In this document: positions 1-64,000 of the stretch, one piece after another
How positions within the stretch are numbered: position 1 is the first letter of the stretch
How the letters are laid out: each line of letters starts with the position of its first letter
Assembly (NCBI RefSeq): GCF_008831285.2
Contig: NC_045140.1
Coordinates: forward strand, 24,136,131-24,200,130
From: Nymphaea colorata
Lineage: Eukaryota; Streptophyta; Magnoliopsida; Nymphaeales; Nymphaeaceae
Reading direction: 5' to 3'
Length of the DNA stretch: 64,000 nt
The notes under the pieces: generated by a model
Told to the model about the DNA's origin: nothing
Database searches by the model: none
Seen by the model: the letters and a program-made list of their open reading frames with translations, nothing else
Program-made: the position numbers and the translations under genes

Positions 1-576
1 AAAAATGTCACGTTGCCAACCATGCTCCCAAATTCGAAAGGGCAAGCATTCACATGCACACGCTAATACTGCCGATTGAACATGCTCGAGAGCCAAGACT
101 ACGGCCATAAACCATCATTTTTTCATCATCACACTATCTTTACAAGTATTTATTGAAAACTTGAACGTTTACGGCCCGATGTTTGTGCAGATGAAGGCCG
201 GAAAAAAGGGCATTCCCAAAAGCAGAACAGCGGCCAAAAAAAGGGCATTCCCGAGAGCAGAACAGCGGCCAATCGGGCAACCATCGACGAAATGGATCAA
301 AACATCAAAAGCCAGCACATCACCAATTTGCAACTTGTGAAACAGAAGGCCTTATGTGAACTACGAGCACCTACTATGTACATGTCCACGTAAGCTTTAT
401 GTATTGATGTTAGCTTAGGCGACCAGACCTTCGCATGCATACTTAGCATCAAACTGTTGCCTCCGAAAATGAAAGCAGCCTTCCTCGAACTTCAATCATG
501 AACATACCTTCAAAGTCGGCGAAAAGCCCCATGCCCTGATTAGAGCAAGCAGGTAACATGATTGACCTTTAACCAA
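1..576. other. 3' flank of ITPK copy 1
   Basis: This stretch lies downstream of the ITPK copy 1 stop codon on the minus strand. It should hold that gene's 3' untranslated region. A nearly identical 25-bp phrase (aaaaaagggcattcccgaaa-like) is repeated around 201-225 and 236-260. I see no other gene. Confidence 0.5.
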
Positions 577-3500
577 TCATCCGTAGCCAAGGAGGCTCTT
601 TTTGGACTTGCCCTGTCGTAGACTCAAGAAGAACTCGGTGAATATCTGCTCATAGTCGGGCATCTTGCCAAATCCTGAAAAGAACTAACAAAGTGGATAA
701 GGATCCAGAAATTATTTTTCCATCTGCTCTCTTCCCACTCCATTCCCTCAATGAATGTTGACAAATCATTTACCCCAAATGAAGAAATGAAATCAGAATA
801 GACCACTGATCACAAAACTACAAGCCAAAAGGAAAACAGTCAGCAATCCAGGGTGAAATACTAAATGGAGTTTATTTTAACCATAACACAGAAAAATTAA
901 AAAATAAGCCAGTGCGTGATAAAGAGTCTCACCAATTTAAATACCTCCGATTTCTTTCCTAATGCTACTACCCATATCTTCCGTTCCTCACTCCCCACTC
1001 TACTTCATAAGATCTTCCCCACTCCTAACAGAAAAAGCAAAATCAAAACAATCGGGGTTTCTAACCACCAATTCAATGCTTACATCACTATACTCCCAAA
1101 ATACAGGAAATTGGTCCTCAAATTGGCAAATAATCTAACAAGAGCTGGACAAACATGGAACCATCACAGGGGCCGATGGCCAAAACCGTCATAGGATACA
1201 GTTGATTCGCTGCTTGAAATAACACACACACACACACACATACACACACAAAACTTGAAACACTTCTTTGCTTTCCACATAAAAGCAAACAGTTGAATCG
1301 TTGTAAGACGCTATCCGGTTGATACTTTACAAGCCCATTTTCGGATATGATTTCCTATGGTCAAATAGAACCTCACACACTCTTTTTGCGCTTAAAAATA
1401 AGGAACAATTTTAAACCATCTTTATAACGTCTTCAATTTGGAAACAATAAATTTATAATTTGAAAATATGTACATAATACAACTCAAAAGGACAAAAAAA
1501 ATTAGTTTTTAACATCATTTCATAAGAACAAAAAGTGCACAAACTAAAAATTGCACCAACATGCATGTCAAGTAAGTTGCTCAGTCAAAGTACCATGCTG
1601 TAAATATATAAGATTTCCTACACCAAACTATTCTTTGTTGCCCGAACATGGTAACAATCTCAAAAACTAATGACTCTGCAACTTGATTGGGATATGGGAT
1701 GACAATTAAAAGATTAATTATCTTGTAACTCATTCCTTTAATAAAGGGAATGGGTGGAAAAGAACCATCATTATATACTCATTATTCATGTAAATCTGAG
1801 GTTTTCATGTCAAAATAAACTTTGAGGCATACCGGGGAAGTAGTTAATATCAATAACATAGAAGCTGTTTCTGGAACCATGCTCTCGGATTATGTCAATA
1901 TTGAATAGCTGAAGGCCCTGTAAAAAGGAAGGTAAGCTATGCATTCCAGTAAAATAACTGTTTACAGTAATGACACTACATGAAATACTTACCAACCGTA
2001 GACGGAGTTCTTGTGCAAGCTTTTCAAGCAGTGGCAATGGAGGAAACTCTACAATGAAAAGAAGATAGTTAAACAAAGACATGAAATCTGCATTTTTTTT
2101 CTGAAGAAGATCCACCCTAAAAGTTTAAAGAGCTCCAGGGATGGAAATTCATTTCTTTCAAGAACAGGTACAATAAGGTCTAACCAGCAACATAAGGATC
2201 TAAATCAGCATCATGAGCAGAAGCAGCTGCACAAGAGACCCTTGGAAACTGGATAACTCCAACATTATGTAATCGCTCAGACTTCTTGACGTCTGGTAAG
2301 GAAAATCGCCTCACAACTTTAATGGTTTCTCCAATAATGAAGACTTTAAAAAGTACACCACCTTCAATCACATCCAATGAAAGATCATGCGTCATCTTCA
2401 TGGTCAGTGTCAAACGTCACTATGTGATTCATGAGAATAAGATGCTGAACATAGTCTCACCATGGTTCACAAACTCCTGCAAAACCAAAGGCGGTTGAAG
2501 CTTTGACAGCGAAAACTGGTCATAAGCAAGAGACAGTTCATGGGATCTGGCAGTTCCATCCACAAGTAATGGCTTTGCAACTGAAACAATAATATCAAAC
2601 GGTTAAAATTCCTACCAAAGGATATCTCAAAAGGCATCAAAATGTCAAAACAGATGGAAAATTCTTTCATGAAATAAACGGCTCAACAGGCTCTAATCCA
2701 TGTGCCAGAGTGGCATTCATCAGCAGAACTGTGTTGCCAGCTATTTAGCACAGGTACATCAAAATATCCATCACACAAAAATTGGTTGTAAAATAACCAA
2801 TTATAACAATATTTGCAGCCGCACAGAAGTATTATCGTCCTAATATTCATGCTTGTGCAAAATATATAACCAGCTTCAAGCCACCAAATCATAACAATTT
2901 TATGGATATGTGGACAACCAAGTCACCAACTCAGGATGGTAAAAGAAAGGTGCTCTTAGGACTGGACCCACAGAAAACCAGAAGTTACAGTTTGGGAGAA
3001 GAAGATACTGCAACTGTGCACCCACAGTTGTGGAGGAATAGAAACCTCAGGCATTGAAGAGTGGGGATCCAATCACCTAGAAACATTCACAATTCCAGAA
3101 AATTTTTGTTTTGACTATTTCCAGAGAGAACAATTCAGCCACAGGTGGCATAAAAAAATATGGAAAAATTACAAGAATAAACCAGCAAACTAACCAAGAG
3201 GGAGCTTCAACCCAGCTCTATTTACTGCATCAGGAATGGAATTCGGATCTCCCTCTACAACTAGTTGCTTAGGAACACCAATCTTACCTGCCATATACAA
3301 ACAAAGCCGGCATTTGTGAAACAGACTTTAGATTAATATATTGTTTAGGACAGTCTCAGGTACACAACTTTCTGCCATTTGACAACATAATCACAACAAG
3401 CTTCAATTCTTTACAACAAAAACTTAACAAAAAGGATGAACTTCCTAAAATCATATCATATTCTTCGTACACAGAAAAGTACCACTTGAACTACATAAAT

Positions 3501-6500
3501 TCAAATCAGCAACGTCCTTAAGCATTGATTGGCGGTTGTGCAACTGCTTAATGGCATCAGGCGGATCAAGGACAGTGACCTCTGGGTGCTTCAGCTGGTA
3601 TTCCTGCAAGAAGGTCAAAGTAATTTCAGCTTTACCAGTTTGTACTTACTAACTAACAGTCATAAGTAGAACAAGAACAATAACATTAAGGTTCAAGGTC
3701 GTCAAAAAAACCACCAAAAGAACAGACAATTGATGCTGGTAAGAATAACATGCATGATGCATTCAGATCTCAATATGCACTGGTTAACAACCAAACATCA
3801 ATAGCTACCATCCATAAGTCACAAAATCATATTTCATAGGATATGCTCACACCCACAAGTCAGAGAATCATATCAGAGAACTGTTAAGTTGTTGAAGTTG
3901 TGAGATTTAGCTACAAAGTGAGTTGGTGTTAGGTGGCCAACCCTGAAAAAGCCTAGACAGGGATTAACCCGTCCTATTTGACATAATATATGGGGAAAAA
4001 TAGATGAAAGGAAGAAAAAAAAAGGGAAGTATGGGTTTTGAAATTCCTCCACCTGAAGCAATACACTAAAAGAAGAACAAACAAAAGCAATTAGATCTTC
4101 AGTGTTAAAAATGAAAAAAATACATTTCTTGTTTGAGGTGACAAGGAACGTCAGCCTACACATTCAGGCCGTTGCCCAATGCCTGGACTGGCCAGCCAGG
4201 CACCTCAGCGCACCTGGACAAACTTTTGATATATAGTTTGTCTCATCAAACAGTGGGGCATAAAAGGACATGTAATGATATCTTATAGCACCATAAGAAT
4301 GAGACCTGAACAAGCTCCCCTATTACAAGCATTTGATAGGAGTTGCCGCCAGTGCTGTCTGTAACATAATACAAGCACTCGATGACATCTACAGCTAGTG
4401 CTGTAACATGTCCTATTATATGATAAGTCATGTTCGGCAACTACCGCATAAATCATGATAGACCCATGAATCTAATTTGAAGGGTGTACCATAGGTAGTT
4501 GTGTTGTACAATATGGCTCATGTCATGTAATACAAACCTGGGGAACAGGGGGTTTTGAACAAAAGGACGGGCTCAAAACACATAGGATACAAGCAAAAAA
4601 CATAAGAGAACAGAAATTTGTTGAACAAAAATAGAGGAAAATGAAGCAGAATCAATTTAGACCTGACCAAAGCCAGCCCACACTAGAAGCTACATTAGCG
4701 GTAGGGCACAAGCTTAGCCATTAGTCAAGATGCAGCAAAGACCAGACAGCAACCGCTCTGCATATTAATGTAGACTGAGAAAAGAGGAAAAAGAAAAGAT
4801 TTTAGGCCTTTAGCATCAATACATGATTTCACTTGCCCACATTGAATTAGCCCAAGAGCAACATCATGCAAGAAGAAACATACAAGCACAAGTAATAAGC
4901 TGCATAAAGAATGTAATAAGACTTGGGACTTCATAACAACATAGAGACGTCGTACTATAATGTAGGCATTACTAACCTCTAGAACCTGACACCACTCTTT
5001 CCCTGAAATCTGCACAAAATGAAATTAACAAAAAAAAAATCTACTGAGATAGATTGAAATGGGGCAACGAAATTCATCTCCACTAATACAAACGTCGTAA
5101 ATTGGAAAAAATTCTGCATCACATATTAAAAAACAAAAAGGGAAAAGAAAAAAAAAAAACATTTCAAAGGGTCAAAAGGAAAGGTGAGGAAATGTAGAAT
5201 GCACAGACCTTATGCAGGACAATGTCAAATGGGCCTTGGTCCAAAAGAGATCTACTTTGATCGATGGCGACAAACACTATTCCTTTCTTCCTGCACCACT
5301 TAAAGGATATCACGTTTTATAATGACGGTTTCCGATACAAAATGCATACATCACATGGCAACCTTAATCAAACTTCTTAAGCAATCAATGGGATGAAATA
5401 GTCAAAGAATAAAAGCCTCCAACAAAGTCAAAATGTTTAAAAACTGTTTGGCATATGGCTAGCTCTACTCAAATATCACACGGATCACAAAATAGCAATA
5501 GGAAGCCTACAGCAATTACATCCTTGTTAAAGAAGTCAAATAGCATAGCGTATCGTTACTAAATAGACTTCTGCAATACACGATGAACACATGGTCAACA
5601 AGCTGCAGCAATAGAGAGGATTTTAAGTTTTAACAACTGATACTCTACTATGTTAAGTTGTACAGTTGGTATAGTCTGAAGATGAAGAAAGGTGAAGATA
5701 CCTTCTCACAAATTTCAACAATAATACATTTTGCAATCATGAGAACCTCAAAATTCGAACTGAGATGTTAATAGTGTGATATCAATGTATCATTACATCA
5801 ACCGCCTCTATATTGAACCGATAAAACTACCTAACAAGCACCATCTATCCTCCATCTTTTGCATCAGGATTCTGGTTACCCAATTCAAAAGCTATAATAA
5901 CAGGCAACCGGATTCAGTCCACGACCTCCATAATTCTCCCCTCCCTCTCTTTTCTTTCTTATTTTATTATCTTATTTATTTTATCAATACATACAACTCG
6001 TGTACATAAAGGCGATATATGTAAGCTGAGAATTGAATAACGATGAACCATTGAATCATATGTAAACGGGATCATATTATAGCCCCGACCATGCCCACCC
6101 CGGCCCCCCTCCCCAAAAAGAAAAAAAAAAAACATAGGGGCCTTCTTAATGAGAAGTAATAAGTTCCGAGAAAGTGACAAAAAAAAGCCAGCCCATACCA
6201 TGACTCGCTGGATTGTCAATATCCACATCACAAGCCAGCCAAGACCGAACCTACACCATACAAGGCACAGCAGTTATGAAGTTCCAAAAGGTTGTAAGAA
6301 GTTCTGGTTTGAAGTCACGATCAAATCATAATGCAGCAAAAATCTTTCACGGCCCTCGGGAGTATGGAGTACGAACTGTAGATTCATTATTGTCCAGTGG
6401 CGCATAAGACAACCACTTAAAACTAAAGGCAGGGAAAGATAGTTATCCACGACTTTGCAAGATATGTGAGTTGCACGGAAGATATGTGTATTAAAATGGC

Positions 6501-7395
6501 ACGCTATGTTCCACAAAAAATTTTGCAACATCCATGTGCAAAGACCACAAGAACCTTATCTCTTATTCCAAGTTCAAGAAAAAAGATTCAGAAGAATATT
6601 CCCCCAAGCCTCTCCAACGGCGTCAGAACGACCTATACATGTTGACCAAGATTTGTCCCTCGTCCATCGCATAGGTCACGATGACAGAAAATAAAAAGTA
6701 GAAAAAGAAAATCAGAGACGTAACAGCGAGATCCCAATATATTATTACGGAAAAAATTCTGACCCGTTCATCTCCCTATTTCATAACTCAACGCAAATCT
6801 ATGGGCTGTAGTGTCAGTGTCGGCGCCAAGAACCGAACGGCAGCATATTACTGATTAAATCAAAGCTCCCATAGGTTCCTTAATGTCAACTTCCCGGGTT
6901 CTGGTCGAAAATCATTGACCAACGTCCTCTCCCCCCTCCTCCCACGAATATCGTAACGACATCCTGACACCCCAATAACAATAAAGATCAAGAACAATGA
7001 AGCTACATCCGTGCAACGGGATTAAAGAAAACGCCGTAATCCATATCGAACAGGGAGGAAACGAAACAAGAAAGCAAAGGAACAAAAACAAGACAATTCA
7101 GTTCGTAAAGAAACCTGGCTAATCCTTCGAGCGTGGGGCGCAAGAAGCTCTTGATCTTCTTGGACGTGAGCGCGTAGCCGACGACCAGCTTCTGCTGAGG
7201 CGGCAAAGAAGGGACAGAGTTGACGGTCAAGGAGTACAACGCCCCACCGCTGTTCTCCTCCTTCTCCCCCCACTCCGTGTCGTTCCGGCAACCGACCTTG
7301 AGGGAATCGGCGACGTTGTCGATCTTCATGGCGCTCCAATCCCGTCCAACGGAGACCCTCGGGGACACCATCACCGACTCGCCGTTCACCCTCAT
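577..7395 (-). CDS. ITPK: Inositol-tetrakisphosphate 1-kinase, ITPK2/3-like (tandem copy 1)
   Basis: The ten coding exons are 7115-7395, 5209-5290, 4977-5009, 3483-3603, 3195-3287, 2461-2580, 2185-2361, 1993-2048, 1833-1917 and 577-674. All junctions are GT-AG and the frame closes at 381 aa. The family phosphorylates inositol tris/tetrakisphosphates with ATP in the cytosol and nucleus and feeds phytate and inositol pyrophosphate synthesis. Residues 68-76 read QKLVVGYAL, the family's N-terminal motif, followed by the ATP-grasp core. Visible motifs are DGTARSH (211-217), LQEFVNHG (ending at 244), VVRRFSLPD, and the Mg-binding set D329 in FNID and D344/N346 in DINYFPG. The nearest relatives I recall are Arabidopsis ITPK2 and ITPK3 ([12 protein letters not shown]-type segment). 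The first ATG is MRVNGES; a longer frame upstream has no ATG. Exon sizes 2-10 are identical to those of copy 2 downstream. Confidence 0.94.
1223..1250. repeat. (CA)n microsatellite
   Basis: A CA dinucleotide run with one interruption lies in intron 9 of ITPK copy 1. Confidence 0.9.
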
Positions 7396-7650
7396 TCCTT
7401 CCCCGACCCCTCCCGCCAAACCCAGAGAGAACCACCCTCTCTCCGAACCCTAAAGAAACGAGAAGCGGTCCTCCCGCCAAAACGACGATCGCAGAAAACC
7501 CTAACCACTCGCCACATTCGGCAGAGGGTCCTCGGAAGGATCGGCGGACGGGGAGAAGGGAGAGAGTTGAGACTCGAGAGAGGGAAGACAAGGCCGAGGC
7601 AGGGGACGCGTATTTGTAGTAGGAGGAGGGAAGGGAGAGTGGGGGATGAG
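7396..7650 (-). promoter_or_regulatory. ITPK copy 1 leader and proximal promoter
   Basis: This GC-richer stretch directly precedes the ITPK copy 1 start. It contains a telo-box-like AAAACCCTAACC at 7495-7506 (plus-strand reading) and a second AACCCTAAAG at 7446-7455. Telo-boxes are known near plant transcription starts. A weak TATA-like ACAAATAC reads on the minus strand near 7610-7618. The transcription start itself cannot be fixed from sequence. Confidence 0.35.
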
Positions 7651-10600
7651 GGGGGCGGGCCCCACAGCTGCCTCGTCCAGGAAACCGTCGTTTCAGGAAA
7701 ATAACCTGAACAATCTCTCTTGTACTTTTCTTTACGCTCTTTTCGGCCTCGTGACGGGAAAGCGCCAAGTCCATCCAGGTTTGTCCAAAAAGTCTTAACA
7801 TCTATCGGAAAATTACAAGGATTGCCTTTTCGCATGAACCGTAAGAAAAGTGTATCCGGCTCTGCCAGCGGCGCGAATACATCGCCCGCGACCAAGGGTA
7901 AACTAGTCAACTTGAAAAAGGCTTCGTTTCGGTTCCTCGCCTACCGGTTTCCGTGACCTTACTTAATTGGATCCGGATCTAAAATCATGGGAGAAAACTT
8001 AAAATGCAAACGATTATAAAATATAAAATTTTTAAAAAATTAATAGCGAATACCATGTGGCACCGACGGCCCAGACGGAACTAGTTTTAAATCTGAACCC
8101 CAAAGTGGGAGAGCTCATGGTTTGTTATTTTATATATTTAAAAAATAAAAAGTTGCCGCATATTCTTCTCACCCAAGATACGGTGACGCTAGAAATTATA
8201 CGCTTATTGCAGGCATGACTCTTTTACCTTTTTAAATGATGATCAATCTCTTATTATCAATCTTATAGTTAGTATGTGAAAACCTTAAAGAGTGATTTGA
8301 GTTCAATAATATTCTCCACACCTGTCACAATTTTACAATAAGATTGTACTACAACGTAGCATGTGCAACACATTTTAAACTATATATTGAGGCATTTGTG
8401 TTCATATGGAACCTAAGTTGTTAAAGAATTGTTAGTTGCTCCACATATCTTTGAAAGATAAGATTGCTCCCAATAATTTCTTTCTTTATTAACAAAAGAA
8501 TATAAACAGCCAATCAACAAGTCGAATCCAATACCACCAATTAGACGAACGAGAAAAAATATATACAGCACAGAGTTGAGATGCATCAATTTATTATAAA
8601 ACTGGATAAGCATGGACGTTTCATTTTACTTGATGATAAAGTATCCATAACTAGTTTGTGCTGTTTTCTTGGATAAGTAGTACGCCTTTAGAACTAATAG
8701 GGACGTACTAACCGTTTTCCATAATCGCTATCATGTACTAACGCACTTATACTTAAATAACAATGCAATTGGTCACACACGAACAAGTTGATGATCAACA
8801 AAGATATGTTTAAAAACTAATAAAGTCGCATATTCAAACAAAAGCAAGATCAAGACCAAAAAGTTTTTATCTTGTCTAGTTGTTTATTAAGATTGGGTCC
8901 ATAATAACTTAAAACAGGGTACTAACCTTGTAGTTTTATGCTGGCCAGGCGAGCGGAAAAGGCTAAGTTTGATAGCTTTGGATATGAGATTTGAAGCTGA
9001 CTTTAAATTCGTGTTAGGTTAAATCAACAACTTAAGCAAACAATAGATTTCTCAATTGGGGATCTCAAATCTATGTAACCTTATGAAAACCGTGGTAACC
9101 AGGGGCAGGGACGGAGCCAGAAATTTTTTATGAGGGGGCTGAATTAAAGTTTCTAAAACACATTTTTTGTCATCCAAAACAAAAAAACAGGTTTAAAATT
9201 CAAAAACTAGTTTTTTTGTCATGTTATTCAAACGCCAAAACGACTAAAGGAATAGTTTTCACAAAACCAGCTTTTGATGAAAACCATTTTTTCATGGGTT
9301 ACATCCAAACGCTGCCTTAATTTTCTTTCTTTGTTTCTGACTTTTCTGCTTGCTACACGTATTTTATTTTTCTAACATCAGCTTCTGCTTGTATGTCTAA
9401 TACCGGCGGCACGCTGATGTCTTTTTCCAGCATAATTTAGAGGCAGCTTCTTAGTCAATCACCTGATTTGCTTTCATTTGCGACATATTGATTTGAATAT
9501 TTGCTGGCAACGGGACCAATGACCTTTTCTAGTACGTCTAGCTAATATTCAGTTGCAAAATTCAAATTTAATACATGACAAATTACCAATAGAAGATTCA
9601 CATAAAAAATCAAGTAATTAAGCGCTTAGCAGCCATCACCTTGTTGATTGTAAAATATAAACTCAGATCATCAGATTCAAGTGAGTTTTGCGAAATCAAG
9701 CCAAGATTCGCTGATTCAAACTGGGTCAGGCATAGTCATGGCCGAGTTTTAGGCAAAAACTAATCTCCCTGATAAGTTGACCTGGCAGAGTCAACAAGTT
9801 GACTCTCATCAAGTTTTAAAACACTGGACTACGTAGCACTGTGACATTGATGCAATTTCTTAGAAACTGTTCTAAGATGTGGCAGGAGCTTGAACCTTCC
9901 TGGAAGGTTCTTCATTATTAAAAAAGTAGAAAAGTAAAATTGGCGGCTGAAATATGGATAGTGACGGCAATAAAAAAAAAAACTGGAAATTCTTTTGAGT
10001 TGGAAGAATGTAAAGGGAAAATTATGTTTTATTATCACTCGCTAGAGCTTAACTATGCTAAGATTCAAAAGACTAATGTTCTAAATATCTTTAAAGAACA
10101 AAATCAAAGTTTGGCAGTCAGTAATTTCTGAAAATTAAATGAGCCTTCCTGCATGCAAAAAGGGTATACATATTGGATACATCCACCGTTCCAGCTTTGA
10201 CCTAGACCTTATAACCTATCAACTTCACATTTTCAAAGCGGAACACAATCACTACCATCCATGGTTTTATGATTGTCACCGTCATGAACAGTAGTTATAT
10301 ACTTTTCGGCAAGTCTATTTCATGGAAAATGGTTGAGTGAGACTGAGGAAGAGGATCTAAGTGCCCTTTGCAAATGGATTTTAGCAGATGATCGTATCTG
10401 CTGTTGATATCACCGTCTATCAAATACTTGCAATTTGTTTTAAATATCAAGATGTTACTAAAATCAGTGATCTCTATTCCCAAGTGTTACTAAAATCGGT
10501 CAGTCTGAATAACTGTGAAAAGCTGATTATAAATATCTTGAATTACTCTCAATTTTTTTTTTCATTTTTATAAGAAGAAAATCATAATTCATTGGTGACC

Positions 10601-11260
10601 TATTCGACCAAGTCAATGAATCGGCTGACTGAATCGATCACGTCGCTCATCAATAGCGGAGCTACTTGTTGGCTGGAGTAAGCCACAGCCCACGCCCGCC
10701 CCATCAAAAATCTCATTCTAATGTATTAACATCACATTGCTATGACTCCCAACACATTTGTGTGATGAAAAATACTGGCTCCGCCACTGATTTTGCTATT
10801 TCGCTGGCAGTTTAACTTTCCAATGTATGTATAATTAAATAGGAAACAAACTTTTTATCCACTTTGACTACTTACAAAGATGTTTCCGGCAATTTTCGTT
10901 CTTTCACCGAGTTTCTTCCCGTGTTATTTTTATAACATCCAGCTGTTTTGCATGTGCTCCCGTCCACGTTCACAAAAATTACATTTTGGTTTGCCCATTT
11001 TGACCCGTAACAAGAAATTCGAGTGCACTTTGCGACAATCAGGAGCAAAACTTGACCCCTCATATGGAGCTTTCGCCCGAAATTATACGGAAACACATTG
11101 AAATCTACAAGATTGCTCATATGTCTAACTACTTTTGCAAGCAAAGCATTGGATTAAAGCACCAGCGCTGAAAATTCCGGGACTTCAATTTCAAGGATGT
11201 CGGCTGCTGCCAAATCTCCGGTCTAAAGTCTGCGAGTAGGATACCCACATTAACCCACCA
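7651..11260. other. Spacer between the two ITPK genes
   Basis: This is AT-rich DNA without a supportable gene. The 11.0-11.26 kb part should include the 3' flank of ITPK copy 2. It holds the MITE-like repeat at 9150-9316 and two hAT-type end motifs (GGACGGAGCCAG at 9109-9120, inverted GGCTCCGCC at 10778-10786). These two have no matching target-site duplication. Confidence 0.6.
9150..9316. repeat. MITE-like repeat, CATCCAAACGC family
   Basis: The stretch has phrases such as GTCATCCAAAAC, a lone ACTAGTTTTTTTG and ACATCCAAACGC. Similar phrases recur at 33395-33535 and 62990-63140. The shared edges and low-complexity interior suggest a short non-autonomous DNA transposon family, but I could not define a target-site duplication. 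Confidence 0.4.
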
Positions 11261-14200
11261 TCAGTTCTTGCCAACATGGTGCTCCTTGGATTTGCCTTCC
11301 ACTAGGCTCAGGAGAAAGTCGGTGAATATGTGCTCATAATCAGGTATCTTTTCATATCCTGTAGAAAGAGTTCAAAGGGAGATAATGAGGATGCAGCCAC
11401 TATAGGAGAGGTGAAAACAGAACACTGATTATTGGGATGTGCCACGATGAGAATGGTTAAGGAAGCAGGTGACAGTTGAGAGACAATTGCGCATGTTTCA
11501 ACTTTTTTCCTAAACGATCGGAAGCTTATATGGCAGTCGTGAATAAAATCCTTCTGAACTCCTGTGATGACCTTTTCCAGCCCGTGCTATTTGTAGAAAA
11601 ACAGGTCAAGCAGTTGGTTGGGCGTCTGACTAAAGTTATCTAGAAATCTCACAGTGCAAGCAGTTGGTTGGGACTAAAGTTATCAAGAAATCTCAAAGTG
11701 CACAAAGACGTAAAAAAATTTCTCCAAGCTCAGAAAGGTGGCATGGCTTCATCAGGTTTTGGACACTTAAAGCGAAACAAAATCTACTATAAAGTATCAA
11801 AATTGGAAAACAAAACTCAAGGTAGTTAGAGAAGTCATAGTTTACTCATATTTCATAGATATGGCTGGCATCATCCAATGAAAACAAATGGGATCAGTCT
11901 CTGCAATGTCAAATCCAGCCATGGACTGTAAGGCCCTATAATTTCAAGCAAGTGCAATTAGAGACATGCATTCAAACACATATAATATATATGGTTTAAG
12001 AGATACTTATTTGTGTATCTACTTGCTTATAACCTTAGAACCAATCAAAACTGGTTATTATGTCTTAATGGGGCAGCGTAGGAATAAATGAAGGCATTAA
12101 ATTAAAATGAAGTAGTTATAAAAATAAATAAGGTGGTTGGAGAAAAAGAACATAGTTAAGAGACATAGGAAAGACAAATGCCTCATTAAAGAGAATGGAG
12201 GAAACCAAAGAGTCACCTCCTCTAATAGAGAAAGGGGAGAATCAAATTCGGATAGAAATTTTAATGTCCTTGTGGAGGGCTTATTTGACTTGCTTTGGCA
12301 GCCTTTCAATCACCCAGTTGCTGCAGTAGTGGTGATGAAAGTTCCTGCATCAAAATTTTGGAAAGAAGAGAGAGAGAGAGATATCCCATTTTCTGCAACA
12401 TTCTTGGTGGAGAGCAAGGTTGGCAGCCACTGGGTTGCTCCTCTGTTATCTCAGTCAGAAAACAAGGAGTTGGAGGAGTTGCTGGTTGAGGCCTGGTGCA
12501 CATGCACATATATATATATATATATAGGTACATATATTCTGCCATGATAGTAAGGTTGTAACATGAATGACATTTGTAGGCTGCTGAAGTAAAAGATAGT
12601 GCTGATAGAGCAGGGACTGCCTATTCAGAACCAATTCTAGTAAGTAGTTTTACCTAGTTGAATGGATACAACTATAAAGTATTAGAGCACTTTTGAGAAG
12701 GACCTGTCATATTTGTCTTGCAAGGATAGGAAGCAGTTTGATTGATCTTGGAAGACTAAATTGGAGTCAGCAGATCTACAGGCAATCAGAAGCATATTCA
12801 TTTCAAGCTTACAGGTATGGGGATATCCAGAAATAAGTGCAGTATGTAGTTTTTGTATATTTTATCCGGTTGCCTAGAAATAAATATATAGGAATGTCTA
12901 AGGTGTAATTACATGTGTTCAGAAATATAAATGCGTATATTTAGGGTAATGCATGAGCTGTTTGTGTTTGTGAGATAACAGATGGAATATGGTATGTTCA
13001 AGATATAGTTATATGAAGCATGTTGTGGCACCCTTGTGTTGACATTGTTCGTGACATACGTTTCAAGTTCCACGAAGGTTTAAGTATGTTACAATTGATG
13101 GTATGTACGCATGACAGCAGTACATGATCATGTAACAGAATTATAGGCTACTGTTTCGTTGATATAATTCTACCTGAATACTTATTTTAGATATAAAGAA
13201 TCTCATGTTGCAGAAAACTGCAACGAAATTTACAGCAACTCATATCTCCTTATGCTCGAACATATACCACTAAGTATTCAAGCATTCAACAATCAACAGT
13301 AACAAGGGATCTATACGAGTAAAACTGTAAAAGCATAACTAAGGTTCAACAAACTGAATCTATGACATTGACATATTAACTTGTATGAAAGTAATGGGTC
13401 TGTGAACTGTTGTTCTAAACATGCTCAGCCACTAGTGAAGCCTAGGGTTCATGTATTTTCAAGGTACAGTATGTAGGTATATATATATATATGCGTATGG
13501 GTGTGCATGTCTATTAATATACATGGATATAAGCATATGTGCATTGCTACTATAAGGATTGATGCTGATAATGAATACAATATGTGGTCATTGAGACATG
13601 ATGCATCAAAATGTTGTTGGAAGGAACCAACTGAGATTACAATGCAACCGAAATGTAAAGTGGGATCAGATTTTATAAAAAGACAAGAACTCTTATATTT
13701 CATGAAGCATATGTTCACGTGTCTTTACGTGAAAAGATTTTGTGATGGTAGGACTGTGCTTGAGGGACCAAATCTATTGAACTAGGAATGCATGTTGTCT
13801 CCTTGTGATTTGTTTTTTTTGAGCACTAAACTCTATGGAAAGCTGTGCATATGAAACAGGATCAGCACCCAACTAAAAGTACTGCTTATTTTATTACATC
13901 TTTGTGTTATGATCATCATGACATTTCAGAAACCTATATCAGATCAAGACAAATCAATTCTAGGATTCATTTATGCTAGAGCTTGCATAATCCATAACCT
14001 TACTCAACAAAGCCATCTTATTGATACAAAACATGGCATGTAGAGACCATGGGTATGACCTGGGGGATTATAGGTATATTTTATAGTTGTCTGTGAAATT
14101 ACCATGCTGAAAGTAGCCTAGTGCATTAAATCATGAGTTGATAAAGTTAGGCATGGTTGCGGCCTATGTCACCAGAATGCTGGGTGCGGGTGCGGATGCG

Positions 14201-17200
14201 GGTGCCGGTGCGATACATCTAAAAAAATTACGGTGCGGCGGTGCGGCAAAGATATTTATTATTATTAATAATTTATTAATATAATATATTAATAATATCA
14301 AATTTGATAAAAAAAACTAAAAAAAAATGAAATCAATAGGGTGCGGGTTGGGTGCGAATCTGGGTCGCACCCGCACCAGCACCCGCGTCGCGTCGACGCG
14401 GGTGCGTCACCAGGGTTGCCGCACCCTGGTGACAGAGGTTGCGGCTGGACTAAAATTCTGGTACAGATGAAATTATAAAGTTTCTTAGTTTTATTGCATG
14501 AGCATGGTGATGCGATTGGAGAGCACGTGTGAAGTATGAGTGGCTTAACAACATTATGAGAGATGAATTAGAAGGCTGCATGTTGTGTGACATGAGGATT
14601 GCTTACACTGAGTGTGTAAATAATTTTTCATGATCAACAGTAAACTCTGATGGAAGGTGATCATGAGACAGACTAAACGAGTTTAGAAAGAAAAGGATAA
14701 TACTTGCTCATGTCAATCCTACCCTTAGTTTTGTTACAAGTAAGAGTATCACTAAAGTGCAATAAATCTGTATTAATACCTCTACCATATTGTACTTTAT
14801 GATGACAAAACTTACATGATTAAGAGAAATATGTGTATATAGTCTAGAACTATAAATGTGATAAAGAAAGTGTAATATTGGACAACTTAGCCATCTTCTA
14901 AGTAAAGTGAGGAAGCATGTAGATTTCTTCCCCCACAACATAACTACATCCCTATTGGTATATTTATGTATATTTTGATGCAAGCGCTTATACAACAAGT
15001 GCAGAAATAAGATCTGGTCATCCAGGTGAGCTTCATGACCAGCATGGTACCATGTCATGGTATGTAGCTGTTATACATTCATTATATAAGTCTAAGCTTA
15101 TATTGAAAATTTGAAAGTAGAAAAATGATAAATACATTACATTATGATTGAAGGAAATATGTACATATATTTGCCTACACCCTTATGGGTTGAGTGTGCA
15201 CATGGTATGTATAAAGGTTTGCACATTGAAAGGTTGACAGGAATTGTGCACGAGTGACTTCTTATGTGTGTTTTATGTTGGTGCATCCTAGTCCTACTCG
15301 GGATTGTTGGCATGGCAATTGTTTTAGCCTTTGGAAATCGTACACAAGGTTGGACTCCATGAGATTACCAGAATAAGCTCAGTGGTGTAAACCTTATATG
15401 CATAAAGGAACACCGATTATGACAATTATACATGGGAGTATGAGCTAGGGTCCAGTGGATGGTTTTGTCCCAGGAGGTGTTGGTGTGGCTTGAGCTGACT
15501 GTGGCTGGCCACTCCTCTGTCTACAGTGGACTACCCACAGGGTATTGGGCAGCACGAGGACCTGAACTTCTGTATATGTTACTTTTGGAGAGGAAGGCAT
15601 CTCCTGGTCCTTCAACCTGGGTGCCTAGAGGGGCTGGTTTACCACTTGGGTTAAGGCTGAGTGGTTAGGCCCTACTGCTACAACGGCAATCTAGGATATC
15701 TCAAGAGGCTTCACTGCATGTTACCATCAGTCTGTGTGAATCGCTTGGTTTGGTTCTGTTTTGCCCGTGATTGTGCCCACAGGGATTTTCTGCTGATGCT
15801 TGTTGGATTGTCGGCTATGTCACCTGGGTGCGTTTCCTTTGAGCTCGCACCCGCACCCGACGCGTTGCGGGTGCGGGTGCGCTCCAGGTGCGCACCCAAT
15901 CAACACCCGATGATGAGCTCGCACCCAAACCGCACCCGGGGGTTGGATCTAGTTCCGAGTCGAAACCAAATCCAAACCAAGTTCATCTGCGTGTATGGTT
16001 TGGATCTGGATCTGATTTCAAAATGAAACCAAATCCAAAATCCACAAAATCAAATCCACCATTCTCACCCGTCGTCGTTAAATCTAATTTAAGACATCTA
16101 TAGATATATTATATGTTCTCTTTTCTCTTTCAAAAAAAACGATACAGGACTAAAGAATGGTGGCTTTCATAAAACGATCTGTTTACCTTTTTTTTCAAAC
16201 ATTTCTTTTTTGATTTTTTCCCACTATCATAAAATGTATAATTTTAATTGTGTTATTCAATTTCTACGAAAAATTAATAATAATAATAATATTAATATTA
16301 ATATTAATAAAATATCTTCACCGCACTGCCGCACCTAATTTTTTTGAGATGTGCCGCACCGGCACCCGCACCGGCACCGGCACCCGCACCCCGCACTCAG
16401 GTGACATAGATTGTCGGTGTAACTTTGTAACCCATAATGGATGGTGTTACTATGTTTGGCAAGCTATAGCCCATGGTATGGCATGAAACCTACAACTTAT
16501 GGGTAGTAGTCCTGAGCTGTATACTAATTCTGTTTTGATGTAATTATATATCTATTTTGCCGAACTACTCTCCACTTATGATTGGATATTTCCATACCCA
16601 AAGCCTTCTGACCCTTTCCCTTCTACCTCTACAAGTAGCTCTTGATTGACTGATGGCTTTTTGACTCCTTCAGTTTTGCGATGGACGGGCATTAGCGATC
16701 TAAGCATTGAGTCGAGTCTGGCATTTTTGTGGTTATTGTCAATTGAGTTGATGTAGTCTTTTGTTTGGGCTCTACTTGGTTCTTTGGGATGTTGTCCTTC
16801 TTTGTTTTGTGTCTTTTTTGTTTGGTCATTACTCAGGATTTGATTTACTTTTTAAGACTCACTGTTCATCTCTATCATATCTAGGAAAAACAAAAAAAAA
16901 TTGGTGTCAAAACTTGGGTTGTGACATGGACAGCTGTAATGAAAGTTGGCCAAAGCCATCATTATGGCCATCTCTGGAACTAATGACTTCATGTGGCTCA
17001 ATGTACTGTTGAGTAACTAATACTACATAGTACATATTACCTTCAATGTTCAGATGTACTTGCTTATATAAACAGAAAAGGGGATACTTATATAAACAGA
17101 AAAGGGGATACAGGTATAGGAGAAAAAGGCAACTTGGGAATCCCAACACAGGCCTATGGAACATTCAGGTGATGACCTTATGGAAAGGAAAATAAGCATA

Positions 17201-20200
17201 TTGACTAGATTATTGAGTCATGTCAAAGGCAGATTTTGCACATCACATTAACCTTGGTAGTGAGATATACCAGGGAAGTAGTTAATGTCAATGACGTAAA
17301 AGTTGTCTCCAGAACCATGCTCTCGGATTATGTCAATATTGAACAGTAGGAGACCCTGTTTCAAAGGTAAGTTGTCACCATACCAGGAGTAGTTTACTTG
17401 AGTACAGGTTTCAACTAATAACAGCACATATAACACTTACCAACCTCTGGCGGAGTTCTCCTGCAAGTTTCTCAATAAGTGGAAATGGAGGAAGATCTAC
17501 AGTTGAGAAATGGGATCTAAATTATGCACATGTTTCTCAAGAAGGGCAGGACAAAAAGGAAATAATTGATTCTAAGAACAGATGCAATGCTCTAACCTGC
17601 AACGTGTGGATCCAAATCAGCACCAACAGCTGAAGCTGCAGTAAAAGAAACCCTTGGAAGCGGAACAAGTCCAACATTATGTGACTGTTCATAGTTCTCG
17701 ACATCTGGCAAGGAAAAGCGTCTCACAACCTTTAAGGTCTCCCCAACAACGTAGACTTTAAAAAGTACACCACCTTCATCCACATTCAACAGCAAATCCA
17801 AATGTGATTCCAACAGTAAATGTCAACAATAATTGCTACCTTCAGAAAAAGTAAGATGCAAAGTTGGTCTCACCATGGTTCACAAACTCCTGCAGAACCA
17901 ATGGTGGTTCAAGCTTTGACAGTGAAATATGATCATAAGCAAGAAACAGTTCATGGGATTTGGCAGTTCCATCCAAAACTAATGGCTTCACAACTGCAAC
18001 AATTACACAGAACTGTTATAATTCCTCTCCATCAGTGGTCAAGCAACATGATGAAAAGGGATCTAAAATTTCCATCTAATTCACATAATGAATCCCATAG
18101 GCTCTAAACCATGTAGAAGTGAGATTACACCAGCATCAAACTCTCTGGGGAACCATGTATTGTAAGTATCTCAAGATATCCAACACATGTAAAATAGGTA
18201 TATCAAACTTCTTGAAAAAATATAGCATTTGCAGCATAAAAATCATTATGTATTAATCAATTTATCATGCTTGCCTATGTGATCATGGTGCAAACACAAA
18301 CAATTGACCCGTAGCAGCTTTTGTTTCAGAAAGAACCACATCACCAATATTACTACATTATCCCATGCATAAGCACCGAAACCGATTTGACAGTCACCAG
18401 TGCTGACCATGCATCATATAAATAGTTACATCCTCTAATTACAGAAGGTGTTTGAGTTGGAGCCCATGTTCCAGTACTTCACTTTAGAGCTAAGTTCACA
18501 CGTTTGACAAAATCAGGAGCAAACCCAGCTCGACATGACAACAAAAAACTCAAGTTTGTTATCTGATACTTCTGGCCCTTTTGTTTACATCTTCAAGATT
18601 CAAATTTCTCAAAAGAAAAGAAATCAATATATTTGTTATCTAGATTTAGAAAGATTCATATATATGCCAGCAGAAGCAGAAGATAGACTGGGGAATCAGA
18701 GTCTTTAACCAATGGCGTAAAAGGCGATAACACGAGCTGAGGTGTTGAGCCTCCAGTGAGGCGAGGCATTAATTGAAGCGTAAGCTTCATGGACAAATTT
18801 GTGAATTATATAATATTTATAAAAATAATGATAAAATTGAAAAAAATAACTACAATACTAAGCATACCAATAAAGAACAATACAAAACGTGTGCAAACCA
18901 CAACAGTTTGTAAATCCAAACATCTGTCCTAAACACTTAAAAATTAAAATGTTCTAACTTCTAACGATAATAATATCAACCAAGAGAACAAGTATTGGTG
19001 AACAATAATATAAGCATATTGAAACACGCATATGTACAAAAAGCTCAGCGAAGTTGCAAGCAATTGAAGATCTGAACACATTCAGGTATGGGCAGATTCA
19101 CCATTCTGTAGATTTCATACTATGCTGCTCAAAGTGTAGGATAATTGAGACTGAAGGTGCATGTTCTAATTTTCTAAATTTCACCTGTGAGCAAAAGTTT
19201 GTCTTCCTTGAGTTGAATAACAAATTCTTAAAGAAAGCTTGCAGATTCATTTCTCTTGTCCTCACAAAATTTGACATTTTTAATTTTAGAATTCCACCAA
19301 CTTTTTTTTTTTTTTTTTTTTTTACAAAAAGCATGCTCAAGTATTGGTAACATAACAAATGCTTAAGTTTGAATTTCTTTCATTTAACCGCCTATTTCCT
19401 ATGTAATTTAGGCAGTTAAATGAAAGAAAGAAATAAGAACTTGAGCATTTTTTTGTTATTCCATCATAACTTGATTTTATCCAGCATAGTATCATGAAAA
19501 TATGATTGTAATCAGACATCTCATAATTTTATCATGAGTTAAAATAAACGATGATAAAAAACTGAAGTTCAGGAAAGGAGCAGTTTCACTTCTGTTTTGT
19601 TTCATCCTGATAGGAATTACTATTCTCATCTTCTCAAAGGGCAAACTTAACCATATAAAATGCACTCCTTTGGCATTAAATGCTTGTATACATCTAACTC
19701 TCTCTCTCTCTCTCTCTCCACACTATGCAAATAATATTTTGGAAGCTACTACAAATTGTTTTATCTTCATACAAGAGTGAACTATGCAATTCATGTTAGA
19801 TTCTTAGGATATGTTTCCCTAGTTTCATAATTACTGTTCTTCTGTAAATATGGGCTTATTATTATCTTTTTACTTGATGTAGTCATCTGTGTTCCTCTCT
19901 AGTGTGAACACAAGGGTCACAGCCACCCACCCTACAATTTGTATTGCTGACGAAGGGCAGATTAAGGTCATTATTAAAGATTAACCTTATGTTGTTATGC
20001 AGATGCATCCAAGCTTGTCGGTGGCAACATATCTGAAAAACTTACAGCTTAAAGGACAAATTGAAATACTGAGAAGCATGAGGAAAGATAGTTTATGGGT
20101 CAAATTCTTTATGGGCCATGGCCACTGTGAGAGCGAGAGAGGGTTGCCATGGCCAGCACCGGCCATGGCCACACAGAGAGAGGAGGGCGGCTGGGAGGTA

Positions 20201-23200
20201 TGAATCCGGTGGTGGCTCCGCTAGCAGCAGCTTCAGCCTCCACTCCAAATTCGCCGATGAAGGATGCAATGGGGATTAAGGATCAAGAGAAGGGGATTAG
20301 GGATTGATTGAAAAGGATTAGGGTGGCTTTGTGTATTCACTATTCAACATGAATGGTGAATAATGGACACCATCGGGTGGGGCCTTCCCCTGCCTGACCA
20401 GTTTTGCATTTTTTAAAATAAAAAAATTATATCAGTGCTCCGTCCCTGAGGCATGTGCCTCAAGGCTTTTTGAAAAAAATGCCTCTAGTCACAATTTTTT
20501 TGCATGAAGTGTGTGCCTTACAACATTGTCTTTAACTGCAGCATACCCAGCAAAGGAGGTCTTTGAACCAAGTTGTCATCATCTAGTTCAGGACAAGATA
20601 CTGAAAATGCAGCTCCAGTCATACAGTAATAACATGCAGTGAGGAGAGAAAGTCCAAAATATCTAGAAGCAATTACAAGCAAACATGGTACTGCTATTTT
20701 CCTCAACAGGATACCGGATATCCAGAAATTTCATGAAGAAATTAACCATGGAAAAATATGCATCAGCTATTCCCCACATGCAACAACTCATCAACACAGC
20801 TCCCAAACATGCCAACAACATTACAAATCCAAAACAGACAAACAAACTAACCAAGAGGAAGCTTCAACCCAGCTCTCTTTACTGCATCAGGAACCGAATT
20901 GGGATCTCCACGTACAACTAATTGCTTAGGAATAGCAATTTTACCTGCCAGATACCACAAAATTAATATAGCAAAGAAAGAATTTCAGATTCACATTCTG
21001 GGTGGATAGAGCCAGCAACATTCTTTCTCTCAAGTGCCATAAGAGATAGCTGGTACAAGCTTCAAAATTTCTACGACAAAAATTCCAAAGACGAACTATG
21101 CAAATGATACGTAGAAAATATGCAGAAAATTACCATTTGAATAGGATAAATTCAAATCATCAACAACATTAAGCATTGATTGGCGATTGTCCAAGTACTC
21201 AATGGCACCAGGCGGATCAATAACAGTGATCTCAGGATGCTTCTGCACGTATTCCTGCAAGCAGATCAAATAAATTAAGCTTTAAAAACCAAATCACAAG
21301 AAATTTCTTGATGAGTGAAACATAATTTAAGAACATTTTAACTCAAAAAGACTAAATAATTCACATTCACAATTTCTAACTGCAATACTGATCAGGACTG
21401 TTTAATCACAAACTAAATGTTGAAATTGAGATTATTTCTAGTCATATTCAGGGAACAGGAGTTAAACTCCTTCATGTGCAAAGACAGGCAGGTTCTATGA
21501 TATTATTCTTAAATATAGAGGATATTAATCATTTTATTTCACTAGGTGGTCTAACTATACTGAACTTGACGATGCCCTTCATGCGACAAAGAATGGAGAA
21601 GCTTAGTATGGCACCATAAAATATTAGAAAGGTAATATATTGGAAATGCCACCAACAATGTCCTATAGGAACTTGTATAAACTGGTTAGCATCTTTCCTA
21701 TACAAGACATCAGCCATCTAGTCATGATGCAGCAAAGACCAAAAAGCACCTAATCTGCATATTGAGATAAGTGCAATAAGATGGAAAAGAGAAGGGCTGT
21801 AGGTCTTTAGAATTTACCAATATGTCAATATCAGATCAGCTTGAGAGCAACACCATGCATGAGGAATGCATAGAACACATGCAATATGCTACTTGAAGAA
21901 TGTAAACACTTGGGATGTATACAATAACAGACGCCACAACAGCAGTAGGTGTTACTAACCTGAAGAGTCTGAAACCACTCTTTTCCTTTAAACTGCACAA
22001 CATACAAGATTCTTATGAGAGAAGGAATGATACTGATGAAAGGACAGAAAGGTAATCAAAGTACATTCTCTTTGAAAAAAGGGACCAAATGGGAGAAAGC
22101 TAAGACCTCAGAGGGTCTCGAAAGGAAAGATAAAGAACTTGGAACAGTTTACAGCGCAGACCTTATGCAAGACTATGTCAAATGGTCCTTGATCCAAAAG
22201 AGATTTGTTTTGGTCTATGGCAACAAACATTATTCCTTTTTCCCTGCACCAGTTAAAGGATGTGACCTCTCACAGTGATTCTGTAAACAGAAAATTCATG
22301 CCATGATTTACAGCCAAGCAATCTTTTAAACCAATCAATGAGATGATGCAATTAAAAGTAAATATCTGTCTGGCATATATATAACTAGTCCCACTTGATC
22401 TCCTAATCAAATAAAGCAACGAAGGAAAAAAACTCGGTAATTAAAAATTCTACATGATAAGCCAAGTAGCATCAGGCATGGCTAGATTTGCACCACGCAG
22501 CATTTTCTGATGAAGACACGGCCAATAAGTAGCAGAGTCTGGAAGTACAATAGGAAGAGCTTTTAATGGTCGATAGTTTTGCAATCCGGTGAGGCTCTTG
22601 CATGAATTTGGGCATGAAGAAGAAAAGGGATGATACTTTTCCCACAACAATTATACTGCACATGTAAGCAACCCATATAGACCCGGATGCAACATGTGCA
22701 AGTTAAGCATGAAAACATTAAGCATAAATAACAGCTAGTCAAGAAAAATTTTCCCAAACTTTCTTTTTATTAAACAGCATGTCCTAACTGAACTGTAAGT
22801 TTGCAGCATCTACATGGGCAGACCATAAATAAACTTCTGAGTTATGCCAACTACTACAAAATAGATTCAGAATAATGATCCATCAAGCCTTTCTCAACGG
22901 CATTGGAACATGCATCTTGACCAAAGCATTATCCTTCATCATCGCGAGAATCGTGACAAATTAATAGGACATAAACAACCGAATCCATAAATAGAAGGCA
23001 ATACAGAGTCTGGATATATTGTAAGGAAAAGCTCGCAAGGTCTAAGATCTTGACCGTATTTCAACACGATAAGGAAAACAGTGTAACTGTGTAAGTATCA
23101 TTGCACAAACAACAGATAGCGCAGCAGCATGCACACATCAATTGTAGCTCGAATAAGTTCCTAACTGACAATTCTCTCGGATTCGGGGAGAAAACCATTG

Positions 23201-23596
23201 GTCAACACCCCCGCCCCTCTCTCTCTCATTATCACAATAAGGAAAGGTGAAAGATCAATGAAGATACATTCATGCAACAAAAAATATACCCCGTCCCGTC
23301 AAATAAAACGGCATAATTCGGTATCGAACATGAAATAAATGGAGCCATAAGCAAAAAAGTTGGCCAAGTTCGATCATAGAAAACCTCGCTAACGCCTCCA
23401 GTCTTGGTTGCAAGAAGGACTTGATCTTATTTGGTTTGAGCGCGTATCCAACGACTAGCTTCTGCTTAGGAGGCAAAGAAGAACCAGCGCTGCCGCACAA
23501 GAAGCACAAGCCGCCCCCCTTTTCCTCCGTCTCCCTCGACTCTGCATTGTCCCGGCAGGCGACCTTGGGTGACTCGGCGATGCTGTCGTTCTTCAT
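11261..23596 (-). CDS. ITPK: Inositol-tetrakisphosphate 1-kinase, ITPK2/3-like (tandem copy 2)
   Basis: The ten coding exons are 23385-23596, 22162-22243, 21960-21992, 21134-21254, 20852-20944, 17874-17993, 17597-17773, 17441-17496, 17271-17355 and 11261-11358. All splice sites are GT-AG and give 358 aa. Exons 2-10 have exactly the lengths of copy 1, so this is a tandem duplicate. Catalytic positions are kept: DGTAKSH (188-194), [18 protein letters not shown]306 in FNID, D321 and N323 in DINYFPG. The N-terminal extension is shorter than in copy 1; an in-frame TAG lies just upstream of the MKND start. C-terminal residues differ ([12 protein letters not shown] against [13 protein letters not shown]). 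Intron 9 is 5.9 kb against 1.2 kb in copy 1 because of a solo LTR, and intron 5 is 2.9 kb against 0.6 kb. The gene looks functional if the long introns splice. Confidence 0.92.
14164..14437. mobile_element. MITE A, GTGCGG-rich terminal inverted repeats
   Basis: The 274-bp element begins CTATGTCACCAG and ends CTGGTGACAGAG. The ends form a 12-bp inverted repeat with one mismatch. It is flanked by the perfect 8-bp duplication GTTGCGGC (14156-14163, 14438-14445). Subterminal regions are tandem GGTGCGG copies. The centre is AT-rich (TTATTAATAAT-like). A GC hairpin (GCACCCGCGTCG against CGACGCGGGTGC) sits near the right end. The 8-bp duplication fits hAT, or a Mutator-like element at the low end of its range. 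No coding capacity. Confidence 0.85.
15815..16409. mobile_element. MITE B, same family as MITE A
   Basis: The 595-bp element starts CTATGTCACCTGGGTGCG and ends CGCACTCAGGTGACATAG. It is flanked by the perfect 8-bp duplication ATTGTCGG (15807-15814, 16410-16417). Its right arm, reverse-complemented, matches the left arm of MITE A for about 120 bp, including the GTGCGG tract and the AT-rich stretch. A perfect 14-bp-arm hairpin lies at 15846-15881. It has no transposase. Confidence 0.88.
18700..20520. other. Insertion-like stretch in ITPK copy 2 intron 5
   Basis: Intron 5 here is 2858 bp; the same intron in copy 1 is 614 bp, so roughly 2.2 kb has been gained. GAGGC-rich phrases around 18713-18790 (AGGCG, GCCTC, GAGGCGAGGC) and 20445-20495 (GAGGC, GCCTC in inverted arrangement) are candidate ends. 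It also contains a T22 tract at 19302-19323, a CT tract at 19701-19720, a foldback at 19352-19459 and a CCATGGCC-rich palindromic patch at 20114-20170. No target-site duplication or coding domain could be assigned. Confidence 0.4.
19352..19459. repeat. 108-bp near-perfect foldback
   Basis: The arms read ATAACAAATGCTTAAG...TTTCTTTCATTTAACCGCC and its near reverse complement. The inner 21 bp pair with one mismatch around a 14-base loop. The outer arm has a few mismatches and a short length difference. It may be a small foldback MITE or a transcribed hairpin within the ITPK intron. Confidence 0.7.
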
Positions 23597-24277
23597 GGCG
23601 CTGCACTAAGGCGCAACGGCGATCCTCGGGGGACACCACTGGCGGCTCCGTTCAGCCTTATTTCTCTTCCCCTCTCCCCTCCAATTGCAGAGACAAGAAC
23701 CACCACCTCCCAAATCCTAGAAGGAAGAAGCTGTTCCGTGTGAAAAACAACGATCACTGGAATCTCAGCCACCACGTCCAACAGATGAGCGTTGGAATGA
23801 TCGTGACGAGAGTCCCAAATTTAAAGAGAGAGAGAGAGTGCTAGGCGGATGGCGCGCATTTCTAACAGAGGGAGAGGAGATACAGCGCGGGTCCATGCAC
23901 CAATCTCACTAGCGTCGTAGCGTATCGTTGATAACCGATACGTATCTTCATGCCAGTATGTATCGGCCAATGCGATTAAACGATGTCATTAAATACAGCA
24001 GGCCCTGCCTTTACAGATATTCCAAATTCATACTTTTTATTTTTATCAAAACGAAGTTTAAATTATTTGTAGACAATTTGACGTAAAATGTATAAACAAA
24101 AAAAATTATCTTTTAGACAATTTAAATGAAAATATATAAACAAATGGAATCCGATTCTCATCCAGTGATTCGGCACCATTTTCCGGCCTTTTTCATATTC
24201 CATCTTACCTCATGCCCTATTGTCGACTTTATGTTTGGCTGATGATTTTTTAACAAAAATTATTTCTCACAAATAAC

Positions 24278-24482
24278 GGGGTGTTTGATGGTTTGAAATT
24301 TTGATTCAAAAATAAAAATTCAAAATCATAATTTCTCTTCAAAGTGGAAAATAGTTAAAATCTTAAGTTTTAGTTTATTAACTCTAAAAACAAAATACCC
24401 TGTTTGTTTAATAATTCTAATTTTTAAAAAAATATGCATTTTGATTCTAAATTCCATGATTTTAGATGTATCAAATGCTCCC
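24278..24482. mobile_element. Tourist-like MITE
   Basis: The left end reads GGGGTGTTTGATGG and the right end, reverse-complemented, GGGAGCATTTGATAC. A TAA trinucleotide flanks both sides (24274-24276, with one extra base before the element, and 24483-24485). The roughly 205-bp length and AT-rich interior fit PIF/Harbinger-derived MITEs. The imperfect ends make the call moderate. Confidence 0.5.
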
Positions 24483-25480
24483 TAAAAAATTAATATTCAA
24501 AGAAAATACACATAAATTGTAGAAAGAAAACTAATCCATGCCCTGTCCCAAATGTTGTTGGAAGACTAAATATTAAATTACTAAAAAAAGATAATCATTA
24601 CATTAATATTAATGCCTGTTCGTGTTTTAATAACGATTGATCATTCTTTAGCATTTTAGCTATTCAAAAATTATCTGACGTTCAATCATATCCATGTTTT
24701 TAAGAAAATGTATGTGTTTTTTAATTTCTTTTGACATACCAATTAGTGCGGACATTTTGGTTGCATCAACAGTCATCCTTCTACTAATATAGAACCTTCA
24801 AATGAAGGTCTTTTAAACTTCAAGAATTTATAAAACCTGAACCATATGTTTAGAAAGCTTAACAAATTTAAGTTTTACCAAAAGTTGAAAAGGAAACACA
24901 AAAATTTTAAAGTTTGGAATGCAATTTGTTCAAGCATCGGATTCAGCAAAAGTATAGCAATTATAGATTTATAAGGAAAAGTAAACTTTTATATCTTTTC
25001 GATCAATTTATATTTTCACTTCATTTAATAGCATAGTTTTTTTTTTGTCTTTCTCTTTGGTAGAGAGGTGGCACTGCTTGGAAAATCTGGCGCAATTACT
25101 TGTCGCTCGTAAACGGAGCAACCCTGCCACCTGACGAATACCACCTCCCACGCATTTAAAATTTTTCACACCTTTAAAAGCACGGGGTATTCTCAAATGA
25201 GCAACTAGTTGGAGCATCCACATGAAATATAAAGAAAGTTTGTGGATTTAGTATGAGCAACCGTCGCTTGAATATGATTAATGATTAAAATACCTTCAGC
25301 TTATATTGAAAAAAAGAACTTTGTAATTGGTAAAAATGAAAATAAAACAATAAAAAATTATAAAAGACATTTATTTTTAAAATTACAAAAATATCCCATG
25401 CTCCTTTACTGAGTACCGTCACCCTGCGCCATTGCGCGCAGGAAACTTTTTCTATCAACGGGGTTTGTACGGAAGTGCAG

Positions 25481-26058
25481 TGGTTATGAGAGAGCCTAGC
25501 GATGCTCATTCCAAATCCTTCTGCAACAAAAGAAGATCGAGAAAGAGAGAGGGAGGTTTTCTGCCTTCGATCTGGTGAAACGCAGATAAACGCATCCGAG
25601 AGATGGACACATCAGAGATCTCTCTACTGGACTTGATCTCTACAGATCTTCATTTCTGGCTTCAGTACCGTCTATCGGCGTCCAAGATTAACGTTTTCCT
25701 AACTTGTTAGGGTCGACTTGTTTCCCCGATCTGATCTGGAATTCATGCTCTACCTCGCGTTGCTCGGATGGCCTATTCTGCTCGACAGTGTGCAGACCGA
25801 AAATAGTCTGGAGGAATCGGGATTTCAATGTATGCCTTCAAAAAGCGAACGATCCAACTGTTTTTGTGCTGTAAATTCGTGCAAGAATTATTGCTGATCA
25901 CAGGGAACGCCCTAGCACTCGATGTTAGTGGAGCCTCCACCGGAAGGGATCTGGTTAGAGGACAAAGGCAATTCAGAAAGAACAAGCAGCGGCTATCCAT
26001 TGGTCAGGGCAACGTACCAGAAACGAGAAGCGAAGTGGTGTACCGTATACGCAGATGA
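25481..26058 (+). mobile_element. Possible Ty1/copia fossil (primer site to gag end)
   Basis: A sequence resembling the copia primer-binding site for initiator tRNA-Met lies at 25481-25495. About 350 bp later a short open stretch has the flavour of the basic C-terminal end of copia gag (GASTGRDLVRGQRQ). No polymerase region and no second LTR is visible. If real it is a broken 5' fragment with several breaks; the family call is inference. Confidence 0.35.
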
Positions 26059-27138
26059 CATTCTCACTGATTAGAAAAATAAGTAATCAACCCAAGCAGT
26101 TGAATTTAATCCGTTCAAACTTTATGCGGGTTGGGCCCATGGGGCGCGGCGGAAATGGGGCATTCTGGACTGCAAAAAATGGTGTGCGTTGAACACCCGG
26201 AGCAAAGGCAGGGTGCCGGGAGCGGCCATGGCCCACTATGGATCTGTGATTCGTAAATAAATCAACTTCGTGGATTCCCGGCCTTTCGTGGAAGGAATGA
26301 AAAGGAGAGTTGAAACCGCGCGCTGCACATGATCTGTAAGAATCGCGGAGCGCTTTGAGCAGCCTGTGTGCCCAAATCCCATCGGACCCACAGATTTCCT
26401 TTCAATTCAGGGGATCTAGAGCCAAAATAACCACAACGACCGGCTTTCAACCCCCGAGTCCAGACCTCCCTCCCTCCGTAAGGTTGCGCTCTTCCTTTCA
26501 AGATTTGGATCTTTAGCTTGCCGCCGATCCGTTCACTATTTTTTGGTACAATGTATAACAACTAGTTATGAATCGGTAATTGTTTAATCAATATAATTAA
26601 GAGTTTGGAAATGTCACGTGTAAAATTACAGTTGACTCATGATAATTAGACGTTATGATTAAAAAAAGTGTCAGTTTTTAATTAGCATAATTGAAGGTTA
26701 AAATGTTTTTTTTTTTAAATTTTCATTATTTGAGAAAGAAATTTAAAGGTAACAACGCGTGTAGTCATTCCCGGTTTTTCTTTGGTCAGGTCAGATCCAG
26801 ATTCAAATCCAGACAGCCGGTTGGCGCCAAAGCGCGACGTTGGGCGCGGCGCGGCCCCGCCTGAATTTGAAATCTGTGCAAGTCAGCGTCTCTCTTTCGC
26901 CGTACGTTGGCATTCTGGCGCCCGTGGTTCCTCCCTGCCCATCTGCCAGTCTTCGCTTTCCGCTCCTTCTTTTCCATTCCTTCGTGTTCCCTTGCTTGGG
27001 AACTCTCCTCCTTCTAGAACAAGCGAGGCCCTCTGGCGGCGGAATCTCCCACCAGAGGCACCCGTTGTCCGATCAACGTAGCTGCATTATCGACGTCCGT
27101 CCACCAAGGGAACTCTGATCTGAAAACCAGTAGCAGAG

Positions 27139-30100
27139 ATGGCTGCATTGCGTCGATGTCCTCAGATCATCCCCAAACGACAATCTTCCTCCAGAAACCT
27201 GCCTGAATACCGCGAATTCATCTTCTTCCCCAAGAGATTTCTCGGGAGTTCCGGGGTTTTTCGTGCTTTTTCTCGATCGGATTTGGTTGCGAAAGCTGGA
27301 ACAGGGATTAGGATTCGGGCAGAGTCTGTAGTGAAGTCCGCCGGTGCGGGTTTGGGCCTGGAATTGGACGTGGTGGTGGAGAGGGAGGTGAAGTCTGCCG
27401 ATGCGGGTCTGGGGTGGGGATTGGGCGTGGCGGTGGAGAGGCAGGTGAAGTCTGCCGATGCGGGTCCGGGCCTGGAATTGGACGTGGTGGTGGAGAGGGA
27501 GATGAAGGAGAAGGGTGTGCTCGGGGTGAGGAGGACGAAGCTTGTCTGCACGATCGGCCCGGCTTCTTGCTCATTTGACGCGCTAGAGAAGTTGGCCTTG
27601 AGGGGGATGAACGTTGCGAGGTTGAACATGAGCCATAACACGCGGGATTGGCACCGCGATGTGATTCGGAAGGTGAAGAGGTTGAACGAGGAGAGAGGGT
27701 ACTGTATCTCCTTGATGATTGATACGGAGGGGAGGCATATGCACACGGCGGATCTTGGAGGAGCATCGTCTATCAAAGCTGAGGTGAATTAGTAGTCGTT
27801 GCTTGTTTGAATCCTAAAAAGAGACGAAAGAGTTACTTTTTTTATTTTGTTTTATTGCATGTACTTAAGCTCGCCTAATTATCCTTCTGTGATTTATATA
27901 ATTATTTGCAGAACCACAGTTACAAATTTCGTCCAAAATTTTGTCTTCTTTCCTTTTTTCGAAAATTTACTTCGCCGATGAACAACTATTGTTCTGATGA
28001 AAGTTGGTTTCTTTTTTACCGTGGCTCATTTTATCTGTTTTGATGATTGTCTTCTTTTATTTTGAAATAATTTGTCATCTGCTTCACGCTTTATGGTTGG
28101 CATTTGGGACAGGACGGATCCGTTTGGTTATTCACGACTGAAAGATTGAATGGTACTCTTCCTTCTACCGTTCAAGTCAATTATGAGGGCTTTGCTGAAG
28201 GTGTGCAATCTTGTTGCGGTAAAAGTTTCAGAAACACTGTTCATTTTATATATGGTTCTTATGGCTTCACGTCCTTTACTCTACAGGTGTTTTAGTGGGT
28301 GATGTACTTGTCCTAGATGCTGGAATGGCAAGCTTTGAAGTTATCGAAAAAGTCGGGGATGACCTGAGTTGTAAGTGCATCGATCCTGGTCTGATTCTTC
28401 CCCGGGAAAAAATGACTTTTTGGAGGAACGGACAGCCTGTTGCAAACAATTCTCAACTTCCAACCTTATCACCGAAGGTTTGCTAGTTGCTACCTAGTTC
28501 TGGGCCTTCCGGCTTTCCGAATGAACCCTTGCTCGTACATTTCAAAACCTGAAGACCATTGTCCATGATTTTCAACTCATGTGGTGCGTGTATGATGATC
28601 AGGATTGGGGTGATATTGATTTCGGAATATCGGAGCACATTGATTTTATTGCTGTTTCATTTGTGAAGAACGCTGAAGATATCAGGAGTTTAAAATCATA
28701 TCTATCTAGAAGATCATCTGAGTAAGTAAAGCCTAAAGACTACATTGCAAGTAGTTTAGTTTTCCAATGCTGGGTGCTCTCGTCTCCCATTTGTATTCCA
28801 GAGAGCTGCATCCTTGGATCTTGTTTGTTAATATTTTTGAATAACTTGGTTTTCTAGTTCCCTTTCATAGTTCATGTATATGCCTCATGGATTTTGTTCT
28901 TTCAACAAATTACTTTCGTACTTACAGAACTATGCTGCTCCTTTATCTTGGTAGTTTGCTTGATTCAATATTTTATGTTTGAAATCTAAACAAATATTTA
29001 TGCTATATGAATTTTCTGAAATACATCATTTTCCTTTTTCATTTTTCTAACAAGTCCTTTGAAGGTGTGCGTTAATGAGTATGATTTGAGTTCTAACATT
29101 CTAATCACATTTTCCCGGAGTGCAATGTCAACTCTTATTTATGTCATACAAAAGAAGCTGGTTTGGTGTCAGGGATTAACAATCTAATACAAAGTGGTGC
29201 AGCATTTTATGTAGAAAAGAGTGTATTGAGCTGACTGAGGCATATCATTAAACTTGTAAGAAGTTTCATGCAAGTTGATCCTTCCTGGAATTTGGTAGAA
29301 CTAAAAATATTCAAATTCAGGTAATTTAACTTCAGCATTGGAGTAATCTGTCTCAGTCAAGCTGCTGTACTATGATATGATGAATTCCATTATGGGCAGT
29401 ATGTTTCCCCTAATTTGCTTTCCAAAAATAACCATTGGTTGATGTCTTCAGAGCCATACATTGCCAATTGGCCACAAGAATAATCACGATTTACTTGCTG
29501 TTTTGATTGTTTTCCATTTGGTATGGTATGCCTGCATGTGCGTTTACTTGAGCTGTTGATGTCCCAGCCATTTGTAGACATAGGCGAGTTACCATTACTC
29601 TGTCTGTTGTGAGCTGGCAACCAAATTCAACTATTCAAGTTACACAGTCCATTTGTTAGATAGTGGAAATCACCTTCGTGGGCTGTTTGGTAAGTTTTTC
29701 TGAGAAAAAATGATGTTTAGCATCTAAAATATTGCAACTTAATTAGTACTATAGTCATAGTGATGGTTAATGTTTTGCAATTCTCTGGGCGTTTCTTATG
29801 TAGTAAAAAGTGCTAGGTAGGCCTAACAGCGGACCTTCAGAGATCACTAGGTAGGTTAGAAAAAAAAAAGATGAGGTAAAAAGTTGAAGTACACAACATC
29901 TAGACAAAATTAAACTTGTATGGAGGTCAAAACATGCAAAACATGGATAGATGCGTGCACACACTTAGACTCTATATATATGTATATATTATATGGACGA
30001 GAAGAAAAAGAGGAAGAAAACAAAAAAAAGGCAGAAAAGAAGGAGAAGATTTGAGGAGAAATAAAAAAAGTGAAATAAAATAAATCAAAAAGGAAGAAGA

Positions 30101-32446
30101 GGGAGGAGGTGGAGGAGGAGGGAAAAAGAAAAATACTTGAGAGGATGTGAAAAAACACTACCCTTTTACGTGTCTGTCTGGAAATAGAGAGTGCTGTGTG
30201 AGAAAAATGGGTCACTGGCTTTGAGAGTTTCCAGGATCATGAATTACTCAACAGAATTTTGGTAATGACTTCAGCTTCTAGATCTTTGTCACCTGTTAGA
30301 ACTTGATATGTGGCAACACAATTCTGCATGTGGCACAAAAAGTTAAATCTGAGCATTTAGACCATTACTAGGAACAACAAGCTTTTAGATTTTTGTGACT
30401 TCCATCAGTTATCTCCAATAGCCCCCAGCTGATTGGCACCAGCTATCCTTAATATGTAGTGAACTGTGCACATTTCTGAACTTAATCAGTTGTCTTCATT
30501 AACATACTGTATGCTCTTCGATCTCAAATAGTAGAGTTCCTTTCTTCATATTTATGTGTTTTTTGTTGACATAAAAAGTTTTATTTGGCTGTGTGATTGA
30601 CTCGTTTGTATTAGTTCATTTCTTCCTCCTCCCTCTAAAGAGAAAATGGAAATTGTAGTTCTACTTAGTGTTGTTTCCTATTTTTTGAATTCAAAACTAG
30701 TAGACCTGTGCTGATATATCTGAGGTTCCAGGTTTACAAGAGTTTTGGCAAAAATAGAGAATTTGGAGTCCATGTGGAAATTGGAAGAAATTGTACAGGT
30801 TTCTGATGGGGTCATGGTGGGTCGTGGAGACCTTGGTATGGAAGTTTCTGTAGAGCATATCCCTTCTATTCAAGAAGAAATAACATGCTTATGCAGGCAG
30901 CTGAACAAGCCGGTGATTGTAGCATCTCAGCTTGTTGAATCAATGGTGGAATATCCAATACCAACTCGTGCAGAGGTATAAATGGAAGTACATTTTGAAA
31001 GGGGAAATATTGTTGTGATCTGCCCAAGATCTAATCTGACTACAAACCAGCTATCTGAGAATTAGCAATATGGTGCAAATATCATGCATAGTTAATTACT
31101 TATTGGATCTTGAAACCATGGAGTATATTAGAATAGTAGAAATAAAACCAAGGGTTATTCTCACAGATCTGGCATGACTCACAAATTGTACTTCTTGAAT
31201 TAATTGTTCCAGGAATTTTTCTGTTTCATTCTCATGCCATACTAGACTCACTTACATGATTACATTTATGCCACTAGGTTGCAGATGTGTCCGAGGTTGT
31301 TCGGCAGTATGCTGATGCCATGATGTTATCTGAGGAATCAGCAATTGGTCTATTTGCAGACAAGGCTCTATCAGTTCTCCATGTTGTTAGCGAACACATG
31401 GAGCGGTTGTGTAGAGGTGAACGTCTTCAAAAAACTCTCTCTCCAAGCCTACTTGGTCAGTCATTGTCTGATCGGATTGCTGAACAAATATGCAACTCTG
31501 CTGCAGAAATGGGTGAGTGCTTTACATCATTAGCTTTGTCTACTGCACATTTGCTTGAGTTATATCAATGCAGAGTTTGACTATCATATGTCACATTATA
31601 ATAGATATCGAAAGATTCTAGTAGTTCATTCTGCAGTTTCCTGATAAAACTTCATTAGTTTGGTAGTCTTGATGGGATTCAAATCCCACAGATCATGTCC
31701 TTTATGATGAAGTCCTAGCTGGGGTTAGTTTCTGGTGGCAGAAGGAGAATGATCTTATACCAATTTAGTTAATGAGACACATTGACCATCATTCCACAAG
31801 AAAATGTTAAAATGTCATGTGCACGTCCATGTTAATGATTTCTTGTTTTTTAGATTGTAAATATATCTTAGTTTTATCAATGGATTTCATGTCATCCTTC
31901 ACTAGATGAGGGATTAATCATCTTCTTAGTGTAAGCATTTGGTTCCCTTCATTAGATGTGGGTTCATCATCTTCTGAACATATCTACTGGCTCCCATGAT
32001 TTCTGCTTCTTTAGTTGATTTATTTTCATCTTATTCAATGTTATCTGAGTATCTGTATATGCAGCAGTTCTCATGATCTCCACTTATGTAGCTGATTCAG
32101 TTTTCATCTGATTACAGCCAACAATCTGCAAGTTGATGCCATTTTTGTGTATACAACTAGTGGCCTTATGGCCTCACTTCTGTCAAGAAACCGGCCCAAC
32201 TCCATGATATTTGCTTTCACTAACAAAAGCAGTACAAGAAATTGGTTGAATTTACTATGGGGAGTTGTTCCTCTTAGAGTTGAACTATCTGATTACATGG
32301 AAGAGAATATAAAAAAAGCCTTTAACCTTACAAAGGCAAGGGGTGTGGTGAAGGAAGGTGACATGGTTCTGGTTGTCTCAGATATTGAGTGCGGTAGAGC
32401 AACTAACCCTTCCCAGCAATCAATACAGGTGCGCATGATAACTTAG
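27139..32446 (+). CDS. PKP4: Plastidial pyruvate kinase 4-like protein
   Basis: The seven exons are 27139-27783, 28113-28200, 28287-28477, 28603-28721, 30732-30975, 31278-31512 and 32118-32446. They give 616 aa with all phases closing. Pyruvate kinases make pyruvate and ATP from phosphoenolpyruvate. The basic, Ser/Arg-rich first 60 residues look like a plastid transit peptide. Residues 131-615 cover the A, B and C domains: [27 protein letters not shown] with the catalytic-type Lys, [17 protein letters not shown] in the B domain. Several signature positions differ from canonical kinases: the DTKGPEIR loop reads [11 protein letters not shown] reads ASQ and LSGET reads LSEES. Arabidopsis At3g49160 (PKP4) shows related changes as I recall, so reduced or altered activity is inferred. 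Residues 65-121 are three 19-residue repeats. The C-terminus QSIQVRMIT matches the family end. Confidence 0.92.
27331..27501 (+). repeat. Three in-frame 57-bp tandem repeats in PKP4 exon 1
   Basis: Each unit encodes 19 residues of the pattern VKSADAGxGxxLxVxVERx. Units 1 and 3 are closest; unit 2 differs at several positions. The repeat lies between the transit peptide and the kinase domain and does not disturb the frame. Confidence 0.95.
29997..30128. repeat. Purine-rich tract in PKP4 intron 4
   Basis: About 130 bp of almost pure A/G (GAAGAAAAAGAGGAAG-like, then GGAGGAGG) lie within the 2-kb intron 4. It is preceded by a short TATATA run. Confidence 0.85.
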
Positions 32447-35400
32447 TTCGTTCAATGATTGCTACTCATGCAAGATTTATAATCTTCTCATTCACGTTTC
32501 TAGTCAGCTAACTTCACGGTTCTTGATTTCAAAATTGGTGGAAGTGCCGTATCCGGTTGCTGTTTGGTTCTATATCTTTCCGTTTTTTGTAAATTTTTGT
32601 TTCTCGTGATCCTTTATGTTACCTAATGAATTACTGCTTGAGAATAACTTGTGTTGTAAGATAATTCTTAGTTTTATACGAGAATTGACATGCAAATTGC
32701 AATAGCATGAATAAATTATGTTACACGTACAAGTCGTGCAAGGAAAAGAAGGCTTTCCGCCATTCCTGACTGCATGCTATATGCACTGCTGGAGGATCCA
32801 CCCGCTTGAGCAATGCGTGGAAAACTTTTATAACGCCTTGAAACATGGAGCTTGTTTTTGGTTAAGATACCAAGACCATTCGGAAACCATGTTAATCGGT
32901 CTTTGCATACGTCTCTGATCCGCCATAATTTAAGTTTTTAATAAGCGAACCTTGTCGATTTTCACCAGGTTATTTGACTTCTTCAGAAGTTAAAAGATAG
33001 GCGAAGGCGAGTCCCTCTTGTGCCATAACAGTCACAGTCTGGGGGGTAGGGTGAGAATTTTCTTGAAGAGGCCCAATTATTGTTTCAAGAGCTCGTAATA
33101 TCATTTTTTAAAATTTTTATATAGGGCGCATGATTTTTTTTAAATTTATATGTAATTTTTCTTTTTTGAGGGGGCAGGGCCCCCTTGGCTCTTACCTTGA
33201 TCAGAGTCTCCTAATATATTTCTCTCTCCTCTAAAGTTTTAGAGTGGTGGATAAATTCCTGGGAAATATTGATAAGACCATTCACTATTTATGCATGCAC
33301 CCTCATCTAACCCAGGATTTTTTGTAAACCAAAATTTTTAATGAGTTTACACCACCCCCACCCCCACCCTCCTTTCCTTTTTTTTTCTGGGTGGTGCATT
33401 CAAAACCTGGTTTTTTAATAACTTAATGGAGGGTCAGGTTTTTCACTCCTTTTTATAAAAGTAGGTTTTGTTTTGACGACACTTTTGGATTTTGCCTTCA
33501 AAACTAGTTCTGGGGTGTCATCCAAATGCCCACATAAACTTGATCTCTCTTCTTTTTGATGAACCATGAAGCTAAGAGGAACCGGGAACTGGAAAATAAG
33601 AGCTTCCACTCCACGCATGAGGTAAATATGTACTAGTTCATGGCTCTCTTGGTATATCCACGTAAGCAATAAGAGTATAAGGAAACATTTTGTTGCTACA
33701 AAAATAGTTAGCGTTAGCACCACATGAAACATTCTCTTATTAGAGTTGCCACTATAAGAATAACTCTGTTAGAGTCGTTTCTGTTCATTGAATGTGCTCT
33801 ACGGATAGAGGAATATGTACACACAATGGAACATGCTTAAGTAAGAAATTGAAAGGTGTAACTGAAATTGTTAGTTTGGAAATTTCCTAAGAAGCATAAG
33901 TTCTCTCCCTTGAAACAGCAGGCAGTTATGCTCGTACAATGGTGAATAGGGATCCTCCTTGAACCATTTCAAATCCCAACAATTGCCATCCCTCTACTAA
34001 CGCAGATGACGAGACCCATCTGTTTATCTCCTTTAACCAAAATCCCGGCTCGACCCCACAATGGGCACGGAGCAGGTCATGACACCGATAGAAAATTGGT
34101 CACAGCAAAACCAAACTTTCGAATGTGCTTTTCTGAAACGAATAGTTGAACTTTTGATCGATAAAAAATAGTTCGCAGCACGAGAGAGCCTGCGGGCAAC
34201 GAATGCAAATAGTAGAGTGTCTTAAGGCAAATCTGCATCTAGATCTTATCATGCTGGAGACGTCCCGTCGTAACGTGGGACATCTTTCAGAAGGTCATCC
34301 AGGTTCCATGATACAAACATCTTCAAGTCCAGCCCCCCATCCAAAGAAAGACCAACACCCATTGACGACACTATGAAAAAGCTGCAGGTTTAGCAGGAGA
34401 CATCCATCCTATGTCCAATATTATTGTTCTGAGGTAAAGTCGATTTAATTTGCTAGCTAAATATTCTAAATTTCTTTTCCTTGTTTCCTCGTAGTAGACA
34501 TTAAAAAAAAGAAGAAAGAAAACTACATTTCTCTTGGGCAACAAATTATCTAACATAGCATGCAGCTTCTCCTTAGATATGAAAGAGCTGGTGGGAACGA
34601 TTGGCAATTCAATTGCCGATCTATGTTGAGAAAATGCTAACCAAAGCATCCAAAGTACCAAAACTTTAGCTCATCATTGGCCCGGCCGATGATCACTAAG
34701 TTGACAATGAAGGGAAGGAAGAAATAACTGTTTTGGGACTAAAGCAAAAGTGTTACAGTAATCAAAATTATTCTTCTTCAATCTTCATTTTTATATTTTG
34801 TTGCTCACACACACACTGGTTTACACACACCTCAAAAGGACCAGCGATGATATGGTACTTCCCCTATTACATCCAATGAGAAATGCACTAAGACGATTAG
34901 CTGCTTTTCTTCATTCTTCACGCATTTGGAGATCTCAAAGTTCCAGACGGAAGAAAACAAGAAAGAAAACAAAAAGAAGGCAAAAGACCCTCTTATCTCA
35001 AATTTCTCCTTTAGGACCAGCCTGCAAAAATGAGACCACTAATTCTCGTTAGAATCAACTCAATGGACTAAAACAAAAAGAATGTACTTGATTGAAGGCG
35101 AAGAAGCCACTGTCAAAACACACAAAACAGGTGTGTTAATAACCCATGGACTCGAACTAAGTTATCAAATTCAATGAGATCCACCGTAGAAAAGAAGAAT
35201 TATTAGAATTGAAAATGAATTATGCTTGGAGAAACGTAGCTTAGTAATATATTCTATTCTTTCTTCAGGGACTGGTTTAAGATACCTGATGAGTTTTGCA
35301 TCAAAATGAACAGGAATTAACTGTAATGCAAATCAAAATCAAATTCTTAAATTGGACCCAGGGATTGACAAGTACCTACACAAAACATGCATCATGTGCA

Positions 35401-35955
35401 AAGTAAATATGCTAGATTTACATGCATGTAGTCAGATGGAAATCATAGGCACACACACACACGTGTATTCACTAACACAAACATATGCCTATAGAACAGA
35501 TGGTCTACTAGAGACCAATGTGTGGGCGAACACAGACAGCTAGGCCACTTGATCTCCATTCCCATCTCAATTAGATGGGTGTAGATTGCGTTCACCTTGA
35601 AACGAATGTGGGTAAGGATCAACAATTTAAACAAGCTCCCGTTCTAAAGCTTCAAATGAATGTGGGCAAACATGGAGTCCAGCCACTAGAAGGTTTAAAC
35701 ATATGGATTTAGAAGAATATCAAAGTTTCATATGGATTTAGAAGAACATCTGAAATTTTATTCTTAGAGTGAGATCTGAACATCCATAAATGACGCAGTC
35801 GCATTTAAAAAATAGAAAAAAAGATATTCGAATACAGCAATTCCATAAAAATGGAAAAACTTAGAAGGTCAAACTTACAGCTCAGTGTCTCCATCTCCGT
35901 GATTCCCTAGCTGCCACAGAAAGAAAGAAGAGCAACCTATTCCACAAACTTCCAT
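32447..35955. other. Spacer between PKP4 and RCD1-like gene (convergent ends)
   Basis: The two genes end towards each other, so both 3' untranslated regions lie here. A low-complexity repeat with GGGGGCAGGGCCCCC occurs near 33172-33190, and a MITE-like copy at 33395-33535. A minus-strand stretch at 34243-34360 can be read open behind a good acceptor (ending DVPRYDGTSPA), but I could not connect it to other exons. The RCD1-like stop is followed by a possible untranslated-region splice donor (GTAAGT read on the minus strand near 35875). Confidence 0.5.
33395..33535. repeat. MITE-like repeat, CATCCAAACGC family (copy 2)
   Basis: It contains AAAACCTGGTTTTTT, AAAACTAGTTCTGG and GTCATCCAAATGCCC, echoing the copies at 9150-9316 and 62990-63140. 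Confidence 0.4.
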
Positions 35956-38044
35956 TCAGCTTTGTCTCGTGATGCTCTTGATTGTTGAAACCAGCAGCCG
36001 ATCACCAACAATTGACCTCACTTTTGCAATGAAAATATTCTTGCGGATTTTCCCAGCCTAAAGAAAGTAGAAATCAGTGACACATCTGATCCTTTTCATG
36101 CATCTATCTTATTCTATGTTAATAAAAGAATAAAAGTTGTTACATATTACCTTGTAACCATTATATAAGAAGTCCAAAGCTTTGGTCTTAGGGAAGGGAA
36201 TTGACTTCTCTAATTCGGCAAACAGAAACGGAAATGACATCTTCGATCTCCGAGCTGAATATCGTATATTATTCTGCGCAACGCCAAAAGGTTCAACTTT
36301 AACCTCATGTCCAAGATCAATCAACTAACTGTAAAAAGCTCGTCTCTGCAATTTGACACTTTCAACTAAGAGAAAGATAGAGAGAGAGAGATACATGTTC
36401 CAAAGCTGCATTTGTTCCATTAGGATCACCATACGGTGCTGCACAATTGTGAAATGTCTCTTCCATTGATTTTCTGGTGCTTCCAGCTCCTGAAAACATG
36501 CAAGCATCGTAAGAAGCAAGCAATAATTAAAATGTCAGCACTAAATATCAGACGAAGTTCGGGGAATAGGTACCTTTCGGGTGAAGATAATCCCTGAAAG
36601 TCAAAACACACTCGGGAAGAATATGCGAATTCATATTAGTACTCCACAAAATATACCTCTTTGTATTCAAGGCATCATCCACACCATTATCAAACTCGTC
36701 ACAGCTCGGACAGGCTTGTTCAGATCCAAACTGAACTTCCTCAACATTACCCATTATCACGCGACATAGTATGATGTGATGGTCACCATTAATATCAGTT
36801 TCTGCTGCGGATGCACTGAAAAGGAATTCTAGAAAGCGATTAGTTGTTTTTCCCATCTAATTTTCTCTTAACTATCTTCCAATTCCGATGATGGTAATAG
36901 TTTGGAATGCTAGACGAAGTCTTGGACAGAAGATCAAACTAGAAGCTCTATGACAACTGTTAAATAACCCTAGTTTCCTCATAATAAAGGCCCTAGAAAC
37001 CACTCGTCTACAGTATTTTCAACAACATAATGGAACCATTTGAAACATATAAATACAAGATATGAACATAAATTACCTCAAATATGAACAACTTGCAGGA
37101 AACAGATTGATGCCAATGCCAAAAGATCCAGGCCCCCAACATAGATTGGACTTCCCAAAACCATGCATTACAATTTTGCCTGCATCCTTCACTGTAGTTA
37201 CATACCAAGCGTATCTTACATTAGCATGCCCACGAGCAGCCTCTGTTCTTTCCGCCATCCTCTTAAAATCTTGAAGACGAGCCCCCGTACAACATCTATA
37301 TACAGCAGTGACATAGGCCTTCGACGACGAGTTTCTCATTCCTCTAAGGAATACATTCTTAACTATGTTATGCGCCCTGTCAGTTTCTTTCAATCTCAAC
37401 AGCAATCCTTTCAGGGAGGGAACGTTTTGTGGAACCAAATCAGGAGAGACACCACCTTGTACGCGAGACTCATATGGTGCTGATTGCAATTCTTCTCTTG
37501 GAGTAGGCATTACAGCGTCAGATTCAGCCGCATCAAGAGCATCAGCTTCACGACGAACTCTCAACTGGATTTCCATGTTAGGATCCGAATCGCAACTCTC
37601 CCCAGAACCTTCTTCTGAAAATAGTTCAGGGAAGAAACAGTGTCCTTCTACATCAATCCAAGCAACCGATCTATGAGACCCCTGTCCCAGGTCGACCTCA
37701 AACATCCGCAGGAAATCAACAATGAAGCAGCCACCGTCCGTCTCTAGGTACACTGCAGCTCTCCCATTCACAAATCCATCTTTCAAGACACTTAGAGTCT
37801 CATCTGGGTAGTCATTCCATTGACAATCTTTATAAAACATAAACCTAGAAGGTGCCCTACTCTTTCTAAAATTCTCATGATTCCTCATCAATGCTCGGCG
37901 ATAACAACATCCAAATTCGCCAACTTCACCCTCACATCGACTGATTCCATGACCCGAACTTCCCAAATTCAGGTTCCTACTTGAGGTCGCTGCACGAATA
38001 CGTTTCTCGATTGCCATTGCTCTGTTTCTCCTTGTGGAAGCCAT
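35956..38044 (-). CDS. RCD1: RCD1/SRO1-like WWE-PARP-RST protein (probably inactive PARP)
   Basis: The five exons are 37077-38044, 36574-36815, 36395-36489, 36151-36324 and 35956-36057, giving 526 aa. RCD1-family proteins are nuclear stress and hormone regulators that bind transcription factors through the RST domain. Residues 63-142 form a WWE domain (RFMFYKDCQWNDYP, VDFLRMFEVDL, AWIDVEGHCFFPE). Residues about 222-402 are PARP-like. Residues about 458-520 are the RST domain (SFPFLFAELEKSIP, then FIAKVRSIVGD). Of the H-Y-E triad, a His (H294 in MHGFG) and a Glu (in LPECVL) are present, but the Tyr position falls in GIGINLF and is lost. That agrees with the inactive family. Length and the WWE domain point to the RCD1/SRO1 class, not the short SRO2-5 class. 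Exon 4 uses the second of two nearby AG acceptors; the first breaks the frame. Confidence 0.92.
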
Positions 38045-38144
38045 CTTTCCCTAACTGAAAGAAACTGAAGTCCAGTTTCAAGAAAACAAGAAGTTCAGCA
38101 ACACAATGTCCAGAATCACAATTACAGAGAGTCAGAGAGAGAGC

Positions 38145-38149
<5 letters not shown>

Positions 38150-38180
<31 letters not shown>
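38150..38180. repeat. (GA)n microsatellite in RCD1-like 5' leader
   Basis: A GA run about 105 bp upstream of the start codon, read as CT in the transcript. CT-rich leaders are common in plant genes. Confidence 0.85.
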
Positions 38181-38182
<2 letters not shown>

Positions 38183-38330
38183 GGCGGGTTCTATTTCTGC
38201 CTACAGAAGGCTCACCGAGATGGCGCTACTGCCCAGAGAGAGAGCGCATTCGCATCGCACCGCCTCTTCTTGATCGGGCCAACTTCGAGAACGAGAAGGA
38301 CAAGAAAGTTACGGAACTTGCAACGTTCGA

Positions 38331-38340
38331 ATTTAAATAG
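38331..38340 (-). promoter_or_regulatory. TATA-like box of RCD1-like gene
   Basis: CTATTTAAAT reads on the minus strand about 290 bp upstream of the start codon, just beyond the GA-rich leader. Confidence 0.4.
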
Positions 38341-38852
38341 CCGTTGGGGCGTAGTTGTAACACGAAACCGACTCTCTCCGCTCCCTTGGCGTGGCCCCAC
38401 GACTCTTACGTGAGGTGAGGCGGTTAGTTACTCGCAAAAAGATACTTGCACAAGAAGATAACCCTCGCCTCAAGCCCACCAATCACACACCGACGAAGTT
38501 ATTGATAGACTTGGCCAGGAAGATTACCTGTTTCTCAAAGTTTTCCACATTTATAGGCATCTTTTGATTTCTTCGAGAAGACGAAAACTGCCATCTCGTG
38601 AATTAAGAAGATGTCTCCGTAAAAGGATGAAGATATCTTGCACGGCAATTTTCGCGCTATCCTCGAGCTGATTTAATTGAAGAATTTACATTAGTATCTG
38701 GTACCGTATTTTCATGGTAAAATATTTTATTCCAATATATGGTTCAAGTAATTTGATAAGAAAACGGAATAGCACGTTGAGATAAAATGAACCTTGATGT
38801 CGATCCTAATGACAATGTTCATATATATCATATGCGAGAGATGGAATACAAA

Positions 38853-39326
38853 TAGGGTGAACATAGGGTGAACACGAGTCGAACCGAGTTCAGTCAGTTC
38901 GAGCTCAACTTGGCTTGAGCTCCAAAATAATTCGATAAAAGAACTCGACTCGGCAGTTACGTGTTGAGCTTGAGCTCAACTCAATTAAAGCTCGACAAAT
39001 TCGTTGAGGTCGAGCTTGACTCGATTAAGACTCAACAATCTCATTTGAATAGAATTGATATTCATCATTACGTGTTGAGCTCGAGCTCGACTCAATTAAG
39101 ACTCGACAAAGTTGTAAAATAGTTTGAATATATTGACTTGTTTAAAATTCAAAAAACTCGATTAAAGCTCGAGCTCAACTCAACAATTACGTATTGAGCT
39201 CGAACTCAACTCGATTATTTGAATGAGTCAACTCATGAACTTGAGCTCGACTACTTAAGCAAATGACTCGGTTCAAACTCTTTCGAAAATCAGGTTTAAC
39301 GAATTGAGCTCGAGTTTTTCACCTTA
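38853..39326. mobile_element. hAT-like MITE rich in GAGCTCGA/CTCGAC phrases
   Basis: Ends are TAGGGTGAAC at the left and TTTTTCACCTTA at the right (TAAGGTGAAAAA inverted). Flanks aatacaaa (38845-38852) and aatacaag (39327-39334) match at 7 of 8 bases, as for a hAT target-site duplication. The 474-bp interior is built from degenerate GAGCTCGAGCTC and CTCAATTAAG units in both orientations. An 11-bp phrase ATAGGGTGAAC is duplicated at the left end. No coding capacity. Confidence 0.7.
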
Positions 39327-39480
39327 AATACAAGCGGCTTACAAATGGAAAGTTGACGAGAGAGGGCGACTCTACCTTTATTAATCAATAAAATAATCTA
39401 ATATAGTTCTAATCTTAACAAGAAGGTCCACCAAGGCGAGTTGTGCTTTTAAGAGCTGTTTGAAATTAGTGCAAATGTTG

Positions 39481-39660
39481 CTAGAACTAACAAATGGTGA
39501 TCTACCAGCCACAAATCGAGCGAGTGCGCAAAATCCATTAATTAGAACGAGAGGCCATTTTGGAATACTAATAGAACTAACAAATGGTGATCTACCAGCC
39601 ACTAATCGAGCGAGTGCGCAAAATCCATTAATTAGAGCGAGAGGCCATTTTGGAATACTA
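39481..39660. repeat. Two tandem copies of a 90-bp unit
   Basis: 39481-39570 and 39571-39660 are nearly identical (only a few substitutions, for example CACAAATCG against CACTAATCG). The pair lies about 100 bp beyond the permease stop codon, so it may fall in or near its 3' untranslated region. Confidence 0.92.
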
Positions 39661-39753
39661 ACGTGATTAAAATCGACGTAGAAGAAACAAAAAATTCAAT
39701 TACTCTGCAAGCTTGTACATGGCTAAAATGACAAAAATATCGCACTTTGTGCT

Positions 39754-41928
39754 TCATTCGTAACCAGAAGAATGGAATGGTTTATATATCTTTAGGTCGG
39801 TGATAATTCCTTGAATGGAACCAGCAGCAGCAGCTACGGATACAACAAGACAACCGGCACTGAGCACTTGAAACGAAAGCCACCGGCGGGAGAAGGCCGG
39901 CACTTTGTTGCGTGCCATGTACATCTCGGTCGGGAAGTAAACCGTCAGCGGCCAGAAGGCAATGGCACCGAGAAGAGCCAAAACGTCGTTGAAGAAAGGG
40001 ACGATCATGGCTACCACTGTTGTGATTATCACGTAAATGGTCCTGAATAGAAGACGAAAACGGTTGGTGCAGTATTGCCCACATCCCGGAATATAAGCAC
40101 TGATTTCCTTATTGATGAAGCTGTGCAATGGCCACCTTTTAGCTGCTGATTTTTCGACGAAGGAGAACACGGGTTGCGTAAATACCTGTTTAAGACAAAA
40201 AAAGGACAGAATTAGCTTTGAAATTAATTAAGGAGGAGTCAATGTATACTTCATTTTTCTATGTTTTAAGGAGCATATGTATGTCTGATTTCAGTTTATT
40301 TGAGGGACCTCATAATTGAATCAAAACATGCTTATGTACTTAAAGACTCTTGGTCACATTTCTAGTTGGGAACGCTGGAGAACAAATTTCATTGAGCTTG
40401 AAAGGCAGATAGAATGTATTTTCATATGAAGACATACATACTATTATTACTGAACATGCGTTATCTTCCATATCTACCTGCAGTAAATAGATGTGGCTAG
40501 CTTGTTCAGAACTTTTCTGTCCTACTTAATTATATGAGCTTAACAAAATCAAAATTAATATCTCAAAACATTGAAAAACATGGTGCCATCTTCATTCTAT
40601 GAGCTGTTGATCGAAATGTGAGCTGAGATGTTAAACATAGGATCGAGGTTGATGGCAGACTTCATATAAGAACAAGCACGTTGTTTTTTGTTATTGTTGA
40701 AATTGAATCTGCAATACCAAGAGGATCAACATATACGAGCCTATACTCATTTGGCATTTTTAATTTGAAAAGAAAAATGAAAAAAGGGCCGAAAAAACTT
40801 AATGAGAAACTTACCTGGTAAGCACCAACCAAATGGATAATAATGCATATATTTGCAATGTCAATCAACCAAAATGGCTCATAGAAGCCAAAACCAGTGA
40901 GAAAATTGCCCGGTGCACTATTTCCAAATGCTCTGTAGCCAACACAACCACATGACAGGTAAAAAATTGAGGTAGACGCAACACCAAATTTGGTAGCTTT
41001 CTTCATCACTTTATTTTCTGGAGGATCCGACCTCAATGTATCCTGCAACATATGGCAAACTCATCAATGTAGTCATGATCATTTATCCAGCTCAAACCGC
41101 ATCCATTAATGGGTCATTTTAACTTGCAAATATCCATGAAAAACTCAGATTCAAAACTAGTGTTTGAGCCTGTAAACTTAGTTTTCAGAAGAATTTTGAA
41201 CAAGTAAATTCAGATCTCTTTAAGCTAATCGATTCTCAAATAGAAAAGAGCAAGTCAGGTCTCTCACTTGAATCTCGATGAGGACCATGGCGTAAGAATA
41301 GGCAAATGCCATGTTTCCAAGCGCTCGGAAACATCCCCATATCTTTTCATCTGCTGTGACATCAATGCCAACCTCCACTCCAGTCAGGCTTGTCCTGCTA
41401 GGTTCACCTCCTGCAATTTGTCATGCCCCTCCTCAAATACATGTATATGTGAAATATGGGAGATGAAAGATGTGAGAAACAACACAAGCTTTGCTGAGAA
41501 ATATTTTGCAGCTCACCTACAGTTTTAGCAATAGAAAGACCCAAGCCTATGAAAGAGTATGAGAAGGACATGCCCGCAGCTACATAAGAGAGCCACCATA
41601 TCTTATGGAAGTTGGGAATCTGTGATATGAAGATTTCCATAACACCAAAATATATCATGAAGAGGTTGCTAGAAGACTGGCAATCAACATCATGGCCATT
41701 TTTGTGGAAGCAATGGGACCTCTTCACAGCTCTGGTTGTCCACAATAAGAGAAAAGGAAGTGAGTGCAGAAGCAAAATGGAAATGTCGTTTTGGATGTCT
41801 TCTTCGTTCTGTTACAGTTATCGTCATTAATTTGGTATCCTTATATCAGAAACTAATTTAAGTTTGACATATGTTCAAAGGTCTTTTGAGTACTTCATGA
41901 ACAATGGAAATGTAATTTTATACCTTAG

Positions 41929-42013
<85 letters not shown>

Positions 42014-43496
42014 ACCTAGCTAGGGATATTTATCTGTTTCATTATCTTATTGTTTAAATCACAAAAAAAAATATAGTTACCTTCGACATTTAGAGAAAAA
42101 GAAATGATAAGAATTACGTCTTAAAACCTTGCTTTTCAAAACTAAAAGGTGGACAAGGGTAAAAGTCAGGATTCTTTCAAAGCAAACTTTGTGAAAATAG
42201 GTAAACAAGGATCCTATATAAAAAGTTGCAACAAGACCTTGTGAAAATTGAAATACTAAATACACCAATTTTATGAGACGAGATCATGCTAATTTTTGAA
42301 ATATGCCACGAAAGCTACTGACTTGATATGTTGGATAATTTACTGAACATAAAAACGTAAAAACATTCATATGAGGTGAACTGGCTGAAACCCACTTCAT
42401 GCTTATCGCCGTTGCAATGGTGTAACCAATTGACGTCCCAATTAAGTTGGCATATTGGGTGCACCCACATATTATGACTTTTATCCCTCCTGCAACCAAG
42501 ATAAACAAAATAAAAAAGACATAAAATAACTGAGAATCCAATCTTGAATAACCACAAACTAAAATGCCAATGGTAGATCTATCTTTGATCTACTTACTAA
42601 AACTTGTATTTTTCTACCTCATTTACAGGAACAAATCAATGGATGAGGTATTCTCTTCAAAAACAAGAAATTCGCTTTTGATTTTTGAGATTGCTATTCA
42701 CGAAAGGGAACTGATTTATTTTTTTCACATGTACTTCTATTAGATACTTATTATTTCTAAAAAGAGAACGTAGGAGTGTGAATTGGGTATTATCGTTGCT
42801 ACTTGCGATGGTAAAATGCCATAACGTTCCACCTCATAACATTTCACCCATTCAAAGGTAGAATGCCATGATAAACAACCTGCTCCGGTAGAATCGTTAA
42901 CATGTTATTAACACTCTTTTGCATGCATATGTAAAGATAAAGGTTGAACAAGGATGCATGTCTTTGGCCTTGAGGGTGAACGCTTTCTAAAATGACAGAA
43001 AATTCGTGTCGTCCAAAATTTACCCAAGTTGTTTCTCACGGCGTCCATGTAAGTGTAGCTTCTCTTGCCAGTTTCCGGACATCGGTAACAGTCAGCAAGG
43101 AGGGTGGAAGTGTAGAGAGTGATGACCGAGAACGACGTGAGCGCCAGAATTCCGGCCACCCATCCCAGCTGAGCTATGGCCCATGCAAGTGACAGCACCC
43201 CAGAACCGATCACCGCCGTTATGATGTGCGCCGAAGCCGTCCACACAGTTCCTGCCAGAAACATCGAAAGCCATCGTCCCCACCACCCACCATTGATAAT
43301 CAGCATCGCCACAACAATCTAACACCAACGACGAAATGAACCAAGGTCAATGGAATATACCGGTTCTCCTAGGCAACCCGTCGTCGTCGACGTCCGTGTT
43401 GCCTTCCTCGATCGTGGCCAATCCGGCGCCCTCGGCCACCGGCTGCAACTCGACTGCCGGAACGGCGACAACCACAACTTCCTGTTGGTCAGACAT
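39754..43496 (-). CDS. AAP: Amino acid permease (AAP family)
   Basis: The seven exons are 43361-43496, 43024-43251, 42396-42489, 41517-41731, 41268-41410, 40815-41042 and 39754-40185. They give 491 aa, the usual AAP length. These proteins are plasma-membrane proton/amino acid symporters with about eleven membrane helices. The first 45 residues are an acidic cytosolic tail ending DGLPRRTG. After that come TVWTASAHIITAVIGSG, LSLAWAIAQLGW, TSTLLADCYR, GKRSYTYMDAV, CFHKNG, FISQIPNFHKIWWLS, GYRAFGNSAPGN and PFFNDVLALLGAI, all family hallmarks. The C-terminus has the GSIQGIITDLKIYKPF motif. A longer open stretch upstream of exon 2 is intronic; the tggcag acceptor restores RTG-TVWT. Intron 3 carries an 80-bp AT microsatellite. 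Substrate preference cannot be told from sequence. Confidence 0.95.
41932..42011. repeat. (AT)n microsatellite in permease intron 3
   Basis: About 80 bp of uninterrupted AT dinucleotide, probably highly length-variable. Confidence 0.97.
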
Positions 43497-43575
43497 TGTC
43501 GTCGATCAGAGAGGCAGCAGAGATCGTCAAGTCAGGACAAATCGTGAGATGGGAGGACTCAGAACGATGAGAGAC

Positions 43576-43582
43576 TTATATA
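43576..43582 (-). promoter_or_regulatory. TATA box of the permease gene
   Basis: TATATAA reads on the minus strand 80 bp upstream of the start codon, implying a short leader. Confidence 0.65.
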
Positions 43583-46295
43583 GCAAGTGACCGAGCAAGT
43601 CTGCCGTTAATTCTTCGAAAAACAAGCCTCTATTTTCTAAAGTTCCTGCAACGTCGCGGAATTTGTCGGATCACCACCTCCAGAAGAACAATTTCTACTG
43701 CAGACTGAAGGTTCATTTACAGATCCGGAGCACACGCTGCCGGAACTCAGTGTAAAACAGAGATCCGTTTATGCTGGATCGAGATAAAGTGGGTCAGACA
43801 TTGGATCGTTCTCCCATTCACCTCCTCTAGCTTTTTTTTTTCCTTCTTAAATAACTTAAGCTGCAATTAATGTAAAAAAGGTTTAAAATACCTTCAATAA
43901 GGGCAATTTCATGTTCATTTGTTTACTTCAGTAGACAACAAGCGAAATAGTAACGTGGATTATTTCCTTTCTCATTGGTAATCAAGAAAAACCTAAGATA
44001 GCGGCAAAATTAATACTTTCTAAAGATTTATAACTTATTTTGCGAAAAATAATCCTATAATCATTTGGAATATGTTTTTCGTAATTTTAAAAGGTCGAAA
44101 ACTCATTTGAATCGATCGTTAGGATCCGGACCTGAATCTGGTCTGCCTCCTTCCAAAGATTAGAGCGAAGAAGTTGGCAGCACCGGAAGATTTTTGTTTT
44201 TTGTTTTTGTTTTTTTCAAAATATTAACTAGAGGGCGATGAGATCTAATTAAGTTGTGGTGGTCAGTTAAAAGAGGAGAAGATGAGATGAGCTGAGAAAT
44301 TCATGGTAGGAAGTGGATAAAGCTCCTCATTTTGGATCCGGAAAGGAAGGGATTCAGAGGGACTGCTTTCCCCACCAAGGATCTCCTCAATTTGCTGTAA
44401 CCACCCTCTACATCCCTTTCTCTTTTCTGCCACACTTTATCCTATCCACTACAGCCTCAAAAACAAATGAATATGGTGTGCTTGCGTGCATGTGTGTGTG
44501 TGTTTGTGTGTGTTTGGCAGGAATCCTGCTCAGTAATGTAGCACTGAGTGCCATATGTGTGGCTCAAGATCCTGAAGATGAGAGGTGTGTCTCAAAATAT
44601 CGGACGATACAAACCTGTATGGGACAAACCGGCCGGAATCGGCCAATGTAGGCTCATGCCAACTTATATACAAATGTAGGAGAGAGTTCTTTACAAAGGG
44701 AACTTTACTTGATCCTCAGGGGTGCGGCATAGTTGGTCAAACTGCTGGTGAAAGGCTAGTTACTTTGGTGGTTTACTTTTAGTGAAAACTTTCTCCATAA
44801 GCTCTAGAGCAGTTTACTCCAACCACAAACCAAAAGAAAGAAATCTTACTTTATTTGCCATTGACAAATTGACATTGTTCATATATCTCAAAGTCTAGTA
44901 CCTCAAGGTATATAATATAGGGTTTTCCTAAAGCTACTTTGTTACTATTATTATTTTTTTTCCAAATAATAAGGGTGATTAGCTCGACTCTTGAACAGTT
45001 TGGCAAGAACGATAACCTGAGAAAATGGAAGCAAAAGACTTTTAAAAGATACTTAGTATGAGAAGTCTTCCATTTGAGGCCCTTCATGTTCCCTTCAAAC
45101 AAAAAAGTAGACATGCCATAAAAAAAAATAAAAATCAATGCATATAAACAACATCATTATAAAATACGACGAGTTGTTGTCATAATGAAAATAGTGAGTT
45201 CAAATCTTAATATTGTGATTCAGTGGCATCGAGCGCCCCAGCTTATTAATATGCGTTGGGGTTTGAGTCCAATTTCCGTCAACGAAATAGAAAAGAAGAA
45301 GCCTACAACTTTTCATGGGCCAAATTAAGAACTTGGGTAAGAAGTTTGAGTTGAGCTCGGAGTTACGACTGTATTCAAGAAGGCCAGTGGATAAATCAGG
45401 AAAGCGTTCTGTTTTAGAAACGTCTCTTCTTTAAACATTGATTTTATGAATATTACATTTTTTATTTAAAAAAACTACCGGACTCACATATCCTAAATTT
45501 GATGAGAATGATCTAGGCTATTGATTTTGAGGAAATCTAATGATTGAGAATAAGTAGAAAAATGAAAATACAGTTGCATTTTGAAAAAATAAAAAATACC
45601 CTTCAATGGTCTCCTTAATTGAAATTTCCTGAAGTATTTCAGTCTTTTGAAAATATAACTAGTTTTTCATTTTTTTTAATTTAATTTACATCATACGATC
45701 TTCCTAAAATCAATAGCTCGTACCATTCTCATTATGTCTGGCATATTAAGGTCTGGTATCTATCAGTTTTTCCAAGAAACATGATATAATTATATTTAGC
45801 ATTCCATTGTTAGGACTTGGAACTAAGAACAATGTCTATAATCACGCCATATTTATTGAAATAAAAACGTAGTGTTTTTTGAATTATGTGTTTACAGATT
45901 AAAAACGGAGTATTATCGTTGGGCATCTAAGATTGTAAAGATCATCCACTCATGTCATGTGGTTTCTCCCGAATAATCCCATATTCGGATTGGCCCAAGT
46001 TTGGATTTGATCTAAGTCCGACCCGAATTCATCCAACCTGATCCACTTTCAGAGCTCCTGCCAAATTTTGGCTAACAGCGGGACGACGCCTGTGATGACC
46101 ATCAAGACGAACCTACGAGTCGGATTCCTTTCCCTCTCGATTTGGTGGGTAATTAATAGCGCAGTGATGTTAATTCATTCCGTTCTTTGCGGACGTTGAT
46201 CTTCCCCATCTTGTGCTTCCCTTAATACAACGAGGTGGGAGATCCAAAAGGAGGAGCAAGAAGAAGATTGACGATCTGGAGATAGCCAGTGACAC
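43583..46295. other. Divergent spacer between permease and XK2
   Basis: The 2.7-kb region holds both promoters. A TG run lies at 44491-44514. A phrase with TATCGG, ACCGGCCGG and ATCGGCCAATG near 44600-44650 resembles one at 23920-23975. Neither has definable ends. I see no gene; the open frame at 44313-44651 has no recognisable domain. Confidence 0.5.
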
Positions 46296-51318
<5,023 letters not shown>

Positions 51319-51764
51319 AGAGGCAAACAAGTATTAGCCACGGGAGATGCAATTCTTGAAAATAAAATTTGGACTGTCTTCAATTTATTTCTATTATTTT
51401 ACAGGTCTCCTTGTTCATAAGACGGGTAACAACCGAGAAGTCAGAAATTATTTGTATAGAAAGCAACCTGCAATTTATGCTCTAAAAGTTATGTTGCTAT
51501 AGAACTGCTTTCAAGTCTTAAGCTTCCCTTTGCAGAACCCGGAGTTGCAAGGCATTTGGAACTTTACGATCTGATCTTTGTATGTTTCTGTTCTCCACGA
51601 ACCACTGTGGAACCGCTTTGTTATTTAGGGGTAGGGTGTTTGAAGGGCTGGAAATCCACTGTTCACCTGGAATGAAAAGTCAAATCTCAGGTTCGATGGC
51701 ATTTCTAGCAAACTAAGGATAGAAAACTTGACCATTGCAGTGTCGATATGGGATTTTCATTCTG

Positions 51765-53450
<1,686 letters not shown>

Positions 53451-54084
53451 CGGCCGGCTGTGTTTTTTCCGCGTAAAAAAATATGAAAGACATACAATAC
53501 AAAGAGAAGAAAACGAGAACCACATTCTCTAGCGATGGTCTGCTTTGACCCTTTGGTGACATCGCCGACCGATCCGTTAGCTCAGATGCATTGCCGGTTG
53601 CTGGAACTCTGATGGTGAGAAAAGAGAGGAGGGTTTGAGAGAACATGAAACTGGAAACAAAAAACACTGGTTTATGAAGAATTTCAAGTTCGCCCCATTT
53701 TATAGCAAATTTTGAAAATGGTATCTGCATTTTTTTTAAATTATATCGACGCCCATCTACTTTTTAAAAATTTTAGGGGTACGGATTTTATGCGAATATT
53801 TGACAAAATTTTGAAACAATATTTTAAATCCAGTTTTAATCCATCGTCCATCAGACACAAGCTTCTACCAAACCAAAATCCATTTATTCAAAAATATGAA
53901 TCAATTTTGGAATGAGGGATTGTATTTCCGATTCCATTAATTGCTACTTAAATAAAAGATGTCGTCAGGAAAGTTTAGACGATGCTGAAAACTCTTGGAT
54001 TGAAAAGACAACCCCTCTTTAGGCCCCATTTGCTGCGATCGCCATCCCTCTCTCACGTCATTTCTATTCTTTTTTTCTCCCTCT

Positions 54085-54172
54085 CTTTCTATGCCGTCGT
54101 TTCTGCGGTTTGCTTATATACTTATGGGACTTTTTGTCCTTAAATTTTGCTATATATTTTCATTTTATCGAC
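54085..54172 (+). mobile_element. LINE 3' tail, inverted relative to the neighbouring copies
   Basis: The stretch TTTGCTATATATTTTCATTTTATC with the preceding gggactttttgtcc matches the 3' tail of the 52.56-kb copy in reverse complement. Only the last ~90 bp are recognisable. Confidence 0.5.
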
Positions 54173-54689
54173 CCTATGTATGTCAGCGTCTCTCCCTTCT
54201 CCTCTGTACGTTGGCTGCACGCCATGGAGCAACCATCATATCTTCTGTCCATTTTTCATGCTACCTTTCAAACTTGCCCTATCATCATCATCCATTTTTT
54301 TTATTGTGTGCAGATACATATATCTGTTCGTCAAACCAGAGGGTGTAAACCCCTAACCATCTGTACATTGTCCATTGGCTCGCTAGGCTTAACATCTCTC
54401 CTATCGCTTCTTGATCTGGTTTGTTCTTTCCAATCCTTAGCTGCTACGCTACAATTTTCCTTTTGTTTCATAGACCCCTGAACAGTTGGAGAGAAAGGCT
54501 TTAATTGGTGGGGCTGCTCGTTTGTTTAAAGATTGTTTAGCGATATGAGTTTGTTTTAAGAAAATCTGGTAGTCCTCATTAAATCTTTTTCAATTTTCCC
54601 TCCTTATCTTTGGAAGCTTATTTGTACTTATACATAGGGGTTTGAAGTTTCTCCGACTAATGATGACAAAATTACATATTCAAAATGAG

Positions 54690-55450
54690 GGTGTAAGACT
54701 TGTCATTTTGTCATAACAAACCGCAAAAACGAAATATAAGAAGAGAATATACAAGTTAGTATCACAATAAAACGTAATAAGAGAGGTGGAAAGAGAGTGG
54801 ACAGACGGAACAGCAGAGTCACCCAGCAGTAGACGAAGGACGGCGCCGTAGCCGAATAGCAAAGTGAACATCTCCTTGCACAAGACGTGCCACAGACTCC
54901 GACGATGAGAAGGTGTCTCTGAATATCCTGTTGTTGCGCTCTTCCCAAATGCGCCACTAAGAAGAAATGAACCACAACATCCAAACACGACCCCAGGTAA
55001 AAGACAGGTGAGAAGAAGGACAAAAGAGAAAAAAAAGGCGAATGGATGGTGGGTCTGGGAGGTTGTTAACGAAAGAAGGCCATGCAGAGGTAAGGACACT
55101 ATAAAAGAAATGACAAGAGGTAAAAAGGTGAACCCGAGACTTAGCCGCGGCGAGACAGAGGGGTTAGCTAAACTAATACCAAGACGCTGTAGGTGGTCAA
55201 AAGTATTGATGTGACCAGCAAGGAGAAGCCAGGCAAAAGCAACGACATGAAGAGAGGGACCAGGGGATCAAAGAGGCCGGGGTGGAAGCGACGCAACGAA
55301 GAACCAAAGGAGGCCAGGAAGGGGGGGCGAGCGGTGGGAGGTCAGCAAGGCGAATGAAAAGAAGAAGGGCAGAAAGCAGATCGCTCCAAAAGTGTGAAGG
55401 AGAGGTGTGAGAGATGAAAATATTTCAATCACTAGGGGAAGACATGTCAT
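54690..55450 (-). mobile_element. Second LINE 3' fragment, related to the 52.6-kb copy
   Basis: The minus-strand reading repeats the blocks of the first copy (truncated zinc-binding region, then ERNNRIFRDTF-type sequence and a weak 3' tail). The two are in the same orientation about 2.1 kb apart. It is broken and shows no tail repeat, so it looks older or separately inserted. Confidence 0.65.
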
Positions 55451-56850
55451 ATTTGGAACAAATGAAAAGGGAGATGAGAGAAAATTCAGTTGTCAGACGC
55501 CACTACCAAGAACATAAAGAGGACTCACACGCCCGACTAAGGTTGGTAAAGAGAGAAAGAGAGAGAGTAATTTATAAAAGTACATTTCAAGTGTGTGTGT
55601 GTGATATTTTGTCTTTGTTTGGGTTGTTCGATTAATAATAGACTGGCCTCTAAGAATAAAAGCAAGCAGAACATTTTGATCTTCATTTGGTTCTTCACCT
55701 TGATGTCATGCAAATGCCACGGTAAGCATATGAAATTTTTCTATAATCTTGGCATTATGATGAACTTTTTGGATAAATATTTATCGATCTTATTTGTTCT
55801 TGTGTAGGTTGCACGTGCAGTGGTGTTTAGGTTCTTCAACTGGATGAAATTGTGCACTGAGATCAGTAAAAACATCTTTGTTATTTTCTAACTTTCTCAT
55901 TCAGATATGAATTAAGTCAGGCTGATGAATCCTATAGATAAAAAGTCAAAACACATTCCTTGGTTGTTATTCGAATCCATAACTTTCTTTCACATCCATG
56001 AACACTCTTTGTGAGTGCCGAATTTGAATTTAAATGGTCCTATCTAACTTGGCATGATCAATATCTCAGTAAATTGGCAGGTGACATCAAGAAAAGATCA
56101 GGAGCAGTTGTGGGCGCGTGAAGATGACCATACAGTAAGATTGGAAGATGAACTAAGGAGTTCCCTCGACAAGAATAAGAGCCATACTAACCACTTCCAA
56201 GTAACACAGGAAAAATGAAAATGAAGGCATGTATTTCCAGAGAAGTGTTGTTAATGAAGAATGAATTCATTTTTCTATGTTTTCAAAACATTTCAACCAC
56301 AATATTTGATGATATCGGATATTCAGTTGACATGCCAACGGTATCATCTACCAGGAAGGTGACCATTCCTATCAGAATCCACCAATAAGAAGTTGTATGC
56401 AGGCGTGGACCTCAACGATCATGCTACCCGTTGTAGTGAGCGTTGTAACACTCAAGATCCTGTTCATATATCTTGTCAAGTACTTTGACTTCAAAACGGA
56501 GTCTTGTCCGTCACCATCCTGAAATTTCATGTACAGCGCGCGACTTTCAATTTCGCATCTTGGTACACAACCTGTTCTTTCCCGGTTTGATTTTTTGCAA
56601 TAGGTGGTTTGTTCCCACTTAATCATCAATGTTGATCAAACAAATTCACGGTGAGGGTGTGGTGTTGTTCTCAAGCAAACGCAAAATCCTTGTAAAAAGC
56701 GACGAAACAAAGTCACCAGTCTTATCATATTATAACACGGTTCAGAAAACAACCATCAACACAGTCGCAAATCCGAACAGAACACCACGGAAACAGACCA
56801 AACAAAGAGCGACAGAAACATCCGACCAAGCACGACCGATTTAGGACGAG
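55451..56850. other. Spacer downstream of the tubulin gene
   Basis: This AT-rich region includes the expected 3' untranslated region of the tubulin gene near 56.5-56.85 kb. Short GA and TG runs lie at 55551-55568 and 55590-55602. I see no gene. Confidence 0.5.
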
Positions 56851-59585
<2,735 letters not shown>

Positions 59586-62539
59586 GGAGAAGGGCGAGGG
59601 CCTTAGGTAAACCAAGGGAGCCGTTTGGTTAGCCAGCTGTTCCCTGGTGGACGAACCTAACAAACCATGGTTAAATATCGTAACCGCAGTTCCTCCTCCG
59701 CCTTTTCAGCTTTTCGAATTTCGAAAATTTTGAACGTTGGAGAGGAAAAATTTTATTCAGACAATACCTAAATTACCCTTACCCTGTTAAGGATTTGGAC
59801 ACGCATCGGCTCTGATCCGACTGATAGATGGTTCTGGTCCGCGTCTGTTAGAAAATTTTGGAGCGGATAACTCGGGCCTGATCTGAACTCGGAGTTGATG
59901 CGGTTTTATTGTCTTTACCTTTGGATCGGACCCACCCCAGCAAATGGGAATGGGAACAGCTGTAGGTGTGGATCCGCTTCAACTCCACATCACATGCATC
60001 TGTTCTTACTGAAGTAAGCATTCGAGTTATTATAAACCTATTTGTCATACCAATGTTTCCCCATTTTAAAATTTGGATTCGGTTGCTGAATAAATATAAA
60101 TGAACTTAGTATGATCGTAAATGAAAGGCAACATTGCCACAAACTTATATGAATGTGATATAGAACCTTTGTTACTATATCTGTGACTTGAATCAGGGGA
60201 CGAGCAAGGTCGATCGTGGTTTATCGTCAAACTTGTTAAAAATTTAAATTTCTTATTTTATGATCATCAAAACCAGATCCTCGGTGATCTGAGATCTTCA
60301 TGAATTTAAGAGTGGATCCCTTTTCTTACCTCAATCTGACGTTAAATCTATTGTTTTTAACATGCAGTATGATTTAATCGTTCATATTTAAGCATTTCTT
60401 ATTTTTTTGTACGGGTAAAACTCGATGAGTAGATCCACCAGCAGCATGCCTTGCTTCATAATGTTTGTGTCGGTTCGTCCTATATGTGATGTGACTGCAG
60501 CTTTGGATGATCTGAAGATCAGTTCTTAGACCAAATTTTTACTAAAACATATTTTCAGGACGTCATTCTGTAAACATTAATTTAACATAAAAAAAAAGTC
60601 CTAATTTAAGTTATTTTTACCAAAAAAAAAAGAGATTTTTTCTACTAGTAAAATTGCAATGTTATGAGAGTTATTTATTTATTTATGTTATTATAAAAAT
60701 GCTATTCGATAAAAAAAAAAGATTAACTTAACAAATGTTTCTCATTAATGCATTATTCATATCATATCAGTATGGTTGGATTGTTTAGATAAGAGCTTAA
60801 ACAGTAGGATCTGGTTTGTACCCATGATACGTTATTTTGGGATCTAACAATGTATATATAAGAGGATTGAATGGTGTCTTTGGCCATTCAAAGCCACTCA
60901 CCTTTTTCATGAGAGGTTATTTGATTCATCGTGACTGAGGGTTAAGATAAAACAAGAAAAAAAAAAAGTGATAGACATTTTCGTCACTTAATATTAATTT
61001 ATATATATATATTTCTCAAATATTAATCATGATAGATTAGATGGCCCTGATTAGTGAGCCGGTAACTCCAATGACAAACAACAAAAGAAAAAAACAAGGA
61101 AAAAAATTGCGATAGGTATTTTAATTCACTAGTATTATTTCACTTTTTTTTTTTCTCAATCATCCCTAGATGACTGAGATTAATTTACTTGTGCAAATCT
61201 ATATGCTTGAAATGTTAACAATTATAGAATTGAAAAAAACGTGGCAAGTGGTTGGGATTCACCGAAACGATCTATTATTGCCCTGGGAAATGTTGATATG
61301 CAATTTATATTACAAATTAATCGTTTCAACTATTGAATTGACGTCCAGATCTAATTTTAATAAAGAGTAGATCTTGAAGGGCCCATGCACATGGCCGGGC
61401 TTCAATAATTTAGAGAGAGAGAGAGAGAGAATCTTTTCATTATTATTCAATTTACATTTAAAAAATAAGGCACTTCAGGCAAATCCTTATCCTAATCACG
61501 AGAAGGGGAGAGAGAAAGAGAAATATATATTGAAATTTACATAAACAGAAACAGGAAACCAAGAGATAAAGAATTCTAGCAATCCAATATATATGGTCTT
61601 CTCAAAAGGATTTCACTTTAATTTCTTTCACAAATTCATCCACCTAACTGTGGTTAGGTTGTCCACAACAATAAGTTTGAAAAGAAAATTACTAATTCCA
61701 ATTTGAGATTTATGAGTCAAAACCTTTGTTGTTTTTTGCTACCATTGTAAAATTAAAATTTTATAAGAGAGATTGAGGCATGAAGATGTAATTATGAGGG
61801 CCAAAGGCGACCCCTCATTTTGTTCATGTTTTATGGGTCTAGGGCTGCGTTGATACCCACATTCAACTTAATCTCATGGTCTACCTCTATAAGGCATAGG
61901 AGTAGTGTCCATGAAAATGAAACTGAGAATGAAATAACATATGAAATGATCTACCTCAATTTCTTTTTTTTTTTTTTTGCATAGATTAAATAAAAAAATA
62001 AGATAAATTCTTCTTTGCTTCAAAATGTTTTCATTAATTCAATGGAAAGTTTATGACACAACTCAGCTGAATCGGCGAATCAACTCGCTTGATTGGCTCG
62101 ACTTGAACAAGGCATGTTCATTTTCGTGAAGCGTCTCCGGGTCTCTTTGAGATTCAGTTGAATGTTTTCCTCCCTTGTGAAAGTGTGCTTATGAACTGTG
62201 TATTTTATGAACTTTTGTGGCCTTTTCAAAGTTCTCGAAACCCAGGCACTTCCTTTTAAATACAATAGAAGTGGCAGTATTTTTAAATTTCTCATCATAT
62301 GTGTGCGTGCTGGTCCCATGAGTCTGTCTATCGGTGCGCACACGATACTTTGCTGCCGGTTTCCATTAACCCGACTTTCCAGCCAAAGTGTTATAGCATG
62401 GGAAGAATTGTTCCCACTCCATATCAAAAGGGCTGTTTTCCTAATTTATGAGGATTAAATTTTTCAGGGTTTTCTTTTTTAATTAGTAGAGGTGTTTTAG
62501 TCATTTTAAATTCATGAAACATGATTCCTTGTTAAAAAT

Positions 62540-62890
62540 AAGTCTGGCATCCGGCCCGCCCGACCCAACCCGATAAGGAGTAAGAGCCCTTGAAACTTAG
62601 GCCTGCACCTAACACCACACATAAAACCCGAGGCCAAACTTGGGCGGGTTTGGATTGATTAAATTTAAAAACATGTATTTTTAATATAAAATAATATACA
62701 AATATAATTAATCATAATAAAATATTATATAAAAAATAATAAAATATGTATTTAAATTTATCAAAACGCACCTGGCTTAGTCAACCCCCTCCTCCCCGAG
62801 CCAGTCAGATTCTTTTTTTTCGATGCTGAGCCCGAGACCGGGTTGGGTCGGATACCGGTATCCGACCCAATGCCCAACCAGGCCTAACAT
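62540..62890. repeat. Decayed repeat with CCCGACCC / GGGTCGG arms
   Basis: The left part has CCGGCCCGCCCGACCCAACCC and the right part GGGTTGGGTCGGATACCGG; TAGGCCTG (62598-62605) and CAGGCCTA (62879-62886) are inverted around an AT-rich centre. No matching target-site duplication was found, so the family is left open. Confidence 0.45.
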
Positions 62891-62989
62891 ATAACTTACT
62901 CCATAATTATTTGCCCATATACATTTTTTTTTTCCATTACCTAACTAAGTTTCAATCCATTAGCTAAGGCAAAAAAAAAAAAAAATAAC

Positions 62990-63140
62990 AATAACGGTTG
63001 CGTTTTGGATGATAATTCAAAAAAATGGTTTCCCTGATAGCCTACTTTTACGAAAACCAATTTTTGTATTTAATGAGTGTTGAGACCTGGTTTTTGTTTG
63101 GATGACAAGAAAATGAGTTTTACATGATGTTTTTGAAAAT
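62990..63140. repeat. MITE-like repeat, CATCCAAACGC family (copy 3)
   Basis: It opens GGTTGCGTTTTGGATGAT and contains GACCTGGTTTTTGTTTGGATGAC, the inverse of phrases in the 9.2-kb and 33.4-kb copies. Confidence 0.4.
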
Positions 63141-64000
63141 GAGAAGAGACATTCATTAACATTATCTACAGGAAAATTAATAGTGTTGCTGTTATTGTTG
63201 TTTAAAAAGAAAAGAAATGAAAATGAGTTGAAAAAAAACCCACTATACGCTGCATCTAGATATGCACTAATTCATCCATCAAATAAATTTTTGTAAGCTC
63301 TATGAAACAAGATTTCTCATTGAAGAAACAACGTGCCAAATAGTATTTCCATTGGGCACTCAACAAAGATGATAAACCTGTGGGTTTTAATCCATGAATA
63401 ATTTATTTGCCTACGCTACTTGAATTTCAATAGAAGTTACAGATGTGTACCGCATTCAAAAAAGAAAAAAAAAAGAAAAAACGATCTGAACAACAATTGA
63501 ATTTCAATAGAAGTTGATCATACAAAAACCATATGAAGCATTCAATGGTTAAAACGAAAGAATCGTGCAATGTGAATTCATTTGATAATCATGACACGAT
63601 CGCATTATATACAACCAAGGTTGTTAAAGTATTTATAATAATAACCAAAGCAAAATGAATAATGTCTCTTTAAAAACATAAGCGATAAAATGTATAAAAA
63701 AATAAAATCTTACACTATTTTAAACAATAAATAAAAGCTGGCACGTGATGGCTGTCAATCATCCGCCAAGATTGAATCGGTTTTCCGCCGATTCGAATTA
63801 ATTTAAGCCAATTCTGACGGCATTTGTCTAAGCATGGAAGATCTGACGTGATATTCTACGACCACTCGCGAAAGTGAAGAGGCTTTAGATGATAAGACGG
63901 CGATTTGGCACAAAGGAACATATTATACGAGATATGGAAGCATTTCATCCTTGTTATATATCTAATCTAGCTTTACACGCGGCTCTTATTCTTATAAATT

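What the first reader, a model, noticed from the sequence alone, without database searches (positions are those of the whole stretch)
14156..16417. Two members of one GTGCGG-rich MITE family nested in the same LTR
Both elements share CTATGTCACC termini and about 120 bp of arm sequence, and each has its own perfect 8-bp duplication (GTTGCGGC, ATTGTCGG). Two independent insertions of one family into one LTR suggest recent activity or a preference for such targets. The terminal sequence does not match the hAT or Mutator ends I know.
Basis: seen in the sequence. Interest (0 to 1): 0.7.

Follow-up and report, generated by a model that had tools for sequence, protein, structure and literature searches.

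The report
Two hAT-type MITEs in one LTR
Two short, non-coding jumping-gene remnants sit in one retrotransposon repeat of a plant genome; they belong to a large family of the well-known hAT class, whose longer, enzyme-coding relatives are present in the same genome, so this is a well-resolved but ordinary case.

Summary
Element 1 (14164-14437, 274 bp) and element 2 (15815-16409, 595 bp, opposite orientation) share CTATGTCACC-type ends and arms, and each has a perfect 8-bp duplication. They are the only two such structures found in the window; chance gives 0.15 per 64 kb. Copies of the host repeat elsewhere show both sites empty with one copy of the target. The host is LTR-type repeat of a Ty3/gypsy chromovirus.

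In 72 sampled copies, exact duplications at candidate right ends were 33 of 8 bp, one of 4 bp, none of 5-7 or 9-12, leaning to nTnnnnAn. Two 4.5-4.8 kb elements with the same left end, terminal GGTGCGG arrays and 8-bp duplications encode DUF659 (both) and Dimer_Tnp_hAT (one) transposase parts.

Element 2 is younger than LTR copies about 97% identical to its host. Target preference is not shown: 667 ends predict about 2.7 random pairs within 2.5 kb, though close pairs among the 100 listed places exceed chance. New member of a known kind; low interest.

The parts
14156..14163 (+). left 8-bp target duplication of element 1 (GTTGCGGC)
   Evidence: single copy in four empty paralogous sites (L078-L081; identical in L080)
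14164..14437 (+). element 1: 274-bp hAT MITE, left end CTATGTCACC, right end CTCTGTCACC (read inwards)
14164..14284 (+). left subterminal arm with GGTGCGG sites, 81% identical to positions 1-120 of the 4493-bp element B
14361..14430 (+). right subterminal arm, 79% identical to positions 4416-4486 of element B
14438..14445 (+). right 8-bp target duplication of element 1 (GTTGCGGC)
15807..15814 (+). 8-bp target duplication of element 2 (ATTGTCGG), low-coordinate copy
   Evidence: single copy ATTGTCAG / ATTGTTGC in empty sites L073, L074
15815..16409 (-). element 2: 595-bp hAT MITE, conserved left end at 16409 reading leftwards; member of the largest sampled cluster (22 of 44)
16286..16409 (-). 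left subterminal arm of element 2 with GGTGCGG sites; 84% identical to positions 1-130 of the 4758-bp element A
15822..15899 (-). right subterminal arm of element 2; 77-78% identical to the right ends of elements A and B
16410..16417 (+). 8-bp target duplication of element 2 (ATTGTCGG), high-coordinate copy
13410..16976 (+). host: LTR-type repeat of a Ty3/gypsy chromovirus (minimum extent seen in nine fetched stretches; exact LTR ends not fixed), interrupted by the two MITEs

Best explanation
Both elements are non-autonomous hAT-superfamily MITEs. They keep only the two end regions of a 4.5-4.8 kb hAT transposon: the CTATGTCACC / CAATG-type terminal repeat and the subterminal GGTGCGG arrays. 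The transposase of such full-length relatives is inferred to bind the GGTGCGG arrays through its N-terminal zinc-finger (BED-like) region, cut at the terminal repeats and insert the element into a staggered 8-bp target of the form nTtnnAAn, which repair duplicates. Two copies of different length subfamilies entered the same LTR of a Ty3/gypsy chromovirus independently. Shown: ends, duplications, empty sites, end regions shared with transposase-coding copies, target bias, LTR-type host. Inferred: binding, cutting, trans-mobilisation, origin by internal deletion.
For: 667 genome matches to the 26-base left-end pattern (up to 2 mismatches) against 0 for the reversed control. Duplication length at 247 candidate right ends in 72 loci: 33 exact at 8 bp, 1 at 4 bp (0.96 expected), 0 at 5-7 and 9-12. 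32 distinct duplications: T at position 2 in 18, A at 6 in 22, A at 7 in 22, like nTnnnnAn reported for the hAT element Hermes (PMC10368747, PMC2803484, passages seen). Elements A (C7:11110996-11115753, 4758 bp, TTTAAAAG) and B (C2:26899399-26903891, 4493 bp, CGTGCAGA) carry the same left end with perfect 8-bp duplications. Their frames give DUF659 (E 1e-44 in A, 3e-31 in B) and Dimer_Tnp_hAT (E 3.5e-15 in B); the C-terminal part of B matches the Hermes transposase (E about 8e-9). Window elements align to both ends of A and B. All 11 GGTGCGG sites of A and of B lie within about 100 bp of the left end or 200 bp of the right end. 10 of 72 sampled left ends lead into the same transposase gene, starting 0.53-0.77 kb inside (five of the ten, L026-L030, look like segmental copies of one). 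Empty sites for both insertions.
Against: The window's own duplications fit nTnnnnAn only by half: GTTGCGGC has T2 but G7; CCGACAAT (left-end orientation) has A7 but C2. Only 9 of 32 duplications have both T2 and A7. Right ends vary, and A and B end in CAATGATACC, 7 of 10 like the MITE end. MITE interiors mostly do not align along the transposon, so the exact parent of each subfamily is not shown. 26 of 72 loci gave no right end by the rule used in the 1.5 kb searched; two of these are A and B, and L023 has a 7-of-8 duplication at 1465 bp with the CAATGATACC end. No BED family hit, and the C-terminal fragment of A gave no Pfam hit; the DUF659 fragment gave no PDB hit. Neither A nor B has one unbroken transposase frame, so no working enzyme source was shown.
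Confidence: 0.95

Rival explanations
1. The family is Mutator-like (MULE) MITEs with shortened duplications.
For: Long imperfect arms at both ends can occur in MULEs (recalled).
Against: Duplications are 8 bp in 33 exact cases, with none of 9-12. The transposase parts in the two full-length copies are hAT; no MULE domain was reported for the six fragments scanned.
Confidence: 0.02
2. The two elements are not independent insertions: one arose from the other by local duplication or inversion inside the LTR.
For: Same family, about 1.4 kb apart, opposite orientation. A same-orientation pair at C7:9493429-9494164 does look like a duplicated or composite unit.
Against: Each has its own different 8-bp duplication, each site is empty in other LTR copies, and each is closer to elements elsewhere (86-89% over full length for element 1, 94% over full length for element 2) than to the other (81% over one arm).
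Confidence: 0.01
3. The family prefers this LTR, or LTRs or its own neighbourhood in general, as a target.
For: Two insertions in one LTR copy. Among the 100 listed perfect matches, two pairs lie within 2.5 kb where 0.06-0.08 are expected at random.
Against: About 2.7 pairs within 2.5 kb are expected at random for all 667 ends in 407.8 Mb. The window pair was picked out because it is a pair, and the other pair (C7) lacks separate duplications. None of 72 held loci of the family (L001-L072) matches this LTR outside the MITEs.
Confidence: 0.08

Closest known systems
hAT superfamily transposons (Hermes, Ac and relatives)
   Same: 8-bp duplication with nTnnnnAn bias; short terminal repeats; subterminal repeat arrays; Dimer_Tnp_hAT transposase part matching Hermes in sequence (PMC10368747 passages seen)
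   Different: Own terminal sequence CTATGTCACC and GGTGCGG subterminal unit; transposase of the DUF659 plus dimerisation type. Placement among hAT groups was not tested by a tree.
Plant hAT MITEs such as BniHAT-1 and BniHAT-2 of Brassica nigra (PMC7385995, passages seen)
   Same: A few hundred bp, 8-bp duplications, hundreds of copies (434 intact for BniHAT-1)
   Different: GC-rich GGTGCGG arms at both ends here, and transposase-coding relatives with shared ends found in the same genome. Sequences were not compared with the Brassica families.
Plant MITEs with CTATGTTGCTCGGACTC ends (recalled; a matching 21-nt tobacco small RNA was seen in PMC3237444, passage)
   Same: A subset here ends CTAAGTCACCCGGACTCT (L013, L052; similar in L051), close to that recalled end
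   Different: Relationship rests on recall and a short end match; no plant repeat library could be searched.
P and Mutator elements
   Same: P also makes 8-bp duplications (recalled)
   Different: Transposase parts in the two full-length relatives are hAT, not P or MULE

Membership tests
hAT superfamily | 8-bp target duplication | tested here: met
   33 exact 8-bp duplications in 72 loci; one 4-bp match at chance level; none of 5-7 or 9-12
hAT superfamily | target bias nTnnnnAn | tested here: met
   32 distinct duplications: T2 18, A7 22; both together only 9 of 32
hAT superfamily | short terminal inverted repeats (10-25 bp, PMC3942097 passage) | tested here: met
   10-bp core, about 18 bp with mismatches
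hAT superfamily | autonomous-size copies of 2.5-5 kb with hAT transposase between the same ends | tested here: met
   elements A 4758 bp and B 4493 bp; DUF659 in both, Dimer_Tnp_hAT in B only. Frames are interrupted in both, so structure and not activity is shown
hAT superfamily | BED zinc finger at the N-terminus | tested here: inconclusive
   cysteine-histidine pattern seen by eye in A and B; no Pfam BED hit, weak C2H2 hit below cut-off; no relevant PDB match
hAT superfamily | subterminal repeats near both ends | tested here: met
   all 11 GGTGCGG in each of A and B are near the ends; binding not tested
hAT superfamily | DDE catalytic triad with insertion domain | not tested
   no structure prediction was run
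Ac-type versus Buster-type hAT | target nTnnnnAn (Ac) versus central TA (Buster; recalled) | tested here: inconclusive
   TA at positions 4-5 in 1 of 32, so the target is Ac-like; no tree was built
MITE | short, non-coding, many copies, ends shared with a transposase-coding element | tested here: met
   274 and 595 bp; no Pfam domain in window 8001-17302; 667 left ends, which include transposase-coding copies; ends shared with A and B
LTR of Ty3/gypsy chromovirus (host) | same repeat on both sides of an RT-RNaseH-integrase-chromodomain interior, same orientation | tested here: met
   C2 copies about 8.5 kb apart, L082 between them (chromodomain and SH3 hits below Pfam's cut-offs). TG...CA ends and primer-binding site not verified

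The most novel reading that the evidence does not exclude
The family's GGTGCGG ends let the hAT transposase pair ends of two neighbouring copies and move the DNA between them: on C7 (L061/L062) two MITE copies, 95% identical, flank 149 bp of other DNA and only the outer ends carry an 8-bp duplication (7 of 8 identical). If real, closely spaced MITE pairs like the one in the window could act as composite hAT elements carrying host DNA.
Probability: 0.3. Interest if true: 0.4.

Novelty: new member of a known kind. Interest (0 to 1): 0.22.

Why it matters
It also gives a left-end pattern that finds hundreds of copies. The value is mainly for annotation; the biology is that of known hAT/MITE pairs.

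Tried and rejected
Literature: searches combining the start of the end sequence with MITE / repeat / duplication terms gave 0 papers holding all terms; (at least 4 of 5 terms) gave 128 papers, of which the 20 listed hold no CTATGT. Sequence-only searches gave 221 papers (30 listed), 299 (30 listed) and 8 (all listed); the titles listed are not about transposons, and only one of them (PMC3237444) was opened at the passage. DUF659 + hAT + MITE + plant gave 0 papers. So no named family with CTATGTCACC ends was found in these searches of the open-access library; that is not absence from print.

Bacterial-type promoter and terminator scan and Rfam (0 matches) gave nothing useful.

Chance explanation: rejected and by the reversed-pattern control. 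Mutator, P and local-duplication readings: rejected, see rivals. Target preference: not shown, not excluded.

Not done because the genome search machine did not answer: count of transposase copies and whether any has an unbroken frame; exact ends of the host LTR. Also not done: a test for CTATGTTGCTCGGACTC-type copies in this genome, a structure prediction, a transposase tree.

Sampling: 70 loci were fetched of the other 98 listed places (100 listed, all perfect matches, out of 667 matches; two are the window's own); 28 listed places, 26 of them on C8-C11, were not fetched. Of the 46 loci counted with a partner, 33 have exact 8-bp duplications, 11 match 7 of 8, and two only 6 of 8 (L046, L051; L046 is probably spurious); these two were dropped. 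L062 is the composite pair and stayed in as one element. L048 and L049 share one duplication, hence 32 distinct of 33.
Full report
WHAT IS THERE. Element 1 is 14164-14437 (274 bp) between GTTGCGGC copies at 14156-14163 and 14438-14445. Element 2 is 15815-16409 (595 bp) between ATTGTCGG copies at 15807-15814 and 16410-16417. Element 2 is inverted relative to element 1. Their conserved left arms are 81% identical over 139 columns and their right arms 73% over 102 columns. A scan of the whole window for 8-bp duplications around a 9/10 inverted repeat finds these two and nothing else; 20 Markov sequences average 0.15. Of 16 GGTGCGG heptamers in 64 kb, 14 are in these elements.

EMPTY SITES. A search of the window's own genome (407.8 Mb, 783 contigs) with the 1361 bp between the elements gave 48 matches, a lower bound (40 of 338 candidates were scored). 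Nine short stretches from copies were fetched. For element 1, L080 reads straight through the site with one GTTGCGGC, and L078, L079 and L081 are empty with slightly changed targets. For element 2, L073 (ATTGTCAG) and L074 (ATTGTTGC) are empty; L075-L077 leave no room for the element either, but are too diverged at the site to read the target. Both insertions and both duplications are therefore real.

THE HOST. Two copies of the host repeat lie about 8.5 kb apart in one orientation on C2. A 3.2-kb stretch between them, read with X at stops, carries reverse transcriptase, RNase H and integrase zinc-binding hits, and weaker SH3_Tf2-1 and chromodomain hits below Pfam's cut-offs, on the matching strand only. 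In the window the repeat runs at least from 13410 to 16976. The window shows no second LTR and no Pfam domain in 8001-17302, so this may be a solo LTR or a remnant; I did not fix its ends.

THE FAMILY. The left-end pattern CTATGTCACCNGNNTGCNGGGTGCGG has 667 matches with up to 2 mismatches, against 0 for the reversed control. I read 70 of the other 98 listed places plus the two window copies. Among 247 candidate right ends, exact duplications occur at 8 bp in 33 cases, at 4 bp once (0.96 expected) and at no other length from 5 to 12. By the rule used, 46 of 72 loci have a right end within 1.5 kb (33 exact, 11 with 7 of 8, two with 6 of 8) and 26 do not. The 32 distinct exact duplications give nTtnnAAn: T2 in 18, A6 in 22, A7 in 22; both T2 and A7 in 9, central TA in 1. 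Hermes, a hAT element, is reported to prefer nTnnnnAn (PMC10368747 and PMC2803484, passages seen). Right ends vary: CAATGTCACC 11, CTATGTCACC 9, CTAAGTCACC 5, others fewer, of 46. The CAATG form fits the hAT terminal pattern as I recall it. Element 2 falls in a cluster of 22 and element 1 in a cluster of 6, of 44 MITE-type elements compared.

THE SOURCE. Ten of 72 sampled left ends lead into a transposase gene that begins 0.53-0.77 kb inside; five of the ten (L026-L030) share nearly the same flank and are probably segmental copies. Two were followed to the far end: element A, C7:11110996-11115753, 4758 bp, duplication TTTAAAAG; and element B, C2:26899399-26903891, 4493 bp, duplication CGTGCAGA. 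Pfam finds DUF659 (E 1e-44 in A, 3e-31 in B) and, in B, Dimer_Tnp_hAT (E 3.5e-15); the C-terminal fragment of A gave none. The C-terminal part of B matches the Hermes transposase in the PDB at about 8e-9; the DUF659 fragment of A matches no PDB chain. Both frames are interrupted: B by at least one in-frame stop, A by a stop and frame changes. A and B are 97.3% identical over 3.25 kb. Window element 1 matches B at both ends (81% over 121 bp, 79% over 71 bp) and element 2 matches A at both ends (84% over 131, 77% over 84). All 11 GGTGCGG heptamers of A and of B lie in their end regions, and the first lies at the same offset (19) in A, B and both window elements.

HOW IT MOST LIKELY WORKS. Inference from these parts and from Hermes, where BED domains bind subterminal repeats (PMC10368747, passages seen): the transposase of full-length relatives recognises the GGTGCGG arrays and terminal repeats of the MITEs, excises them and reinserts them with an 8-bp stagger. 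Binding, cutting and mobilisation are not shown here. A BED domain was not detected by Pfam or by PDB sequence search; only a cysteine-histidine pattern is visible.

AGE AND TARGETING. LTR copies lacking element 2 are about 97% identical to the window's LTR over 555 and 569 bp, so element 2 entered after those copies separated. Its nearest sampled relatives are 94-96% identical; those of element 1 that align over its full length are 86-89%, with partial matches up to 92%. This is moderately recent, not fresh. Two insertions in one LTR need no preference: about 2.7 pairs within 2.5 kb are expected at random for 667 ends, and none of the 72 loci L001-L072 matches this LTR outside the MITEs. Against this, the 100 listed perfect matches hold two such pairs where 0.06-0.08 are expected; one is the window pair, which was selected for being a pair, and the other (C7) is a composite or duplicated unit. 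Clustering of the family was not otherwise tested.

VERDICT. A correctly seen, well-bounded pair of hAT MITEs: a new member of a known kind, of low to moderate interest.

Noticed in passing
L061/L062 (G000:C7:9493429-9494189): Two same-orientation MITE copies, 95.4% identical, separated by 149 bp of other DNA; an 8-bp duplication (CCCGTCGC/CCCGTCGT, 7 of 8) is only at the outer ends. Composite transposition or tandem duplication.
   Followed up: partly
L026-L030 (G000:C3:8.69-9.00 Mb): Five transposase-bearing left ends with nearly the same flank, so probably segmental copies of one full-length-type element rather than separate insertions.
   Followed up: partly
window 15803/15804 versus L073 and L074: A 26-bp stretch present in the two LTR copies without element 2 is missing in the window 3-4 bp upstream of element 2's duplication.
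   Followed up: no
window 9100-9140 and 10775-10789: Sequences resembling CAGNGGCGGAGCCAG-type hAT (Tip100-like, recalled) ends; possible remnants of another hAT family.
   Followed up: no
window 1823-7469 and 17261-23734: Paralogous segments in the same order and orientation (71-86% identical pieces) lie on either side of the LTR with the MITEs.
   Followed up: no
L013, L052 (also L051) right ends: A subset of the family ends CTAAGTCACCCGGACTC, close to a recalled widespread plant MITE end; a tobacco small RNA listed as nta-miR390c in PMC3237444 (AGCTATGTTGCTCGGACTCTC) matches that recalled end and may be MITE-derived rather than miR390.
   Followed up: partly
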